The notes beneath the pieces were generated by a model. That model did no database searches and was not told the origin of the DNA. It saw only the letters and a program-made list of their open reading frames with translations. The position numbers and the translations under genes were made by a program. Positions 1 to 64,000 of a stretch of 64,000 nt of DNA are shown here, in pieces (the first letter of the stretch is position 1; every line of letters begins with the position of its first letter). This stretch comes from a virus: positions 1 through 64,000 of IMG/VR virus record IMGVR_UViG_3300029286_003706. One strand, written 5' to 3'.

Positions 1-321
1 TCATCTTTCATATTGAAATATTCACCTTTCGTTTCAAATTCAATATTTGTTGCAAATTTAAAAAGTTTCAAAATTATCACGATCATTGAATCATTTGCAA
101 CAAAGAAGATTGAAGCAAGTACAGACCCATATCTTAATCTTCCATTAATCCCACAATCATTCATTGAAAAATATGTTGAAAAACAAGGAAAGATTGATGA
201 AGTGATGATTGAACTATGTGATAGATTACTTTATGACACTCCACATGTAAGTGGAATAAAAGTTCGTCCTGATAACACAGTAATAGTATCTAGAAATGAA
301 GTTGAAATAAAAGAATGTTAA
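1..321 (+). CDS. Hypothetical protein, 5'-truncated by window edge
   Basis: The reading frame is open to the first base of the window, so the ATG/TTG-like start near base 13 is probably not the true N-terminus and this is the C-terminal part of a longer protein. About 106 residues are visible; the tail is hydrophilic with alternating charged residues and ends in VEIKEC. No family recognised. It is followed by a 79-nt gap and a host-type promoter for the next gene. Confidence 0.6.
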   Translation, partial: SSFILKYSPFVSNSIFVANLKSFKIITIIESFATKKIEASTDPYLNLPLIPQSFIEKYVEKQGKIDEVMIELCDRLLYDTPHVSGIKVRPDNTVIVSRNEVEIKEC

Positions 322-373
322 AGAAAAATAAATTAAAAGGTTAAATTTATTTTTTCCTCACTGAAAATATTCG

Positions 374-381
374 TAATTTTG
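374..381 (+). promoter_or_regulatory. Bacteroidota-type -7 box (TAATTTTG)
   Basis: Matches the TAnnTTTG consensus of Bacteroidota housekeeping promoters and lies 20 nt upstream of the ATG at 401. No clear -33 element is visible. Confidence 0.5.
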
Positions 382-400
382 TAATCTAAATAAAAATACC

Positions 401-630
401 ATGATACAGACAAATGAATTAAATAATGATGTCATCAATTTTGTAAGAAATCTTGGTATAATTTGTGATATTGAAATGAATATTATTACTATAAATAGAA
501 CATCAATGGTTAATTGTGTAAAGTGTTGACATTAATCAAAGAAGAATTTTCTAATCCTAAATATTATTGGATTACATTTTCAGGAAAAACAGATAATGTT
601 TATTATTTAGAAGTTTATGAAAAAAATTAA
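401..630 (+). pseudogene. Small gene interrupted by a frameshift
   Basis: The ATG at 401 opens a 42-residue frame that stops at 529. A second frame, overlapping from 514, continues with a coherent sequence (LTLIKEEFSNPKYYWITFSG...) to a TAA at 628-630. Joining the two by a one-base slip near 520-529 gives a plausible 76-residue protein of uniform composition. The gene is therefore either a frameshifted pseudogene, a sequencing error, or uses programmed frameshifting. Function unknown. Promoter at 374-381. Confidence 0.45.
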
Positions 631-636
631 TATATA
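627..636 (+). promoter_or_regulatory. Proposed phage late promoter (TTAATATATA)
   Basis: Exact copy of the TTAATATATA motif found before many virion and leader-type genes of this window; 22 nt from the ATG at 659. Confidence 0.45.
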
Positions 637-655
637 AGGGAAAAGAATTTCCCTT
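636..655 (+). promoter_or_regulatory. 5'-UTR hairpin abutting a start codon
   Basis: AAGGGAAA (636-643) and TTTCCCTT (648-655) form an 8-bp stem with an AGAA loop, ending 3 nt before the ATG at 659. It would form the very 5' end of the mRNA made from the late-type promoter and could protect the message or gate initiation. Confidence 0.45.
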
Positions 656-658
656 ATT

Positions 659-1258
659 ATGTATATCAAAAGTTTCACCACATTTATAAACGAAAGTATG
701 GATAACGATAACAAAATTGAAGGTCACAGACACAAAATTTCCGATATTCAGAAAATCAAGGATTTTATTTTCGCTGGTAAAGCCATTTTCACAATTGAAT
801 CACAAGATAGTGGTGTTTGGTATACTTACCAAATGAATCAAGCAAAGAAGAATGAAAATCTTTTCTTTGTTTCCGTTTTAAGGGGTGCAGATAATCTTTC
901 TTCCTATTCTTATATGGGTTTAGTTATTAAAGAAGGTGAAAATTTCAAATTCACTTTGACCAAAAACTCCAAATATAAAATTGATGCAGTTTGTGTCAAA
1001 GCATTCAGTTTCTTCTTTACAAACATCACACGTAATTTTATACACCCGAAGATGAATTTCTATCATATGGGTATTTGTGGTAAATGTGGTAGGGTATTAA
1101 CAACGCCAGATTCAGTTGATAGGGGAATCGGACCAGTATGTGCTAAAAGTGTTATATCAGAAGAGGAAGAAATTAATATGGATCGTAAAAATAAACTGGT
1201 CAAAATGAGAAAAGAGTGGAATTACGATGATGTTAAAGCAAAAAGGAAATTAGGTTAA
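659..1258 (+). CDS. Leader-bearing protein with C-terminal zinc-binding DUF6011-like domain
   Basis: 199 residues. The N-terminus MYIKSFTTFINES matches the shared leader of this window (aromatic spacing followed by INE|S), proposed to target the protein to the phage head. The C-terminal part carries Cys140, Cys143 and Cys161 in the pattern C-G-x-C-G-R-x-L-T-x-P-x-S-V-x-x-G-I-G-P-x-C, the signature of the DUF6011 zinc-binding module found in phage and plasmid proteins. The middle (about 40-110) looks like a beta-rich domain. Expressed from a late-type promoter with a hairpin leader. Molecular activity unknown. Confidence 0.75.
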   Translation: MYIKSFTTFINESMDNDNKIEGHRHKISDIQKIKDFIFAGKAIFTIESQDSGVWYTYQMNQAKKNENLFFVSVLRGADNLSSYSYMGLVIKEGENFKFTLTKNSKYKIDAVCVKAFSFFFTNITRNFIHPKMNFYHMGICGKCGRVLTTPDSVDRGIGPVCAKSVISEEEEINMDRKNKLVKMRKEWNYDDVKAKRKLG

Positions 1259-1288
1259 TTTCTTTTATAAGAATTTATTAATTTAAAT

Positions 1289-1975
1289 TCATTGTTTTCT
1301 TTCGTTTAAACTTTCATTTTCACTGGTTGTAAATACTTCATCAAAATCAAGAGAAATAAGTTTTGTTAAATCTTTTGATAATTTATTCAAATCAGTATAT
1401 TTTAATATTTTTCCAAATTCAATGAAATTTTTATCTTCTTCATCCATCATAAAATAATAATCAATATCTTCCGTCAATTTTTCAAAACTAATTTGGGGTG
1501 TCATATTTTTTTCTCTTATGTAATAGTTTAGTGTTCTTTCAATCCATTTGAATAATTCATCACTAATTAATTTATAACCATCATAAGAATTTTTAATTTC
1601 TTTGAAAGAATTTAGATGGTGGAAATATTTTTTATCAATTAATTTTGGTATAATTTTACCATTCCTAATTAAACCACCCCTATCAAATTCAACTTCATAA
1701 GAACCCCGATTCCAATTAACATCTTCAGGTCTAACTTTTATTTCAAAAACCTCACCTTTTCTCATTTTAGCATAATTTTTGGCTTCATCATACGATGGTG
1801 TCATAAAAAATATTTCATCTTCTTTTAATCGTTCAGGTAATTCTTTACCACCATGATATAGTGTAACATAACCATCATCATCGATGTTGTTTTTGTTCAA
1901 CCCAAATGATCTCATATCTCTTAATGTATCTGACGAAATATTTTCATTCAAATATTCTGTAAAAGTTATTATCAT
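1289..1975 (-). CDS. Leader-bearing ADP-ribosyltransferase-like protein
   Basis: 228 residues, starting MIITFTEYLNEN, which fits the shared head-targeting-like leader with LNE as possible protease site. Residues 38-80 read YVTLYHGGKEL...IFFMTPSYDEAKNYAKMRKGEVFEIKV. That pattern (Y-H-G, then F-h-T-x-x-x-x-A-x-x-Y-A, then a beta strand) is typical of small ADP-ribosyltransferase-fold proteins. The C-terminal half is charged and unassigned. By analogy with T4 Alt it could be packaged and injected. Fold assignment is inference; a catalytic glutamate is not identified with certainty. A TATATA-rich late-type region precedes the start. Confidence 0.5.
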   Translation of the reverse strand: MIITFTEYLNENISSDTLRDMRSFGLNKNNIDDDGYVTLYHGGKELPERLKEDEIFFMTPSYDEAKNYAKMRKGEVFEIKVRPEDVNWNRGSYEVEFDRGGLIRNGKIIPKLIDKKYFHHLNSFKEIKNSYDGYKLISDELFKWIERTLNYYIREKNMTPQISFEKLTEDIDYYFMMDEEDKNFIEFGKILKYTDLNKLSKDLTKLISLDFDEVFTTSENESLNERKQ

Positions 1976-1993
1976 AATGGTATATATAATTAT

Positions 1994-2785
1994 TCAAAAA
2001 ATAAATTCATCAAATTCTGTATAATCTTTATTCAAAATTAATAAGAAATTAAAACCTTGTTCTTTTACTGAATTTTCTTTTAAAATATTTCTTTCTTTGT
2101 GAATTTTATACCAATAATCAGATTTTATTTCTATTATTAAATTTAACTTTTCTATGTAAAAATCTGGATGATAATAACTTTTTTTATCATTGTAAAAATA
2201 TCTGATACTTTTTGGCTTTGATATCAAATCCAATATATTCATTTGAACACAATGTTCTAAGAAATCCTTTTCGTAATTTCCTTGATATAATAATCCGTTT
2301 TCCCAATAATTTATTTTAAATCCAGATTTTAAAGTTTTTTCAGAAATATCTCTGTTTTGTTGTGGATATTTATAACCACAATTTTTTAAATTTGTATCCT
2401 CTTTTTTCTTTTGGAATTGAACACATTTAGATGGATTATCAAAACCATATTTTAAAATAAAGGTGTCTTTTTTCTTTTCTTTTATAGATTCTAATTTTGA
2501 TATATTCATTCCATCTTTTATGAAACATTTATCCATTCTACATTTAGAACATGAATACAGATTGTCTTTATTATTTTTTATTATTTTCAAATAATCTTGA
2601 TATCTTATCATTTTTTCAAAATTACAGATGTCACATTTAACATTTATTTTGAGTCCACTACCCAATGTTAAATGTTTTATTGAAATTTTTAATTTTTGAA
2701 AAAGAACAGTTTTATATCCTAATTTTGTATAATATTTTATATTAAAATTACAAATATAAACATCAACATATTCATCCAATATCAT
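1994..2785 (-). CDS. Putative homing endonuclease, zinc-finger N-terminus and PD-(D/E)XK-like C-terminus
   Basis: 263 residues. The N-terminal domain (about 1-85: VKCDICNFEK...YSCSKC) is shared with the endonucleases at 18491, 54283 and 61545 and contains two Cys pairs. It is followed by KYGFDNPSK-type short repeats (about 105-150) and a nuclease-like end with YHPDFYIEKLNLIIEIKSDYW, giving the D...E-x-K arrangement of PD-(D/E)XK enzymes. Its ATG overlaps the TGA of the upstream MerR-like gene (ATGA), so the two are probably co-translated. Selfish mobile gene by family behaviour. Confidence 0.7.
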   Translation of the reverse strand: MILDEYVDVYICNFNIKYYTKLGYKTVLFQKLKISIKHLTLGSGLKINVKCDICNFEKMIRYQDYLKIIKNNKDNLYSCSKCRMDKCFIKDGMNISKLESIKEKKKDTFILKYGFDNPSKCVQFQKKKEDTNLKNCGYKYPQQNRDISEKTLKSGFKINYWENGLLYQGNYEKDFLEHCVQMNILDLISKPKSIRYFYNDKKSYYHPDFYIEKLNLIIEIKSDYWYKIHKERNILKENSVKEQGFNFLLILNKDYTEFDEFIF

Positions 2786-2937
2786 TCTTTTCCGATTGTT
2801 TTTAGTAATTCTTTTTCATCATATCTTCTGTGTTTTCCGGGTGTTCTGTATGATTTTATTTTTCCTTGTTTTTCCCATCTTCTTAAAGTGGATTTGGAAA
2901 CTGAAATCATTTCACTGGCTTTTTCTATATCTAACAT
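2782..2937 (-). CDS. MerR/IS607-type helix-turn-helix protein
   Basis: 51 residues beginning MLDIEKASEMISVSKSTLRR and containing W-E-K-Q-G-K-I-K-S-Y-R-T-P-G-K-H-R-R-Y, the classic MerR/excisionase HTH plus wing. The same pattern opens IS607-family serine recombinases, but no catalytic domain follows. The stop overlaps the start of the endonuclease gene by 4 nt. It probably binds DNA and may regulate the cassette. A TTAATATATA motif lies 21 nt upstream of the start. Confidence 0.8.
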   Translation of the reverse strand: MLDIEKASEMISVSKSTLRRWEKQGKIKSYRTPGKHRRYDEKELLKTIGKE

Positions 2938-2957
2938 AATTTATTATTTGTTTTTAG

Positions 2958-2967
2958 TATATATTAA
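2958..2967 (-). promoter_or_regulatory. Proposed late promoter for the HTH/endonuclease cassette
   Basis: TTAATATATA on the minus strand, 20 nt before the start codon at 2937. Confidence 0.45.
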
Positions 2968-3057
2968 GCATTAAAGGTCAGAAATGGATAATTTTGGATA
3001 ATTTTTAAAAATTAAACTTTATCCAGAAAAAAATATAAAATAAATAAAAATTTACAA

Positions 3058-4266
3058 ATGATTAGAATTTTAGCTTTAAGCTCGGACACGGACGGTGTAG
3101 GTCAATGGAGAATTTTAAATCCACATCTATGTATAAATGAACCAGATATAGAAGTTGATGTTCGTTTATTTATGGATGGAACAATGAATTTAATGGATGA
3201 AAGATTTTTATCACAATATAATATACTTTTTTTTAATAAAGTGATACCTTTTAGTAAACCAGAATATGTAGATATGTTTTTTGGTTTGTGTAAAAAAATT
3301 GGTGTAAAAATAATATATGACATAGATGATTTTTGGGAACTACACAGTTCACACCTGAATTACGACACTTGGAAGAAAACTGGTGGGGATAAATCGATAA
3401 CAGATATGATAAAAAGGGCGGATGCGGTTACTACCACAACACAAATATTTGCAGATAAAATTAAAGAATTAAATCCAAATGTTTATGTTTTGGAAAATGC
3501 TGTAAATTTGGAAGAACAACAATGGGTATTTAATCGAAGGTCATCATCTAAGGTGAGATTCCTATGGGGGGGTGGAATTTCACATATTGCTGATCTTCGT
3601 TTATTGAAACGTTCAATTGAAATGTTTAATAAGGATAAGAACGGATTTTTAAAGGGTGCTCAATTATTTATGTGTGGATTTGATTTAAGGATGAGAACCC
3701 CACATGGAACAGTTCCAATTTCGGATTGGAGAACTAATCAATGGACATTTTTTGAGGATATGTTCACTTATAACAATAGATATTTGACCAATAATGAACA
3801 CAGACAATTTTTATTGAAATATGATGATAAAAATTACGGATTCAACGAGGAATTTATAGATGATTTTTATCAGAGAAGATGGACGCGCCCAATCATCACA
3901 TATGGTTATATGTATAATGAAGCTGATGTTTGTTTAGCACCATTAAGAAATAATAACAATTTCAATAAATATAAAAGTAATCTTAAAATAGTGGAGGCTG
4001 GAGCACATCATTGTCCTATAATAGCATCTAATTTTGGTCCTTATACTATTGATGATATTGAAGGTAAGAAAGATGGTAAACAAAAAGGTTTCTTAATTGA
4101 TGAAGATGATACTGAAGGGTGGCATGAAAAAATGACATTTTATTATGAAAATCCAACAATAATGCTGGAACATGGTGAAAATATGTTTGAATATGTTAAA
4201 AATAATTTGAGTATAGATGTAGTGGGTAAGAAAAGATGTGATTTATATAGAAAAATTGTTGTCTAA
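3058..4266 (+). CDS. Glycosyltransferase, GT4-like (GT-B fold)
   Basis: 402 residues. Features include an N-terminal Rossmann-like strand (MIRILALSSDTDGVGQWRI), IIYDIDDFWEL near 105-115, ADAVTTTT...NVYVLENAV (about 120-150) and a C-terminal donor-site region with ADVCLAPLRNN...NLKIVEAGAHHCPIIASNFGPY, all in the order expected for GT4-type enzymes. It likely glycosylates a virion component, modified DNA base or host surface; substrate cannot be deduced. The 3' end overlaps that of the convergent endonuclease gene by 24 nt. Confidence 0.8.
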   Translation: MIRILALSSDTDGVGQWRILNPHLCINEPDIEVDVRLFMDGTMNLMDERFLSQYNILFFNKVIPFSKPEYVDMFFGLCKKIGVKIIYDIDDFWELHSSHLNYDTWKKTGGDKSITDMIKRADAVTTTTQIFADKIKELNPNVYVLENAVNLEEQQWVFNRRSSSKVRFLWGGGISHIADLRLLKRSIEMFNKDKNGFLKGAQLFMCGFDLRMRTPHGTVPISDWRTNQWTFFEDMFTYNNRYLTNNEHRQFLLKYDDKNYGFNEEFIDDFYQRRWTRPIITYGYMYNEADVCLAPLRNNNNFNKYKSNLKIVEAGAHHCPIIASNFGPYTIDDIEGKKDGKQKGFLIDEDDTEGWHEKMTFYYENPTIMLEHGENMFEYVKNNLSIDVVGKKRCDLYRKIVV

Positions 4267-5349
4267 ATAATTATTTAGTTTTTCTATAACATTTTCATCG
4301 TATTTAATTCTAATTAATTTAATATTATTATTTTTACAATATTCATTTTTAATATGATCTCTAATTTTATTTTCTTCAAAGATTTTTTCACCACCAAAGT
4401 ATTCTATTGGTTCAAAATGTTGTACACCATCGAATTCAATGCAAATATTATGTTCAGGTAAATAAAAATCAAAATATAAATATTTTTTATATGAACAATT
4501 TTTAAAATTTTTTTGTTCTTTAAATGAAAATTTATTATCATTTAAATATTTTCTTATTGTTTTTTGACCATTACTATCTTTTCCACAGGAATGACATCCA
4601 CAACCTTTAGTATGATTTGAAGCTATTTGTTCAAAAATCCCATGAATCGGACATATTATTTCAATTTTAGATTTTTGATTAATATATTTTCCATTGATTA
4701 GTGAATAGTCATATTTATAATTATGTTTTTTATTGGAGTTTTCAATAAATTTATGGGAACCAATAAATTGATTTAAATTTGAACATTTTTTGCAACCTCT
4801 TCCATATAAATGTCTATCGACTCTTTGTTCGAAAACACCGTGTTTTGGACATATAATTTTTATTTTTTGTTTATTATTTTTAATATTTAAAACAAGTTCA
4901 TAATTATAATAATTATTATGAATTTTTGATGATTTTGTTAAAAATTCATTTAATTGTATTTTACAACATTTTGGACATCCATTTCCAGACATATGATCAC
5001 CAGATCTTTGTTCGAAAATACCATGTTTTGGACATATAATTTTTATTTTTGTAGAATTATTTTTATAATCAACAAGAGAATAATTATATTTATTATTATG
5101 AATTAGATTTGATTTTTCTATAAATTCTTCAGTTGTTAGTTTTTTATTGCCATTACATTTCGAACATCCTTGTCCAATGTAATAATGAGAATGTGGTTTT
5201 TGTTCAAATATACCATGATTTGGACATATTATTTTTACTTTTGTTCTGGAATTCTTATAATCAACAAGAGAATAATCATATTTATCACCATGAATTTCCT
5301 TTGACTTTTTTATAAATTCACTTCTTGTAAATCCATTCATATCCAACAT
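4243..5349 (-). CDS. Homing endonuclease-like protein with four DUF723-type zinc repeats
   Basis: 368 residues. Four tandem repeats of about 60 residues, each with KYDYSLVDYKN...KIICPKHGIFEQ...GCxKC, occupy residues 1-260 and resemble DUF723 DNA-binding modules. The C-terminal about 100 residues contain FDFYLPEHNICIEFDGVQHFEP and IKLIRIKYDEN, a PD-(D/E)XK-like nuclease core also seen in Vsr-type enzymes. Probably a free-standing homing endonuclease; ends inside the tail of the glycosyltransferase gene. The start may be Met1 or Met4. Confidence 0.75.
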   Translation of the reverse strand: MLDMNGFTRSEFIKKSKEIHGDKYDYSLVDYKNSRTKVKIICPNHGIFEQKPHSHYYIGQGCSKCNGNKKLTTEEFIEKSNLIHNNKYNYSLVDYKNNSTKIKIICPKHGIFEQRSGDHMSGNGCPKCCKIQLNEFLTKSSKIHNNYYNYELVLNIKNNKQKIKIICPKHGVFEQRVDRHLYGRGCKKCSNLNQFIGSHKFIENSNKKHNYKYDYSLINGKYINQKSKIEIICPIHGIFEQIASNHTKGCGCHSCGKDSNGQKTIRKYLNDNKFSFKEQKNFKNCSYKKYLYFDFYLPEHNICIEFDGVQHFEPIEYFGGEKIFEENKIRDHIKNEYCKNNNIKLIRIKYDENVIEKLNNYLDNNFSI

Positions 5350-5414
5350 ATAAAATTATTTTGTTTTTGTTTGTTAAATAATTCTGAAAATTTTTTTTAT
5401 ATCACAAACCGCCG

Positions 5415-5422
5415 TATCTTTG
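5415..5422 (+). promoter_or_regulatory. Bacteroidota-type promoter box (TATCTTTG) for mini-ORF transcript
   Basis: Strong TAnnTTTG match followed by TA, 25 nt before the first of three mini-ORFs. With the terminator at 5702-5731 it defines a transcript of about 300 nt. Confidence 0.6.
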
Positions 5423-5446
5423 TATTGTCATTCAAACATACATAAA

Positions 5447-5473
5447 ATGAAAACGACAAGACCCCCACCCTGA
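5447..5473 (+). CDS. Mini-ORF 1: MKTTRPPP
   Basis: Eight codons ATG to TGA. Ends in Arg-Pro-Pro-Pro immediately before the stop; polyproline before a stop codon is a known ribosome-stalling context that depends on EF-P. No Shine-Dalgarno sequence, as usual for the host phylum. Translation is unproven. Confidence 0.35.
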   Translation: MKTTRPPP

Positions 5474-5528
5474 TCAAAAATATGGCTATAAAAATAGATT
5501 CTTATATATAAATCTTAATCCCTACGAA

Positions 5529-5561
5529 ATGAAAATAAAAACAAGACCCCCACCCCGATAA
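5529..5561 (+). CDS. Mini-ORF 2: MKIKTRPPPR
   Basis: Ten codons, same Met-Lys start and Arg-Pro-Pro-Pro core as its neighbours, at the same place within the 82-nt unit. Confidence 0.35.
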   Translation: MKIKTRPPPR

Positions 5562-5610
5562 AAATATGGCTATAAAATAGATTCTTATATTAGATAAAAA
5601 CACATAGAAA

Positions 5611-5643
5611 ATGAAAAAGAGACCAAGACCCCCGCCCAATTGA
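5611..5643 (+). CDS. Mini-ORF 3: MKKRPRPPPN
   Basis: Ten codons. The DNA differs from units 1 and 2 (CCG for the middle proline codon CCA, different codons before it), yet the basic N-terminus and RPPP core are kept, which hints that the peptide matters. Confidence 0.35.
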   Translation: MKKRPRPPPN

Positions 5644-5701
5644 AATGATATACTTATGATAAATTATATAATATATAGAAAAATTAATGATTTTAAAAAA
5701 G

Positions 5702-5731
5702 AAAAACCCCGAATGTATCGGGGTTTTTTTA
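5702..5731. terminator. Bidirectional Rho-independent terminator
   Basis: CCCCGA (5707-5712) pairs with TCGGGG (5718-5723) around ATGTA, flanked by an A-tract and a T-tract. It ends the mini-ORF transcript and the leftward gene starting at 6505. Its stem is nearly the same as that of the terminator at 32497-32522. Confidence 0.85.
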
Positions 5732-6505
5732 TTATGTATCATTTGATGAAACGGGATTTTCAGATTGCCATTTTTCATAAAAATCACCCCAAGAAGTAAT
5801 TAAAAATTTTTGTCTTTCGGTATCAAAAACTATTGTTTTATCATAGGTATCACCCATATTAACATATAAACCTATTATATCATAATAATATTTGTTTACA
5901 AAAGCATTTTCATCGGTAATTGGTTCGACACCAAATCCATTAAGTATTTTATTTGCTTCTTCTAATATTTCGTCAACCATTTTATATTTTTGTAAAAGAT
6001 AATCACCCATTCTCATTTGTTTTTTTCTCAATGGTGATTTATCATTTATTTTTTTGTTCCAATAATATAATTTACTTTTAATTAATTCAATTTTATCATC
6101 AACAGATTCGTTTATAAATTGATCATATTTTTTGATATGTATGTTTTCATACGGAGAATTTGAATCTGACAATCCAGAACCTCTTTCTAAACGATAGTTT
6201 TTGGATAACCAATCTTCTGTTATACCACCTTCATTATATTCATTTAAATCGGCTGGTTCTTCGATAAATTCTTCTGTTTCTGTATTATAGATACATAATC
6301 CAAGTCCATCTGGATTATCATATTTACCCGGTTTTTTACGAAATTTTATTAATAACATTTCAACATTTAAAACATTCGGATCTGAAACATATCCTATAAC
6401 ATCAAAGGGTTCAAACATATCAGATGCTTTTTTTAACCCATTAAATTTTCTTTTTGGTATTATTTTATCTTTTTTTCTTTTTGGTATTATTTTATCTTTT
6501 TTCAT
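5732..6505 (-). CDS. Two-part protein with an internal head-leader-like motif
   Basis: 257 residues. The N-terminus is a perfect 10-residue duplication (KKDKIIPKRK twice), then a domain of about 100 residues. At residues 124-135 the sequence IKKYDQFINESV matches the leader found at the N-termini of other proteins here, with INE|S as possible cleavage site. It therefore looks like a fusion of a basic N-terminal domain to a former leader-bearing protein. No enzyme family recognised. Confidence 0.65.
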   Translation of the reverse strand: MKKDKIIPKRKKDKIIPKRKFNGLKKASDMFEPFDVIGYVSDPNVLNVEMLLIKFRKKPGKYDNPDGLGLCIYNTETEEFIEEPADLNEYNEGGITEDWLSKNYRLERGSGLSDSNSPYENIHIKKYDQFINESVDDKIELIKSKLYYWNKKINDKSPLRKKQMRMGDYLLQKYKMVDEILEEANKILNGFGVEPITDENAFVNKYYYDIIGLYVNMGDTYDKTIVFDTERQKFLITSWGDFYEKWQSENPVSSNDT

Positions 6506-6516
6506 ATTTTATTAAT

Positions 6517-6780
6517 TTATTTTATTAATTCATCTAAATCATAGATAAATTTATCACTTAACATTTGTATATTGGTTAGTTGTTCTGATAATCTTTTAAT
6601 ATAATTTTGAATTGTGTATTTTGATGATTTTAAAATGTTATTTCTATATTCATCTATTAATTTTACAAAATCAATTTCCAAATCTTCCTGCCAAGGATAA
6701 TCTAAAAAACCAATAACTTTATTTTTATAATCATCATCAGAAATATTTTCGTTTAATTTAAATTCTTTTATATGTTTCAT
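6517..6780 (-). CDS. Small leader-bearing protein
   Basis: 87 residues, MKHIKEFKLNENISDDD at the N-terminus fitting the shared leader (LNE|N), followed by an acidic, helical body. No family recognised. Lies between two other leader/polyprotein genes on the same strand with 11-15 nt gaps, so likely one operon; TATATAAAA precedes its start. Confidence 0.7.
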   Translation of the reverse strand: MKHIKEFKLNENISDDDYKNKVIGFLDYPWQEDLEIDFVKLIDEYRNNILKSSKYTIQNYIKRLSEQLTNIQMLSDKFIYDLDELIK

Positions 6781-6795
6781 GTGTGAATTTTTATT

Positions 6796-9513
6796 TTATA
6801 TATTATTTTCAAAATCTTGAAATTTAGTAATAATCGATTCATTTGATTTATAATGTTCATTTTTCCACAATTTATATAATACTTTTTCTTGATACATTAG
6901 TTGTTTATTTTTTAAAATATCAATTGGTTCAATATTTTTGTTACTACCGAGTGATTTATAATATTTAAGTGGATCTTTTCCTGCTTTTCTTAACATATCT
7001 TTTTCTGCGGAACTCATTAAATGAAGTTGTCTTTCTTCATCTGGAACATCTTCACTTTTCATATAATTTTCAATTGATATAATTTGTACATCTGATGTAC
7101 CATTCACCATTCTCCAATCTGGTACTTGTCTATCTATGGGTGTGTTTTTATCAAAAAAAACAGTTTCGATTGTCCATTTTTTATTCCAAATTTTTAGCTT
7201 TAATTTTTCTTCTAATTCATCTATAATTTTTACAAAAACTTCTCTATTTGGATAATTCCAAAAGGATATTATTTTTTTATTTAACCACAATCTTCCAGAA
7301 TAGTTACGACAATTATCATCTACCCATTTAAAACCTTTAATGGAAATTGAATCGTGGGTTTCACCACCTTCACCAATCGCTACAATTACATCATCTCCTT
7401 GTAAATGACCAATGAAAGGTATTGCGTAATCATTTTTGTAAGTTAAATTATATTTATCGATATGATCGGGTGATTCGTTCATTTTTTCCTGATACATGGT
7501 TATAAATTCAAAATATTTTTCTAATTCATTTTCAGTTTCAAAATATTTTACATCCTGATGTGGTTTATAATTTACCATTTCACGCCCTTTAATTATCAAT
7601 CCATCATATCCCAATTTTATCATTTCATCTTCAATTGTAGTATTTTCTTTAAAAAATTGTAAATCATAATATTCTTTTCTATTATTATTTTTAGAAAAAT
7701 TAATGATAAGGTTTTGTATCCAAATTTCAGCGTTATTTAACGAATCAACTATTTTTGGATGTTTGGGTATCGCGTTTATAACATAATATAATTTGCCATA
7801 TTGTTTAGTCATTATTTTATTACTTAATGGAACTGTATATAAACCTTTACCAAATGATCCATAAACATCATTATATTTTCCTAATTCTTTTATACCCCTT
7901 AATGTAACATTTTTTCTTTTCCAATCCAAATAATCTTTTCGATTTTTCATATTTTCTTGATACATCAATTGTTTATTTTTTAAAATATCAATTGGTTCAA
8001 TATTTTTGTTACTACCAAGTGATTTGTAATATTTAAGTGGGTCTTTTCCAGATTTTCTTAACATATCCTTTTCAGCAGAACTCATTAAATGTAATTTTCT
8101 TAATTCATCGGGTTGATCTTCACTTTTTAAATATTCTTCAATAGGTATTAATTTTGTGGTAATATTTTCTTTGCCATTTTTTGATGAAATACATTGAAGA
8201 TAATTTTTATCAATTGCAACTTCACCTTTGAATAGAAATATTTCTATTTTCCAACCATTATTCCATATTTTATTAGAAATATTACCATACCAATTTATTA
8301 TTTTTTCTTTTAAAATAACCTCCAATTGATTTATAATATCTTCAAAGTCTTTTCTATTTGGGTATGTCCAAAATGATATAATTTTTTCACTAATCCATAA
8401 TCTACCGGGATATTTTATTGTCAAATTCCAATTATCTTGATGGTGTATTGAAACGTGACTCGTTCCCCAATCACCCACACAAACTTTCAGTTCACTTGAT
8501 TCTATAACACAATCAAATGGTAAAGCTTGTCCATTTGTCCATTTAATTTCTTGTTCTTTATAAATTATATTATCTGGTGATTCATTCATTTTTTCCTGAT
8601 AAATGGCTTGTTTATATGCTAATGGCGTTTGTTTACCAAGTGATTTGTAATATTTCAATGGGTCTTTTCCAGAACGTACTGTAAAAGGCAATGCGTCGTG
8701 ATTTAAATAAAATTTTTTATATTTATCAATATAATCAGGTGATTCGTTTAATGATTTAGATATTTTGATTAAACAACCATTATCTTCAAAAGAATTACGG
8801 TAATCCACAAATCCGAATTTTTTGAAAAAATTATAAAATCTTCTTTGCATAACATTTTCTATAAAAAAATTCTTCTCTTTATATTTATCCAATATTCGTT
8901 TTAATATAAGTGTGAATAATCCGGTTCCTCGTTTTACAGATTCTATTGTTGCTAAATCTATAACACTTATCAATTCATTATTATATACTCTTTTTGATTT
9001 TCTAACATACATTTTAAATCCATATACATAAATCCATTTGTTTCTTTCATTACCTTTAAGAAAATTATCAAATAAATCAATAAATTCATTTACAATATCA
9101 TCATTCAATATTGATTTTTTTGATTCGGAAATAAATTCCGGTTTAACTTTCATATAATCAAATAAATGTTCTTGATTTCTGGGTATTTCCACAGCAACTT
9201 CCGGAATCCCAAGTTCTTCAGCTGCCAAAATACGATGTCTACCATCACCAAAGGAGATAATATCATTGTAAATACCAACCACACTTGGTTCAAAAATTGG
9301 ATACCTTTGTATTTTTTTAGCTTCTGGATTATTCCAATTCTTAATAATATATTCTTTCGCTCTCTGAACCCTATTTCCAATTTGATTCTTACCACCTCTT
9401 ATACTGTAACTAGGGCTATCCTGTTCTAATCTATCTAATATTTTTGTTGGTGATACAAATATTATTTTATCACCCTTGTATCTAACTTCATATCTGATAT
9501 CTCTTAAATTCAT
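6796..9513 (-). CDS. Giant modular polyprotein: ParB-like, GNAT-like, ART-like and duplicated modules
   Basis: 905 residues. Residues 1-125 end in ISFGDGRHRILAAEELGIPEVAVEI, a ParB-like nuclease-fold signature. Residues 130-255 resemble a GNAT acetyltransferase (ISVIDLATIES...GTGLFTLIL...FFIENV..RFYNFFKKFGF). Residues 330-470 and 700-825 are paralogous modules (YPGRLWISEKIISFWTYPNR and YSGRLWLNKKIISFWNYPNR). Residues 525-670 look ADP-ribosyltransferase-like (GSFGKGLYTVPL...LGYDGLIIKGREMVNY). The linker GKDPLKYYKSLG occurs three times. The tetrapeptide (h)(N/S)ES occurs at 128-131, 255-258, 309-312 and 678-681, near module borders, like prohead-protease sites. The C-terminus IITKFQDFENN echoes the leader. 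Confidence 0.75.
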   Translation of the reverse strand: MNLRDIRYEVRYKGDKIIFVSPTKILDRLEQDSPSYSIRGGKNQIGNRVQRAKEYIIKNWNNPEAKKIQRYPIFEPSVVGIYNDIISFGDGRHRILAAEELGIPEVAVEIPRNQEHLFDYMKVKPEFISESKKSILNDDIVNEFIDLFDNFLKGNERNKWIYVYGFKMYVRKSKRVYNNELISVIDLATIESVKRGTGLFTLILKRILDKYKEKNFFIENVMQRRFYNFFKKFGFVDYRNSFEDNGCLIKISKSLNESPDYIDKYKKFYLNHDALPFTVRSGKDPLKYYKSLGKQTPLAYKQAIYQEKMNESPDNIIYKEQEIKWTNGQALPFDCVIESSELKVCVGDWGTSHVSIHHQDNWNLTIKYPGRLWISEKIISFWTYPNRKDFEDIINQLEVILKEKIINWYGNISNKIWNNGWKIEIFLFKGEVAIDKNYLQCISSKNGKENITTKLIPIEEYLKSEDQPDELRKLHLMSSAEKDMLRKSGKDPLKYYKSLGSNKNIEPIDILKNKQLMYQENMKNRKDYLDWKRKNVTLRGIKELGKYNDVYGSFGKGLYTVPLSNKIMTKQYGKLYYVINAIPKHPKIVDSLNNAEIWIQNLIINFSKNNNRKEYYDLQFFKENTTIEDEMIKLGYDGLIIKGREMVNYKPHQDVKYFETENELEKYFEFITMYQEKMNESPDHIDKYNLTYKNDYAIPFIGHLQGDDVIVAIGEGGETHDSISIKGFKWVDDNCRNYSGRLWLNKKIISFWNYPNREVFVKIIDELEEKLKLKIWNKKWTIETVFFDKNTPIDRQVPDWRMVNGTSDVQIISIENYMKSEDVPDEERQLHLMSSAEKDMLRKAGKDPLKYYKSLGSNKNIEPIDILKNKQLMYQEKVLYKLWKNEHYKSNESIITKFQDFENNI
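6900..7028 (-). repeat. Direct repeat, copy A, within polyprotein gene
   Basis: Encodes the linker MSSAEKDMLRKAGKDPLKYY onward to LMYQE; about 90 percent identical by eye to 7969-8097, 1069 nt apart. Candidate recombination site that could add or delete a module. Confidence 0.7.
7969..8097 (-). repeat. Direct repeat, copy B, within polyprotein gene
   Basis: Second copy of the linker-coding repeat at 6900-7028. A shorter third copy of the GKDPLKYYKSLG part lies near 8630-8680. Confidence 0.7.
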
Positions 9514-9559
9514 AAATTAAAAAACTTTTTATTGTAATTACTATATATAAAATAAAAAT

Positions 9560-9566
9560 AAGGAGA
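9560..9566 (+). promoter_or_regulatory. Strong Shine-Dalgarno (AAGGAGA) before bS21 gene
   Basis: AAGGAGA ends 8 nt before the ATG at 9575. I saw no other gene in the window with so strong a Shine-Dalgarno at proper spacing. In Flavobacteriia the host bS21 gene is known for an unusual strong SD that senses anti-SD availability, so this site is probably regulatory. Confidence 0.7.
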
Positions 9567-9574
9567 TAAAATTA

Positions 9575-9775
9575 ATGTTTATAGTAAAAGTAAAAGATCA
9601 AAATAGTATCGATAGAGCCTTGAAAATTCTTAAAAATAAGATGATCAAAACTGGAATGGTGAAAGAATTGAGACGTAGATCAGAATTTGTTAAACCATCG
9701 ATAATAAGAAGGGATGAAATTAAAAAAGCCATTTATATACAAAAATTACGTGACGAAGAATCAAAAAATGAATAA
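9575..9775 (+). CDS. rpsU: Ribosomal protein bS21 homologue
   Basis: 66 residues: MFIVKVKDQNSIDRALKILK..TGMVKELRRRSEFVKPS..RR.EI.KAIYIQKLRDEE. The order of VK, D-x-A-L, KELRRR, F-x-K-P-S and KAxYxQKxRD is that of Bacteroidota bS21, at full length. Phage-encoded bS21 copies are known in large environmental phages. In Bacteroidota bS21 helps occlude the 16S anti-SD on the 30S platform, so a phage copy could replace host bS21 and retune which mRNAs are translated. It is divergent from the polyprotein operon and followed after 3 nt by the next gene. Confidence 0.9.
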   Translation: MFIVKVKDQNSIDRALKILKNKMIKTGMVKELRRRSEFVKPSIIRRDEIKKAIYIQKLRDEESKNE

Positions 9776-9778
9776 TAT

Positions 9779-10285
9779 ATGAAAAATATAAAAAGTGAAT
9801 ATGTTTGGACTATTAATAATAATGATAGGATAACTGAACCAGATATTAAGATTATTAAATCTTGGGAAAATATAGTAAATCAGATAATTTACAATTTGGA
9901 ACATTCAAGAGGTTTTGATGTAAAGAAAAAGATTTTAAATAATTATCTTCGTAAGGATATATTAAATTGGTTCACTATGAATGAACAGAAAAAAGAAATT
10001 CGCATTTCACCAGTACCGGGATATTACGGTAGTTATGTGATTTTGAGAAAAGAAAAGAAACATAAATCAGAAATAAATTTTGACGAATTTAAACCATCGA
10101 AAACTTTAGTAGATAGATATTCTCTATTACTTGAAATGTTAGATGATAAAATTCCCACAAAAGTTAAATTTTTAATAAACGAATATTTAAGTGATATTAA
10201 AAAGGTTCTTCCAGATGATATTTTTGATTCTGAAAGGGAAATACTTGACAATTTTTATTTATGGGTAAAGAAAAAATATAGATAA
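9779..10285 (+). CDS. Hypothetical protein downstream of bS21
   Basis: 168 residues, charged, mostly helical by composition, with one glycine/tyrosine stretch (PVPGYYGSYVILRKEKK, about 77-93). Starts 3 nt after the bS21 stop, so probably co-transcribed with it. No family recognised. Confidence 0.65.
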   Translation: MKNIKSEYVWTINNNDRITEPDIKIIKSWENIVNQIIYNLEHSRGFDVKKKILNNYLRKDILNWFTMNEQKKEIRISPVPGYYGSYVILRKEKKHKSEINFDEFKPSKTLVDRYSLLLEMLDDKIPTKVKFLINEYLSDIKKVLPDDIFDSEREILDNFYLWVKKKYR

Positions 10286-10298
10286 AGGCATTTAAGGC

Positions 10299-10340
10299 TT
10301 AACTAAATTGCTTCGTTGGAGAAGATAAAAATTTGGTTAA
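10299..10340 (+). promoter_or_regulatory. Long RNA hairpin before a TTG start
   Basis: TTAACTAAATT (10299-10309) pairs with AATTTGGTTAA (10330-10340) with one G-U pair, and CTTC/GAAG (10311-10314, 10321-10324) nests inside. It lies just upstream of the TTG start at 10347 and could act as a terminator-like attenuator (no U-tract) or translation control element. Confidence 0.45.
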
Positions 10341-10346
10341 ACACTA

Positions 10347-10640
10347 TTGTATAAAAAGATTGAAAATGTAGTTAATAACTTTATTAAATACGGAGAATAC
10401 GAAGAAGAAAACATAGAAAATGAAATAAAAACACTTATTAAAAATGATTTTGATATATCATCTTTAAGTGTTTATTATGTTCCGAATGATGATAAAATAA
10501 TAATAAGGGTTTATTGTAATTTTCCAAAAATAATAGACCCATTTAAACATAACTACAAATTCGATAAAGAAATAATAATAAATTGTGTTAGAAAAAATAG
10601 ATTAAAACAAATATTAGAAGGAGATGATAATTTTCTTTGA
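10347..10640 (+). CDS. Small hypothetical protein, TTG start
   Basis: 97 residues if TTG at 10347 is used; an in-frame stop lies at 10338, so the start cannot be much earlier and no ATG occurs near the 5' end. Acidic N-terminal half (GEYEEENIENEIK) then a beta-rich end. No family recognised. Confidence 0.5.
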   Translation: MYKKIENVVNNFIKYGEYEEENIENEIKTLIKNDFDISSLSVYYVPNDDKIIIRVYCNFPKIIDPFKHNYKFDKEIIINCVRKNRLKQILEGDDNFL

Positions 10641-10691
10641 TAACAGTAACATTACCATTTGTATTTATTATGATTTATAAAATATAGAAAA

Positions 10692-11915
10692 CTATATTTC
10701 TATTCGTATCATTTTATCATTGTTGATATTATAATACATCTGATTCAGATTGAAATCTAAATCGTGGGTGAACCATACACCCTTAACTTTTTTACCGATA
10801 TTTATCGCTGAATTTAAATCACGATCTATAAACAAATCTTTTGACACTTCCACAATTCTGTTATCTAATTGACTAGAAAACATAATTTCATCGGTTAAAC
10901 AATTTTGTTGTGAAGTATAGGCTTCATTTACATGATAATGATCAATATTTACTTTTTTGGATTTATATTCCAGAAAAGTTTTAAATCTACCCAGTGCAAG
11001 GGTTGATTTAGATATTCCACTTAATTTTTTATTTTCTTTACAAATTACCTTTTTCACTTTTAAATCACCAATAATTAATGAACCAATATTATTTTCGACA
11101 CATTCGTTAACTATATATGTTGACACTTTATGTTGGAAATCAATTACTTTATTTGATAATTTTCTTTTTTGTTTCTTAAATATATCATTTATTTTTTTAT
11201 ATTTATTACTATATTTCTTTTTTTTATCTTTAATTGATTGAAGATGTTCAATAGTTTTTTCTAGTTTATTTAGTTTAAAATTTTTAATTTGAATATTATT
11301 CATACAATTTGAATAACTGGTAACAATATTACTATATCCCAAATCAATTGACATAAAATTATTTTTATTTAATTTATTGTTTGATGATTTTTCAGTATAA
11401 ACAAAAACTACATAATAATCATTTTCATTTTCACGTTTAAAAGTAATAGTTTTAATATTTTCATTATTTATTATTGAACAATATCCCGGAAGATTGATTA
11501 CTAATTTCTTAGATAAATCCTGTGATGTGTCCAAAAGATTTATAATTAATTTATCACCAATGATTTTAAATCCACCCATACCTTTATTATAATCAAGGAT
11601 AAACGAAGTAAAATATTTATATGATTTGAATTTATACGGAAATTTAGAGGTAATATCCTTTTTACGTTTTTCATAAAACGATTTAATATTATTAGTTAAA
11701 TTTTTACAAGTATTTTGTGCGGATTTACTATTTATTGTTAATTTATTTGAAGATCTATAATCAACATATTTATCGTTTAATTCTTTAAAAGTTAATGTTT
11801 TTTCTTTAATACTATTCAATAAATGATTATATAATAAACGATGTTCATTAGAAAGAGTTTCCAATTTTATTTTTTGATTATAGTTTAATATCAATTTAAC
11901 TTTTAACGATAACAT
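10692..11915 (-). CDS. tnpB: TnpB-like RNA-guided nuclease, zinc finger degenerate
   Basis: 407 residues. The RuvC core is present: SIDLGYSNIVT (first Asp), LIIGDLKVKK at the second position, and DRDLNSAINI (third Asp). The second motif reads G-D where many TnpBs have E-D. The usual four-cysteine zinc finger between TSQQNC and DRD is missing, only one Cys remaining. A basic stretch near 225-260 fits the RNA-binding part. No TnpA transposase is nearby. Two hairpins near the 3' end (10753-10782) could belong to the guide RNA scaffold. Free-standing TnpBs in phages can act as homing or regulatory elements. Confidence 0.8.
   Translation of the reverse strand: MLSLKVKLILNYNQKIKLETLSNEHRLLYNHLLNSIKEKTLTFKELNDKYVDYRSSNKLTINSKSAQNTCKNLTNNIKSFYEKRKKDITSKFPYKFKSYKYFTSFILDYNKGMGGFKIIGDKLIINLLDTSQDLSKKLVINLPGYCSIINNENIKTITFKRENENDYYVVFVYTEKSSNNKLNKNNFMSIDLGYSNIVTSYSNCMNNIQIKNFKLNKLEKTIEHLQSIKDKKKKYSNKYKKINDIFKKQKRKLSNKVIDFQHKVSTYIVNECVENNIGSLIIGDLKVKKVICKENKKLSGISKSTLALGRFKTFLEYKSKKVNIDHYHVNEAYTSQQNCLTDEIMFSSQLDNRIVEVSKDLFIDRDLNSAINIGKKVKGVWFTHDLDFNLNQMYYNINNDKMIRIEI
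10753..10782 (-). ncRNA. Candidate TnpB guide-RNA scaffold hairpins
   Basis: Inside the tnpB 3' end, GGGTG (10766-10770) pairs with CACCC (10778-10782) and an adjacent AGATT/AATCT stem precedes it. TnpB guide RNAs normally overlap the 3' end of the gene, so the place is right, but the boundary and guide are not visible. Confidence 0.25.
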
Positions 11916-11940
11916 TACAATAATTATTCTTTTGTAATAT

Positions 11941-11950
11941 TATATATTAA
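11941..11950 (-). promoter_or_regulatory. Proposed late promoter upstream of tnpB
   Basis: TTAATATATA on the minus strand, 25 nt before the tnpB start. Confidence 0.35.
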
Positions 11951-12022
11951 AGTTTAAAGGTCATATTTTTCATTTTTGTATGAAATTGTCTAAACATTTT
12001 AAATAATATTGATTATAATTAT

Positions 12023-12072
12023 TATCACGGTGATAAAAAGATATTGAAAATTGGGTCAATACCTTTCGGTAT
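12023..12072 (+). promoter_or_regulatory. Structured leader of thymidylate synthase gene
   Basis: Two small perfect hairpins: TATCA-CGG-TGATA (12023-12035) and ATACC-TTTC-GGTAT (12059-12072), 28 nt before the ATG. TATTG near 12041 can also pair with CAATA near 12057, suggesting alternative folds. Confidence 0.4.
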
Positions 12073-12100
12073 CTGATATAGAAAAAACAATAAAATATGA

Positions 12101-13171
12101 ATGAATAACACAGACAAACAATATAAAGAATTAATAGAAAAAATATTAGAATTCGGAAAAATGAAGAATAATAGAACTGATATTAATTCCAAATCCATAT
12201 TTGGTCATCAAATGAGATTTAAAATGAATGAAGGTTTTCCATTATTAACTTTGAGAAAAATACACACTAAATCATTAGTACACGAATTGTTGTGGTTTCT
12301 TAGTGCATTTGATAGTAAATGGAACAAATTTGGAAACACAAACATACGATACCTTTTGCAGCAAGGAGTCAGCTTCTGGACCGAATGGCCTTATCAAAAT
12401 TATTGTAAATCTAGAAAATATCGTCCTGAATTACCAGAATTTACAATGGAACAATTTGTTGAAAAAATAAAAATTGATGATAAATTTGCTATTGATTTTG
12501 GATCAATTGGAAAAGGGTATGGTCATCAATTTTTAAATTGTGGAGGTGGTGTTGAAAGATTTCACGATGAAAAAGGCAATTCATTTATGAAAGTTATTCA
12601 AGGTGTAAATCAAATTGATGATGTCATTGAAACTTTAAAAAAGAATCCGGATAGTAGAAGAATGATTGTTGATTCTTGGAATCCAATCGATTTACCAGAA
12701 ATGTTACTTCCTCCTTGCCATATGGTTTTCCAATTTTTTACATATAAAATGGATCCAAAAGAAAGGGTCGAAGAATATAAAAAATGGTTAGTTGAAAACA
12801 ATATTTCATTCAAAGAAACTATGGATCATTATAAATTTCCTGAAAGAAAGTTGAGTTTACAAATGATACAAAGATCGGTGGATTGTGGATTGGGTTTGCC
12901 TTTCAATGTAGCCGAATACGCTTTATTACTTCATATGGTTGCACAAGTTGTCAATATGATTCCGGATGAATTCATATGGGTCGGTGGTGATACCCATATT
13001 TATAACAATCATGTAGATCAATTAAAAGAACTTATTCAAAGGGATAGTTATCCATTACCAAAATTGAAATTAAATAAAAATATTGAATCTATTTATGATT
13101 TTAGATATGAAGATATTGTTATAGAAAATTATAAATCACACCCAAATATTAAAATGGATGTTGCGGTATGA
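12101..13171 (+). CDS. thyA: Thymidylate synthase
   Basis: 356 residues. Converts dUMP to dTMP using methylenetetrahydrofolate. Seen: R-T-D (near 25), LLTLRKIHTKSLVHELLWFLS, catalytic Cys in LPPCHMVFQF, QRSVDCGLGLPFNVAEYALL, and HIYNNHVDQL, all in canonical order. It is longer than the usual 264-286 residues because of inserts around 105-145 (SRKYRPELPEFTMEQFVEK) and before the QRS motif. Supplies dTTP for an AT-rich genome. Preceded by a structured leader. Confidence 0.95.
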   Translation: MNNTDKQYKELIEKILEFGKMKNNRTDINSKSIFGHQMRFKMNEGFPLLTLRKIHTKSLVHELLWFLSAFDSKWNKFGNTNIRYLLQQGVSFWTEWPYQNYCKSRKYRPELPEFTMEQFVEKIKIDDKFAIDFGSIGKGYGHQFLNCGGGVERFHDEKGNSFMKVIQGVNQIDDVIETLKKNPDSRRMIVDSWNPIDLPEMLLPPCHMVFQFFTYKMDPKERVEEYKKWLVENNISFKETMDHYKFPERKLSLQMIQRSVDCGLGLPFNVAEYALLLHMVAQVVNMIPDEFIWVGGDTHIYNNHVDQLKELIQRDSYPLPKLKLNKNIESIYDFRYEDIVIENYKSHPNIKMDVAV

Positions 13172-13236
13172 AAAACGATTATTTGTAAAACTATTTATAC
13201 TAAAATTGATATAATTATAAAATTAATTGGTAAATT

Positions 13237-13308
13237 ATGAAAATTATAATTGTAGAAGATGTAAATAGTGATATGTTATCAATAGAAACAAGTGATGAAT
13301 GGGAATAA
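13237..13308 (+). CDS. Tiny ORF before YopX-like gene
   Basis: 23 codons (MKIIIVEDVNSDMLSIETSD...), stop one base before the next ATG at 13310. Spacing suggests translational coupling. Function unknown; could be spurious. Confidence 0.3.
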   Translation: MKIIIVEDVNSDMLSIETSDEWE

Positions 13309-13309
13309 T

Positions 13310-13669
13310 ATGAAAACGGAAGAATTATTAGATATTATCGGTAAACATTTGAAATCAAATTCGAAAAATCTGATTAAAGAAATAGAAAAAATTCAAAATT
13401 TTTTGGATATAAATAAAATATCAATTCCAGTTATAAAGAAAACAAAACGTAGAAATACGGAAATGAAAGATAAAAATGGTAAATTTATTCGTGAAGGTGA
13501 TTCTGTTTTAATAACAACAAATGGTTTTATGGATAAACAAAAGTATAAAGTGGTGTGGGAAAATTATCAATTTTCTTTAATAGATATTTGGTCAGATGGT
13601 GATAAATATGGACCTTATACACGAAGGTTTGCTTTACATGGTGATATTTATGAAGTGGTAAAAGATTGA
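13310..13669 (+). CDS. YopX-like phage protein
   Basis: 119 residues from the ATG at 13310 (an upstream in-frame ATG at 13292 would overlap the tiny ORF). The C-terminal half, KDKNGKFIREGDSVLI...YKVVWENYQFSL...HGDIYEVV, follows the YopX pattern (D-x-G-K-x-I-x-E-G-D, later G-x-I-Y-E). YopX proteins are common in phages, function unknown. The N-terminus is a helical, lysine-rich extension. Confidence 0.6.
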   Translation: MKTEELLDIIGKHLKSNSKNLIKEIEKIQNFLDINKISIPVIKKTKRRNTEMKDKNGKFIREGDSVLITTNGFMDKQKYKVVWENYQFSLIDIWSDGDKYGPYTRRFALHGDIYEVVKD

Positions 13670-13670
13670 G

Positions 13671-13845
13671 GGTGTCGTGACATTTAACGGAATGTTATCA
13701 TAGGGCAGTGAGAATCGGTTGAAATACCGGGTTAACGTCCTGACAGTGACGGTACAACGTTACAAGTTTACTTATGAAGATTGTACCAATATTATGAAAG
13801 TGGTAAATTAAATAACCACCGATGGTTCGAATCCATCCGACACTA
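13671..13845 (+). ncRNA. Structured RNA with tRNA-like ends and a long insertion
   Basis: GGTGTCG (13671-13677) pairs with CGACACT (13838-13844); GATGG-TTCGAAT-CCATC (13821-13837) is a perfect canonical T-arm. ACATT/AATGT (13680-13684, 13691-13695) stands where a D-arm would be, TCATA/TATGA (13698-13702, 13793-13797) where an anticodon stem would be, and GTGGT/ACCAC (13800-13804, 13815-13819) like a variable arm. About 90 nt replace the anticodon loop and hold GGTACAA/TTGTACC (13751-13757, 13781-13787) and CGGT/ACCG hairpins plus a possible AACG/CGTT pseudoknot. CCA is not encoded. Could be an intron-bearing tRNA or a tmRNA-like molecule; no tag ORF found. Confidence 0.55.
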
Positions 13846-13858
13846 CAAAAATAGAAAT

Positions 13859-14089
13859 ATGAAATCTTTAATTTTAACTAGTGATGATTTACGAAAGAAT
13901 TCAAAAGAAGATGCTGATATTAATAATATCAGAAATAGTTTAGAACCTGTAAGAAAATCAGAATTTGTTGTTTATTTCTACGATAATTCATGGGAATATA
14001 AAATATTAAAAAATAGATTTGATGATCAAGAAATACCGGAAGATGTTCTAAATGAAATTAGATATAGAAAATTGAAATCGATATTATGA
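13859..14089 (+). CDS. Hypothetical protein after tRNA-like RNA
   Basis: 76 residues from the ATG at 13859 (MKSLILTSDDLRKNSKEDAD...). A longer frame reaches back to 13781 but runs through the tRNA-like 3' half, so that extension is rejected. No family recognised. Confidence 0.6.
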   Translation: MKSLILTSDDLRKNSKEDADINNIRNSLEPVRKSEFVVYFYDNSWEYKILKNRFDDQEIPEDVLNEIRYRKLKSIL

Positions 14090-14155
14090 TTGTTTTATTT
14101 GGATGATTTATCCTTTTTTGAATTTTTAACCTATCTTTTTTGTGATGGAATATTC

Positions 14156-14443
14156 TCAAATGTTCCAAAAATCTGAGCTGTATTTACCAATAAGTATATC
14201 GCAAGTATTCATTATAGATTTATAAACCTCCCATACTTCATAAGAATTAGGATCACCAAGATTATGTTCTTGAAAAAATTTCTCTATTCTATCTTTTAAT
14301 TTTTTATCACTTATTTCAATAAATTTATAAACAAGTGGACTATTTATATAATATTCTAATTTATCACAGATATCCATTCCTTCTATCCATACTGGTCCGT
14401 GATAATTTCTATTAAATGCCTCAAAAGTTTTAATCTTTCTCAT
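14156..14443 (-). CDS. Small leader-bearing protein
   Basis: 95 residues. MRKIKTFEAFNRN resembles the shared N-terminal leader (F-x-x-F spacing, FEA in place of LNE). The body is helical and charged. No family recognised. 17 nt upstream of the gp88-like gene on the same strand. Confidence 0.65.
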   Translation of the reverse strand: MRKIKTFEAFNRNYHGPVWIEGMDICDKLEYYINSPLVYKFIEISDKKLKDRIEKFFQEHNLGDPNSYEVWEVYKSIMNTCDILIGKYSSDFWNI

Positions 14444-14460
14444 AATTTTAAATTATTTTT

Positions 14461-15051
14461 TTATTTATTTAACCCGGATTTTAATTTTTTTATTGTTTCT
14501 TTATTTCTTTTAATATCAGCAAAAAATGTACTACCTTTCTTTTGTCCACCGTGTAATAATATACCAAATGGTTCTTTACTATCAGATGAAGCTAAAGTAT
14601 CATCAATATCAATTGGAAGTTCTCTTTCTATAGCTTCTTCAACATTTACAACAACATCACACCATCTTAAATTATATTTGTCAATTAAACTATCTAGTTT
14701 TCCACCTTTTGACGCAGTTAATCTAAAATTATTTGGTATATCATTTAATCTATTAACCCAATAATCTAATGATGTAGTGAAACCATAAAATACAGTTTTT
14801 GGATTTTTTTTAGCAACTTCTAACCAAGAATCAAAATATGTTTGATTAAAAAAATCACCAGATTCATGTATTCTAAAAAATCTAGGTGGATATGGAAAAT
14901 AAAATTTAAAAGATTTTTCTATAAGTTTAATTATGTTTTCTTTAGTTCCCATAGATCGTAATAATTTATAATTATTCCAATTTCTTCTTCTTAAATTGGG
15001 ATATTTTACTTCATCAAATGCTGCATAACAACGGAATTGACCATAATCCAT
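14461..15051 (-). CDS. GP88-family phage protein, N-terminally short
   Basis: 196 residues. RFFRIHESGDFFNQTYFDSW, FYGFTTSLDYW, RLTASKGGKLDSL and GILLHGGQKKGSTFF match the conserved blocks of the phage gene-product-88 family (function unknown). Family members normally begin with a cysteine-rich segment ending in CYA; here only the terminal CYA is left at residues 8-10, and a stop lies 10 nt upstream, so the N-terminus has probably been lost. The divergent neighbour at 15071 also looks degraded. Confidence 0.65.
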   Translation of the reverse strand: MDYGQFRCYAAFDEVKYPNLRRRNWNNYKLLRSMGTKENIIKLIEKSFKFYFPYPPRFFRIHESGDFFNQTYFDSWLEVAKKNPKTVFYGFTTSLDYWVNRLNDIPNNFRLTASKGGKLDSLIDKYNLRWCDVVVNVEEAIERELPIDIDDTLASSDSKEPFGILLHGGQKKGSTFFADIKRNKETIKKLKSGLNK

Positions 15052-15070
15052 TTGTAAAAATCATAAATAT

Positions 15071-15369
15071 ATGAATTATAAATTAACATCGAAATATCAA
15101 CACGCTAAAGTTTTACCGAACGGAAAACGAAGAAGTATTAGATTGTATTTTTTAAATGGTATTCAAATTTTTAAACAAAAGGTTCCATTTGATGAAACCA
15201 GTGAATATGGATATGCTAAAATGAATATTTACTAAATGGATATATTTATCAGACAAGATGAGATGAAGGAAACTGGGATCAAAATGAAGGTGGTTTGGTT
15301 GGTGGTAGATCTGGGGATGTTCATTTTCCGGTATCAAAAAGAATATTTGAACCTTTCAACATACCATGA
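15071..15369 (+). pseudogene. Degenerate gene with frameshift and stops
   Basis: An ORF of 54 codons (MNYKLTSKYQHAKVLPNGKR...) ends at 15235. Immediately after, another frame carries a protein-like stretch GYIYQTR-stop-DEGNWDQNEGGLVGGRSGDVHFPVSKRI ending at 15369. The pieces read as one decayed gene. The +1 frame overlapping it has skewed composition and is not taken as real. Confidence 0.4.
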
Positions 15370-15395
15370 TATGAAAATTGATTTAATAGAAAAAA

Positions 15396-15893
15396 ATGAA
15401 AAAGAAATTAGATGAAGTTCCATTATCAGATGATTCTGATGTTCATTGGGATTATTTGTATGTAGCTGATGGAAATGTTGTACGTAGTGATATAAAGGGG
15501 ACTGTTAGAGATTTGAAAAAAGATTTAAAATCCAGAGGTATTAGTTGTAATGTTATTACCACCTGTGATATTTTTTCCAGAATAGAAGATATTAAAATCC
15601 CAATTGAAAATATAATTATAGAAAAACCAAAATATAAACCAGTACCAAGAGATTCAGATTCTTATTTCTTTATAGGAAATAATAGAATAAAATTCAAAAA
15701 GATTGAATGGTATGAAGATACTTTTTGGAATAAAGTAGTGGGTGTTTGTGGAAATTTCTTCTTTGAAATTCAAGGAATGGATAAATTTTCACCAAAAAAA
15801 TGGATTTCAGATCAAAATTATGGAGATTATTTTACTATCAGGACAACAAAAAAAGTAGATTTATCAAAGTTGAATAAAATAAATTTGGATTAA
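15396..15893 (+). CDS. Hypothetical protein
   Basis: 165 residues, no family recognised. An N-terminal half with VHWDYLYVADGNVV and a C-terminal half with YFFIGNNRIKFKKIEWYEDTFWNKV suggest two small beta-rich domains. Converges on the T5orf172-like gene with a 4-nt overlap of ends. Confidence 0.6.
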   Translation: MKKKLDEVPLSDDSDVHWDYLYVADGNVVRSDIKGTVRDLKKDLKSRGISCNVITTCDIFSRIEDIKIPIENIIIEKPKYKPVPRDSDSYFFIGNNRIKFKKIEWYEDTFWNKVVGVCGNFFFEIQGMDKFSPKKWISDQNYGDYFTIRTTKKVDLSKLNKINLD

Positions 15894-16201
15894 AGTTGGT
15901 GATTGGTAATTAAATCTAAATTATTTTCTATTTTATTACAAACTTCTGGAAATTTAACAACATCATTCATACTCAATTTAAACCATTCATTTTTTATTCT
16001 AAGATGTGAATAAAGATGGTGAAGAACCCCCTCAACAGCTAATTTATGATGGGTATGATGTTCATATACAATTTTTAAATTACCATCGTTTCCAGTTTGA
16101 AGTTGTTTAGACCTCTTTTTAGACGATTTACGGGTATATCCAATTTTATACACCGTATCATAGTCTCTTACTGATTCGATTAAATAAACTATTCCCAGCA
16201 T
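15890..16201 (-). CDS. GIY-YIG-superfamily nuclease, T5orf172-like
   Basis: 103 residues: GIVYLIES...VYKIGYTRKSSKKRSKQLQTGN...LKIVYEH...AVEGVLHHLYSHLRIKNEWFKL. This matches the T5orf172/MUG113 version of the GIY-YIG fold (Y-L-I, Y-K-I-G-x-T, R, E-x-x-L-H, E-W-F). A stand-alone small nuclease; mobile or host-DNA attack roles are both possible. Confidence 0.75.
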   Translation of the reverse strand: MLGIVYLIESVRDYDTVYKIGYTRKSSKKRSKQLQTGNDGNLKIVYEHHTHHKLAVEGVLHHLYSHLRIKNEWFKLSMNDVVKFPEVCNKIENNLDLITNHQL

Positions 16202-16308
16202 GATTTAAAGGTATTTTTCAGTATATATTTATATCTGGTGGTCAAAACGGAAAAACAAAACATAAAAAACGTTATATATAATAGTATGAAAAAATTTAAC
16301 ACATCATA

Positions 16309-16333
16309 ATTTTTCGATCTTAGATCGAAAAAT
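16309..16333 (+). promoter_or_regulatory. Perfect hairpin directly before a start codon
   Basis: ATTTTTCGATCT and AGATCGAAAAAT are exact inverted repeats separated by one base and end at the base before the ATG at 16334. In RNA it would bury the initiation region; in DNA it is a palindromic operator candidate. Confidence 0.5.
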
Positions 16334-16564
16334 ATGAATACAAGTGATTCTATTCGACTTTGGAGAGTCGAACTGGTAAACCGTAATGGCTACCAAGCCC
16401 CATCACAATTGATCGAGGCTAAAAAGAGAGATGTTCACAGTGAGGTGAGAAAATTAAATCTAAGATTATTAGATTTTCCCAAAGTGTGGAGTTATCGTTT
16501 AATCGATTTACATAAAGAATTTGATTCGAAACGTGGTAAATGGGTTGAATCGATTTGGATGTAA
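16334..16564 (+). CDS. Small hypothetical protein under a hairpin leader
   Basis: 76 residues, MNTSDSIRLWRVELVNRNGY..., Arg/Trp-rich and less AT-biased than neighbours. No family recognised. Flanked by a start-adjacent hairpin and a strong terminator, so it is a monocistronic unit. Confidence 0.65.
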   Translation: MNTSDSIRLWRVELVNRNGYQAPSQLIEAKKRDVHSEVRKLNLRLLDFPKVWSYRLIDLHKEFDSKRGKWVESIWM

Positions 16565-16569
16565 AAAAG

Positions 16570-16600
16570 AAAGGTTGTCAATTGACAACCTTTTTTGTTT
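16570..16600. terminator. Bidirectional terminator between convergent genes
   Basis: AAAGGTTGTCAA/TTGACAACCTTT is a perfect palindrome (16570-16593) followed by a T-tract on each strand. It overlaps the last codons of the leftward gene. Confidence 0.85.
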
Positions 16601-16997
16601 CGCTTTGGACAATTAAATCAACATTATCTTCCGGTTTTGGTAATCTAGTTGTTAATTCGGATTTATTAACCAATGAAATTTCAGATAAAAGGGTTATATT
16701 TGGATCTTTACCAAACATTTTTTCATATAAATATTCAGCACAAAATTGATACCTAAATTTACCATTGAATTCATCTGTTATTTGCAATAATTCTTGATTA
16801 TTATCGAAATATTTTTCAATATAATCCCTTGTTTGATCCCATTGTTTGAAACTTTTTTCACTAATATGATTTATATCACATACAATTCCAACTAAATGAT
16901 CAAAAACTTTATCAACATATGTGTTATCTTCAAATAAATTATCGGTAGTAACAACAGTTTTATAATTTTCGTTTACAAAATCGTTAAATTTTTTCAT
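16578..16997 (-). CDS. Leader-bearing protein
   Basis: 139 residues from the ATG at 16997. An upstream in-frame Met at 17084 is rejected because the sequence after 16997 begins MKKFNDFVNEN, the shared leader, and the upstream extension is hydrophobic and overlaps a divergent promoter. Body helical, no family recognised. Stop lies within the terminator palindrome. Confidence 0.7.
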   Translation of the reverse strand: MKKFNDFVNENYKTVVTTDNLFEDNTYVDKVFDHLVGIVCDINHISEKSFKQWDQTRDYIEKYFDNNQELLQITDEFNGKFRYQFCAEYLYEKMFGKDPNITLLSEISLVNKSELTTRLPKPEDNVDLIVQSETKKVVN

Positions 16998-17035
16998 ATT
17001 GATATATATTATTTTTTTTATACCAAAAAATATTG

Positions 17036-17043
17036 TAATTTTG
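17036..17043 (+). promoter_or_regulatory. Promoter box TAATTTTG, copy 1 of a duplicated promoter
   Basis: Part of a block (TATACCAAAAAATATTGTAATTTTGTA) that is repeated exactly at 17500-17526. The ATG at 17049 is only 5 nt after the box, so the transcript should be leaderless or nearly so. Confidence 0.6.
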
Positions 17044-17048
17044 TATTT

Positions 17049-17282
17049 ATGACAAAAATAAAAATAGGAAAAGGATATTTTCAAAAAGGTTACGGTAAGG
17101 GGTTTAATAAAACAGCCACGATATATCTAATTGGTGACAAATTATATGCAAGAAATATAAAAGGTTGGCGTTGTGATTTTGAAAAACTTAATGGAGAATT
17201 AGAGGGGTATGTAAGGGTAAACTTTTTATTAGATCATTTTTTTCAAGTTTCGTTACCAACTGAACACAAAATATACAATTAA
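17049..17282 (+). CDS. Small hypothetical protein, probably leaderless mRNA
   Basis: 77 residues, basic (MTKIKIGKGYFQKGYGKGFN...), with WRCDFEKLNGELEGYVRVNF. No family recognised. Early-type host-like promoter directly in front. Confidence 0.6.
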   Translation: MTKIKIGKGYFQKGYGKGFNKTATIYLIGDKLYARNIKGWRCDFEKLNGELEGYVRVNFLLDHFFQVSLPTEHKIYN

Positions 17283-17292
17283 AATTTAAATT

Positions 17293-17478
17293 ATGATAGT
17301 AGGTTTATATAATAATGAAGATGATTATATATTCACAACTAATGGGTGTGGGTGTTGTTCAAACACATTGTTTCTTTCAAGTGATAAAGAGGAAATTATT
17401 AAAGAGTTAAAAGAAAATATTGAGATTGTTAGAATATCCTGTGATCAGATTGGAATTAATTTTGATGATTTATTATAA
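17293..17478 (+). CDS. Small hypothetical protein with CGCC motif
   Basis: 61 residues with N-G-C-G-C-C-S-N at 18-25, possibly a metal site, and an acidic helical C-terminus. Follows the previous gene after 10 nt. No family recognised. Confidence 0.55.
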   Translation: MIVGLYNNEDDYIFTTNGCGCCSNTLFLSSDKEEIIKELKENIEIVRISCDQIGINFDDLL

Positions 17479-17516
17479 TTTTTAATACATGGAAAACTTT
17501 ATACCAAAAAATATTG

Positions 17517-17524
17517 TAATTTTG
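17517..17524 (+). promoter_or_regulatory. Promoter box TAATTTTG, copy 2 of a duplicated promoter
   Basis: Second copy of the promoter block at 17036-17043; 14 nt before the ATG at 17539. Confidence 0.6.
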
Positions 17525-17538
17525 TAGAAACACAAATC

Positions 17539-17808
17539 ATGAAAAGTGAAATGTTAATCAAATTAAAAAATCAATATTACTTAACAAGTGATGATAAAAT
17601 AAATATTGGTGATTGGTTTTATTGTAGTGATAATACCAATTATGCACACATTTTCAAATGTATTGGATTAACTGACGACACACATCTACAAGTTTCGAGT
17701 AAAAATGGTTATGGTGATTGGGATATTGATTACTCATTCAAAATAGTCGCATCAACCAAAAAATTAAACGGAGTAAAATTTTTAAAATTTAAAGAAATAT
17801 GTCAATAA
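17539..17808 (+). CDS. Small hypothetical protein
   Basis: 89 residues, beta-rich (INIGDWFYCSDN...FKCIGLTDDTHLQV). No family recognised. The frame continues after its TAA into a long open segment (next entry). Confidence 0.6.
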   Translation: MKSEMLIKLKNQYYLTSDDKINIGDWFYCSDNTNYAHIFKCIGLTDDTHLQVSSKNGYGDWDIDYSFKIVASTKKLNGVKFLKFKEICQ

Positions 17809-18024
17809 CACAAAGATCACTTCATTAATCCAGATTACGCTAACTTTGGTGATCCACCTGAAGATGATGAAAGAACAAAAAATCATAAAAAAATTCTTAA
17901 AAAAACGTACCCCGGAAACCCCGATGATTTTTTATGTACTAAGAAACACCCTTTATATTTATGGTGGTTGGAATTCGGATATAATAGAATATTCCGGACA
18001 TTGATAAACTACAATTTCCGTTAA
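17809..18024 (+). pseudogene. Open segment without start codon, in frame after a TAA
   Basis: 71 codons in the same frame as the preceding gene, directly after its stop: HFINPDYANFGDPPEDDERT...YPGNPDDFLCTKKHPLYLWWLEFGYNRI. Composition is protein-like (Trp, Cys, Pro) but there is no ATG, GTG or TTG at the front. Either a remnant of a gene whose 5' end was lost, or a readthrough extension. Confidence 0.4.
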
Positions 18025-18066
18025 AATATTTCCGTTTATAAATTTTTTATTTCAATAATTTTATTG

Positions 18067-18074
18067 TATATTTG
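18067..18074 (+). promoter_or_regulatory. Promoter box TATATTTG
   Basis: TAnnTTTG match, 24 nt before the ATG at 18098. Confidence 0.5.
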
Positions 18075-18097
18075 TAAATAACTAAATAACTACACAT

Positions 18098-18532
18098 ATG
18101 AAAAGAGAACATAAATGGGATAAGGATGATACTATCATCGCCCTATATTACACAAAATTTGGTATAAAACATCTTCCGGTTAAAGATGAAAAAGATTTAG
18201 CTGAAAATATTATTGGGTCATCTTTGGATTCACTTAAAATGTTATCCACCACTTTGGGAAAAACACATGATGTGAGTTTTTCAAAAATTCAAAGGGAAGT
18301 TGTTGATGAATTCAAAAAAATGCAAGAAACTGATTTTCGGGATGTTGTTCTTGAAATCTTTTCTGATACTGAACGAAAAGTTGTTGTTGAAGAAAGAATC
18401 AAGGATCGAAAAGAAAATGAAAAAGAAGAAAAAGCAAAGGAAGAAAAGAAAAAATTGGATTCCATTTTTCGGAAAATGGGGAAAGACCCATCAAAAATGA
18501 GGAGTGTTGGTGTAAGACCTAAAGAATTTTAA
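18098..18532 (+). CDS. Hypothetical protein with highly charged helical tail
   Basis: 144 residues. N-terminal KWDKDDTIIALYYTKFGIKHLP...IIGSSLDSLKMLS resembles small helical domains seen in phage and HNH-associated proteins, but I cannot name it. Residues 100-125 are almost all Lys/Glu/Arg (coiled coil). The 3' end overlaps the convergent endonuclease by 42 nt. Confidence 0.65.
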   Translation: MKREHKWDKDDTIIALYYTKFGIKHLPVKDEKDLAENIIGSSLDSLKMLSTTLGKTHDVSFSKIQREVVDEFKKMQETDFRDVVLEIFSDTERKVVVEERIKDRKENEKEEKAKEEKKKLDSIFRKMGKDPSKMRSVGVRPKEF

Positions 18533-20194
18533 GCTTCCAGAATCATAAATACGATAAATTTTTCTTTCTAACATGATTTCATGTTCGGTTTTATTTGGAT
18601 CAAAACCATCACGAATTAATTTATCTTTTCTAAAATTAAATCTATGTTTTCTAACACCATTCACTACATAATAGTAGTCGGGTGGTGTTTTACTTAGAAA
18701 TGTAAAACCTAATTTTTGATATAATTCACCCTGACTCCAAGAACGATCAGTACAACTAATCACTTCTTTTGGATTATAAGTTTTGATGAAATATTTAAAT
18801 AATTTTTCGGCACTACCCACTACTGATGTGTTTAATTTACTACAAAATATCAACATTTCATAAACACCATCAGAATTACTTTGTTTCATAAATTTACGTT
18901 TCGATCCAAAAGTCATTAAAGACACCAATTCATCATTGTAAAATAATCCTAATTTAATAGGTGAACCAACAAAACCCTGTAAATGGTTTTTTTCTAGAAA
19001 ACAACGAACTAATTTATTATCTATTATTTCTTTTATGATACATTTACGGGCATAAATTTTATTTGGTGTTTTTCCAAGTAAATTTAAGATTCTAGATTTA
19101 ACAATTTCCTGTTTAAATACCCAATCATCTTGAAAAATATGTATTAATTTAATATTAATACTTTCTGATAGTTCTGTTTTAATTGAATGATAATTGTTTT
19201 CTTTTTCTTTTTCATTATGCCAATAAACACCATTAAACTCAAACGCCAATTTCAAATCTGGTAAATAAATATCTAATTCATATGGTGAAATTATATTTCT
19301 TTTATTTAATTGAATTTCATTATTATAATTTTCTTTAATGAAATTTTGTAAATCTTTTTCTTGATTGGAAACTGAATCATTAAATGGATTACATATTATA
19401 CAATATGGTATTTTATATTTATATCTTTGAATTAAATTATTTATTTTTATATCGAAAATAGTTTTACATTTATCACACTTTATTGTATAAACACCTTTAT
19501 TAAAAGAAACTATTTCACAATTATATTTATCTATTGATTTTTTTAATTGTTTATCTTTATAAATATCAGATGTCATATAATTTTCAGAACCATATTTTTC
19601 AATATTAGTTTTTATCATTTTTTCTTTTATTGTGTCAGATTTAATGGGAAAATTTACACCGAATTTTTTAAAATTGGAATTTTTCATTTTTTCTTTAATT
19701 TCATTATTTAAAAAAAATGTATTATTTTTAATTTTCGTTTCTTTAATTTTATTTTTAACTTTATCAGATTTGGATGGATGACCACCATATATATATATAC
19801 AAGTATCATTTCTTTTTTGATGATTTAAATAATTTTCATTACCATATTTTTTTAACTTTGTATGTTTAGATTTTTTTATGATATCTTTATTTTGAAAAAC
19901 ATTTTCAGTACCATAAATTTCTATATTTGTTAATTTTCTTTTCTCACTTGAACATTTATTTGAACAAGAATAATAATTATATTTTTTAATATTTTTGTTA
20001 TAATTATAAAATGATATAATCTTTTCTTTATTACATACATCACATTTTGCTAAAATTTTAACACCAGATCCTTTAGATAAAATTTCTATGGGAATTTCTA
20101 TAATATCATTAAAATTAAAATTATATCCTAATTCTTTATAATATTTATAATTATTTGGATTGATTGTTATTTTTACACTGGTTGTTATTAACAT
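18491..20194 (-). CDS. Large homing endonuclease: zinc-finger domain, VSR-like nuclease, GNAT-like tail
   Basis: 567 residues. Residues 1-90 hold the shared N-terminal domain (VKITINPNNYKYYKELGYN...CDVCNKEK...YSCSNKC). Residues 90-215 are K-Y-G-x-E-N-type repeats. A second Cys pair module (IKCDKC...CIIC) follows. The VSR-like core is LKLAFEFNGVYWHNE...LIHIFQDDW (about 310-355). The end (about 385-550: FLEKNHLQGFVGSPIKLGLFY...VISCTDRSWSQGELYQKLGFTFLS) looks GNAT-like. Close homologue of 61545-63080. Sits 2 nt downstream of the uvsW-like gene, a typical homing location next to a conserved phage gene. Confidence 0.8.
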   Translation of the reverse strand: MLITTSVKITINPNNYKYYKELGYNFNFNDIIEIPIEILSKGSGVKILAKCDVCNKEKIISFYNYNKNIKKYNYYSCSNKCSSEKRKLTNIEIYGTENVFQNKDIIKKSKHTKLKKYGNENYLNHQKRNDTCIYIYGGHPSKSDKVKNKIKETKIKNNTFFLNNEIKEKMKNSNFKKFGVNFPIKSDTIKEKMIKTNIEKYGSENYMTSDIYKDKQLKKSIDKYNCEIVSFNKGVYTIKCDKCKTIFDIKINNLIQRYKYKIPYCIICNPFNDSVSNQEKDLQNFIKENYNNEIQLNKRNIISPYELDIYLPDLKLAFEFNGVYWHNEKEKENNYHSIKTELSESINIKLIHIFQDDWVFKQEIVKSRILNLLGKTPNKIYARKCIIKEIIDNKLVRCFLEKNHLQGFVGSPIKLGLFYNDELVSLMTFGSKRKFMKQSNSDGVYEMLIFCSKLNTSVVGSAEKLFKYFIKTYNPKEVISCTDRSWSQGELYQKLGFTFLSKTPPDYYYVVNGVRKHRFNFRKDKLIRDGFDPNKTEHEIMLERKIYRIYDSGSLKFFRSYTNTPHF

Positions 20195-20196
20195 TT

Positions 20197-21774
20197 TTAA
20201 AGACTAAATTTTAATTCTTCAAACGGATATCCTTGTGGAATATAAATGTCCTTTTTTCTTGATAAGAAATGATTATACAAAATCCCCTTGAATTCGTGAT
20301 GAAATTGATCAACCAAATCAAAGATAATTGCATTTTCTTTGGTGGAATGTAATCTTAGAGCCCTTCCAATGGCTTGCCTTATTATTTGATCAGATTTAAA
20401 TGAATCCGCGAAAATAAGATTTACAACAGCTTTGATATTTATACCTGTTGCAGACGTTCCAAATGATGCCACAAGTATTTTTACATTACCAGATGTATCT
20501 TCCATTTGTTTTTTGATAAGTGCCCTTTTTTCTTTTGGTGTAGAACCATCTATGTAATAGATGTCTTTGTTTGGTACATTATCTCTCAAATAGTTATATA
20601 ATTCTTTTCCATATACGATATTTTGAAATAATATCATTGAATTATTTTTGAATTTATTGACTAATTTTCCAATGAATATTCTTCTGGGTTGGGAATTCTG
20701 TGCGAATTTTTTTTCCAATTCCCAAGCCTTCCTACCATTACCGTTTTTCTTAACTGAAAAAACATTTGACGCAAAATTATATTCACCGTGATTTAAAATA
20801 ATACCTTTTATTTTACATGGTGAAATAATACCCAAATCCATTAATTTTTTAGCCCTGATGTTAAATAATAATGGACCAGTTACACTTTCAATCATAAGTA
20901 ATTCCGCACTTTCTTCACCCGGATATGTTCCACTCATTCCAAATCTTACTTTAGCATATCCAAATGTATTTCTTAAAATGGTTTTTAGAGAACTTCCTTT
21001 CGCTCGATGTGACTCATCACAACAAACAACATCAAATTGTTCGAAGAATTTAGTAGGCCATTTAACTAAACTTTGATAAGTTCCAATATAAATATTTGGT
21101 TCTTCACCATGATATTTTCTTGGATGATCACTCATAATTTCATCCATTCTAATATTTGTTATTGGATTTTTATTTTCATTATGATAACCAAAATTATAAT
21201 CATTGATTTCATTATAAAATTGAGTAACCAAATCCATTGTTGGAACAATTAATAAAAATTTAGAATTTGGATTAATATGATTTAAATAATAAAAAATTAA
21301 ACTTCCAAAAATCAAAGATTTTCCACCAGCTGTCGCTACTTCAATTCTACCAAATTTGTGTTTTAATATTCTGAAAATTGATTCTTCCTGATGTTCATAT
21401 GGAACAAAAGGTTTAGTTATATCATCCCTATCTTTATGATCTTTATAGAATTCTTTACAGAAATTTTCAATATCTTCAATTTTTATAGTTCTATCCAGTG
21501 GTAATTTATCTTTATTAATAACCTCAAATGGAAAACCATACTCTTTACAACATTTATAACATTCATGCCACAATCCGAAATCAATATATCCACCATGAAA
21601 TTGTTCGGCCTTACCGTCCCAAGGATTGGAAGAAAATTTAGTCAATTTATATTTTGCCATAAAAACATAATTCTTCAAATGTCTATTTAAATATAATTTT
21701 AATTGATTAAATTCTTCTTTGGTTGATTCCTTTAAAATAATTTTTGTAACATTTTCATCTATAATAAATTTCAT
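20197..21774 (-). CDS. uvsW: UvsW-like SF2 helicase
   Basis: 525 residues. N-terminal domain (1-120) precedes the helicase core: Walker A ATAGGKS (147-153), DESH box (253-256), motif III SGT, and motif VI QAIGRALRLHS near 455. T4 UvsW (587 residues) is an ATP-dependent helicase that unwinds branched DNA and R-loops, shutting origin-dependent replication and promoting recombination-dependent replication. The nearby UvsY-like gene supports the assignment. TATATA-rich sequence precedes the start. Confidence 0.85.
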   Translation of the reverse strand: MKFIIDENVTKIILKESTKEEFNQLKLYLNRHLKNYVFMAKYKLTKFSSNPWDGKAEQFHGGYIDFGLWHECYKCCKEYGFPFEVINKDKLPLDRTIKIEDIENFCKEFYKDHKDRDDITKPFVPYEHQEESIFRILKHKFGRIEVATAGGKSLIFGSLIFYYLNHINPNSKFLLIVPTMDLVTQFYNEINDYNFGYHNENKNPITNIRMDEIMSDHPRKYHGEEPNIYIGTYQSLVKWPTKFFEQFDVVCCDESHRAKGSSLKTILRNTFGYAKVRFGMSGTYPGEESAELLMIESVTGPLLFNIRAKKLMDLGIISPCKIKGIILNHGEYNFASNVFSVKKNGNGRKAWELEKKFAQNSQPRRIFIGKLVNKFKNNSMILFQNIVYGKELYNYLRDNVPNKDIYYIDGSTPKEKRALIKKQMEDTSGNVKILVASFGTSATGINIKAVVNLIFADSFKSDQIIRQAIGRALRLHSTKENAIIFDLVDQFHHEFKGILYNHFLSRKKDIYIPQGYPFEELKFSL

Positions 21775-21812
21775 GTTCTTATATATAAAACTAAAAGTGT
21801 TTTGTTTTTATT

Positions 21813-22030
21813 TTTAAAGGACTCAAATATCGTTTATATCCAAATGATGAACAGAAAATTTTGTTGGGAAAACATTTTGGTTCGGTTCGTTTCGTATACA
21901 ATTTAGCATTAGAAACAAAAATGAATGCATATAACGGAAATAAAATAAATTTATCAAGATTTGATTTACAAAAACAAGTGGTGGATTTGAAACAAGATTG
22001 TGAGTGGTTAAAAGAAATACACCAAACATA
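21813..22030 (+). pseudogene. Truncated TnpB N-terminal fragment
   Basis: The frame starting FKGLKYRLYPNDEQKILLGK...SVRFVYNLALETKMNAY...LKQDCEWLKEIPP is the HTH-like N-terminus of IS605-family TnpB. It has no start codon and loses similarity after about 72 residues, running into the next gene. It is not a copy of the tnpB at 10692-11915, whose N-terminus differs. Confidence 0.75.
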
Positions 22031-22031
22031 T

Positions 22032-22041
22032 TAATATATAA
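22032..22041 (+). promoter_or_regulatory. Proposed late promoter (TTAATATATA)
   Basis: 23 nt before the TTG at 22065, the same spacing as at other genes, which supports that TTG as the true start. Confidence 0.5.
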
Positions 22042-22064
22042 TAAAAACAAATATTTAAAAAAAA

Positions 22065-22793
22065 TTGAAAACAACAACAATAATTCAAGAATATATGAAA
22101 GAACCTGTTATAGGAACAAAGACAGCAAAAGATGTTAAATCTTTTTTTGGAACCAATTTAATTGATATTGAAGATCAAATAACGATTAATGACATTTCTA
22201 TTCAATATTCAGATACACCCACGACACATTATCAATATTATAATGGGGTATCATCTGTTAGTGAAGAAGAAAAAGAAGTTAGTATATTAAGAAATTTAGA
22301 TAGTGTTAAATTTGAAAATCATACAATTGATTTATATAAATTGTATTACACACAATATAATAATTTACAATGGAATTTTGTTTTGAAGGCTAGAAATATT
22401 CTGAAGGAATATTTATTTTTAAAATTGAAAGAGGCTAGAACATTCAAATCAATAAGAAAGGGAGAAACACAAAAAAATGACATTAATACTTTTATTTATG
22501 ACTACATCGAATTCAATTTATTGGATAGATATAATATTGAAAAAATAATATTTTATGTTCAATATATCGATGTGTTGAATATTGGAAATACAACCAATAA
22601 TAATTATACTATAAAATCCCCAACATTTAATAAAATAATTTTCAATCCTAACAATATAACCCGTGATATTAAAATTTTAACAACTGATTATTTGAATAAT
22701 TTGGGTGATGTTAATATGACCTATAATCAAATAAAAAACTCAAATCAATATACATTTTATTATTATTTTGTTATCGACTATAAAAAAATATAA
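22065..22793 (+). CDS. Probable virion-associated protein
   Basis: 242 residues from TTG at 22065 (next ATG at 22095). The TTG is favoured by the late-promoter spacing. Asn/Tyr-rich like the large virion proteins that follow on the other strand. Contains FVLKARNILKEYLFLKLKEARTFKSIRKGE (about 107-136). No family recognised; position between uvsW-like and uvsY-like genes corresponds to small genes in T4. Confidence 0.6.
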   Translation: MKTTTIIQEYMKEPVIGTKTAKDVKSFFGTNLIDIEDQITINDISIQYSDTPTTHYQYYNGVSSVSEEEKEVSILRNLDSVKFENHTIDLYKLYYTQYNNLQWNFVLKARNILKEYLFLKLKEARTFKSIRKGETQKNDINTFIYDYIEFNLLDRYNIEKIIFYVQYIDVLNIGNTTNNNYTIKSPTFNKIIFNPNNITRDIKILTTDYLNNLGDVNMTYNQIKNSNQYTFYYYFVIDYKKI

Positions 22794-22835
22794 AACATTA
22801 ATAATAAAATAAAATATAAAAATAAAAATTAGATT

Positions 22836-23312
22836 ATGGCAATATCAAAAGAAAATAAAGATATAAAAGAAACCATTGAAAATCAGAATGAAGAATTGAA
22901 AAAAGAATTGAATGAAAGAGAAAAATATTGGAATGAAACAATTGAAAATATATCAAAAAAATTAGTTAAACCGATTCAAGAAATGATACAGCTTCAAGCC
23001 GAAGTTATTAGTATTAGACAAATTTTAACAGAAGAAATAAAAAGTATATCTTATCAAATTTATAAGTTTAAACAAAAAATGAAAGTTTATGAAAAAGAAA
23101 GATTAGAATTTTATCTACTTGGTTATGTCGCTAAAACGAGTGGTGGTGAAAAGGCTAAATTGATAGAATCTGATTTATCTTTATATCAATATCGTTTAGA
23201 TATTTTTGATGTTCATGCTAATTTTTTAAGAGAAACACAAAAGGATGTTGATAATGTAAATTTTGCAATCAAAAATAAAATAACACTTTTTCAGCTGACT
23301 GAAATGGAATAA
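22836..23312 (+). CDS. uvsY: UvsY-like recombination mediator (tentative)
   Basis: 158 residues with long charged helices. The C-terminal half, ERLEFYLLGYVAKTSGGEKAKLIESDLSLYQY...NFAIKNKITLF, follows the order of T4 UvsY (R-x-x-Y-Y-x-G, E-K, D at the following helix, F-A-I-K near the end). T4 UvsY loads the UvsX recombinase on gp32-coated DNA and lies just after uvsW. The N-terminal 60 residues are an extra coiled coil. Similarity is by eye and weak. Confidence 0.4.
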   Translation: MAISKENKDIKETIENQNEELKKELNEREKYWNETIENISKKLVKPIQEMIQLQAEVISIRQILTEEIKSISYQIYKFKQKMKVYEKERLEFYLLGYVAKTSGGEKAKLIESDLSLYQYRLDIFDVHANFLRETQKDVDNVNFAIKNKITLFQLTEME

Positions 23313-23314
23313 TT

Positions 23315-26300
23315 TTATAATTGTTGATTTGTTTGATTAGTTTGATTTAAAATAGATTCACTATATTTTTGATTAAGTGTGTTCAATGTTACTGTTGATT
23401 CATCGAAACTTTTTGAACTGTTTGTTCTAATAAAAAAATTTCTATCCCACGGAGATTTAAAGATAAATCTATTATAATACGAATAACCATATTCATCAAT
23501 CATGGGATATACTGATGTATCTTTATCTTGATTTATTTTTAATATACTTGAATTTTCATTAACTTTCGAAAACGTAAAATTATTAATCATACCAAAATCA
23601 GATATGGTTGTATCAAACTTAACATTATTATCCATAAATATTGAACTCGTATAATCGAATAAAATTCTATTATAATAATAACTAATTGTTATATAAACAC
23701 AACGTATTTGTGGCATAATAAGTGTTACTTTTTCATTATTATATACTTCACATGTAATTGAAACACTTAAATTGGTATTTAAATCACCCGTACTCATCGA
23801 TTCAAACCCCCATAAACCAGACCCATATGAAAATTCTTGAAATGTTTCCCCCCAATTAGTATCTAAATTTGCATAATTTGTTGAAGTTAAACCGGATTTT
23901 ATAATAATAATTTCATAATCTTTAACATAATTATCAGAATATAAATTTGCATTGAAATGTCTTCTGTTTATTGTTATTGTAATTCCACTTATAATTGCAT
24001 CTATTGGTATTGATCCATCAAAATTAAAATTACTAATTAAAAGATTATTTGTTGTTATTGGAATTGTTGGTGGAATATTTATTTGTGGGTTTTGTCTTTT
24101 ATCACATAATTTATCACAATTTGTCCATAAATAATTATAATTATAATCACCATTATTACATGTATTTGAAGAGAACTTTTCTGTTATTCCTGTGGTATAT
24201 ATTTCTCTTCTTGAATAATTTGTATAATAATATAATCCACCTCTAAAAAGATTTATATCATTAAATATTGGTTCATATGGACCGGAAAATCTAAAAATTT
24301 CATTTTTAGATGGAATTAAATTTGTCGAAACACCAACAATAGATGAAATTTGTGGTTTATCATCTTGTAACGAATTAACAATTCTAGAGATTGGTTCGTT
24401 TAATGAATATCCCATTATTGATTTTGTATCTGGTCCTTTGTATGGTTCTATTTTATAATTTTTCTGTGAATTTAGGTGAATAGAATCCGGATAATCGATA
24501 TAAAGAAGAAATGGTGAAAATGGTTTTTGCCAATTTGGTATATTTACCATTGTTGATTCTGTGGTATAGAAATTATTTGTCATACCAGTATATGTTTGAT
24601 TATCATATTGTGTGATATAATAATAATTTATATATGGTTCATCTTGATATGTAGTATTATTAATTAATGTTATAAAATTATAAGCAGTTAGAAAAATCGA
24701 ATTATAATTTGATATATAACTACCATCTTTTTTCAATCCATAATATAAACCGTTTTTTTCATCGTATTTATTTAAATCATTTAAATAAGCATCATTTTCA
24801 TTATTACTTACTACAAAATTAATTATTATTAAAATATTTTTCCATTTTTCATTTAAAATTATATTTATTCCGTTTCTATTTTCAATAATAATATCATTAT
24901 TAACAATCCCATTTGTTTTTATATTTGATGATGTTTCAGAATTATAATATTCGTTTAAAATTATACTAAATTTATAATCATTAAAATTTTTATTTGTATT
25001 ATATAAAATTTTATAAATTTTATTATTAACAATATCAATATTATCAATTGATTTTATTGAAATTTTTAACCCTTTAAATAATGTTAAAGATAAATTAGAA
25101 ACATCACCAAAATTAAATATAGAATATTTATCATAATTTTGATTATATAAAATTCCACCATCTAAAGAATTCATTTTGTTTTTAAAAAAGTAAGTGAAAT
25201 AGTCGAAATCTGTATTAAAATATGAACCAATATCAAAACCCAAACCTTCCTGACTAAATATAAAATCACCATCAATATTAGTTGATTGAAATTTATAATA
25301 TTGTTTATTTATTGGGTTACTATTATAAAAATTTCCAATTCTATAAAAATAATCTAAGTTTTTTGATAAGACATCTGGATGTGTTAAAAACGGATCTATT
25401 GTTTTGTTAAATGTTCCACCTACTGATAAACTATTATTTAATTTATAATCATAATCGGAATGACTTATAGAACCCATAAACCCCCATTTACAAATGGTTT
25501 GATTTTTTCTCCATATATCAGATAATTGTGTTTGATATCTATCACCAGTTTTATAAATTTTAGAATAATTATCAATTTGTGAATTTGGATTTTGAAATGG
25601 GTATTGTTTTATTTCAAATAATTCATCATCAGCGATATATTCTGATGATACATTGCTTATTTTATATTGAAAACTTGTTCCATATTTTTCATTTTTATAA
25701 TCACGTGGAATAGAAGTGTCGGTGTAATCTATAGCATATAATTTTTCTTCCGGAGTATCAACATAATAAGTTTGTTCATAATCAAAATTTGAAAAATTAC
25801 TATTAATTCTTTCAAAATCAAAATCTTTTATATCCGAAAATTTAATTTTATAAATGTTAAATTGTAATGGTTGGCTATCTTTTGATTCCGTTTTTAATGA
25901 TCTATAAAATTCCGAATTTTTCCCATTTATCCAATATTCTAAATTTTCTGAATTACTATTAATTCCCCAATCAGTCTGAATGTAATATTTATTGATTACT
26001 TCATTTTTATTATTAAAATTAAAATCAGAATATGTTATTCCTGTTCCATTTTTTAAAACATGAAACATTCCATCAATTTCAATTAAATATAAATCACCAT
26101 ACATATAATTCATTGTTTGCGTTTGTCCGGAAATTGGGGAATTTTCATAATACCAATCAATTTGAAAATCAGTTGAATAATTTGTTAAAATATTAAAATT
26201 TTGATATTCTATATTACAAGTTTTTATATTAACTCTTTGTGGGTGATATTTTAAACTGGTGATTCCAGATGGGTCACCAATTGGATCATCCCATATTTTA

Positions 26301-27481
26301 TCCATAATATCATCTGATATTATTTTAAAAACTTGAACACCATTTTGAATTACTTTTTTAACAGGATATAAACCAGATATTAATTTTTTCCTATAAAAAT
26401 CATTTGTATTATCTAAAAAAATATAATAATTTTTGGTATCATCCCAATTCTCAACAAATGGATTTATAGATGGATATTGCCATTGATACGAATCTGAATC
26501 ATAAGAAGTTGTACCAGTTGAACCAGATACTATGATATTATTAATCAACCACAATCCGGATTTTATTTCTGGTGTAATATATGATGTTATACTACCAACA
26601 AAATCCATAGTTTCTGAATAAAATCCATAATATCTATTCATTGAATATTTTTTCAAATTGTTTGGTGTGGCTGGTGTATCATCAAATAAAAATTTCAAAT
26701 TTAAAATATTTGGAAATATTAATTTGTTATTTTTATATCCTTCTGTTATAAGTTTTTCCATTCTAAAATGTAGTTGTTCAATGGATAATGTATCTTCTAA
26801 ATAAAAATCTTTTTCAGTATAAATTCCAGAATCGTAATCCATACCATACCATTTTGAAAATTCAGTTTTCCTAACATCAAAATAAAATGGTACTGTTGGG
26901 AATCTAGAATTTGATGTATAATTTTTATCTAAAAATTTACCAAAATTTGATTTAGTAGTTAAATCAAAAACTTTAATACATTTCCACTTATCTATAATTT
27001 CAGAATAAAAATTATTTTTATTTAAAGTAGATAATTCAAAATTATTATTATTATCCAAATTATAGTTTGATGGATCGTCACATCTTAAAATTATAAAATT
27101 GGATGGTAAAGAAGTGTTTCTTATATATAACGGTGCAAAATATTCAAATTCTTCTTCATACCAAGTATCTTCAACTTTATTTGCACCAGATAAATAAGTT
27201 GTATCAAACTGATATGAATAATCACTATAAGTTGAACTTGCATCATTATCATATCTAACATAAAATGCCATATCCGATGGTAGTTTATCATAAAATTTTG
27301 GAATTTTATCTTCTAAATAATCGTTTTTATTTATTGAAAAATGCTTAAATTTATTACTACTTAAATCTGATGAACTATTAAAACTTTCTAAATATAATTT
27401 ATCTAAACTACTAACAACTAATTTTATATTTGTTGTTAGTAATGGATTTGTTCTTATCAATTGGAAACTTGTTCTTATCAT
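23315..27481 (-). CDS. Very large virion structural protein (tail/baseplate candidate)
   Basis: 1388 residues, Asn/Tyr/Ser/Thr-rich with many short beta-strand-like stretches and few Cys, typical of phage tail, baseplate or fibre proteins. N-terminus MIRTSFQLIRTNPLLTTNIKLVV; C-terminus ends in an NQT-rich tail. No domain recognised. It is the last gene of a three-gene leftward block of large virion-type proteins separated by 15-19 nt. Confidence 0.75.
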   Translation of the reverse strand: MIRTSFQLIRTNPLLTTNIKLVVSSLDKLYLESFNSSSDLSSNKFKHFSINKNDYLEDKIPKFYDKLPSDMAFYVRYDNDASSTYSDYSYQFDTTYLSGANKVEDTWYEEEFEYFAPLYIRNTSLPSNFIILRCDDPSNYNLDNNNNFELSTLNKNNFYSEIIDKWKCIKVFDLTTKSNFGKFLDKNYTSNSRFPTVPFYFDVRKTEFSKWYGMDYDSGIYTEKDFYLEDTLSIEQLHFRMEKLITEGYKNNKLIFPNILNLKFLFDDTPATPNNLKKYSMNRYYGFYSETMDFVGSITSYITPEIKSGLWLINNIIVSGSTGTTSYDSDSYQWQYPSINPFVENWDDTKNYYIFLDNTNDFYRKKLISGLYPVKKVIQNGVQVFKIISDDIMDKIWDDPIGDPSGITSLKYHPQRVNIKTCNIEYQNFNILTNYSTDFQIDWYYENSPISGQTQTMNYMYGDLYLIEIDGMFHVLKNGTGITYSDFNFNNKNEVINKYYIQTDWGINSNSENLEYWINGKNSEFYRSLKTESKDSQPLQFNIYKIKFSDIKDFDFERINSNFSNFDYEQTYYVDTPEEKLYAIDYTDTSIPRDYKNEKYGTSFQYKISNVSSEYIADDELFEIKQYPFQNPNSQIDNYSKIYKTGDRYQTQLSDIWRKNQTICKWGFMGSISHSDYDYKLNNSLSVGGTFNKTIDPFLTHPDVLSKNLDYFYRIGNFYNSNPINKQYYKFQSTNIDGDFIFSQEGLGFDIGSYFNTDFDYFTYFFKNKMNSLDGGILYNQNYDKYSIFNFGDVSNLSLTLFKGLKISIKSIDNIDIVNNKIYKILYNTNKNFNDYKFSIILNEYYNSETSSNIKTNGIVNNDIIIENRNGINIILNEKWKNILIIINFVVSNNENDAYLNDLNKYDEKNGLYYGLKKDGSYISNYNSIFLTAYNFITLINNTTYQDEPYINYYYITQYDNQTYTGMTNNFYTTESTMVNIPNWQKPFSPFLLYIDYPDSIHLNSQKNYKIEPYKGPDTKSIMGYSLNEPISRIVNSLQDDKPQISSIVGVSTNLIPSKNEIFRFSGPYEPIFNDINLFRGGLYYYTNYSRREIYTTGITEKFSSNTCNNGDYNYNYLWTNCDKLCDKRQNPQINIPPTIPITTNNLLISNFNFDGSIPIDAIISGITITINRRHFNANLYSDNYVKDYEIIIIKSGLTSTNYANLDTNWGETFQEFSYGSGLWGFESMSTGDLNTNLSVSITCEVYNNEKVTLIMPQIRCVYITISYYYNRILFDYTSSIFMDNNVKFDTTISDFGMINNFTFSKVNENSSILKINQDKDTSVYPMIDEYGYSYYNRFIFKSPWDRNFFIRTNSSKSFDESTVTLNTLNQKYSESILNQTNQTNQQL

Positions 27482-27496
27482 TTATATAAAATTAAT

Positions 27497-28948
27497 TTAT
27501 GCTGTACTAGTATTAGTTATATTATTTGTATTATTTGTATAATTTATTCCTTTGTAATAATTTCTATAATTGGAAATGTTAAAAATTAATAAAAATTGAT
27601 AAATTTTACCATCGTTGGATTCAAAATAAATTTTTATTTTTCTTGTTTTCTGTTGATGAATAACACTATTATCAACTATATATTCACTACCGTTTGCAGA
27701 ACTACCATTAAGTTTAAACCACAATTTAGTACCTATAATAAAATTATTTTTTGGTCCTATTATTTTGGTTTTATCTTGACCAGTTTCTACAATATTTGTT
27801 AAATCTGAAAAATAAGGATGTAATGTAACCAATAAATTAGTAGATGACCCTGACCAAAAATTCAAATTATTTATATTTGCAATTGGTAAATATAATTGAT
27901 TTGTAGAACCAGATGATCCCAAATTATATTCTTGTGTATTTAAAATATATGGTGCACTATTTGTTGTCATCCCACTACTTATATTTACACCAGCATCAAT
28001 ATCCATAAACCAAATAAATTGATTATTTTGTTGAGGATATAAATCATCATTATAATCTACTAATAAAATTTGATTAAATGGATCATTATAAAATATATTT
28101 GTTCCACCAGATGTATAATTTCTATTTGATAATAATCCCAAATTACCATTTTGTGCTATATTTGATAAAATAATTTTATAATCATCTATCATATATACAC
28201 TATTAATATATCTTCTAGTCCCACCAGTGGATGGAAGAACATAATCTTCACATTCTATTTTTATTTGTGTTGTTGTATTATTTATTATTTCTTTTATTAA
28301 TGTATCATCTTTATATAAATATATATGAAGTTCACCTTGAATTTTATTTATAATTTCTTCAAGTGATTTAATTCTATCGGTTAATGATCCCAAATATTCA
28401 AATAAATTTAATGTATTATTCATATCACCTTTATAACTAACAGCAATATTTTTATCTATATGTTTATACAATATGTTATTAACATAAAATTGATCGTCTA
28501 TATGAGAATATACACCTTTTGTATTTAGTGTCGAATCCATGTTTACGACACTTTGATCTAGTGCGGCCTCAGATATAATCAATCCGTTTTCACTTAATAC
28601 ATCATTAATATTATCTGGAAAATCAATAATGGATATGTTACTCCATTCTGATTCTAATATGGAATCAGGCCAACCAACTTCGGAAATAGCAGAAATTCTA
28701 ATTTCAACTCGTTCATTTTGTTGTATTGGTATATCTAATTGATTTATGTTTGGTGTATCAGCATCTTGAACATCTTCTACTTTCCAATACCAAACACCTG
28801 CCTTTTCATCCCAATATCTTTTACGTACATCACTCAAATAACTATTCCAATTAGAAAATTGTGCAGTTATAGTCTGATTTGTTGTACTTTCAGAAATTGT
28901 TGATACTTGAGTACTTTGAATAACTTGTTTATTTTTTTGTTGTGCCAT
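27497..28948 (-). CDS. Virion protein with FN3-like N-terminus and coiled coil
   Basis: 483 residues. After a Gln/Thr-rich N-terminus, residues 35-105 (WNSYLSDVRKRYWDEKAGVWYWKV...QNERVEIRISAISEVGWPDS) look like fibronectin-III-type strands. LGSLTDRIKSLEEIINKIQGE (about 188-208) is a short coiled coil of the sort used for trimers. The rest is beta-rich. The partial FN3 pattern appears to continue the C-terminus of the upstream 572-residue protein, suggesting an ancestral fused gene. Confidence 0.7.
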   Translation of the reverse strand: MAQQKNKQVIQSTQVSTISESTTNQTITAQFSNWNSYLSDVRKRYWDEKAGVWYWKVEDVQDADTPNINQLDIPIQQNERVEIRISAISEVGWPDSILESEWSNISIIDFPDNINDVLSENGLIISEAALDQSVVNMDSTLNTKGVYSHIDDQFYVNNILYKHIDKNIAVSYKGDMNNTLNLFEYLGSLTDRIKSLEEIINKIQGELHIYLYKDDTLIKEIINNTTTQIKIECEDYVLPSTGGTRRYINSVYMIDDYKIILSNIAQNGNLGLLSNRNYTSGGTNIFYNDPFNQILLVDYNDDLYPQQNNQFIWFMDIDAGVNISSGMTTNSAPYILNTQEYNLGSSGSTNQLYLPIANINNLNFWSGSSTNLLVTLHPYFSDLTNIVETGQDKTKIIGPKNNFIIGTKLWFKLNGSSANGSEYIVDNSVIHQQKTRKIKIYFESNDGKIYQFLLIFNISNYRNYYKGINYTNNTNNITNTSTA

Positions 28949-28967
28949 ATTTTAATATTTTTTATTT

Positions 28968-30686
28968 TTAAACATTTGTTGTATTTGATATATTGGTGGT
29001 TGATGTTGTTGACGATGGTGTTAATTTATACCCCTCAGTTGGATTCGAATTACCATTTTTTGTTGTATAACGATATTGAATTCTAAATTGAACAATATGT
29101 TGGGGTGCTGTTTGATCGGATAAAATTGGATCTGGTATATTCCAAAATCCCCTAATTCTATATTTTGGTTCAATAGAATTTGTGACACTATTAACACTTG
29201 TTAATTGAGAAATTATAGTAGATAAGTTTTTTGTTTGTAAATCTAAATCCAATTTTAATTTATTCAATTCAGTATTAATGGATACTTTTTCAGCTTGTGA
29301 TAAATTTCCAGAATTTAAATTTTTTAATCTATCTTGTATCGAATTTTGTATTTGAGATATTTTTGTTTTTACGGTATTTTTTTCAGAATGTAATTTTCTT
29401 ATTAAATCTTGGTTTACACTGTCAGTTAAATGTTTATTTATTTGAACCACTTTAAAATTTTCTGATTGTAATACGGGGGAATTTGGTTTGGTTCCATATT
29501 TAGTTGGTATTTTTTTTAATATTATATCTTTCAAAATTTCACCATAATCATAAACAGTATCAATATAATAATTTGCCAAATTTATATTATTATCAGTATC
29601 TAAAACCAAATCATTCGCGAAAAATGACATCCCCTTTGACCACAAAGACCCGATAATATTATTATCTGTATTTATTGGTTTTACAAATAAAACATTAAAT
29701 TCATCAAAACCAACTGTTATTTGAACGGTTTTATTCTCTGCGATATTACTATAATATTTTAAAACATTAGTTCCTATGGTAATTGGGTCATAACCCTCTA
29801 CTATTTCAAGTCTAACTTTATTATTAGAATAATCAGTATTAACTTCTGCAATTTTATATCTGGTAGAACTATTTAACGCATTTATAATAAGTTCATCACC
29901 AATCGATAATGTTTTAATAGTTCCATCTTTTCCATAATATTTTAAATCGGTAAGATGATACCAAATTTTATTATTGATATCATCAACTTCTGTTTTTATA
30001 ACTGAAAATGTACCATAATAATTTAATTCTTTAACCGCGAGACTAAATATTTGTTCATCATATGGTGAAACAACATTTGTTATTACTCCAATATTTAATG
30101 GATTTTCCAACCAAGATATAAAATCATTGATATTAATATCATTTCTATTTAACCAATTTGTGACAAAATCATTATATGATATGGTTCCATTACTTGTTAG
30201 GGTTCCATCATTATTTTTTTCAAATTCTAGAATATATCTACGGGATAATATTTTATTTACATCATGTGTGATTTTATCGGTTAAATCTATATTTACAGCC
30301 AACATAGGATTCATCAAGGATTCAAAAAAACTATTATTTATTGTTGTGAAATTTGAAACTTTATTAATATCTTGGATTGGAACCGGCTCCCTGTTTAGAT
30401 CACTAGTTATTATTTTCTGAACACTTTGACCATTTGTAATGAATGTAGACCCATTAATTGATGACCAACGTTTCATGTTCTGATTTAAAACTTCAATTTG
30501 TGTTTTTAAAGAACCAACAGTGGGTAATGAGAAACTTTGTGTTGTTCCAAAATCATCATAATTAATTTTAACAGTAGATTGTTGTGATGATACCAAATCA
30601 TTTATTTTTGTGAGTATTTCAACACAATTTTTGTTCAAAATTGTAACTTTTTCTGCCAATGATACGAATGAATTAACTTGATCCAT
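28968..30686 (-). CDS. Virion protein, baseplate/tail-fibre candidate
   Basis: 572 residues. Mixed alpha/beta body; a coiled coil around 425-500 (KTKISQIQNSIQDRLKNLNS...LDLQTKNLSTIISQL); C-terminal RIRGFWNIPDPILSDQTAPQ followed by IVQFRIQYRYTTKNG, which resembles an FN3 strand pair. Late-type promoter 20 nt upstream. First gene of the leftward virion block. Confidence 0.7.
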   Translation of the reverse strand: MDQVNSFVSLAEKVTILNKNCVEILTKINDLVSSQQSTVKINYDDFGTTQSFSLPTVGSLKTQIEVLNQNMKRWSSINGSTFITNGQSVQKIITSDLNREPVPIQDINKVSNFTTINNSFFESLMNPMLAVNIDLTDKITHDVNKILSRRYILEFEKNNDGTLTSNGTISYNDFVTNWLNRNDININDFISWLENPLNIGVITNVVSPYDEQIFSLAVKELNYYGTFSVIKTEVDDINNKIWYHLTDLKYYGKDGTIKTLSIGDELIINALNSSTRYKIAEVNTDYSNNKVRLEIVEGYDPITIGTNVLKYYSNIAENKTVQITVGFDEFNVLFVKPINTDNNIIGSLWSKGMSFFANDLVLDTDNNINLANYYIDTVYDYGEILKDIILKKIPTKYGTKPNSPVLQSENFKVVQINKHLTDSVNQDLIRKLHSEKNTVKTKISQIQNSIQDRLKNLNSGNLSQAEKVSINTELNKLKLDLDLQTKNLSTIISQLTSVNSVTNSIEPKYRIRGFWNIPDPILSDQTAPQHIVQFRIQYRYTTKNGNSNPTEGYKLTPSSTTSTTNISNTTNV

Positions 30687-30705
30687 GTGATGGTATTTTT
30701 ATTTT

Positions 30706-30715
30706 TATATATTAA
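30706..30715 (-). promoter_or_regulatory. Proposed late promoter of virion block
   Basis: TTAATATATA on the minus strand, 19 nt from the start codon at 30686; followed by A-rich sequence. Confidence 0.5.
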
Positions 30716-30740
30716 AAACAGTAATACCTATTTTGAAAAA

Positions 30741-30750
30741 ATAATATATA
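30741..30750 (+). promoter_or_regulatory. Proposed late promoter of cupin/ART operon
   Basis: ATAATATATA, one mismatch to TTAATATATA, 20 nt before the ATG at 30771, followed by AATAAAAAACAAAA. Confidence 0.4.
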
Positions 30751-30770
30751 AATAAAAAACAAAAATAAAA

Positions 30771-31214
30771 ATGAAAAATCTAAAAACGTTTGAAAGTTTT
30801 AACGTTAAAAAACAAGAACAAAAAGGATTTACAAGTAATATAGAAAATGACACTTTGAAAAATGATAATTTTAGAAAAGTGTTATATACGAGTAAACATA
30901 TGCAACTTGTATTAATGAGTTTAAAACCCGGTGAAGATATTGGAAAAGAAACACATACTAATGTTGATCAATTTTTTAGATTTGAAGCTGGTAATGGTAA
31001 ATGTATTGTTAATGAAAATGAATACTTAGTAAATAATGGTGATGTTTTAATAGTACCATGTGGTAGTACACATAATATAATAAATATCGGAAAATCAGAT
31101 TTAAAAATATACACAATATATACACCACCTAATCATAAAGATGGAATAACATTCGGAACAAAATCCGAAGCATCTAATAGTAAAGAAAAATTTGATGGAA
31201 TAACAACCGAATGA
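30771..31214 (+). CDS. Leader-bearing cupin-domain protein
   Basis: 147 residues. MKNLKTFESFN is the shared leader type. Cupin core: METHTN-like GKETHTNVDQFFRFEAGNGK (metal ligands His, Gln/Glu), then NNGDVLIVPCGSTHNIINIG, the second cupin motif with His. It could be a sugar isomerase-like or dioxygenase-like enzyme, substrate unknown. Overlaps the next gene by ATGA, so it is co-translated with the ADP-ribosyltransferase; a packaged enzyme is unusual and worth testing. Confidence 0.75.
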   Translation: MKNLKTFESFNVKKQEQKGFTSNIENDTLKNDNFRKVLYTSKHMQLVLMSLKPGEDIGKETHTNVDQFFRFEAGNGKCIVNENEYLVNNGDVLIVPCGSTHNIINIGKSDLKIYTIYTPPNHKDGITFGTKSEASNSKEKFDGITTE

Positions 31215-32146
31215 TAACAAAATTTATTCAATACATAAAAGAAAATGATGATTACGATGAAAAACTTGTCAGAATAATGGCTTGGTTATTTATGTCATAT
31301 GTATATGATAATAATGATGGAATGAAAGAATCAAATTGGATTAATGATAACAGAATGGGAATATCTTTTAAATTGGCAATTAAATATTTATCTGAAAATG
31401 GTTTTGTTGAATTTATAAATGATAAATGGAAAATAACAAAAAAAGGAATAGATGAATTATTTTCATTTTTTAAAATTCCCACAAATAGAGATGAATGGTT
31501 GAATTATGATAATAGTTGGTTGAAAAAATATGATACTGTTCAATATCCAATTTCTAGGATTCCAACTGAAATATTTGAAAGAGAATTTGAAAAACACACA
31601 TCAGAAAATATTAAATATATACTTGAAAAAAGTGAATATTATGATATTGGTAAATGGTGGTATAAATATCAAAGAGGTACAATAGGTTGGTGGACAAAAA
31701 TGAACAAATATCTTGGTTTAAAAGGAGATTTAATGCCAGATGTTGATTCACTAATTTTATATAGGGGTATTAATTTAAAATGTGGTTCACCAGATAATGA
31801 AGAATATTTTAATAAAGAAATTTGTATTGGAATAAAAAATGGTGAAATTAAAAAAGGTGATAAAATAAAATGTAATAAATCCAGTTGGTCATTATCATCT
31901 AGTGTAGCTAAATCTTTCGCTAGTGGTAAAAAGGGTTTATCGGATCCAATATCAATGAAAGACACCGAAATCGGTATTGTTTTAAAAAATGAATTTAAAT
32001 CTTCTGAAATTTTATTAGATTCGGATTGGGTTAATAATCATAAATTTTTAAAAGATAAATCTGTATTTCCAAGTGAAATGGAGGTAATTATTCAACCAAA
32101 AACGAGATATGTTGAAATAATTCATATTTTTGATAATAAAAATTAA
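31211..32146 (+). CDS. Alt-like ADP-ribosyltransferase with head-targeting-like leader
   Basis: 311 residues. N-terminus MITKFIQYIKEN is the shared leader (IKE|N). The C-terminal half has the R-S-E triad of arginine-type ADP-ribosyltransferases: LYRG with Arg185, SSWSLSSS with the S-x-S motif near 225-227, and PSEMEVI with Glu289-x-Glu291. T4 Alt ends similarly with PSNEMEVI. T4 Alt is packaged in the head, injected, and modifies host RNA polymerase. The N-terminal 100 residues may be a winged-helix-like domain (IKYLSENGFVEF...WKITKKGIDEL). Confidence 0.85.
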   Translation: MITKFIQYIKENDDYDEKLVRIMAWLFMSYVYDNNDGMKESNWINDNRMGISFKLAIKYLSENGFVEFINDKWKITKKGIDELFSFFKIPTNRDEWLNYDNSWLKKYDTVQYPISRIPTEIFEREFEKHTSENIKYILEKSEYYDIGKWWYKYQRGTIGWWTKMNKYLGLKGDLMPDVDSLILYRGINLKCGSPDNEEYFNKEICIGIKNGEIKKGDKIKCNKSSWSLSSSVAKSFASGKKGLSDPISMKDTEIGIVLKNEFKSSEILLDSDWVNNHKFLKDKSVFPSEMEVIIQPKTRYVEIIHIFDNKN

Positions 32147-32173
32147 CTAAATTAAATTTTGGACTTCCACTAA

Positions 32174-32187
32174 TTAATATATATTTG
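32174..32187 (+). promoter_or_regulatory. Composite promoter: TTAATATATA overlapping TATATTTG
   Basis: A 14-nt stretch (TTAATATATATTTG) contains both the proposed late motif (32174-32183) and a perfect host-type TAnnTTTG box (32180-32187). Drives the noncoding RNA below, possibly both early and late. Confidence 0.5.
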
Positions 32188-32192
32188 TAGTG

Positions 32193-32522
32193 TTGTTCTT
32201 TGATATTTGGTTCCGGACTAAAAACTTAGTTCGGGTAAAATCAATAAAGTAAAAATAATTTTCGGAGCCTACCATAACAGGATGTGCCAACCGTATATAA
32301 ATTATACTGACCGATGGAATGTCGGTTGTTGAACGTGGAGGCCGGCTCTGTGGACGAACGTTTCATTTCGGTGAAACCTAAGAAGCATCTTGTCTGTGAA
32401 ACGTTAAAAGAGACGAGTTGAAAGACCCAGAAACCACTATTTAGTGGTCATTCATAATGTTCATCTTTTACCAAAAAATCAAAAGAATAAATTATTAAAA
32501 AACCCCGAATTCGGGGTTTTTT
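32193..32522 (+). ncRNA. Structured noncoding RNA with pseudoknot
   Basis: A 330-nt gene-free stretch, clearly richer in G+C than its surroundings, between a promoter and a terminator. Visible helices: CCGGACTAA/TTAGTTCGG (32213-32221, 32226-32234), ACCGA/TCGGT (32310-32314, 32322-32326), ACGTTTC/GAAACGT (32358-32364, 32398-32404), CTTGTCT/AGACGAG (32389-32395, 32411-32417) and ACCACTA/TAGTGGT (32433-32439, 32442-32448). The third and fourth cross, forming an H-type pseudoknot. No T-arm, tag ORF or RNase P core was found. No long ORF. Identity unknown. Confidence 0.7.
32497..32522. terminator. Bidirectional Rho-independent terminator
   Basis: CCCCGAATTCGGGG (32503-32516) between an A-tract and a T-tract. 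Ends the noncoding RNA and the leftward polymerase-like gene. Same CCCCGA stem as the terminator at 5702-5731. Confidence 0.85.
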
Positions 32523-33702
32523 AGTTATTTTTCAAATGTTTTTCAAATATTTCTTTTACTTTATCACGATATTTAACAGGATATATTATTGAATCATGAA
32601 CAGTAAAAATTTTGATATCTTTAATTTGTTTATAAATATCATTTACGACCTTTCCAAATATAAAATCACTTTCCATTCGCATTAGAACGTGACTCAAATA
32701 TCTATAATCACCCTTTGTTTTTTTAATTTTTACAATGAAATCAAATATTTTTGGAAATAATTGTTGAAACATTTGACATTGAATTGATTTTATATTGTTA
32801 TGTCCAAAAAGAACTTTATATGTTAATATTTTAACTAAACTTCTATTGTTTTTTTGATTGAAATAATTTGGAAAATGATAAATAATATATTCATAGAACA
32901 TACCGTTTTCAACAAGTTCTGTAAAAAGTTTTAATTCTTTATCAGAAACATCCATTTCATACCTTAATAATCTGGAAAGAAAAAATGGTTGTGAATTCGG
33001 TAAATCTATTTCTTCAATTTCTTCATCGTCTATTTTGAGATAATTTTTTCGAATTTGTTTTTTAAGAACAGTAAAGTTTGTATGAAATCTACCATAACTA
33101 TCAAAAATGAAATATAAATTTGAATTTTTGATATGATTTATTGAATAGAAATTTTTAAAATATTTTTCATTTGTAATTTCATCACTAGATTTTAAATCAC
33201 TGATACATTGTAAAGATTTCTCACTATTTATAGATACATGCTTAAGATCATCAACCAATCTTTTTCTAATATTTATATCAATTGGACTATCACTATAAAG
33301 TATATTTCTAAGATAATCTTTACTAACTCTTTTATTAATAATATTATCATACACAGTAACTCTTCTGATTTTATCTATATCAAACCAATTGAGGACATAT
33401 GTTCTGGATTTTTTACCAACACAATAATTAGATGTCATTTTCATAAAACCATTATCAACTAAAAAATCAATATAATACTTATAAAATTTACCATATCGAC
33501 TTAATAATATTTTACTAAATAAATTAAATTCATAATCATCAACATCATAATCATTTGCATTTAATTGAAATTTAATAATTATATCGTTAATAACATTTAA
33601 CAAATTAGATGTTTTTAACATTTTTCCATTATATTCGATAAATGGTGTTTTATTTAAAAAAATGAATTTTTCTGGACAAAAGAATTTCATTCCCTTTTTC
33701 AT
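32521..33702 (-). CDS. Divergent family-A-like polymerase palm protein
   Basis: 393 residues. In the C-terminal half: DSYGRFHTNFT (201-211), motif-A-like EIDLPNSQPFFLS with Asp233, motif-B-like LVKILTYKVLFGHN (289-302; Lys291 and the aromatic-Gly end) and motif-C-like FTVHDSIIYP with His369-Asp370. Order and spacing fit the palm/fingers of Pol I or T7-type RNA polymerases, but the protein is much shorter and lacks an exonuclease domain. Could be a replication, primase-like or transcription enzyme. Its start overlaps the upstream exostosin-like gene by 4 nt. Confidence 0.55.
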   Translation of the reverse strand: MKKGMKFFCPEKFIFLNKTPFIEYNGKMLKTSNLLNVINDIIIKFQLNANDYDVDDYEFNLFSKILLSRYGKFYKYYIDFLVDNGFMKMTSNYCVGKKSRTYVLNWFDIDKIRRVTVYDNIINKRVSKDYLRNILYSDSPIDINIRKRLVDDLKHVSINSEKSLQCISDLKSSDEITNEKYFKNFYSINHIKNSNLYFIFDSYGRFHTNFTVLKKQIRKNYLKIDDEEIEEIDLPNSQPFFLSRLLRYEMDVSDKELKLFTELVENGMFYEYIIYHFPNYFNQKNNRSLVKILTYKVLFGHNNIKSIQCQMFQQLFPKIFDFIVKIKKTKGDYRYLSHVLMRMESDFIFGKVVNDIYKQIKDIKIFTVHDSIIYPVKYRDKVKEIFEKHLKNN

Positions 33703-34526
33703 ATATTTTTTTTATTTATCGTGTCGGTAATATATTTACAAATAGCATCGGTTGATAAAAAATTATTATAATAATTTACATTTTTTTCATAATAAGAATC
33801 AATATTGTTTAAAATATTTTCAATGAATCTTTTATTTATTTGTTCATAATTACTTATAAAAATAGCTGGACTATCTCTATAATACCAAATATCTTGATTT
33901 TGATGAATTGGAAAATCTGTTATAACAACACAACCAGATTCAAACGATTCCATATAACGAAAACTTTCGGGTACTACTTTTCCAAGTGGGACAAAAGATA
34001 TTTTTGTTTCATTCATTATTTTAAAATAATCATCAATTGGAAATTCGGTCCTAAAACCATTTGTTTCCCTAAAAATACCGTTAAAATTTGAACCACTTAT
34101 TGATTTTTTAATACTATTTATAAATGGAATTCTATTGGGTGAAAATTGGCCACTATAAAAACAATCATATTTTCGTTCACTTAATTTCTTTTTTGGTTGT
34201 TCCATTTCATATGTTACAAAATCTGGCATTACCAAACCAAGTGGTATTGGAAATATTTTAATATAATCAAAATTACCTTTTCTGGGATAAGTTCTGAATA
34301 TTAAATCAACTTTATTAAACCAAGTTTTAACAATACCATATTCATCACTTATATAAATAACAATATTTTTTTTATCTGGTTGAAAAAGTGGTAAAGTGTT
34401 ATCATCGTAATTTGTTATAATAAAATTATAATTGTCATCTAAATAATAAAGTTTTTCCATTATTTTTTGAAAAAATTTTCGTTCACAAAAATTTGGAACA
34501 ACTTGTTCCGAAAAATTCCATATCAT
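33699..34526 (-). CDS. Exostosin-like glycosyltransferase (GT47-like)
   Basis: 275 residues. YDCFYSGQFSPNRIPF (about 120-135), MNETKISFVPLGKVVPESFRYMESFESGCVVITDFPI and a preceding acidic loop match the C-terminal exostosin donor-binding region, where the family shows a small sugar-binding E-x-F-x-x-G-C pattern. Acceptor unknown. Together with the transferases at 3058 and 46353 it suggests glycan decoration of virion or DNA. Confidence 0.7.
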   Translation of the reverse strand: MIWNFSEQVVPNFCERKFFQKIMEKLYYLDDNYNFIITNYDDNTLPLFQPDKKNIVIYISDEYGIVKTWFNKVDLIFRTYPRKGNFDYIKIFPIPLGLVMPDFVTYEMEQPKKKLSERKYDCFYSGQFSPNRIPFINSIKKSISGSNFNGIFRETNGFRTEFPIDDYFKIMNETKISFVPLGKVVPESFRYMESFESGCVVITDFPIHQNQDIWYYRDSPAIFISNYEQINKRFIENILNNIDSYYEKNVNYYNNFLSTDAICKYITDTINKKNI

Positions 34527-34626
34527 ATAAAAATAATTTTTATATTTTTAAAGTTAAAAAAATAAAAAGTTTAATAAAACACATCAGTGATATTTGTCGT
34601 GAATAAATTTTATGACAAATGATCTT

Positions 34627-34878
34627 TTAATCCAGTAAAACTTCTAGATTTTTGATAAAAGATTTTTTAATTTTTGATCCTTTAATATGAGAAAATTCAT
34701 CATCCTTAATAATGTTGATAATATTTCTCAATTCACTTTCACATAATATAATGTTATCTGTTTCTTTATCATTATGATAAATACCAATTTTTATATTATC
34801 TTCATCAATTATTATACATTTATACGATACTATTATATCGTTTTCATAAAATTTCATACTAAGTACTGGTTCTTCCAT
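34627..34878 (-). CDS. Small hypothetical protein
   Basis: 83 residues, beta-rich then helical (ELRNIINIIKDDEFSHIKGS). Preceded by TATATAAAG on the minus strand. No family recognised. Confidence 0.55.
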   Translation of the reverse strand: MEEPVLSMKFYENDIIVSYKCIIIDEDNIKIGIYHNDKETDNIILCESELRNIINIIKDDEFSHIKGSKIKKSFIKNLEVLLD

Positions 34879-34909
34879 AAATCTTTATATAAAAAATAAT
34901 TATTTTTGT

Positions 34910-35236
34910 TTAAATCGAAAATTCATCTTCTATTAATCCTTTAAGATTTTTTAAATTTATTTTTAATTCCGGTTCTGATGATTTCAATAAACTTTTGAAG
35001 TAAGAAAATGGTGGTTTTTTCTTACTTAGACTGTCATTTAAGATTTTATTTGTTTTTAGAATATCTAAAACTAATCTATATTTTCTTAGATTTGTTTGAT
35101 ATAATTTTTCTAATTCATTATAATATATTTCTTGCAACTTTTTCTCTAATGGTTCAAAATCAGATTCCATATCGTAATATTTTTTATCAACGAAATGTCT
35201 ATCTTCATTCAAAAAGTCTTTAAATTTAGTTATCAT
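34910..35236 (-). CDS. Leader-bearing helical protein
   Basis: 108 residues: MITKFKDFLNEDRHF is one of the clearest copies of the shared leader (LNE|D). The body is strongly helical and charged, like T4 internal head proteins. Its ATG shares one base with the stop of the upstream gene. Confidence 0.75.
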   Translation of the reverse strand: MITKFKDFLNEDRHFVDKKYYDMESDFEPLEKKLQEIYYNELEKLYQTNLRKYRLVLDILKTNKILNDSLSKKKPPFSYFKSLLKSSEPELKINLKNLKGLIEDEFSI

Positions 35237-35523
35237 TAAGTATAAGTGATTTCAACTACAACTGTTTCATATCCAAAAGTATTATACCATTGACCAGTTA
35301 CAGTGTCCCAATAATTATAGGTTCTACCACCATCGTTTGAACATCTGGAACCAATAATTGGATCTCTAACATAACTAGTAAAAGTATGACCAGAATAATT
35401 TTGAAGCATATATTGAGTTACAGATGCATCATCACCCCTCATTGGTAATTCTGGAAAATATAAAGTGTTAATATGAAGTGTGTCATCAAAAGCTCTCACC
35501 GTTGGACTATCTATTGTTGGCAT
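35236..35523 (-). CDS. Small probable virion protein
   Basis: 95 residues, beta-rich: IDSPTVRAFDDTLHINTLYFPELP and GGRTYNYWDTVTGQWYNTFGY. Composition resembles tail-tip or decoration proteins. Late-type promoter 23 nt upstream and coupling to a leader-bearing gene support late expression. No family recognised. Confidence 0.6.
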   Translation of the reverse strand: MPTIDSPTVRAFDDTLHINTLYFPELPMRGDDASVTQYMLQNYSGHTFTSYVRDPIIGSRCSNDGGRTYNYWDTVTGQWYNTFGYETVVVEITYT

Positions 35524-35546
35524 AAATTAATTGATTATTTTTATTG

Positions 35547-35556
35547 TATATATTAA
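35547..35556 (-). promoter_or_regulatory. Proposed late promoter
   Basis: TTAATATATA on the minus strand, 23 nt from the start at 35523. Confidence 0.5.
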
Positions 35557-35560
35557 TTTT

Positions 35561-35749
35561 TCAAACACTATTTATATATTTTTCTAAAAAAGGTTTTATT
35601 GTAGATTTATCTGTTGTATAAAATTCATTATCCAACCAATCTGAAATGGCGTTTTTTAAACCATCTTTGGTTTTCATATACTGATTCGTTCTAAAATAAT
35701 TTAAAATTTCTGCAGTGTGGTCGTAAATGTTTACCATAGTTCTCCCCAT
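35561..35749 (-). CDS. Small hypothetical protein
   Basis: 62 residues, MGRTMVNIYDHTAEILNYFR..., helical. The start could also be Met5. A TTAATATATA motif lies 31 nt upstream. No family recognised. Confidence 0.5.
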   Translation of the reverse strand: MGRTMVNIYDHTAEILNYFRTNQYMKTKDGLKNAISDWLDNEFYTTDKSTIKPFLEKYINSV

Positions 35750-35780
35750 AAAATTATTATTTAAACTAAATTTTTTTTGG

Positions 35781-35790
35781 TATATATTAA
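35781..35790 (-). promoter_or_regulatory. Proposed late promoter
   Basis: TTAATATATA on the minus strand, 31 nt from the start at 35749. Confidence 0.4.
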
Positions 35791-35883
35791 TTTCAACAAA
35801 TGAATTTTTTTTTAGAATATATATAAAATAAAAAATAAAGTAATAATACTATCTATGTAGATATTTCAAAAAATAATAACTGA

Positions 35884-36087
35884 AAAAATGGTAAAAAAGA
35901 CTGCTTTCACTGTATCCGTTTTAGACCTAAAAAAGGTAATATTTGTTCCGTTACTAGAAATAAAATAAATGAATACCACAGTTATTGTTGTGAAGATGAT
36001 TTTTTGGAAGATCCAATCGTTTTAAAATTGAATGAAGAAGAAGAAATTAATTGGGATCAATCTAAAAAACAAAAGACAATTATTTGA
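35884..36087 (+). pseudogene. Cysteine-rich open segment without a normal start
   Basis: 67 codons from just after a TGA at 35881: NGKKDCFHCIRFRPKKGNICSV..EYHSYCCEDDFLEDP..., a C-x2-C...C...C-C zinc-finger-like pattern. There is no start codon in frame; an ATG one base off (35888) leads to a different frame that stops after 26 codons. Probably a zinc-finger gene broken by a frameshift. Rest of the 35750-36162 gap shows only promoter-like AT-rich sequence. Confidence 0.4.
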
Positions 36088-36146
36088 ATTTCTATCTTTT
36101 TCATTCATTTTTTTCATACATTATATATTGTTTTTAATAAAAATTT

Positions 36147-36156
36147 TTAATATATA
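36147..36156 (+). promoter_or_regulatory. Proposed late promoter, leaderless spacing
   Basis: TTAATATATA only 6 nt before the ATG at 36163. Confidence 0.35.
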
Positions 36157-36162
36157 ATATTT

Positions 36163-36711
36163 ATGATAACCAAATTTCAAATATATGAAGCTCAAATTAG
36201 AGATTGTATTGAAAAAACTAAAAAATCTAAATATAAATCTAATCCAGATATAGAATCTTATATTAATAAAAGTGCTAATCGAAAATTTGAAGATGATTCA
36301 CCTTTATTGTATACTGTTTATTTGGAAGATTATGATATAAATTTAAATTTTGAATACTATGATACTCCATCTCATAGTATAAAAGAGAAAATAAAAAATA
36401 GAACATCACTCAAAAGTGTATCAGAATTTAATGATGTTTTTGAAAAAACTATAAAAACTATAATACCAGATAAATTAGGAATTGGAATAGATAAAATTGA
36501 TAAAAAAGGTTGTTATGCTCTTTATTTAATGGAAAATAAATTTTTTATTTTAATAGATATTGATCCAAATTCTTTAATCGAAGGTTATTTTATTGATAAA
36601 TATGGTAGAAAAACTACAAAAAAATATCATTCCTTTGTTATCACAATACACGATAAATCTAGCATTGATAGATATTATAAAATGTTTGATATAGATGATA
36701 GTAATTTTTAA
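36163..36711 (+). CDS. Leader-bearing protein
   Basis: 182 residues: MITKFQIYEAQ gives IYE|A, an exact fit to the T4 gp21 protease rule ((I/L)-x-E before A/G). The rest is mixed alpha/beta with YGRKTTKKYHSFVITIHDKSSIDRYY near the end. No family recognised. Confidence 0.7.
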   Translation: MITKFQIYEAQIRDCIEKTKKSKYKSNPDIESYINKSANRKFEDDSPLLYTVYLEDYDINLNFEYYDTPSHSIKEKIKNRTSLKSVSEFNDVFEKTIKTIIPDKLGIGIDKIDKKGCYALYLMENKFFILIDIDPNSLIEGYFIDKYGRKTTKKYHSFVITIHDKSSIDRYYKMFDIDDSNF

Positions 36712-36750
36712 AAATTTACTATTAAATTTTTTTATTAACAAAAATCATCG

Positions 36751-36758
36751 TATCTTTG
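36751..36758 (+). promoter_or_regulatory. Promoter box TATCTTTG
   Basis: TAnnTTTG match in the context CGTATCTTTGTA, the same context as at 5415; 19 nt before the ATG at 36778. Confidence 0.6.
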
Positions 36759-36777
36759 TATTTCAAAAATAAAATAT

Positions 36778-37017
36778 ATGGAACTCATCGAAAAAGTAAA
36801 AGAAATGTCACAGTTTATAGGACTTTCCGATAATAAACAGGAATATTGTATGTGTGATGGTATCGTTGAATTTCATTTTATTGGTGATCCTGATCTTGAA
36901 ATAATTATCGAAAAACTTCATAATTTAACCAATTTTTTAACCCAAGAATTGAAAAGTGGAAATATCGAAACTTTTTTAGATAGAGATTTTGAAACTGATG
37001 TTTGGTTTACATTATAA
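36778..37017 (+). CDS. Small acidic hypothetical protein
   Basis: 79 residues, MELIEKVKEMSQFIGLSDNK...; contains YCMCDG. Acidic C-terminus. Host-type promoter in front, so probably early. No family recognised. Confidence 0.6.
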   Translation: MELIEKVKEMSQFIGLSDNKQEYCMCDGIVEFHFIGDPDLEIIIEKLHNLTNFLTQELKSGNIETFLDRDFETDVWFTL

Positions 37018-37025
37018 ACTAAAAA

Positions 37026-37259
37026 TTACGTTGTTATTACCGAAACTTGTTGTTTTGCTAAATTTATGGTGTTATCTGTTGCATGTAGTGGGTCTTTATA
37101 ATCATTATTTACAGTAGAAACATTGGCAACAATTTCTTCTTGTTGTTTCTTTCTGGATTTTTTCCTACCTTTCTTCGTAAATTCTTTAAAAGTCTGAGTT
37201 TTACCACCACCCCAATTACTTTCAACGTTTTCTAATAAAAATTCTTTATAATTTTTCAT
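37026..37259 (-). CDS. Small basic leader-bearing protein, internal-protein-like
   Basis: 77 residues from the ATG at 37259; a further upstream Met at 37280 is rejected because MKNYKEFLLENVESN is the shared leader (LLE|N). Residues 16-40 are very basic (KKGRKKSRKKQQEE), as expected for a protein packed with DNA. T4 internal proteins IPI-IPIII have the same architecture. Confidence 0.7.
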   Translation of the reverse strand: MKNYKEFLLENVESNWGGGKTQTFKEFTKKGRKKSRKKQQEEIVANVSTVNNDYKDPLHATDNTINLAKQQVSVITT

Positions 37260-37264
37260 AAAAG

Positions 37265-37274
37265 TATATATTAA
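37265..37274 (-). promoter_or_regulatory. Proposed late promoter, leaderless spacing
   Basis: TTAATATATA on the minus strand, 5 nt from the ATG at 37259. Confidence 0.35.
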
Positions 37275-37297
37275 AAACAAAATGTGAAAATCGGATT

Positions 37298-37989
37298 CTA
37301 AAATTCCTTCGTAGGATTTTTACTATCAAACAATAATTCACATTTCCATCCTTTATGATCTGTTTTTTCTATACTGACCTTAAACCATTTCTCCATAAAT
37401 GATGTTTCAAACAAAATTTTTGAAACCCTCCTGTTATAATATATTCATTGCCAATTGGGTCTATTATTTTATATTTTTTATAGTTGTGATTTTTATCTCC
37501 TGTTTTAGATAATCTAATTTTTTCTTTGGTTTTATCACTATGACCAATACCATATAACGGATGTTTTTCACCAGATATACTTTTACTCTGTTTTTCTTTT
37601 GATTCTTGACTTCTTTTTTTACCCATTAACGACAAAGATATTTTATCTCTTATTTCATTTGTTCTACAATAAAAACCACCATCTCCACCATCCCCACCTT
37701 GAGTCATGTTATATCCTTTTATAAAAGATTCATATTTATCAATGAAAAATATTTCTTTTTCATTGAGTTTTTTTTTATCATCACAAGTGTATAAAATTTC
37801 CCATTCAAAATTTTCTTCACCATATTTACGAATAGCATTATAAAAGATTCTGGGATGACACCCCTTTTTCAAATCATATCCATTTTTAGCTGATCGAATG
37901 TGTATATGTTTGTATTTTTCGAAGTCCTGAATAGTTTTACCTATATACATTTTACCATTTAATTTGTTTTGCACTTTATATATTATCAT
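37298..37989 (-). pseudogene. GIY-YIG/NUMOD homing endonuclease with C-terminal frameshift
   Basis: The intact frame (37369-37989, 206 codons) has the GIY-YIG core IIYKVQNKLNGKMYIGKT, R/E residues, then NUMOD3-type repeats (ISLSLMGKKRS, SGEKHPLYGIGHSDKT). It ends ...HHLWRNGLRSV. In the adjacent frame the sequence WFKVSIEKTDHKGWKCELLF...F continues to a TAG at 37298-37300, matching the HKGW ending of such enzymes. A one-base slip near 37385 therefore truncates the last about 30 residues. It may still be active. Late-type motif 47 nt upstream. Confidence 0.65.
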
Positions 37990-38035
37990 AATCTGTGAAA
38001 TGGTTTTTTATTGTATCATCCATTGATACTAAAAA

Positions 38036-38045
38036 TATATATTAA
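38036..38045 (-). promoter_or_regulatory. Proposed late-type motif upstream of GIY-YIG gene
   Basis: TTAATATATA on the minus strand, 46 nt from the start at 37989; farther than usual. Confidence 0.25.
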
Positions 38046-38082
38046 ATCTGTGAGATGATTTTTTTATATCATAAAAAATTTA

Positions 38083-38090
38083 TATCTTTG
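38083..38090 (+). promoter_or_regulatory. Promoter box TATCTTTG for rtcB
   Basis: TAnnTTTG match, 17 nt before the ATG at 38108. Confidence 0.6.
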
Positions 38091-38107
38091 TAAAAAATAA
38101 AATAGTT

Positions 38108-39532
38108 ATGTTAGAAATTAAAGGAAAATATACAACTGCTAAAATTATGACTGATGTTGTAGAACTGTCAGCTTTAACACAAATTTATAATATGGTATCA
38201 CATCCAGCATTTACTAATGAAATAGTTATGCAAATAGATTTACACGCTGGTGCTTCAGCACCAATAGGATTTACGATGCCTTTATCTGAAAAAATTGTCC
38301 CGAATACAGTATCGGTGGATATTGGATGTGGGGTTTTAGTCATTTGCATGGGTGAAAATTTCACTACTAACAAAGATAAGTTATTGAAAATGGATGAAAA
38401 AATTAGGAATATTGTTCCAATGGGTAATAATATCCAAGAAAAATCAGTCATTCCATCAAAATATTTTGAAAAGAATTTTCCTTGGAAAGAAACTAATGAT
38501 ATTGTTAAAAAATTCATTATTACATATAACAAAAAATTCAATACTAATTTTAATAGTATAGAATTTACATATGACTGGTTTTTGAAAAGACAAAAAGAAA
38601 TTGGAATGAAACAAGATGCTGAATTGGCAATAGGATCACTCGGTAGGGGGAATCATTTTATAAGTATTGAAAAATCAGTTAATTACAATTCTACTTGGTT
38701 ACTTATTCATTGTGGTTCAAGAAATTTTGGTAAAATGATTTGCGAATATCACATGAAAATTGCTAAAAAGGATTTAGACAACAAAAGAAATGTTGTGTTA
38801 ACAAAAAAAATTAATGAAATTAAATTAAATTTTTCTGGTGATATAATTCCATCTAAAATTAAGGAAGCAAAAAAAGATTTGGGTATTGATTTTGAAACAA
38901 ATATGATTGGAATGGAATATCTTGAAGGACAACACGCTATGGATTATTTCATTGATATGGTATTTGCACAAAAATATGCTCAATTTAATCGTTCAACTAT
39001 TTCTAATAATATTCTTAAATCCATTGGAGAAAAAGAAACTGATAGAATTGAATCTATTCATAATTATATAGACTTTTCAGATTTGATTCTTAGAAAAGGT
39101 GCAATTCGTTCATATATTGATGAAAGATTAGTTGTTCCAATTTCTATGGCTTTTGGTTCTTTTTTATGTAAAGGTAAATCAAATCCGGATTTTAATTATA
39201 GTGGGCCTCACGGTGCAGGAAGATTAATGAGTAGGGGGGTTGCATCCAGATCAATTGATATGAAAGATTTTGAATTTCAAATGAAAGGAATTGTATCAAC
39301 ATCAGTAGTAAAAAGTTGTTTAGATGAAAGTCCAAATGCTTATAAAAAACCAAAGGATATTGAAATTGGAATAGAACCTACTGCTGAAATTATTGATCAT
39401 TTGATTCCACTCTTAAATATTAAAGATAAAAATGAAACTACCAATTGGAAAGAAAGAAAAGAGAAAGAGAAAAGAGAAAAATCTGAAAGGGTAAATCATA
39501 AGGAAATGAGAAATGCAAGGGGTAAATTTTAA
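38108..39532 (+). CDS. rtcB: RtcB-type RNA ligase
   Basis: 474 residues. Joins 2',3'-cyclic phosphate (or 3'-phosphate) ends to 5'-OH ends using GTP and Mn. Seen: DLHAGASAPIG (44-54), SVDIGCGV (69-76, metal Asp/Cys), GSLGRGNHFI, WLLIHCGSRNFG, KGAIRSYIDER and GPHGAGRLMSR containing the guanylylated His region. C-terminus ends in a Lys/Glu-rich tail. In a phage it probably repairs tRNAs cut by host anticodon nucleases. Heads a run of small rightward genes. Confidence 0.93.
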   Translation: MLEIKGKYTTAKIMTDVVELSALTQIYNMVSHPAFTNEIVMQIDLHAGASAPIGFTMPLSEKIVPNTVSVDIGCGVLVICMGENFTTNKDKLLKMDEKIRNIVPMGNNIQEKSVIPSKYFEKNFPWKETNDIVKKFIITYNKKFNTNFNSIEFTYDWFLKRQKEIGMKQDAELAIGSLGRGNHFISIEKSVNYNSTWLLIHCGSRNFGKMICEYHMKIAKKDLDNKRNVVLTKKINEIKLNFSGDIIPSKIKEAKKDLGIDFETNMIGMEYLEGQHAMDYFIDMVFAQKYAQFNRSTISNNILKSIGEKETDRIESIHNYIDFSDLILRKGAIRSYIDERLVVPISMAFGSFLCKGKSNPDFNYSGPHGAGRLMSRGVASRSIDMKDFEFQMKGIVSTSVVKSCLDESPNAYKKPKDIEIGIEPTAEIIDHLIPLLNIKDKNETTNWKERKEKEKREKSERVNHKEMRNARGKF

Positions 39533-39535
39533 ATT

Positions 39536-39895
39536 ATGAAATCGTCTATTGGATATTTCGAATTTAAATATAAAAATGGGTTTAAACAAATTAAAGAACT
39601 CATATCGATTTCTGATTTCAAAGAATATCAAAAACTACGAAATCAGAAAATCGAAATTGAAAACAAAGTAAAAGGTAAGAAAAAAGATCCGGAAATGGAA
39701 GTTGTTTTAAAATCCATTAATGAAGAATTAAAACAATTTTCATTTCCATTTATAGTTGAAAAATCACCAATGTCGGATGCAATTCAAACCGGAATAATTG
39801 AATTACCTAAAAGTCAGGGTGGGAAACATCCGGTTAATGTAAATGTTGTAAATAAATTAATTGATTATAATATAATTGAAGAATATGATAAATGA
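39536..39895 (+). CDS. Hypothetical protein downstream of rtcB
   Basis: 119 residues; central Lys/Glu helical stretch, C-terminal GGKHPVNVNVVNKLIDYNIIEEYDK. Starts 3 nt after rtcB, likely same transcript. No family recognised. Confidence 0.6.
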   Translation: MKSSIGYFEFKYKNGFKQIKELISISDFKEYQKLRNQKIEIENKVKGKKKDPEMEVVLKSINEELKQFSFPFIVEKSPMSDAIQTGIIELPKSQGGKHPVNVNVVNKLIDYNIIEEYDK

Positions 39896-39913
39896 AAGTT
39901 TTTTTATTTGAAA

Positions 39914-39921
39914 TAATTTTG
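39914..39921 (+). promoter_or_regulatory. Promoter box TAATTTTG
   Basis: TAnnTTTG match 13 nt before the ATG at 39935. Confidence 0.5.
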
Positions 39922-39934
39922 TAAATTGTAAAAT

Positions 39935-40150
39935 ATGGCAAGAGGAATAAAATACCCGTTCGTAATTAGAACAATTGAAGAAAGATTGATTTTAGAAAAC
40001 AAGTATCTTGAATTGTTTAAGAAACATCGTAATGAAGCTCCAGATTGGGGTGATTCAAATATTCACAGTTGTGAACATAGAATTGATGAATTGAAAGAAA
40101 GTATTGAATTTTTAAAAACAATTGTTTCAGATGATGAAAAAAGAAATTAA
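39935..40150 (+). CDS. Small hypothetical protein
   Basis: 71 residues, MARGIKYPFVIRTIEERLIL..., helical, with HSCEHRIDELKESIEFLK. No family recognised. First gene of a compact run with overlapping ends. Confidence 0.6.
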   Translation: MARGIKYPFVIRTIEERLILENKYLELFKKHRNEAPDWGDSNIHSCEHRIDELKESIEFLKTIVSDDEKRN

Positions 40151-40442
40151 AAGAAAAGAAATTTTCAGGAAACATTATGATGGAATTAGAACCGGATTTC
40201 TTTTTTCTGATTTACCAACCTATATTTTACCCACCGATATTATAGATTTTGAAAAAATTGAGGGTTTTTGGAGTGAAAATAATAGTTGGGATGATCATTC
40301 AATTTTAAAAGTTTATCGTAAAATAGAAGAAACTGATGAAGAATTTGAAAAACGAAAACTTTTTTGGGAACAAAAAAGAGATGAAAGTAAACAAATGAGA
40401 TATGAACAATATCTTAAATTAGAAAAAGAATTTGGAAAATGA
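40131..40442 (+). CDS. Small hypothetical protein
   Basis: 103 residues from the ATG at 40131, overlapping the previous gene by 20 nt. Contains GFLFSDLPTYILPTD, similar to GFLFSDLQTNILST in the protein at 44862-45236, so the two may share a domain. C-terminus is a charged helix. No family recognised. Confidence 0.55.
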   Translation: MMKKEIKRKEIFRKHYDGIRTGFLFSDLPTYILPTDIIDFEKIEGFWSENNSWDDHSILKVYRKIEETDEEFEKRKLFWEQKRDESKQMRYEQYLKLEKEFGK

Positions 40443-40678
40443 TTTACGGCAACACAGCAATTTGTCCTTTTTGTGGTGAATTACAAAAAGTGTGTATGGG
40501 ATTTTGTATAGAAAAAAATATTTCTTGTGATGAACCTTTTGATTCAGAAAAATGGTTCAGAAAAAACATAGTACAAGAAATGACGAGAAGTGAATTGGAA
40601 AATCGGATATGTGAATATCACGAAATTATTTATCAATTAAGAAATGAAATTACTAAATTGAAAGAAAATGGAAAATAA
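40439..40678 (+). CDS. Small zinc-ribbon protein with coiled-coil tail
   Basis: 79 residues; AICPFCGELQKVCMGFC gives four to five Cys in a zinc-ribbon arrangement, followed by a coiled coil (MTRSELENRICEYHEIIYQLRNEITKL). Overlaps the previous gene by ATGA. Possibly DNA- or RNA-binding. Confidence 0.6.
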   Translation: MIYGNTAICPFCGELQKVCMGFCIEKNISCDEPFDSEKWFRKNIVQEMTRSELENRICEYHEIIYQLRNEITKLKENGK

Positions 40679-40943
40679 TATCGAGTATAAAAAAGATGAT
40701 AATGGTAATCATTTCTACAAAAAATTACCAGATGGAACATATTTACATGTTTCGGTGTTTAATCACGATGTTGTAAGTGAATATAAAACTGGAAAATTTC
40801 TTGTGTCAAGTAAACATTTAAAAGGTGATTGTTGTATTAACAATTTACCACATATCAATCCACATTTTTTAGAACTAACTGATTCTACCCAAGAAGAATT
40901 TGAACAAAAATTAAATGAAGCTATTGTTGAACTTGGTATTTAA
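40668..40943 (+). CDS. Small hypothetical protein
   Basis: 91 residues, beta-rich: YKKLPDGTYLHVSVFNHDVVSEYKTG. Overlaps the previous gene by 11 nt. No family recognised. Confidence 0.6.
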   Translation: MENNIEYKKDDNGNHFYKKLPDGTYLHVSVFNHDVVSEYKTGKFLVSSKHLKGDCCINNLPHINPHFLELTDSTQEEFEQKLNEAIVELGI

Positions 40944-41217
40944 CATCGAAACAAACAACCATAAGGGGGAACTTTTGAAAAACGAAGAACAAATAAAAAT
41001 AATTTTAAAAAATCTACTTTGTAAAGAAGCTAGACCGGAAGGCCTATTGATATTAAGTAAAGCATCAGAAGGACAGATGAAAGAATTTTTAACTTATTAT
41101 CAGGAAGATAAAGAAAATGTTTGTTGTTTGGTATTGGATTCTATTAAGATGAAATTGGTAGAATCTGGTGAAATGGAAATGAAAGAAGATGATTATTTTG
41201 GTAAACCTTTTATTTAA
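40915..41217 (+). CDS. Small hypothetical protein, start uncertain
   Basis: 100 residues from ATG at 40915 (29-nt overlap) or 81 from TTG at 40975, which follows AAGGGGGAACT. Body is helical with ARPEGLLILSKASEGQMKEFLTYY. No family recognised. Confidence 0.5.
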   Translation: MKLLLNLVFNIETNNHKGELLKNEEQIKIILKNLLCKEARPEGLLILSKASEGQMKEFLTYYQEDKENVCCLVLDSIKMKLVESGEMEMKEDDYFGKPFI

Positions 41218-41229
41218 AAAATTAAAATT

Positions 41230-41767
41230 ATGGATATATTAATGTATATTTTTACTTACGGTTTCTTTTGGTTTAGCTATCTTAACCGCTGTTTTAATTT
41301 ACACATCAATATTTAGAAAAATATTTGGAACTATTGTTATCACAATTGGATACTGGTCAATAACTTTTATTTTAATTTTTATTTTGGATTCGATATTATG
41401 GGAAATATCGGATAAAAAAGAAACGGTTTTAAAAACAAATATTTACGGTATAAATAAAGAAACAACCACTACCAATAATAGATTTATTATCGGATGTGGA
41501 TATATTAAAAACGAATATCGTTATTCTTATTATGTACGATATGGAAAACAAAGTTATAAATTAGATGATGTATCTGCAACCAATTCGGTGATTATAGAAG
41601 ATGAAGAAGTGAAACCATATATTATCAAATGGAAAAATGTTGAAGTTGTAAATAAAAACAAATGGAAAAATTGGTTATTATTACAAACAAAAATAATTGA
41701 TGTTGATGGTATTGAAATACATGTTCCGAAAGGAACCATTGTTCAAGAATTAAGAGGTAAATTATGA
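41230..41767 (+). pseudogene. Two-TM membrane protein with a frameshift in a T5 run
   Basis: The ATG at 41230 starts MDILMYIF and then stops early. From 41243 the next frame encodes two hydrophobic segments (LLTVSFGLAILTAVLIYTSIF and IVITIGYWSITFILIFIL) leading into a soluble domain (from about 41384: ILWEISDKKE...) that ends at 41767. The switch falls at ATTTTTA near 41249-41254. Without it the gene would encode a membrane-anchored protein of about 178 residues. The downstream part could start at TTG 41384. Either a pseudogene, sequencing error, or phase-variable gene. Confidence 0.5.
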
Positions 41768-42333
41768 AGAAAGAAATTTTATTTCTTTGTGCAACCGAAT
41801 TGGAAAGTGATGGTCTGATGATTTTAGATCAGTTGGTTCATATTACAGGTATTGGTAAAATAGCAGCCACGATGACCACAACATCATTGATAATGAAATA
41901 TAATCCCGAATTGGTCATTAATTTTGGTTCTTGTGGAGGATTACAAGATAATCATAAAGTAGGTGATATTTTAAGAGTTGGTATTGTTCATAATGATATA
42001 GATACAAGACCATTTTCGAAATATGGATTTACACCATTTAGTAATATTGGACCGTTTGTTTTAAGTGATACTAATATTCAATGTTTTAGTTCTGATTATT
42101 TTTATCATAAAACAAGAACTGATTATTCTGATAAATATAAAGAAATGGTTCATAAGTGTAATATTATTGATATGGAACTTTATTCTATAGCTCAAGTGTG
42201 TTCTAATTTTAATATAAAATTAGAATCTTACAAATGGATATCGGATGATGGTAGTTCAACAGATTGGACTGAAAATGTAAAAATAGGATTTAAAAATTTT
42301 AAAAATAAAATAATGAAAAAATATTCGGAATAA
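41764..42333 (+). CDS. MTA/SAH nucleosidase-like protein (PNP/UDP phosphorylase family)
   Basis: 189 residues. HITGIGKIAATMTTTSLIMKY, ELVINFGSCGGL, VGDILRVGIVHNDIDTRP and NIIDMELYSIAQVC are the conserved blocks of the PNP_UDP family, nearest to methylthioadenosine/adenosylhomocysteine nucleosidases; DGSSTDWTEN at the end provides the C-terminal acid. It is shorter than cellular enzymes (about 230). Likely recycles SAH or degrades a nucleoside signal. ATG overlaps the preceding stop. Confidence 0.8.
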   Translation: MKKEILFLCATELESDGLMILDQLVHITGIGKIAATMTTTSLIMKYNPELVINFGSCGGLQDNHKVGDILRVGIVHNDIDTRPFSKYGFTPFSNIGPFVLSDTNIQCFSSDYFYHKTRTDYSDKYKEMVHKCNIIDMELYSIAQVCSNFNIKLESYKWISDDGSSTDWTENVKIGFKNFKNKIMKKYSE

Positions 42334-42344
42334 TCATTAATTTT

Positions 42345-42887
42345 TCATTTTTTTATAAAATTTACGATATTTTTTAAAACTTTTTGTTTTTTATTAAGTC
42401 TAATAAAAGAGAAATCAACAAGACCTATTTCATGCTCTTTTGTATAAAAAATAATTTTATTTACAATTTCAGGTATGTCTTTTAAATTCAAAAATTTTTC
42501 AAAGTTATTAATCACTACCGTTTCTTTACAAACTATGTTTGTAATTATCAATATGATTTGTAATGAAATAGATATTCTTTTTTTTAATATAATGAAATTT
42601 GGAATTGAATTTATCAATTCATCATGTAACAATTTTGATTTATTTAAGTCTAATTTGAGTTTTTCAGCTAAAATATGAATTATTATTAATATAAGGTTAT
42701 CATCTGTTATTTGTGTATTATCTTTTAGTATGAGTTTTTTAAATAATTTATATATAGTTGTCAAAGGAATTATTTTAGTTCCAAGAATACTTGATTCAAA
42801 ACCACATTTTTTAACTAATCTATTATGATTAGAAATATATTGGTTATATTTTTTTACAAAATCAGTGAATTTATCAACTTTTTTCAT
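42345..42887 (-). CDS. Hypothetical helical protein, weak leader
   Basis: 180 residues, Ile/Leu/Asn/Lys-rich and helical. MKKVDKFTDFVKKYN is a weak match to the shared leader, without the LNE site. No family recognised. A TATATAT stretch precedes it. Confidence 0.55.
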   Translation of the reverse strand: MKKVDKFTDFVKKYNQYISNHNRLVKKCGFESSILGTKIIPLTTIYKLFKKLILKDNTQITDDNLILIIIHILAEKLKLDLNKSKLLHDELINSIPNFIILKKRISISLQIILIITNIVCKETVVINNFEKFLNLKDIPEIVNKIIFYTKEHEIGLVDFSFIRLNKKQKVLKNIVNFIKK

Positions 42888-43031
42888 TTATGATGAAAAG
42901 TTTAATGATATATATAAAATTCTTCATTGATATTTTTTTTATTAGTAATAATTTAGTATATTGAATATATCATAATCTTTTACGTTTTGAATTAAAAGAT
43001 TGAATAAAAATAAATTAAGAAGGGTAAATAT

Positions 43032-43880
43032 ATGGAAAATTTATTGGAAAGGAATTTTAATGAAAAGACAGGATTGGAATTTAATAAGTGTTATAAGGAA
43101 TTTATGCCAAAAATTACGTGGTATTTGGCTAGTACATGGTTAGTTAATAATGTTGAAAAGGCAGAAGAATATGCACATAGGTCTTTCATTCAAGGTTTGG
43201 AAAAAATCGATACGTTCGATCCAGAAAAAGCACAATTGATTACATGGTTAACTCAAATATCAAAGAACTTGGTCATTAAAGATTATAAGGATGCACTAAG
43301 ATTCGATTCTGTTTCACTTGATGCTGAAATTGACGATACACCGGGAATTATTAATATCATTAAATATGAAACTGGTGAAGTTGAAAATGAAGAATATGAA
43401 GAAAATTTAAAAAAATGTGAAATTATTAAAAATACAATAATGACACTACCACCAAAATATAAAAAGGTGATGATTTTAAGGGAAATTCAAAGAATGCCAT
43501 ATAAGGACATCGCTGATTTTATAAAAAAGGAAGAAAAAACCATTTTGGGAAAAAATGATAAGATAAGATTATCTACACCGGAAGATTTTTATTCTTTATT
43601 TATTGATAACACCAAAGGTAGTGGTGATATTAAAATTCATTTTTCAAATGGAAAAAACGAATTTTCAAGGGTTGTAAGGACGGGTAGTAACACAACCATA
43701 GTCAGGGAAGAAATAGAATGGGATCGTATGTCTGGGGATAGATTTGATGTGTTTTCTGATAGTAATTACTGTAATATGATTTATATTACGACAACAAATC
43801 TATCAACTGTAAAATCCCAAATAAAAAAAGGTAGGAGTTTAGTAAAAAATAAGGTTTATCGTAAATTTAAACAAATTTAA
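43032..43880 (+). CDS. ECF-like sigma factor with insertion in region 4
   Basis: 282 residues. Region 2: FNKCYKEFMPKITWYLAS...KAEEYAHRSFIQGLEKIDTFDPEKAQLITWLTQISKNL (17-80). Region 4 begins IKNTIMTLPPKYKKVMILREIQRMPYKDIADFI (132-164) and its recognition helix TNLSTVKSQIKKGRSLVK lies at 255-272. Between them, inside the helix-turn-helix, about 88 residues are inserted (165-252), rich in beta strands. ECF factors are normally about 180-200 residues. T4 gp55 is the functional analogue. Candidate reader of the TTAATATATA promoters. AGAAGGG precedes the ATG. Confidence 0.8.
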   Translation: MENLLERNFNEKTGLEFNKCYKEFMPKITWYLASTWLVNNVEKAEEYAHRSFIQGLEKIDTFDPEKAQLITWLTQISKNLVIKDYKDALRFDSVSLDAEIDDTPGIINIIKYETGEVENEEYEENLKKCEIIKNTIMTLPPKYKKVMILREIQRMPYKDIADFIKKEEKTILGKNDKIRLSTPEDFYSLFIDNTKGSGDIKIHFSNGKNEFSRVVRTGSNTTIVREEIEWDRMSGDRFDVFSDSNYCNMIYITTTNLSTVKSQIKKGRSLVKNKVYRKFKQI

Positions 43881-43908
43881 CCCATTAAAATTAACTATAT
43901 AGTTATGT

Positions 43909-44208
43909 ATGGAAAATAATAGAATACCAATTGGACCGACTAGTGTAATAGAGGATTTATTTAGTAATGAATTAAATACTTTGCTAGATGAACTGATGAA
44001 AAAAATAACATTGAAGGATTATACACACCCAGTTGGTACAGCGTGGATTTTAGTGAATGTTAGAAACAATGATTATAATCCAGTAGTTTTAAATGAAGTT
44101 AAACGCAGATATTTAAATGAGGGGTGGGGTAATGTTTTTTATAATATTATTGATAATGGAACAATTACCTTTCAACTTTATTTTCCACAAACTAAGAGTG
44201 TGTTATGA
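43909..44208 (+). CDS. Small hypothetical protein
   Basis: 99 residues, MENNRIPIGPTSVIEDLF..., mixed alpha/beta (VGTAWILVNVRNNDYNP). Starts 28 nt after the sigma gene. No family recognised. Confidence 0.6.
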   Translation: MENNRIPIGPTSVIEDLFSNELNTLLDELMKKITLKDYTHPVGTAWILVNVRNNDYNPVVLNEVKRRYLNEGWGNVFYNIIDNGTITFQLYFPQTKSVL

Positions 44209-44549
44209 AAGTTTTAATGTTATATTCTGGAAATTGGAACGATGAAATCGATGTCGATGGATTTGTTATAATGGAAAAAAGTTTTGTTTCTTATATGAAG
44301 AAATTTTTAAGAGATTTTGAATATACTATATCTGTTGATATTGGTTTTATTGAAACAATAGATTATGACAATGGAAAAGATTTACTTCAGGAAATTTCAT
44401 TTTCAACAATAACCAATGATGAATCTAATATTATTTCTAAATTTTTTGGTGAATCAAATGATTTTGGTGATAATCTTTTATTATCAATAAAAAGATCGTC
44501 AATTGATAATGGTAATGAGGAATTCAACTTTGAAAAAAATAATAAATAA
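44205..44549 (+). CDS. Small hypothetical protein
   Basis: 114 residues, acidic, beta-rich N-terminal half. ATGA overlap with the previous gene, so translationally coupled. No family recognised. Confidence 0.6.
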   Translation: MKVLMLYSGNWNDEIDVDGFVIMEKSFVSYMKKFLRDFEYTISVDIGFIETIDYDNGKDLLQEISFSTITNDESNIISKFFGESNDFGDNLLLSIKRSSIDNGNEEFNFEKNNK

Positions 44550-44550
44550 T

Positions 44551-44829
44551 ATGTTTCAAAAATATTATGAAATAATTTTAATTGATATCAAACAAATATC
44601 CAATAAGGATTCATCTGGTAATGATTTATATGATGGTGAAGAAGTTGTAAGATATAGTGATGCTATAATTCCACTTGTGGGTGATGTTATTCATTTCGAT
44701 TGTGGTTCTTATATTGTACAAGAAAGACATCATTCGGCAGAATGTAATAAAAAAGTTTTATTGGTGGAAAAAATTGAAGAGAATGATCAAAATTTAGTCG
44801 CTGATGATAAATTGACAATCAACGATTGA
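44551..44829 (+). CDS. Small hypothetical protein
   Basis: 92 residues from the ATG at 44551, one base after the previous stop. A longer frame from 44503 is rejected because it overlaps the upstream gene. Body is a likely small beta barrel (VVRYSDAIIPLVGDVIHFDCGSYIVQER). No family recognised. Confidence 0.6.
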   Translation: MFQKYYEIILIDIKQISNKDSSGNDLYDGEEVVRYSDAIIPLVGDVIHFDCGSYIVQERHHSAECNKKVLLVEKIEENDQNLVADDKLTIND

Positions 44830-44861
44830 AATAAAAGTAAACAAATTAAAACTATAAAATA

Positions 44862-45236
44862 ATGATTTGGTATAAGATAGTTGATATAGAAAAAGGTAAC
44901 GTAAAAACCCTTTTTCATGGTGTTGGAGGGTCTAGAACTCTTCCATATAACAAATGGTTAACTGCGGAAAAAAAGATGGTATCTGATGGTAAAAGTACTG
45001 AATATTTGTCAGGGTTCCATGTGATACCATCACATGAGGAAAGTGTAGATTATTTGATCAAATTTAAAAATACGGAAAAAAAGGCAATAATTCCGGTTTA
45101 TGTTGATGGAGATGTTAGAAAAAAGGAACATAGTCCATCTAATGTTTGGTTGGCTGATAAAATATTTATACCAAATGGGTTTCTTTTTTCTGATTTACAA
45201 ACTAATATTTTATCAACGATAAATGAAAGAAAATGA
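44862..45236 (+). CDS. Conserved-looking small phage protein
   Basis: 124 residues: VKTLFHGVGGSRTLPYNKWLTAEKKMVSDG..YLSGFHVIPSHEESVDYLIKF...VYVDGDVRKKEHSPSNVWLADKIFI. The pattern occurs in many tailed phages as an unassigned protein, as far as I recall. C-terminal GFLFSDLQTNILST resembles a segment of the 40131-40442 protein. Confidence 0.6.
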   Translation: MIWYKIVDIEKGNVKTLFHGVGGSRTLPYNKWLTAEKKMVSDGKSTEYLSGFHVIPSHEESVDYLIKFKNTEKKAIIPVYVDGDVRKKEHSPSNVWLADKIFIPNGFLFSDLQTNILSTINERK

Positions 45237-45492
45237 ATTAGAAAAAATGAATAATTTCGTAAAAGAATTTTACGAAAAATTCGGAAAAGTCGATGTATCT
45301 CAATTAACTGGTCAGTTGAAAAAAGATTTTTTAAATGTCAAAAAAATGGTAGAGAAAACAGAAATTCAAATAAAGATTGCTGAAAATATTTTGGATACTT
45401 TTAGTATGTTTGATGTAAATTCCATCGAAATGGGTAGTAAAACCTATTCGAAACAAATTGTACCTGATAATAATTTTGATGAATTAGTATGA
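45223..45492 (+). CDS. Small helical protein
   Basis: 89 residues, almost entirely helical (LEKMNNFVKEFYEKFGKVDVSQLTGQ...). Overlaps the previous gene by 14 nt. No family recognised. Confidence 0.55.
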   Translation: MKENELEKMNNFVKEFYEKFGKVDVSQLTGQLKKDFLNVKKMVEKTEIQIKIAENILDTFSMFDVNSIEMGSKTYSKQIVPDNNFDELV

Positions 45493-45659
45493 TAAAAACT
45501 TGGTATATTCCCATTATGGATAAAAAATCATATTCTGTAGGATATTGGAAAGTTAGTGACAAAACATATAATAAAATTTTTCAAACAGTAAATAATTATT
45601 TCATTAAATTCAATTTTGAAATGAAAACAATGAATGATAAGCAAAGAAAAAGTCACTAA
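45489..45659 (+). CDS. Small hypothetical protein
   Basis: 56 residues: MIKTWYIPIMDKKSYSVGYWKVSD.... ATGA overlap with the previous stop, consistent with the compact operon. No family recognised. Confidence 0.5.
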   Translation: MIKTWYIPIMDKKSYSVGYWKVSDKTYNKIFQTVNNYFIKFNFEMKTMNDKQRKSH

Positions 45660-45882
45660 AGAAGAATTCGTGGACAAATTAAAAAAGTCTAAATATTTGA
45701 TTTTTAGAACGGAATTTGATGATGTAAAAATTTTCATCAGTGGATTTGGTAATAAATTTAAAATTGTAAAAGTAAAAAATGGAAATGTAAAAACAAGTGT
45801 GGATGGGTTTAATGGATATAGAAATATGGATGTTAATTTTTTGAAATACTGGTTTGATGAATATAAATTAATAATTGAATGA
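45634..45882 (+). CDS. Small hypothetical protein
   Basis: 82 residues, MISKEKVTKEEFVDKLKKSKY..., overlapping the previous gene by 26 nt. Basic, mixed alpha/beta. No family recognised. Confidence 0.55.
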   Translation: MISKEKVTKEEFVDKLKKSKYLIFRTEFDDVKIFISGFGNKFKIVKVKNGNVKTSVDGFNGYRNMDVNFLKYWFDEYKLIIE

Positions 45883-46286
45883 AAACTATGAAACTACTAT
45901 CATATAAAGATATTTATGAAACATATAATATCGGTGATGTTTTTTATGATAAAAATTTAAAAGATTTTTATTTTATATGTAGATATCACGAACAAGATGA
46001 TAAGGTAATAATTTTTACTGATACTTCTGGTAAAGAAACAATAATTCATTATTTAACATTTGGATCTAGATTATTACTTGTTATCGGAATCAATAAAATA
46101 AAAATATCAATTCACTGGGATAAACCATTGTTTTTTAATAAAGAACAGGCTGATATTTTGAAAAGTATTAACATGGATAATATTATTGATGAATATGATA
46201 AATTTTTAAAAGATGGTTTAGAAAAAGGTATCATAACCGAAGAAGAATATAAAAACCCACAACTTATGAATATTCCACCTAAATGA
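45879..46286 (+). CDS. Small hypothetical protein
   Basis: 135 residues. N-terminal half is beta-rich (YNIGDVFYDKNLKDFYFICRYHEQDDKVIIF), C-terminal half helical and acidic. ATGA overlap with the previous gene. No family recognised. Confidence 0.6.
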   Translation: MKTMKLLSYKDIYETYNIGDVFYDKNLKDFYFICRYHEQDDKVIIFTDTSGKETIIHYLTFGSRLLLVIGINKIKISIHWDKPLFFNKEQADILKSINMDNIIDEYDKFLKDGLEKGIITEEEYKNPQLMNIPPK

Positions 46287-46302
46287 TAGAAATTAACGTT
46301 TC

Positions 46303-46356
46303 ATGAATATGGATTATGATTTTAAAACACCCTATGAACTATTGATACCCAAATGA
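46303..46356 (+). CDS. Tiny leader ORF before glycosyltransferase
   Basis: 17 codons, MNMDYDFKTPYELLIPK, ending in an ATGA overlap with the ATG at 46353. May couple translation; could be chance. Confidence 0.3.
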   Translation: MNMDYDFKTPYELLIPK

Positions 46357-47144
46357 TAAACATTATTATTTTCAGCAAAAATCGAGCATGTCAATTAGAG
46401 TTATTAATTCGTTCAATGAAGGAATTTTTCAAAGAATTTAGTGAATGTGAAATTAAAATTTTATATACTTATTCCAATTATGAATATGAAACCGGATATA
46501 ATAAATTAAAAATCATTCATTTTGAGCCGAACATCAAATATGTTAAGGAATCAAAATTTCAGAATGATTTAATATTTCTATTCGATAAATCACAACCATT
46601 CACTATATTTTTTGTTGATGATAATGTTTTTAAAGAACCATTTTCATTAGAAGATAAGGAATTCAAAACATTTTCAAGTAGGAAAGATATTTTGACATTA
46701 TCATTGAGATTACATCCCAGATTAAATTACTGTTATCCGGCTAGATTAAGACAAGTATCACCACAAATGGATACAGATGGTGTTTATAATTGGTTTGGAA
46801 AACCGGGAGATTTTGGATACCCGATGTCATTAGATGGCCATATCTACTATACGAAGAATATCCAGTATTATTTTTCCAATTATCGTTTTAATGGACCTAA
46901 TGATCTAGAAAGTCAAATGGCAATGAATCCGATTCCAATCCCAAATATGATGTGTTACAATAAATCTAGAATAATTAACTTACCAGTTAATAAAGTTCAA
47001 GATTTTAATAACAATGTTCATGGAAAAATCCCAGCTAAATATTTGAATGAACAATTTTTAACTGGGAAGATAATATCAATGGAAAATATCAGGGGAATTG
47101 ACAATACTAGTTGTCACCAAGAGATTGAAATTCTCTTACATTAA
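46353..47144 (+). CDS. Glycosyltransferase-like protein (GT-A fold)
   Basis: 263 residues. MINIIIFSKNRACQLELLIRSM is the first strand-helix of GT2-type enzymes and FTIFFVDDNVFKEPF (about 88-102) carries a D-D-N version of the D-x-D metal site. Aromatic C-terminal half (GDFGYPMSLDGHIYYT). Acceptor unknown. Third glycosyltransferase of the window. Confidence 0.7.
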   Translation: MINIIIFSKNRACQLELLIRSMKEFFKEFSECEIKILYTYSNYEYETGYNKLKIIHFEPNIKYVKESKFQNDLIFLFDKSQPFTIFFVDDNVFKEPFSLEDKEFKTFSSRKDILTLSLRLHPRLNYCYPARLRQVSPQMDTDGVYNWFGKPGDFGYPMSLDGHIYYTKNIQYYFSNYRFNGPNDLESQMAMNPIPIPNMMCYNKSRIINLPVNKVQDFNNNVHGKIPAKYLNEQFLTGKIISMENIRGIDNTSCHQEIEILLH

Positions 47145-47290
47145 TCTGACCAAAAACTATCACTATTTTTACAAATTTCTTCACCTTCTAATGATATACT
47201 TACTTCGATTACAGTGTATTCATTATCATAATCACGTTCTTTACTTGTTGAAATTTGTATAGTCAAGTTATCTTTTAAAAAACTACGCAT
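47141..47290 (-). CDS. Small hypothetical protein
   Basis: 49 residues: MRSFLKDNLTIQISTSKERD.... Stop overlaps the stop region of the convergent glycosyltransferase; start shares one base with the stop of the upstream gene (TAATG). No family recognised. Confidence 0.5.
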   Translation of the reverse strand: MRSFLKDNLTIQISTSKERDYDNEYTVIEVSISLEGEEICKNSDSFWSD

Positions 47291-47826
47291 TACTTTCCTT
47301 GAAACAGTTCAAATGTTCCGTCTTTTTTATTAATTTTCATCACACCCCTACGTGACTTATCATTATCATATGCATTATCTAGAAAAAGAAAATCATCTGA
47401 TTCCATGTGAGTATATGATTGACAATACAGAAACCCAGTTTCAATGTTATAGTAGTTATTATCAAGATGATAGATAACACTATTCTTTATCAAGTACGGT
47501 GATTTGAAATGATCACAGATAACCTTTTCATCACCATTCTTATTTAAGATCACCCAATTGCCTTCTAGGTGTTTAGGATCTTTACTTCCTGACATTTTAA
47601 GGATATCTTTAGGATAAAATGCTTCTGTATATTTCAAAATTGCGAAGTATTCATCAATGTTGAGTTTTGGTGTACTCATACCACCAATTCTGTAAAGAGT
47701 ATTTCTTATGGGTTTACCATCCCGACAAAGTAATATAAAATCATTACAATGTTCATTCCACTCTTTTCTGTATGATTCATCAATCTGAATACTACCAAAT
47801 TGTAACTTGCCTATATTATTTTCCAT
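47290..47826 (-). CDS. Hypothetical protein
   Basis: 178 residues; less AT-biased than many neighbours. Contains FILLCRDGKPIRNTLYRIGG and MESDDFLFLDNAYDNDKSRRG. No family recognised. Downstream of RNase H on the same strand. Confidence 0.6.
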   Translation of the reverse strand: MENNIGKLQFGSIQIDESYRKEWNEHCNDFILLCRDGKPIRNTLYRIGGMSTPKLNIDEYFAILKYTEAFYPKDILKMSGSKDPKHLEGNWVILNKNGDEKVICDHFKSPYLIKNSVIYHLDNNYYNIETGFLYCQSYTHMESDDFLFLDNAYDNDKSRRGVMKINKKDGTFELFQGK

Positions 47827-47859
47827 AGTTGTTCTTTTGGTTTTATGGTTTTATTGTGA

Positions 47860-48378
47860 TTACGATGCTTTTTTATATTCGTTAAGAAAATTTGAATTCA
47901 ATTTAAAATCCGGTTTTAATCCACTTTTCAAACTCAATTTAGCTACGGTATCAGCTATTTCGTTACCATAAATACCTATGTGTGCTTTTATCCAACGAAT
48001 TTCAACATTTTTATTATGTTTTAAATCTTTACATTTGTTGGCTATTTTTAATAAGAGATTGTTATCTTCGGTTTTATTTTTTTTCTTACATTTACATTTT
48101 TTATTCAATAACAAAAAAACGTGAAGATTGTCGGTATAAATTACCCTTTTTTCTTTTTTCTCTTTTTTATTATTTCCTTTAATAAATGATAACGCTTTAT
48201 AAATCGCGTAACATTCACCAATGCTTGTACTGGATTTTTCGTTTGAAGAATTGAATTCACAATTTAGATGTTCGGTACTGGTTTTAAATCCAAATATTTC
48301 TTCGTTATCATCATTTAATATGACGAAAGAAACCCCGAAATCGTTTAATGAACCTGCACAATCAGTATAAATATCCAT
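47860..48378 (-). CDS. rnhA: Ribonuclease HI
   Basis: 172 residues from the ATG at 48378; a longer frame to 48459 is rejected because a host-type promoter box sits at 48397-48404. Catalytic residues visible: Asp5-type in MDIYTDCAGS, Glu in TSIGECYAIYKAL, Asp in VIYTDNLHV, and His/Asp in IKAHIGIYGNEIADTVAK. A basic insert (CKCKKKNK, about 115) is unusual. Removes RNA from RNA-DNA hybrids, e.g. lagging-strand primers, and pairs functionally with the UvsW-like helicase. Confidence 0.9.
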   Translation of the reverse strand: MDIYTDCAGSLNDFGVSFVILNDDNEEIFGFKTSTEHLNCEFNSSNEKSSTSIGECYAIYKALSFIKGNNKKEKKEKRVIYTDNLHVFLLLNKKCKCKKKNKTEDNNLLLKIANKCKDLKHNKNVEIRWIKAHIGIYGNEIADTVAKLSLKSGLKPDFKLNSNFLNEYKKAS

Positions 48379-48396
48379 ATATATTGAATTGGAATA

Positions 48397-48404
48397 CAAA
48401 GTTA
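48397..48404 (-). promoter_or_regulatory. Promoter box TAACTTTG for RNase H gene
   Basis: TAnnTTTG on the minus strand, 18 nt before the start at 48378. Confidence 0.55.
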
Positions 48405-48441
48405 CGATTATTTCTGGAAGAAAAAAATTATATATACAAAC

Positions 48442-49011
48442 ATGAAAAACTTCAATCAATTTTTATTCGAAGAAATAATATCAGATCCAAAATCACTTTT
48501 AGATAGTATTAATGCTAAAAAAGTATCTACTAATATTTTTAATATAAATATTAATGATTTTAAGGATATAGAAGATTTGTTTGAAGATGAAAAATTTAAT
48601 AAAGAATTGATTAATGGTGAATTTAAAAAAGATAATTTAGAAAGTACAAAAGAATATGAAACTTTTTTAAAAAATACCTTAAATGTTAAATATTTTTTAA
48701 TATTTAAAGATAATCAAAATGAATTGGAAAAACCAAAATATATTTTCATTCAAATAAAAAAAGATCAAAAGTGGGGAACAATACAATTTTATAAAGTTAA
48801 TTCGAATATGAAGAATTTCTATGATTTATTAACGAATAAGAAAATAGAAATAAAATCAAATGGAAAAAGTTACATTTATGTTACTACAAATGGTGGATTT
48901 GATTGGACACTTCAAAATTTACAAAATCAGGATTCATCATTTAAAAATATAATGAGGAATGAAGATATTAATAAAATACTTCAAAATTCCATTGTTCAAG
49001 AAATAGATTAA
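48442..49011 (+). CDS. Leader-bearing protein
   Basis: 189 residues: MKNFNQFLFEEIISD matches the shared leader (LFE|E). Body alpha/beta with KYFLIFKDNQNELEKPKYIFIQIKKDQKWG. No family recognised. TTATATATA precedes the start. Confidence 0.7.
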   Translation: MKNFNQFLFEEIISDPKSLLDSINAKKVSTNIFNININDFKDIEDLFEDEKFNKELINGEFKKDNLESTKEYETFLKNTLNVKYFLIFKDNQNELEKPKYIFIQIKKDQKWGTIQFYKVNSNMKNFYDLLTNKKIEIKSNGKSYIYVTTNGGFDWTLQNLQNQDSSFKNIMRNEDINKILQNSIVQEID

Positions 49012-49076
49012 ACTTTTCAATTTTTATTAAATACAACCAAACAATTAGAATATATAAAAATAAACGGAAATTTTTT

Positions 49077-49538
49077 ATGAAAAAATACGAACTTTTAAGA
49101 ATTAATGATGTTTTAGTAAAATCCATCAATTATCAAAACCATGAATTTGCTTATGCAATCTTTAAGAATAAACAAATAATAGAAAATGCATTATTGGAAG
49201 TTGATTTTATGAATGATGTTGCACCAGAATATGTGGAATATGAAAATAAGAGAATAGATTTGTGTAGAAAAACTTGTAAAAAAGATTCTAACGGAATGGA
49301 TATTGTTAAAGATGGTCGATTTGAAATTGAAGATACTGAAACTTTTAAAAGAGTTATGGAAGAACTTAGAGAAATGTATAAACTTCATATTGATAAAAGG
49401 GATGAACAAATAAATCTTTTTAATCAAATAATGCAACAAGATATAGAATTACAATTTGTTATGGTTGAAAAGAAAGATTTACCAGTTGAAATAAAAACAG
49501 CAACTGAAATGTTTGAATATGGATTTATGATTTTATAA
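49077..49538 (+). CDS. Hypothetical helical protein
   Basis: 153 residues; long helix from about 85 to 125 (FKRVMEELREMYKLHIDKRDEQINLFNQIM). GAATATATA 16 nt upstream resembles the late motif. No family recognised; could be a small structural or chaperone protein. Confidence 0.6.
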   Translation: MKKYELLRINDVLVKSINYQNHEFAYAIFKNKQIIENALLEVDFMNDVAPEYVEYENKRIDLCRKTCKKDSNGMDIVKDGRFEIEDTETFKRVMEELREMYKLHIDKRDEQINLFNQIMQQDIELQFVMVEKKDLPVEIKTATEMFEYGFMIL

Positions 49539-50030
49539 TCATCCTTGAAAATTCGAATTTATCATCCTGATCGGACGAACATATGACCAAGCATTTTTCC
49601 ATAAAATGTGTTCCCAACCATTAACAAAATTGATTGTATGAACCATATCAACTAAATTTCCCTGTTCAGTGGAACTCCAATATATAGACATTGGTTCGTT
49701 TGATTCATTTAATTCAAATCCACCTATAATAGTTCTTTGTTTATACATTTCTCGTAGTTCATTAAGTGATGGTAAAAACCAATCTGTATATCCACTTAAT
49801 GTTAAATCTGAACAAATTTTGGCTGATATATTAGATACGTGACAACCATTTATAATATTAACTGTATTACCAGAACCAGACCCAATATCTGATGAAGTTC
49901 CTATTAAAATATTTGGACATCCCCATTGATAAGATCCAAAAATATCATTTTGGGCAGCTATTAAACCACTATCTCCAGAATCCCACGTATAAAATACAGT
50001 ACCACCACTTAAAACATCACCAATATTCAT
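49539..50030 (-). CDS. DUF1566/Lcl-domain protein, adhesin-like
   Basis: 163 residues covering one domain: GGTVFYTWDSGDSGLIAAQND...WGCPN...IGTSSDIGSGSGNT...C...SDLTLSGYTDWFLPSLNELREMYKQR...YWSSTEQ...SYVRPIRMI. That is the DUF1566 (Lcl C-terminal) pattern, often found at the ends of Bacteroidota surface and phage tail proteins. Likely a virion receptor-binding or decoration protein. Late-type promoter 20 nt upstream. Confidence 0.8.
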   Translation of the reverse strand: MNIGDVLSGGTVFYTWDSGDSGLIAAQNDIFGSYQWGCPNILIGTSSDIGSGSGNTVNIINGCHVSNISAKICSDLTLSGYTDWFLPSLNELREMYKQRTIIGGFELNESNEPMSIYWSSTEQGNLVDMVHTINFVNGWEHILWKNAWSYVRPIRMINSNFQG

Positions 50031-50050
50031 TTTAATATAATTTTTTTTAT

Positions 50051-50060
50051 TATATATTAA
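50051..50060 (-). promoter_or_regulatory. Proposed late promoter
   Basis: TTAATATATA on the minus strand, 20 nt before the start at 50030. Confidence 0.5.
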
Positions 50061-50080
50061 AAATGATAATTCTTAAAATT

Positions 50081-50713
50081 CTAATATTGATAATTCTTTG
50101 TGCTTTTACGGCATTTTATTTGTGCAAGATTATTTTTTTCTCGATCCCCTTTTTCTAATCCAAATTTTTTCTTTTTTAAAACCAACCCCTCAATCATGTC
50201 TATTTTTGTTAATTTTTCCCAAATTGAATCGAATTCAGTGAAAAATGATTTTACCAACCAAACGTTTTCAGTTATTTGATAACTATATTCATTTTCACCT
50301 ATGATCTGATCCTTAAAAATATCGTATAAAAGTTTCCATCTATCTTCAAATGTTTTTCCAAGAAAATAATCATCATTAAAAACAAGAATATCGAATATAA
50401 CAAATTTATGGTTGAATGTTTTATTTGTTTCATCTTTCTTTGATTTGTCCATGTATTCACCCACCACAACATTCCAACCATCGTTTTGAAATAATTTACG
50501 TAATTCAGACGGATCTAATTTCCATCTTGTTAACGGTTCGTTATGACGATTCATTGGTAGAAATTTTTCGGAATTGAAAAAAATCGGACCACAATCACCA
50601 TTGAATTTTGGTTGAGCTAAAAATGAACCATCATCATATTCTCTAAGAACTGATTTTGGTATTTTTTTTTCCGGACGTGGTGGATAAATGTAACGATAAG
50701 ATTTATATTCCAT
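50081..50713 (-). CDS. Minimal ATP-dependent ligase-like nucleotidyltransferase
   Basis: 210 residues. Motif I AQPKFNGDCG with nucleophile Lys36, motif III-like FVIFDILVF (about 103-111), motif IV IEGLVLKKKK and motif V AQIKCRKSTKNYQ in the right order. The C-terminal OB domain of DNA ligases is absent, so it is a bare catalytic core as in some phage DNA/RNA ligases. Substrate (DNA nick or RNA) not determinable. Confidence 0.8.
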   Translation of the reverse strand: MEYKSYRYIYPPRPEKKIPKSVLREYDDGSFLAQPKFNGDCGPIFFNSEKFLPMNRHNEPLTRWKLDPSELRKLFQNDGWNVVVGEYMDKSKKDETNKTFNHKFVIFDILVFNDDYFLGKTFEDRWKLLYDIFKDQIIGENEYSYQITENVWLVKSFFTEFDSIWEKLTKIDMIEGLVLKKKKFGLEKGDREKNNLAQIKCRKSTKNYQY

Positions 50714-50716
50714 AGA

Positions 50717-50869
50717 TTATTTTTCTTTCAAATATGATTTTAAAATAACAATTCGTTTCAGTCGATTTTTACAAAAATGATTAGTACCGTGTTTGATAAT
50801 TGATTTTCGACATGATAATTCTAAATATTTTATTTTGGATAAAGCTTCTACTTTAGTTAAATTTTCCAT
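50717..50869 (-). CDS. Small basic hypothetical protein
   Basis: 50 residues: MENLTKVEALSKIKYLELSC..., strongly basic C-terminus. 3 nt upstream of the ligase-like gene and 21 nt downstream of a host-type promoter box, so likely first gene of that operon. Confidence 0.55.
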   Translation of the reverse strand: MENLTKVEALSKIKYLELSCRKSIIKHGTNHFCKNRLKRIVILKSYLKEK

Positions 50870-50890
50870 ATTTCCATTATTTTTCAAATA

Positions 50891-50898
50891 CAAAATTA
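50891..50898 (-). promoter_or_regulatory. Promoter box TAATTTTG for ligase-like operon
   Basis: TAnnTTTG on the minus strand, 21 nt before the ATG at 50869. Confidence 0.55.
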
Positions 50899-50937
50899 CA
50901 ACTTTTTTTAATTAAAAAAAATTTTATATATATCTTT

Positions 50938-51912
50938 ATGATAAAAAAATTCCATTTATTTGAAAAACAACTGCAACTTTTTGATTTACCAAAAACAGAT
51001 AAGGATGTTATACACCAAGTCATAACCAAACATCAAACAAAACCAGTACCAGTAAATATTAAAAGGGGAAATAAATTACAAGATGATTTGGATAAGTGGA
51101 CGAGTGAAGAAATTATAAACAAAAAAATTTATGATTATTTGAAAAATAGTGATTTTGGTGGTGATTATATGGATTTATTATCGAAAAATCTTGAAGTTTT
51201 ATGTGATTACGTGGAAGAAAAACCAGAAATGATTTCTAATAGTTATAAAAATTTACCAGAATGGCCAAAAAATGAACGGGGAAAAGAAAAAACTTTATCA
51301 GAAATAATAAGGTCTGATGATTATTGGTTTTGTCATGTAGATAATTACGTTGAAGATGAAGACGATTTTAAAAATTATTTTTTGGAATCCACAAAAAATA
51401 ATTTATATCAACTTTATGACGTAGAATATTTATATGATTTGAAAGATGCTATTTATGATTCAAAAGACCCATATAGATTGAAAATTTATAGGGCTATAAC
51501 ATTACCAAAGAATGTCGAAGAGTTGGACGATTATAATGGTGTCGGTGTTTATTGGACGTATGACAAAGAAAAAGCGGAGGCTTATTGGTCCAAACATAAT
51601 AGAGAATTTATTTTAGAAGGATGGGTTTATTCTAATGGAATTGATTGGGAAGAAACGGTTTATAAGTCTATTTATATTATGAAAGATGAAAGGGAAATTT
51701 TTTTATATAATGAAACACCAATTGAATTGACTTCGGTTTATATGAAAAGTATATATAATGAATTTAGAGAAATTAATTCAGTAATTGATGAAGAAAAACG
51801 GATTATTAAATTATTTGGTTTGAAAAGCGATCAAATTTCAAATTATTTAATAAACAAACACAAAAATATGTCTACGATTATTTTTGATGAACCAATCTGG
51901 GTGAAAGCATGA
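50938..51912 (+). CDS. Leader-bearing ADP-ribosyltransferase-like protein
   Basis: 324 residues. MIKKFHLFEKQ fits the shared leader (LFE|K). Residues 182-255 read KIYRAITLP...GVGVYWTYDKEKAEAYW...FILEGWVYSNGIDWEE...DEREIFLY: Arg185 in an Y-R-G/A position, a G-V-Y-W-T segment and E251-R-E253, compatible with an R-S-E-type ADP-ribosyltransferase although the S-x-S motif is not clear. Second Alt/Mod-like candidate of the window. Confidence 0.6.
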   Translation: MIKKFHLFEKQLQLFDLPKTDKDVIHQVITKHQTKPVPVNIKRGNKLQDDLDKWTSEEIINKKIYDYLKNSDFGGDYMDLLSKNLEVLCDYVEEKPEMISNSYKNLPEWPKNERGKEKTLSEIIRSDDYWFCHVDNYVEDEDDFKNYFLESTKNNLYQLYDVEYLYDLKDAIYDSKDPYRLKIYRAITLPKNVEELDDYNGVGVYWTYDKEKAEAYWSKHNREFILEGWVYSNGIDWEETVYKSIYIMKDEREIFLYNETPIELTSVYMKSIYNEFREINSVIDEEKRIIKLFGLKSDQISNYLINKHKNMSTIIFDEPIWVKA

Positions 51913-51939
51913 AAAAAGGTGATAAATATCACCTTTTTT
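51912..51939. terminator. Rho-independent terminator
   Basis: GGTGATA-AA-TATCACC (51918-51933) preceded by A6 and followed by T6; overlaps the stop of the rightward gene and also serves the leftward gene ending at 51971. Confidence 0.85.
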
Positions 51940-51970
51940 CAAAAACATAAACAACCAAAAACAACCAAAT

Positions 51971-52588
51971 TTATTTTACATTTTCACCAATTTTGGCGTT
52001 TTTCAGACCAAAAATCGGACGAATATCAGAAATATATTCTGAGATATTTCCTTTTCCGATGGTAATTGCCCGATCAATAGAACCCTTTTTTACTATCATC
52101 ACGGTCTTGGCCTTGATCAAACGATCCTTTTCATCAGTAGGAATATCCTTAATCTTTTCAATGGCCTTAGAAATCAAATCACCATATTTCTGAATGAGTT
52201 CAGTATCGAGTGAAAATTCGGTAATTTCTTCTGTTACTTCACCATTGTATTTTTCGGTGAGTTCGGTGAATGTATCCTCAGTTGGTTTGATATACTTATC
52301 CGATGGAATCAACATTACCGATGATCCACTTTCAGAAGTAAGAATGAAAGAATCCGGGTTTACTCCGGTTTTCTTGTATTGTGAGTTGAAAACATCAATA
52401 CAGGATGGTTTAAAGTCAGCTTCCACCATTTCTAACTTTGCCTTGATGTTGTCCATCTCAGCTTTCAATTGTGCATACTTAATTAAATTCTGATCGAAAT
52501 CAGTTCCGTCAACCTTGACGATAACTTTTTCGGATTTCTTGGTTGAAGAACCTGTAGCTTTTGCTTTTGATTTGTCGAATAAGTTCAT
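51971..52588 (-). CDS. Hypothetical protein, distinctive composition
   Basis: 205 residues. Lower A+T and more Ala/Gly/Asp than neighbours, which may mean strong expression. N-terminal low-complexity tag (MNLFDKSKAKATGSSTKKSEK) then an alpha/beta body with VMLIPSDKYIKPTEDTFTEL and RAITIGKGNISEYI. Own host-type promoter. No family recognised; possibly an abundant early protein. Confidence 0.65.
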   Translation of the reverse strand: MNLFDKSKAKATGSSTKKSEKVIVKVDGTDFDQNLIKYAQLKAEMDNIKAKLEMVEADFKPSCIDVFNSQYKKTGVNPDSFILTSESGSSVMLIPSDKYIKPTEDTFTELTEKYNGEVTEEITEFSLDTELIQKYGDLISKAIEKIKDIPTDEKDRLIKAKTVMIVKKGSIDRAITIGKGNISEYISDIRPIFGLKNAKIGENVK

Positions 52589-52624
52589 AATTTTTTGTTT
52601 TAGGGTTTATTTAATTTGACTGTA

Positions 52625-52632
52625 CAAAGGTA
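52625..52632 (-). promoter_or_regulatory. Promoter box TACCTTTG
   Basis: TAnnTTTG on the minus strand in the context CGTACCTTTGTA, 36 nt from the ATG at 52588. Confidence 0.55.
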
Positions 52633-52660
52633 CGAACATTTACAATATAAAAAAAATTTT

Positions 52661-53095
52661 TCACAAAATTTTTGATATTTTTTTTACTTTAGTTAATTCG
52701 TCATATAAAACACCATAGTAATTTTTGGTTGGTCTATCATTATCAAATTTTAAAAAATTCAATTTAATTCCCTTAGATTTTAATAAATTACAAAATTCAT
52801 AATCACAACATTCTGGATAAAAAGTTAAACCAAATGTAAATGTAAACATATCAGATGACATTTCTATTTCTTCCCTACATTTAAAAGATTTCAAATCATC
52901 AATATATTCGTTTTTTGGATTAGTATATATTGTAAAATGAAACATTTCATCTTTTAAATAAAGATGATAAAATATTATATAATTGTGTGGAATATTAGTC
53001 TTACCGAAAAGTAAAGTTTTATTAGATTTGTTTTCTAAATCTTCGATTTTTATTTTTGATTTTCTTGTTAGAATTTCTAATTGTTTCTTATTCAT
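52661..53095 (-). CDS. Hypothetical protein downstream of PRPP synthetase
   Basis: 144 residues; contains FTFGLTFYPECCDYEFCNLLKSKG. 6 nt after the prs stop, so same transcript. No family recognised. Confidence 0.6.
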   Translation of the reverse strand: MNKKQLEILTRKSKIKIEDLENKSNKTLLFGKTNIPHNYIIFYHLYLKDEMFHFTIYTNPKNEYIDDLKSFKCREEIEMSSDMFTFTFGLTFYPECCDYEFCNLLKSKGIKLNFLKFDNDRPTKNYYGVLYDELTKVKKISKIL

Positions 53096-53101
53096 AGTTG
53101 G

Positions 53102-54043
53102 TTATTTTAAAAATAATGAACTTAATGATTTATTTGTATCTATTTTTTTAATAGCTTTTGCCAACATATCGGAACAACTTAAAACAATAATTTTCGATGA
53201 TTGTTGTTTTAATGGAATGGTATCAAGAACAAATATTTCTGTTATTTTTGATTTTTCTAAATTTTCATAAGCATTTCCAGATAAAACTGGATGTGTTACC
53301 AAGCATCTTACACTTTTTGCACCTTTATCCATCATAAGATCAGCAGCTTTACATAAAGTTCCACCAGTATCTATCATATCATCTATAATAAAAACATCCT
53401 TACCAGTTACATCCCCAATAAGAATCATTTTATCAATTTCATTTTTCTTTTTACGTGTTTTGGAACAAATAACATAATCAACATTAAATTTATCAGCATA
53501 TCTAGACATACGTTTCACACCCCCGTTATCAGGGGCTGCAAATTGTAGATTTTGAATTATACCATCAGTTAACATTTTCTGAATGTGTGGCCAGAAAACA
53601 TATGTACCAAATAACTGATCAAAAGGAATATTAAAAAAAGCCCCAATCTGATCAGCGTGTAAATCAATTGAAACAACGCGAGTTGCCCCAGAAATTGTTA
53701 AAAAATCAGACATTAATTTGGATGCAATACCAACCCTTGGTTTATCTTTTCGGTCCTGTCTAGAATAAGAAAAAAATGGAATTACGGCGATGATTTGATT
53801 GGCACTCGCTCTTTTAGCGGCATCTATCATCATAAATAATTCTCCCCAATTGTCGAATGGTGGATTGGTTGATTGTATTAAATAAACATCTCTACCTCTT
53901 AAATTTTCTTCGAATGTTGGTTGAAATTCACCATCAGAAAATATCACTTTTTTAATCTTCCCCAAGGGAACACCCAGATTAAAGGCAACTTTTTCTGATA
54001 ATTCTTTACTAGCCGAACCGGAAAATATTTTTATTTTTCTCAT
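53102..54043 (-). CDS. prs: Ribose-phosphate pyrophosphokinase (PRPP synthetase)
   Basis: 313 residues, full family length. Converts ribose 5-phosphate and ATP to PRPP. Seen: FSDGEFQPTFEENLRGRDVYLIQS, PFFSYSRQDRKDKPR, SIDLHADQIGAFF, and the PRPP loop FIIDDMIDTGGT. Supplies PRPP for nucleotide or NAD synthesis; some large phages pair it with nicotinamide phosphoribosyltransferase, but none is in this window. Host-type promoter in front, so early expression. Confidence 0.95.
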   Translation of the reverse strand: MRKIKIFSGSASKELSEKVAFNLGVPLGKIKKVIFSDGEFQPTFEENLRGRDVYLIQSTNPPFDNWGELFMMIDAAKRASANQIIAVIPFFSYSRQDRKDKPRVGIASKLMSDFLTISGATRVVSIDLHADQIGAFFNIPFDQLFGTYVFWPHIQKMLTDGIIQNLQFAAPDNGGVKRMSRYADKFNVDYVICSKTRKKKNEIDKMILIGDVTGKDVFIIDDMIDTGGTLCKAADLMMDKGAKSVRCLVTHPVLSGNAYENLEKSKITEIFVLDTIPLKQQSSKIIVLSCSDMLAKAIKKIDTNKSLSSLFLK

Positions 54044-54060
54044 ATTTTATGGACTTTTTA

Positions 54061-54068
54061 CAAAGATA
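54061..54068 (-). promoter_or_regulatory. Promoter box TATCTTTG for prs
   Basis: TAnnTTTG on the minus strand, 17 nt before the start at 54043. Confidence 0.6.
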
Positions 54069-54111
54069 TAAAAAATTATTAATAAATAAAAATAAAATGG
54101 ACTTTTATTTA

Positions 54112-54121
54112 TTAATATATA
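54112..54121 (+). promoter_or_regulatory. Proposed late promoter for RHH/endonuclease cassette
   Basis: TTAATATATA, 22 nt before the ATG at 54144. Confidence 0.45.
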
Positions 54122-54143
54122 ATAAGAAACAATAAATAGTAAT

Positions 54144-54296
54144 ATGAAAAAAGTTTTTAGTTTTTCAATAGATGAAAACATTATAAAAAATCTTGATAAA
54201 TTCTGTAAAGATGGTTTGATAACAAAATCAAAATTGATTAATAAAATTATACAAGATTTTATTGAAAAAGAAAATAAGAAAAATGATAGTAAGTGA
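54144..54296 (+). CDS. Ribbon-helix-helix DNA-binding protein
   Basis: 50 residues: KKVFSFSIDENIIKNLDKFC...ITKSKLINKIIQDFIEKE, one beta strand plus two helices as in Arc/CopG-type repressors. Overlaps the downstream endonuclease gene by 14 nt. Probably an autoregulator of the endonuclease cassette. Confidence 0.75.
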   Translation: MKKVFSFSIDENIIKNLDKFCKDGLITKSKLINKIIQDFIEKENKKNDSK

Positions 54297-55425
54297 TATT
54301 ATTCAAATTACAGTAAGCACCAAAGATATTTCTAGATTAAAAGAATATTATGGATTACTTAAAGTTGGAGATATTCAAGATATAAAAATTGATTATTTAT
54401 CAAAAAATAGTTCCAGAAAAATTCTTGTAAAATGTGATATTTGTGAAAAAGAAAAAAAATTATCCTATGGTAAGTATAATAAAAATATAAAAAAATATAA
54501 TATTTATAGTTGTTCTAATAAATGTTCAATAATAAAAAGAGAAAAAAGTAATTTATTGAAATTTGGATGTAAATATTATTCTCAAACGAATGAATATAAA
54601 GATAGATATAAAAAAACATGTTTAGAAAAATATGGTGTTGAAAACTATTTTCAATCTGAGATAGTAAAAAGTGAAATTAAAGAAGTTAATTTGAAAAAAT
54701 ATGGTGTAGAACATCCCACACAGTCAAAATCAATAAGAGATAAAATCAAAATAACGAACGAATCGAAGTCTGATGAAATTAAAAATGAAATGAAAGAAAA
54801 AACAAAACAATCCAATTTAGAAAAATATGGTGTTGAATATTCTTTTCAATCTGATATAGTAAAGAATAAAATTAAAGAAACCAATTTAAAAAAATATGGT
54901 GTTGAATATAGTTCTCAAAATAAAGACAATAGATCAAAATACAAAATTACTTGTTTGAAAAAATATGGAGTTGATAACGTATCCAAATCCGATGAAATTA
55001 AAAAATTAAAACAAGATGTTTGTTTAGAAAAATATGGTGTAAATCACACTTCACAAGTTCCTGAATTTTATATTAGTCAACAAAAATCCGGTTATAGATT
55101 ATTTTTTCACGACAATACAAAACTTAATTATAGGGGAACTTATGAAAAACATTTTTTAGATTATTGTTTTGATAATAATATATTAATTGAACGGGGAAAA
55201 AGAATAAAATATTTATTCGACAATAAGGAACATTATTATTTTTCTGATTTTTATTATGAACCAAAAAATTTGATTATAGAAATCAAAAGTGATTGGACAT
55301 ATAATAAATATAAAATTATCAATGATATAAAAAGAGAAAGTACAGAAAAATTAGGATATAATTATATGTTCATTTTTAATAAAGATTATAAAGAATTTGA
55401 AGAAGTAATTAAATTAAATATATAA
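54283..55425 (+). CDS. Homing endonuclease: zinc-finger N-terminus, K-Y-G-V repeats, PD-(D/E)XK-like end
   Basis: 380 residues from the ATG at 54283 (a TTG at 54262 would overlap more of the RHH gene). N-terminal domain with VKCDICEKEK...YSCSNKCS; seven or eight repeats of about 25 residues with L-E/K-K-Y-G-V-E; C-terminal nuclease HYYFSDFYYEPKNLIIEIKSDW like that of 1994-2785 (YHPDFYIEKLNLIIEIKSDYW). Coupled to an RHH gene. Confidence 0.75.
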   Translation: MIVSDIIQITVSTKDISRLKEYYGLLKVGDIQDIKIDYLSKNSSRKILVKCDICEKEKKLSYGKYNKNIKKYNIYSCSNKCSIIKREKSNLLKFGCKYYSQTNEYKDRYKKTCLEKYGVENYFQSEIVKSEIKEVNLKKYGVEHPTQSKSIRDKIKITNESKSDEIKNEMKEKTKQSNLEKYGVEYSFQSDIVKNKIKETNLKKYGVEYSSQNKDNRSKYKITCLKKYGVDNVSKSDEIKKLKQDVCLEKYGVNHTSQVPEFYISQQKSGYRLFFHDNTKLNYRGTYEKHFLDYCFDNNILIERGKRIKYLFDNKEHYYFSDFYYEPKNLIIEIKSDWTYNKYKIINDIKRESTEKLGYNYMFIFNKDYKEFEEVIKLNI

Positions 55426-55444
55426 GAATAAATAAAAATATTAA

Positions 55445-56647
55445 ATGACACAAGAAGAAATATCTGATTTGTTATCATCGATGAATGGTTTTAGCACCAG
55501 TTCAGAAAATTTAACAAAATCAATAGTAGATGTGAAAACTAAATCATCTCTCATTCCACCTGTTATTACCCCGGAGGATTTTGAACCGAAGGGTAAATTC
55601 CCATTTATGACAGAAAATCAAATATTAAAAAGAATTATGACTATCGATGCAGGTACAATGCCCGGTATAGATGGTATAAATACACCAAAAGTAACAGAAG
55701 AACAAGCTCATTTGATAATATATGGTAAACCACCAATTTATGATTCTAACGGGAAAATGATAGATAATGAAATAACAAATCCGGAATGTGTTGACCCAAA
55801 TAGAAAAATACCCGATAATTTCAATCTCAAGAATAAAATAAAAGATATGAAAAAAGAAATTAAGGATTCTATAATGCAGGTTCAATTTAAAGCCAGTGAA
55901 TTAAGTGAAGCATTCGTTATGTTAATTGTTAAATTAGGATTGGGAATGGGTGTTATGATAGATTGTTTAACGACAATACCAAAACCAATTATAACTGTTG
56001 CATTGGCTGCCTTACAAGGGATGTTATTGGATATTAGTAATTTTGTATCAAAAACAATGGAAATTACACCATTTTTATTACCATTGTTGTCATTGGCATA
56101 TTTTTTACCTAGTATCTCTATGATTAAAACCATTTTTGTTTTAATAACAGTTCCGGTTGACTTATTAAATGGAATTTTACAAGGGGTTTCAAAAATATTA
56201 ATTTTAAAAGAAATAATTATGAGTTTAATCGGGGCTTTAATATCGGTGGCCACAACTACAATGGTGAATTTAAATCAAACAAATGAAGAAATAAAAACAT
56301 CATATCCAACATTTGTCGATAACGGAACAGATAACAATCTTATTTATTTGGAAAAAGAATTAGTTCAAGAACAAATTAAAACACCAGTAGATGATCAAAA
56401 AGTAGAAAAGTTAAATAAATGGATAAATGATATAAAAATAAATCAAACCCAAATAAAAGAACTTACAAATATTGATAATTTAAAAACAGTCAAAAGGGAT
56501 CAATTAAATAATAATTTAACATCTATCAGTACAATAAATGATAAATTATATAAAAAGATGGAAGATGATTACAATAAAAAGCAACAAGAAATAGAACAAT
56601 TTCTTGTTCTAAAACTTCAAAAAAATACTTATGAAATTTGGGATTAA
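55445..56647 (+). CDS. Hydrophobic probable virion protein
   Basis: 400 residues. A soluble N-terminus (1-140, with TMPGIDGINTPKVTEEQAHLII), then about 110 hydrophobic residues (155-265, e.g. FVMLIVKLGLGMGVMIDCL and MSLIGALISVATTTMV) and a C-terminal coiled coil (300-390). The architecture suggests a tail-tip, membrane-contacting or pore protein of the virion. TTAAATATATAAG just upstream resembles the late promoter. No family recognised. Confidence 0.6.
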   Translation: MTQEEISDLLSSMNGFSTSSENLTKSIVDVKTKSSLIPPVITPEDFEPKGKFPFMTENQILKRIMTIDAGTMPGIDGINTPKVTEEQAHLIIYGKPPIYDSNGKMIDNEITNPECVDPNRKIPDNFNLKNKIKDMKKEIKDSIMQVQFKASELSEAFVMLIVKLGLGMGVMIDCLTTIPKPIITVALAALQGMLLDISNFVSKTMEITPFLLPLLSLAYFLPSISMIKTIFVLITVPVDLLNGILQGVSKILILKEIIMSLIGALISVATTTMVNLNQTNEEIKTSYPTFVDNGTDNNLIYLEKELVQEQIKTPVDDQKVEKLNKWINDIKINQTQIKELTNIDNLKTVKRDQLNNNLTSISTINDKLYKKMEDDYNKKQQEIEQFLVLKLQKNTYEIWD

Positions 56648-56655
56648 ATCATATT

Positions 56656-57579
56656 TTAGAATAAGATACTAGAATTATTATTCCACCTTGTATATAATTT
56701 GCAATCTGGTCTGAGAATAAGATATTTAATATCTTCTTTTACATCTTCGATATTTTTTGTTTCCCCCATACAATTATCATCAACAACAGTTGATAACCCA
56801 TCAACGGAAAATCTTACAGCACCAAATGATAATCTTTCAAGGGGATTACCGTTCTTTAAAATATAATCGTTTATTTGTTTCATATATTCATCAGAACACC
56901 TATTTTCAAGAATCCAATTGTTGATTTCTTTTTCTTCATCTGTTTTTGGATTGTTGACATAATATAGAACCCTGAATGTTATTTGATTTGCACTCAATTC
57001 TTTAGCTTTCTGAAAAATTTGTTTCGGTGTGATGTCCAATCTTTCATAAAGATTTGTCATATTAATAGACAATCTTAATGTAAAATTATATTTCTTGATG
57101 GCCTTACATGTTTCAGTAATATCAACGAAAGCCTTTTTGTTTTTATATAAAGAATTGTTTTCTGAATCAAAAATATCAAAAAGACTAAGTGATATGATTT
57201 TAATTCTCACATAATTTCTCAACCAACGTAAGTTTTCTTCACCCCCGTTATCAGCCTTATTGAGTAAAAAACAACCACTTGTTTGAAGTTCACATTTAAC
57301 AAATGGACTTGGGAGTGATTTGTTGATTTCAACAACAGTTCCCATAAATTCCTTATTTATTAAACATTCACCATTTTCTCCAGTGAAAATAAGGTCATTA
57401 CAATCGTTATCCCGAGCGTATCTTAAAGCATCCTGATAATCTCTTCGGTATAAATCTTCAAATTGTAAATTTTTTCCCAATTCATTTTTATATGGACTAT
57501 CGTGAAGTTTAGATACACAACACGCACAATTGTTTGGACATCCACCGGGAACTAAAATTGATAAACTTTGTGGTTTCAT
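56656..57579 (-). CDS. Radical SAM protein
   Basis: 307 residues. GGCPNNCACCVSK places Cys14, Cys18 and Cys21 as the C-x3-C-x2-C iron-sulfur cluster motif; FTGENGECLI (G-G-E-like) and IKIISLSLFD, LRLSINMTNLY strands fit the TIM-barrel. Substrate unknown; phage radical SAM proteins are linked to base or protein modification. Follows the 57583-58497 gene by 3 nt. Confidence 0.85.
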   Translation of the reverse strand: MKPQSLSILVPGGCPNNCACCVSKLHDSPYKNELGKNLQFEDLYRRDYQDALRYARDNDCNDLIFTGENGECLINKEFMGTVVEINKSLPSPFVKCELQTSGCFLLNKADNGGEENLRWLRNYVRIKIISLSLFDIFDSENNSLYKNKKAFVDITETCKAIKKYNFTLRLSINMTNLYERLDITPKQIFQKAKELSANQITFRVLYYVNNPKTDEEKEINNWILENRCSDEYMKQINDYILKNGNPLERLSFGAVRFSVDGLSTVVDDNCMGETKNIEDVKEDIKYLILRPDCKLYTRWNNNSSILF

Positions 57580-57582
57580 AAA

Positions 57583-58497
57583 TTAATTCTTGTTTTTATT
57601 ATCATAAAAAGTAACCGCTTTGTATATTCGTTCTGTATCTTTCTTACTACAAGGATATGTGTGATCCCAAATATAAAACCCATTGACAATTTTTAACCAG
57701 TTGAACGGATATGGTTTAGATAAAATGTAAACAACCGATTCACTCACATTGTAGAGTTGACAAAGTTTAGAAAAATCGATTGAAATTCCGTTGGCAATTC
57801 CATTTTTCATATATCTCTTATTCAATTGAAGTTTTCCGGTCAAATCAATGATAAAATTACGATAATTTTGTATTTCTTCACTTTCTGTTAGAGCAACCCA
57901 TTGATTAGGATTAATTTCCTTTGATTTTACCCTTTTAATTTTTTGTGATTGATTCCTTAATTTTCTACTCAAATAAATACAATCTTGCAAAATCAATTCA
58001 TTGTCGTAGTTCCATTTAAATATTTCACAACCACCATAATATCTTCCAACTTTTATTGTTGTAATGAAATTGTTAGATTCTAATATAGATGTAGTCAGTT
58101 TAACACGACTATTTTTCAATATATCGTGAATGAAGTGTGATTTTACCCCATCGTTTAAAGAAATTTCACGAACTTTAATAAGGGCTTTTAAAAACCTTTT
58201 CGCTTCATTTTTTTCTCTTTGTGTACCTTTCAGTATGACATAATCATGAAGAAAAAAATCATGTAATTTTTTAGCGTGTTTTATAGTCGGTTTATCAACC
58301 AACCATCTCCAAGATTCACCATCCCATTTAACAAAATCAAGACCCCGATATAAACAAGTACCCATGACCGGGGATGCATTGTGTTCCAAAAAGATTTCCT
58401 TCAATCTTTTTTGAGGTAATATTTTACCATCTGACTGTTCAAAATAAATTTGATTTAAAACATCAAAATATTTTAAATCCTTTTCTTCGTTTTTCAT
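57583..58497 (-). CDS. Hypothetical protein, possibly DNA-binding
   Basis: 304 residues, less AT-biased. Contains SHFIHDILKNSRVKLTTSIL and FSKLCQLYNVSESVVYILS, which look HTH-like, so a winged-helix or replication-accessory role is possible. Translationally close to the radical SAM gene. No family recognised with confidence. Confidence 0.6.
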   Translation of the reverse strand: MKNEEKDLKYFDVLNQIYFEQSDGKILPQKRLKEIFLEHNASPVMGTCLYRGLDFVKWDGESWRWLVDKPTIKHAKKLHDFFLHDYVILKGTQREKNEAKRFLKALIKVREISLNDGVKSHFIHDILKNSRVKLTTSILESNNFITTIKVGRYYGGCEIFKWNYDNELILQDCIYLSRKLRNQSQKIKRVKSKEINPNQWVALTESEEIQNYRNFIIDLTGKLQLNKRYMKNGIANGISIDFSKLCQLYNVSESVVYILSKPYPFNWLKIVNGFYIWDHTYPCSKKDTERIYKAVTFYDNKNKN

Positions 58498-58517
58498 ATC
58501 ATTTTTTAAATCGAATA

Positions 58518-58525
58518 CAAAATTA
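58518..58525 (-). promoter_or_regulatory. Promoter box TAATTTTG
   Basis: TAnnTTTG on the minus strand, 20 nt before the start at 58497. Confidence 0.55.
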
Positions 58526-58551
58526 CGAATTATTAATGAATTAAAAAAATT

Positions 58552-58860
58552 TTAAGATAAATCGGAATAACAATTAGGACATGTTTTATCTATTAATTCA
58601 TCTTTGTTGAAATGTTCATCACATTCATCACAATAATAATAATGTGTCCAAACATAAACAGCATTCACAACCATTCTTGCATTTTCTCTATCATAAAGAC
58701 ATCCACTTGTCCAACATTTATTATTTCTTACATCAGGATCATCCTCAAATTCTTTTTTCATTGGATAAATTGAACATGTTAAACATGGACATATTTCATA
58801 ATCCCATATCATTTCTTTACCATTGAAAGATATTTTATTTTGTTTTATTTTATTTTCCAT
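58552..58860 (-). CDS. Zinc-ribbon protein with two Cys clusters
   Basis: 102 residues. Cluster one: CPCLTC...C..SGC; cluster two: YYCDECDEHFNKDELIDKTCPNC, a clear rubredoxin-like C-x2-C...C-x2-C ribbon. Start overlaps the previous gene by 16 nt. No further assignment. Confidence 0.7.
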   Translation of the reverse strand: MENKIKQNKISFNGKEMIWDYEICPCLTCSIYPMKKEFEDDPDVRNNKCWTSGCLYDRENARMVVNAVYVWTHYYYCDECDEHFNKDELIDKTCPNCYSDLS

Positions 58861-59084
58861 TTTAGACTTTCTTTATGAATGAATGATTTTTCAAAACATT
58901 TCGGACATTCAAAAACAGTAGCCATTCCACCTATATTATGTCCTATTCTTACAACATCATATATGGTTTCACAATGTATGTTTTCAGTTTCCATATCGTG
59001 ATAACAATAAGGACATTGTAAAGGCATATCTTGTTCCCGTAAATCCGACAATTCAAAAAATTCTATAAATTCAATTGTTTTCAT
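58845..59084 (-). CDS. Small zinc-ribbon protein
   Basis: 79 residues with LQCPYCYHDM and VFECPKCFEKS, a four-Cys zinc ribbon separated by about 37 residues. Overlaps both neighbours. Confidence 0.7.
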   Translation of the reverse strand: MKTIEFIEFFELSDLREQDMPLQCPYCYHDMETENIHCETIYDVVRIGHNIGGMATVFECPKCFEKSFIHKESLKWKIK

Positions 59085-59439
59085 TTTTCACTGGTTTTTC
59101 TTTCCTATCAATGGCATATTCTATCATTTGTTTCTGTATTTCATAAAATTCTTCATCGATGATCGGATGTAATTTTACATAATTTTCTTCCTTTTTCTTA
59201 TTTGATTTCTTTGATTCAAGAATACAAGATATTCCCCCTTTTCGAAAAAATATCCAATTACAAATTTTTAGTTCGTGTTCACCCCTTCGAAAAACGACAT
59301 TATCTAATTTCCTTTTACCTAAATATTCACCATAAAATGCATAAATATCAGTTTCATCTTGATCGAACTCAAATGAAATACCAACTTTTTTCAAATCGGA
59401 TAAACACTTTTGTAAAAATTTATTTTGTATATCTATCAT
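59071..59439 (-). CDS. Hypothetical protein
   Basis: 122 residues, basic; contains ISFEFDQDETDIYAFYGEYLGKRKLDNVVFRRGEHELKI. Overlaps neighbours by 4-14 nt. No family recognised. Confidence 0.6.
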   Translation of the reverse strand: MIDIQNKFLQKCLSDLKKVGISFEFDQDETDIYAFYGEYLGKRKLDNVVFRRGEHELKICNWIFFRKGGISCILESKKSNKKKEENYVKLHPIIDEEFYEIQKQMIEYAIDRKEKPVKNENN

Positions 59440-59858
59440 AATTTTTCAGATTCTTGTTTCCACTTTTTTATTTGTTTTGGTATTTCTACTTCATATAATG
59501 GACTTACTCCATTTTGCAAATTGTAAATTTTGTTATGATAATATGTTACCGCTTTTGGATTGTACCATATAATAATACCCCATTCACGAAAATCTTTTTG
59601 AGGAAACAACCAATTCATAAATTTGATATGGGATTTCAACCCTTTGTTTGAATATGAAAAATTTGGATGAAATTTACCCCAAGAATCAAATTGTCGTTCA
59701 TAGTAATATTCTTTTGATTGTAATAAAATCAATTTTTGAATATTAGAATTTGATTGGTTATCCTGATTTTCAATTGTTATTTTCTTATACCTATATTGAA
59801 TTATCCTTATATGAATAATTGCAAATGGTATTAGAATTTTATTAAAAAAGTTATTCAT
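59436..59858 (-). CDS. Hypothetical protein with N-terminal hydrophobic segment
   Basis: 140 residues; residues 5-20 (FNKILIPFAIIHIRII) could be a membrane anchor or signal; then a soluble Trp/Tyr-rich domain (FDSWGKFHPNFSYSNKGLKS). ATGA overlap with the next gene. No family recognised. Confidence 0.6.
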   Translation of the reverse strand: MNNFFNKILIPFAIIHIRIIQYRYKKITIENQDNQSNSNIQKLILLQSKEYYYERQFDSWGKFHPNFSYSNKGLKSHIKFMNWLFPQKDFREWGIIIWYNPKAVTYYHNKIYNLQNGVSPLYEVEIPKQIKKWKQESEKL

Positions 59859-59860
59859 AG

Positions 59861-60061
59861 TTATTTCTTTTTTTCAATTGTTTCGAAATCATCACATTTA
59901 TTCCAACCCCATTCAACCATATCCATACTTTCTATATAATCAGGACCATCCCACCACCCTCTATGGCAAAAACAATTTATAATAGAAGTTTTCTTTTTAG
60001 GATTTTCTAAAGTCCCCAAATCTAAACAGGATTTACATTTTAAACATTTAATCATTTCCAT
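59861..60061 (-). CDS. Small Cys/Trp-rich zinc-binding protein
   Basis: 66 residues: MIKCLKCKSCLDLG...INCFCHRGWWDGPD...GWNKCDD. At least six Cys in pairs, likely one or two zinc sites. Fits the run of small zinc proteins here. Confidence 0.65.
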   Translation of the reverse strand: MEMIKCLKCKSCLDLGTLENPKKKTSIINCFCHRGWWDGPDYIESMDMVEWGWNKCDDFETIEKKK

Positions 60062-60073
60062 AAATTTAATTTT

Positions 60074-60850
60074 TTATATATTTAAAATTAATAATTCATC
60101 TGATACTTGCAAACAATCAATAAAAGTTACACTTGTATCATTTTCTTCTTTTCCAAATGATTTATGTGTTATAATATTTGGAACATTACTATGTCCTACA
60201 ATTTGATGAAATCCAAATAAAGGTTTTTCATAAATTTCTTGTTTATCCGACCAAAGAGGACCACCCACTTTTCTACCCCATCCACCTTTTGTTCTGGCAG
60301 CTGAACACATAAATATATCATCATCTTGAAATTCCCACATCATATTACAAACATCTGAAATTGTTTCATTTCCATTCAAATATTTGTGAAATCTATTTTC
60401 TTTATTACCTTTCATTTTTGGTCTAACATAGTGTTCCCACCACCCTCGATGAATTCCGGCGTGTGTCCAAATATAATTTTCATACTGATATGAAAATTGA
60501 AACAATCTGTAATTGGTTCTAAATATTTGATTCAAATCATGTAACATCTCATCTCTTGATCCGGTGACATTATCTCTACCATAATTCATAGTATAATAAT
60601 AAACATCATGATTACCCCACAATAGAACAACCTTATCTTCGAAATCTTTTTTGAATTTTATGATTTCTAATAAATTTTCAACAATTGGTTCATCAGTATC
60701 ATATGAATCCACATAATCACCCACAAAAACAACTTTATCGTATTTCTGCATAGTTATATTGATAACTTCTTTTGTTGGTGTAGTTGTACCAAATAAGAGA
60801 AGTTTCCAACGATTTGAACCGTGAATATCACCAATTGATATAAATTTCAT
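60074..60850 (-). CDS. Calcineurin-like metallophosphoesterase
   Basis: 258 residues. GDIHG (7-11), VGDYVDS (about 44-50), WGNHD (about 79-83), THAGIHRGWW and IVGHSNVP supply the metal ligands of the PPP/MPE superfamily. Phage relatives act as protein phosphatases or nucleotide phosphatases; substrate unknown. Upstream of the zinc-protein run. Confidence 0.88.
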   Translation of the reverse strand: MKFISIGDIHGSNRWKLLLFGTTTPTKEVINITMQKYDKVVFVGDYVDSYDTDEPIVENLLEIIKFKKDFEDKVVLLWGNHDVYYYTMNYGRDNVTGSRDEMLHDLNQIFRTNYRLFQFSYQYENYIWTHAGIHRGWWEHYVRPKMKGNKENRFHKYLNGNETISDVCNMMWEFQDDDIFMCSAARTKGGWGRKVGGPLWSDKQEIYEKPLFGFHQIVGHSNVPNIITHKSFGKEENDTSVTFIDCLQVSDELLILNI

Positions 60851-60866
60851 ATTTTTCTTTTTTTAT

Positions 60867-61043
60867 TTAACTATCAGAATATTCCCACGACCCACAATTT
60901 AAACATTCATAAGCGATTCCACTTTTAGCTAAAACCATTCTTTTTCCACAACAATAAGAACCATCACCCTCATCTTCTTCTAACGATTTAAATCTTTCCT
61001 TGTCGGTATCATCGAAATTATCAATATTATTTTCTTTTACCAT
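60867..61043 (-). CDS. Small zinc-ribbon protein
   Basis: 58 residues: acidic N-terminus, then SYCCGKRMVLAKSGIAYECLNCGSWEY, a C-C...C-x2-C ribbon. Its start overlaps the stop of the upstream gene by 7 nt. Confidence 0.6.
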   Translation of the reverse strand: MVKENNIDNFDDTDKERFKSLEEDEGDGSYCCGKRMVLAKSGIAYECLNCGSWEYSDS

Positions 61044-61432
61044 TTTATTTCAGTTGTAGTTGTTTTGAAACCATAATTTGCCGAATACTTCCATATATAT
61101 CTACATTCATTCAATACTTTTTCTTCTTTTACTGTTAATTCTATACTTTCATCATCGGAATGTAACGGAAGAATATCTCTGATGAAAGTGGATAATTTTA
61201 AAATTTCAGGGATTATTTCATCATTTTCATCATCGATTTCATTATTTTTCAAAAAATCTGATACATCATTTATAATTTTTTTATATTCCATACTAATCAT
61301 TTGATCCAATGTTTCTTGGGATCTTTGATGAATCAATTTTTTAACTAATCGAAATGGTTGAACTTCCAATTTAAGATAACTAATATCCAGAATGATTGAT
61401 TTATCGTTCCAAATGTTAAAATTTCCATTCAT
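61037..61432 (-). CDS. Hypothetical acidic protein
   Basis: 131 residues, helical, with DENDEIIPEILKLSTFIRDILPLHSDDESIEL. Host-type promoter directly upstream. No family recognised. Confidence 0.6.
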   Translation of the reverse strand: MNGNFNIWNDKSIILDISYLKLEVQPFRLVKKLIHQRSQETLDQMISMEYKKIINDVSDFLKNNEIDDENDEIIPEILKLSTFIRDILPLHSDDESIELTVKEEKVLNECRYIWKYSANYGFKTTTTEIKW

Positions 61433-61458
61433 AATATGTATTTTTTAGAATTATGATA

Positions 61459-61466
61459 CAAAATTA
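61459..61466 (-). promoter_or_regulatory. Promoter box TAATTTTG
   Basis: TAnnTTTG on the minus strand, 26 nt before the start at 61432. Confidence 0.5.
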
Positions 61467-61544
61467 CAAATGTTCAATGATAAAAAAAAATTTTAATGAA
61501 TAAAAAACTTTCAACTTTATTAATAAAAAAAATATATACATAAA

Positions 61545-63080
61545 ATGATATTAACAAAAAATATAAAAGTTGGGATATGTTTTAATAATATTAATCATTA
61601 TAAACAATATTTTGATAATTTAAAAATTGGTGATAAAATAGAAATTCCAATAGAAAAATTATCACCGGGTAGTCATTTGAAAATTTTATCCAAATGTGAT
61701 ATTTGTGGTGTAGAAAAAAATATTCCATATAGAGATTATTTAAATAGTTTTAATAACGGAAATTATTTCTGTTGTAATAAATGTGCATTAGAAAAAAGAA
61801 GAAAAACTAAATTGGAAAAATATAACGATGCAGGATATCATAATATTGAAAAAATGAAAAAAACCAATTTAGAAATATATGGTTTTGAAAACGTTTTCCA
61901 AAACGAAGATATTAAAGATAAAATAAAAGAAACTTGTTACAAAAAATATAAAGTTAAATTTACATCTCAAACAAATATTGTCAAAGAAAAAACAAAAGAA
62001 ACTTGTTACAAAAAATATAAATACCATCACCATTTAAAAAATGTAGAAATATTAAATAAGCTATATAGTACAAATTTAGAAAGATACAAAAATAAATTTT
62101 ATCTTAAATCAACTATTTATAAAAATAAAAGAGTGAATTTTTTGTTGGAAAATTATAATTTAAATGTTATAAATTTTGATAAATCTGTTTATACAATAAA
62201 ATGTGATATTTGTAATAAAGAATATAATATAAAAAATAGTTTGATGCTTCAAAGAATTTTATATAAAACAAAAATGTGTGTTTTGTGCAATCCGATTAAT
62301 TCTTATTGTGAAAGTGGAAAAGAAAATCAACTATCAAATTTTATTAAAAGTTTTTGTGATAATATAATATTAAATGATAGACATTTAATAAAAGAATTAG
62401 ATATTTATTTACCGAATTTGAAATTGGCATTTGAGTTTAACGGAATATACTGGCATAGTGAATTAAATGTTGATAAAAATTATCATCTAAATAAAACTGA
62501 ATTATGTGAACAACATGGGATTCATTTAATTCATATTTATGAAGATGATTGGATATATAAACAAGAAATAGTTAAATCTAAAATACTCGATTTATTAGAT
62601 AAAATACCAAATAAAATTTATGCTAGAAAATGTGAAATTAGAGAAATAATAGATAATAAATTAATTTACTGTTTTCTAGAAGAAAACCATCTACAAGGTT
62701 TTATTGATTCACAAATTAAACTTGGGTTGTTTTATAACGATGAACTGGTTTCTTTAATGATTTTCAGTGAACAACCAGATGGTATTTATGAAATGTTTAG
62801 AGTTTGTAATAAAAATTATATATCAGTTATCGGGGGTTTTAATAAATTGTTCAAATATTTTGTCGAAAAATATAAACCAAAAGAAATTATTAGTTATGTT
62901 GATAGATCGTGGAGTAAAGGCGATTTATATTATAAATTAGGATTTACTTATATTAGTAAAACATCACCCAATTATTATTGTGTAATTGATGGTAAGAAAT
63001 CAAATGGTGATATAATAGACGAAAGAAAAAATTATCACATTTATGATAGTGGAAATTTAAAATTTGTTTATTTTATCTAG
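61545..63080 (+). CDS. Large homing endonuclease, VSR-like, homologue of 18491-20194
   Basis: 511 residues. Same layout as the 567-residue enzyme: N-terminal SKCDICGVEK...FCCNKC domain, short K-Y-repeats, IKCDIC..MCVLC module, VSR-like core LKLAFEFNGIYWHSE...LIHIYEDDW, and GNAT-like tail FLEENHLQGFIDSQIKLGLFYNDELVSLM...YVDRSWSKGDLYYKLGFTY. The end is shorter and diverged (DGKKSNGDIIDE), so it may be slightly truncated. Its 3' end overlaps the convergent virion gene by 8 nt. Confidence 0.8.
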   Translation: MILTKNIKVGICFNNINHYKQYFDNLKIGDKIEIPIEKLSPGSHLKILSKCDICGVEKNIPYRDYLNSFNNGNYFCCNKCALEKRRKTKLEKYNDAGYHNIEKMKKTNLEIYGFENVFQNEDIKDKIKETCYKKYKVKFTSQTNIVKEKTKETCYKKYKYHHHLKNVEILNKLYSTNLERYKNKFYLKSTIYKNKRVNFLLENYNLNVINFDKSVYTIKCDICNKEYNIKNSLMLQRILYKTKMCVLCNPINSYCESGKENQLSNFIKSFCDNIILNDRHLIKELDIYLPNLKLAFEFNGIYWHSELNVDKNYHLNKTELCEQHGIHLIHIYEDDWIYKQEIVKSKILDLLDKIPNKIYARKCEIREIIDNKLIYCFLEENHLQGFIDSQIKLGLFYNDELVSLMIFSEQPDGIYEMFRVCNKNYISVIGGFNKLFKYFVEKYKPKEIISYVDRSWSKGDLYYKLGFTYISKTSPNYYCVIDGKKSNGDIIDERKNYHIYDSGNLKFVYFI

Positions 63081-63840
63081 CCATTCTAAACCAAGAAACT
63101 GTCGTTTGACCCTTTATTTCTTCGTTAACTTTATCTACCATAGACTGACCACCACTTATAATATCTTGAGCATTATAGTTGAAATTACCCGGCATATTAA
63201 AATTAAAACGACCAATCTGTTCGCCCATTCTAACTCTACACAACCCAATACAATATCTTTTAAACATTTCAAAATCAAACAATTCTTCTTCTTGAATTCT
63301 AACCCACACTTCTAACATATGATTGGATTCACCGGGATATGATTCTAAACTACCCAAAAAATTAAGTTGTTTGTTTATTGGGTTAAAACTAAATTTAACA
63401 GTATCTTTTGTCATTTTATTTATTTCATCGGAAAAATAACTGATTACTGAACGATAGAGTGCGAGGTCCCCCGCAGTGGTTACAAAGCTAGTTAAGAAAG
63501 GCTGATTTGTAACCCCCAAATTAATAGATAGATTTGGTGCTTGAATACCAATTCTAAATAAAGATAAATCATTTATTTTTATAATTCTTGTTATATTTTC
63601 AACTTCTTCTGGCATGATTAAATATTTGAATCTAGAATATGTGTCCCTCAACAACATGTCTTTTTTCATAAAATAATAAAATTTTTGAAGAGAAAATTGA
63701 TAATTTTTATAGAAATATTCTAGGGCTAATTCTTTCACTACACGTTTTACTTCTTTATCAACCAAAACTTTTGGTAGTGCACCAGAAAACGTCAAGTCGG
63801 CTTGTATGATGTCTATTAATTGTTCAATTGTTATTGACAT
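63073..63840 (-). CDS. Probable virion structural protein (neck/connector-like)
   Basis: 255 residues: EQLIDIIQADLTFSGALPKVL, KRVVKELALEYFYKNYQFSLQKFYYF, IMPEEVENITRII..., ending VDKVNEEIKGQTTVSWFRMAR. Composition is balanced and less AT-biased, as for conserved capsid or neck proteins. Late-type promoter 20 nt upstream. I recognise the type but cannot assign a T4 gene number. Confidence 0.65.
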   Translation of the reverse strand: MSITIEQLIDIIQADLTFSGALPKVLVDKEVKRVVKELALEYFYKNYQFSLQKFYYFMKKDMLLRDTYSRFKYLIMPEEVENITRIIKINDLSLFRIGIQAPNLSINLGVTNQPFLTSFVTTAGDLALYRSVISYFSDEINKMTKDTVKFSFNPINKQLNFLGSLESYPGESNHMLEVWVRIQEEELFDFEMFKRYCIGLCRVRMGEQIGRFNFNMPGNFNYNAQDIISGGQSMVDKVNEEIKGQTTVSWFRMAR

Positions 63841-63860
63841 AAACTTTAAATGTTTTTATT

Positions 63861-63870
63861 TATATATTAA
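63861..63870 (-). promoter_or_regulatory. Proposed late promoter
   Basis: TTAATATATA on the minus strand, 20 nt before the start at 63840. Confidence 0.5.
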
Positions 63871-63892
63871 TTTTATAAAGACAAAAACTCAA

Positions 63893-64000
63893 ATGATATT
63901 AGATAAGGAAGTAAAAATAACAATTAATCCAAAAGTAGATAGGACATATTTCAAATTGGATTATTATGACATTAATATTGTGAAAGATCCATTTCAAATT
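63893..64000 (+). CDS. N-terminus of another zinc-finger homing endonuclease (cut by window end)
   Basis: 36 codons seen: MILDKEVKITINPKVDRTYF.... VKITINP is identical to residues 7-13 of the 567-residue endonuclease and the following spacing is alike, so this is probably a further family member. Confidence 0.5.
   Translation, partial: MILDKEVKITINPKVDRTYFKLDYYDINIVKDPFQI

Follow-up and report, generated by a model that had tools for sequence, protein, structure and literature searches.

TnpB is the transposon ancestor of CRISPR Cas12, and its guide RNAs are normally joined to the protein gene, while those of IscB (also omegaRNAs) can be trans-encoded on the bacterial chromosome, away from the nuclease gene. 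The TnpB guide RNA, termed reRNA or omegaRNA, comprises the 3' end of tnpB, the transposon right end and a guide taken from the flanking DNA (PMC8612924). In ISDra2, this takes the form of a tnpB 3' end and right-end hairpin, with UUC just before the guide (-5 to -3), a conserved GAA further upstream, and a variable, flank-derived guide (PMC8612924, PMC10278001, PMC10097598). Guides derived from tnpB elements are also phage-borne, as in the TldR guide RNAs of prophages, which adjoin their protein gene and repress flagellin (PMC13418256); a figure legend in the same paper suggests that a broken tldR locus gives guides in trans. Racrs are solitary guide-RNA-like units behind a promoter in phage that mimic CRISPR repeats (PMC10651486), and omegaRNA splitting has been proposed as the origin of the tracrRNA of Cas12f-type systems, where the scaffold RNA gene lies apart from the nuclease gene (PMC10097598). 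No phage gene for a TnpB guide RNA standing alone behind its own promoter is described in the literature searched, a scope that leaves out two main TnpB/OMEGA diversity surveys and leaves novelty unproven.

The locus described here lies in a 64,000-nt stretch of a viral record from IMG/VR (IMGVR_UViG_3300029286_003706), hereafter the window. Base composition along the window is 39–44% G+C at 32200–32424 and about 22–28% in the surroundings, and 32190–32521 folds at -90.8 kcal/mol (z = -3.6), with 0 of 100 shuffles equally good. The G+C-enriched island and structured RNA described in the first-pass annotation are therefore both borne out, the latter also by compensatory changes in its stems. 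Its exclusion of tRNA and tmRNA agrees with ARAGORN, which finds neither. In an Rfam search, no family reaches gathering score anywhere in the window and the weak matches to the island came mostly from the terminator; membership of a known Rfam family was rejected. The RNA is nevertheless identifiable through its IMG/VR homologues, and the earlier label of “unidentified” gives way, on the basis of homology, to that of a TnpB reRNA/omegaRNA scaffold from which the tnpB gene is missing. The parts of this copy are as follows.

21813–22028, + strand: tnpB N-terminal remnant of the same family, without body, 78% identical to residues 2–73
32160–32183, + strand: promoter region, with TGGACTT at 32160–32166 and the phage promoter motif TTAATATATA at 32174–32183
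32213–32234, + strand: P0, 5' leader hairpin, found in stand-alone copies only (window, L135, L136, L306); 9 bp in 4/4 copies, both sides changed at 4/9 positions
32268–32290, + strand: leader motif CCTACC-n-ACAGGATGTGCCAA, common to the window, L136 and L306, not L135
32310–32326, + strand: P1 hairpin ACCGA/TCGGT, start of the part common with tnpB-linked reRNAs; 5/5 pair positions compensated
32311–32421, + strand: residual tnpB C-terminal frame PMECRLLNVEAGSVDERFISVKPKKHLVCETLKETS and stop, with an in-frame TGA before the frame
32331–32340, + strand: GAACGTGGAG, almost invariant; its AACGT pairs with ACGTT at 32401–32405, both sides changed at 1/5 positions
32360–32377, + strand: P3 hairpin GTTTCA/TGAAAC, 92% of cells paired
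32415–32428, + strand: P4 hairpin, family form GGRUY GAAA RAYCC, with a single mismatch in this copy; 3/5 pair positions compensated
32434–32447, + strand: P5, the parent transposon's right-end hairpin, shortened here (CCACTACATCTTTAGTGTAGTGG in the tnpB-linked form); 5/6 pair positions compensated
32450–32455, + strand: ATTCAT, scaffold 3' end, the last bases common to the copies
32456–32475, + strand: presumed guide AATGTTCATCTTTTACCAAA, different in every copy, its role assigned by homology (PMC8612924)
32501–32522, + strand: terminator hairpin and T-run, in common with the convergent gene 32521–33702(-)

The identity of the RNA emerged from a 20-nt piece of the island whose single occurrence in IMG/VR lies at the end of a phage contig of 59 kb. 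Encoded just upstream there is ICPVCGMKHDRDVNAAKNI, the zinc-ribbon/RuvC-III end of a TnpB, which continues in frame into PMEHRLLNVEAGSVDDRFISVKPKKHLVCETLKKTG and a stop, the DNA of which is the island sequence. Scans with the TnpB tail and the leader motif, and searches of the records behind the matches, placed homologues in 11 further IMG/VR phage contigs, from a few metagenomes and with 26–28% G+C; GenBank phages and plasmids showed no nucleotide similarity to the RNA. A complete tnpB ending in island sequence is present on two contigs (L133, 402 aa; L134, 394 aa). The proteins contain the Pfam domains OrfB_IS605 and TNB together with the RuvC D/E/D residues, and by motif appear catalytically intact; a TnpB 63% identical on contig G006 has a shorter version of the scaffold. 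After tnpB come the P5-type hairpin, TTCAT, and then flank that differs in every copy. A tnpB 3' end, a right end and a variable flank together constitute TnpB reRNA/omegaRNA anatomy, and homology to the 3' end and right end of an IS200/IS605-type tnpB element, seen in L133, L134 and the residual frame (89% identity to residues 358–393 of intact TnpB), shows 32310–32455 to be the scaffold of such an RNA. P5, ATTCAT and the flank provide the subterminal hairpin, element end and variable guide.

What fails at this locus is the usual cis linkage to an intact tnpB. Upstream of the residual frame are the in-frame TGA and 120 nt unrelated to tnpB, with no tnpB body, and the 78-kb contig of the window, itself a fragment, carries no cognate intact tnpB, only the N-terminal remnant. 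As descent and anatomy fit and linkage does not, the RNA is classed as a variant of TnpB reRNAs. It resembles the ISDra2 reRNA in the tnpB 3' end, right-end hairpin, upstream GAA, TTC before the guide and flank-derived variable guide; it differs in being unlinked from tnpB, in lacking a left end, and in being equipped with a phage promoter and a leader hairpin of its own. By analogy with the ISDra2 omegaRNA pseudoknot, the GAA of GAACGTGGAG could pair with the TTC that directly precedes the guide; both segments occur in the copies almost without variation, an invariance that cannot itself show pairing.

The promoter motif TTAATATATA, which begins exactly at 32174, has 129 copies in ten non-duplicate contigs, 88 of them at most 120 nt ahead of the start of a same-strand ORF (median distance 21 nt), against 5.8% for random positions; the reversed string has 24 copies. 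Owing to this enrichment upstream of same-strand ORFs, TTAATATATA is taken as a general promoter motif of the phage, from which a transcript would start near 32190. The block GGACTT..TTAATATATA also precedes intact tnpB genes and other stand-alone copies. Of the composite early/late promoter proposed earlier, the motif at 32174 stands, but no support was found for its composite early/late nature, whereas the notion of a noncoding phage RNA with its own promoter holds, with constraint at the RNA level. The “strong terminator” is likewise present as a hairpin, but goes with the site and not with the RNA, as the syntenic contig G001, which lacks the RNA, has a similar CCCC..GGGG hairpin and T-run at the same place. 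In G001, the flanking genes are 68–94% identical and other genes replace the RNA; the RNA was therefore gained locally, unless G001 has lost its copy. At about 37971–38012 of G001, syntenic to the RNA locus, lies a TnpB tail remnant of another type.

The convergent neighbour, 32521–33702(-), has no family match, and its product ends VHDSI, polymerase-motif-like by eye. A relative about 70% identical is found in G001, although a peptide-pattern search of IMG/VR for relatives returned none, and the 735-kb phage LR756501 matches at the DNA level in this downstream gene only. The gene just upstream of the RNA, 31211–32146(+), has no Pfam or PHROG match, and its single-sequence AlphaFold model (pLDDT 33) was discarded. 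It carries LYRG, SSSVAKSFAS and EMEV motifs, ADP-ribosyltransferase-like, together with an N-terminal motif (MITKFxxFxE / MKTFEQFINES) that recurs at 30771–31214, 34910–35236 and 36163–36711 and in many ORFs of related contigs. This motif starts 68 of 557 ORFs; shuffling leaves 18, and an internal control position gives 12 of 481. Capsid-targeting sequences of similar appearance are carried by Alt and the internal proteins of T4, and these phages may accordingly package many proteins. With both the N-terminal motif and the ADP-ribosyltransferase-like motifs, the 31211–32146(+) product may be an Alt-like injected enzyme. Elsewhere in the window are a homing endonuclease at 18491–20194(-) (PHROG 3339, E 2e-117), a second homing-type element in the phage, and coding repeats with a 69-nt period at 54535–54918 and 61851–62021.

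Evidence for constraint on the RNA comes from several directions. When distinct copies are aligned by hand, pairing holds in 200 of 204 cells, a figure to be read with the arms being few and picked by eye, a choice that favours pairing. A MAFFT alignment of nine copies gave 96% paired (27–42% with partners slid) and four pairs changed on both sides, against a shuffled mean of 1.2. A covariance model, R1, built without L306 and without the tnpB-linked copy of G006, finds both (E 6e-12 and 3e-4, respectively). Between G004 and G005, synonymous changes number 2 of 32 in tnpB codons overlapping the scaffold and 87 of 290 elsewhere (p = 0.003). Crossing helices had previously been proposed, pairing 32358–32364 with 32398–32404 (ACGTTTC/GAAACGT) and 32389–32395 with 32411–32417 (CTTGTCT/AGACGAG). 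Both complementarities exist, but the pairings that compete with them have better support (P3 and the AACGT/ACGTT helix for the first, P4 for the second), and they were rejected as the main fold; L306, a divergent homologue, lacks the first, and L305 lacks the second helix's 3' arm.

Five stand-alone copies were found, all with different guides: the window copy, L136 (identical in G002 and G003), L135 and L305 (both in G006), and L306 (identical in G005 and G011). In L305, a short form, P1 follows the promoter directly. Intact tnpB shares a contig with one stand-alone copy in G005 and with two in G006, and TnpA was found in none of the 11 contigs, all of which are fragments and hence weak evidence of absence. 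A stand-alone copy could have arisen through an internal deletion that took tnpB and left promoter and right end, as a MITE-like, decaying and functionless remnant. In the window the residual frame is still open and P4 is mismatched, as expected of a recent remnant; this counts against a guide gene, and makes decay the strongest rival for this copy taken alone. Other fragments in these phages point the same way, including the N-terminal remnant at 21813–22028, L131 (a tnpB truncated at the zinc ribbon), a solo right-end hairpin piece without scaffold at 49826–49862 of G009 (CATCTTTAGTG loop, GTTCAT end), and the decayed left end retained in L135. Against this, P0, with its four compensated positions, is common to stand-alone copies at different loci; the window copy and L136, which occupy unrelated loci and have unrelated guides, show 96% identity in the leader and 91% in the core; and L305 and L306 have lost the tnpB frame and kept the stems. 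Decay without function is thus considered rather unlikely.

The ends of the element bear on the same question. The mobile parent has a left-end hairpin, ACGACATCTTTAGTGTCGT, which is missing in the window, L136, L305 and L306, leaving no sign of ordinary mobility in these four. The right-end hairpin of the window, L136 and L305 deviates from the mobile form and still pairs, and this combination of an altered but paired right end with a missing left end favours an RNA role over transposition. TTTAA precedes three left ends, and at the tnpB site of G004, two related phages without tnpB have TTTAA just before the counterpart of the guide. From these left ends and this one comparison of occupied and empty sites, the window copy having no left end of its own, we take TTTAA as the putative target-adjacent motif. 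Scans found no convincing target for the window guide: one contig matched in an 18-mer guide scan, without the TTTAA motif, and a TTTAA + 13 nt scan gave 22 matches that end at 13–14 nt, as by chance, the best (17/20) being one recurrent sequence. Across 12 contigs, no guide target with a 13-nt seed beside TTTAA turned up.

Taken together, the locus is best read, with a probability of about 0.6, as a phage gene for a stand-alone guide RNA, acting in trans with a TnpB encoded elsewhere in the phage. For the window copy this reading draws on the identity of the scaffold, the promoter motif, a leader hairpin of its own, the loss of the tnpB body, the stand-alone relatives and the constraint on the RNA. 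Transcription would begin at about 32190, TnpB made elsewhere in the phage genome would bind the scaffold in trans, and the ~16–20 nt after ATTCAT (AATGTTCATCTTTTACC) would serve as guide. The complex would then cut DNA in which TTTAA is followed by a guide match, the predicted target being TTTAA + AATGTTCATCTTTTAC. As in the parent transposon, the guide comes from the DNA that adjoins the RNA gene. The most likely outcome would therefore be cleavage of the genomes of sibling or competing phages in which this site is without the gene, allowing the gene to spread or excluding rivals, in line with the gene-drive or homing logic of TnpB. Such a gene drive has been shown for IS elements in plasmids (PMC11870625).

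Of the roles suggested in the first-pass annotation, packaged RNA has no support here, a decoy survives as a minority reading, and a regulator would need a nuclease-dead partner. As a decoy, the RNA would occupy and block a TnpB or Cas12-like nuclease of the host, a rival phage or a parasitic IS. A lone scaffold that follows a promoter and has no known target would suit this role, for which Racrs, RNA anti-CRISPRs acting on Cas proteins, provide a precedent (PMC10651486). The scaffold is complete, though, and is followed by ordinary flank usable as a guide; the cognate TnpB is encoded by the phages themselves; and 0 of 398 Bacteroidota genomes held a similar scaffold, under strict filters and with no positive control. 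A decoy is accordingly regarded as improbable. RNA-guided repression would call for a nuclease-dead TnpB, one candidate being the divergent TnpB encoded at 10692–11915(-), which has LIIGDL for the RuvC-II LEDL of active relatives, lacks the zinc-ribbon cysteines, and is possibly nuclease-dead or has a moved active-site residue. The catalytic Glu sits elsewhere in some TnpB clades, and this protein may therefore be active; its 3' region is also unlike the present scaffold and is not found by R1, and with its tail unrelated it was rejected as a cis partner. TldR guides set a prophage precedent (PMC13418256), but the phage RNA has no linked nuclease-dead partner: no tnpB-like gene is adjacent, and the divergent TnpB lies 20 kb away with a different 3' end. 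Repression is the least probable of these readings, and very unlikely.

A trans-acting guide gene would also stand apart from the other solitary guide RNAs. In common with Racrs it is a single guide-RNA-like unit behind a phage promoter, but it matches the phages' own TnpB rather than CRISPR repeats, and a usable guide follows. Like the tracrRNA of Cas12f-type systems, its scaffold lies apart from the nuclease gene, yet scaffold and guide form one molecule; a CRISPR/Cas12 tracrRNA proper was rejected, there being no array-like direct repeats in the window. With trans-encoded IscB omegaRNAs it shares the position of an OMEGA RNA away from its nuclease gene, differing in that TnpB and a phage take the place of IscB and a bacterial chromosome. 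Separate, promoter-driven guide genes, several of them beside one TnpB, represent the uncoupling of guide and nuclease that theories of Cas12 origin need, and if the reading is true, a single nuclease could be directed by these phages to several sites. It is possible, though only tentatively proposed, that one TnpB with dispersed, separately transcribed guide RNA genes, each carrying a guide of its own, forms a homing or exclusion system that is programmable and directed against rival phages; if so, this would be a CRISPR-like multi-guide arrangement that has arisen without an array.
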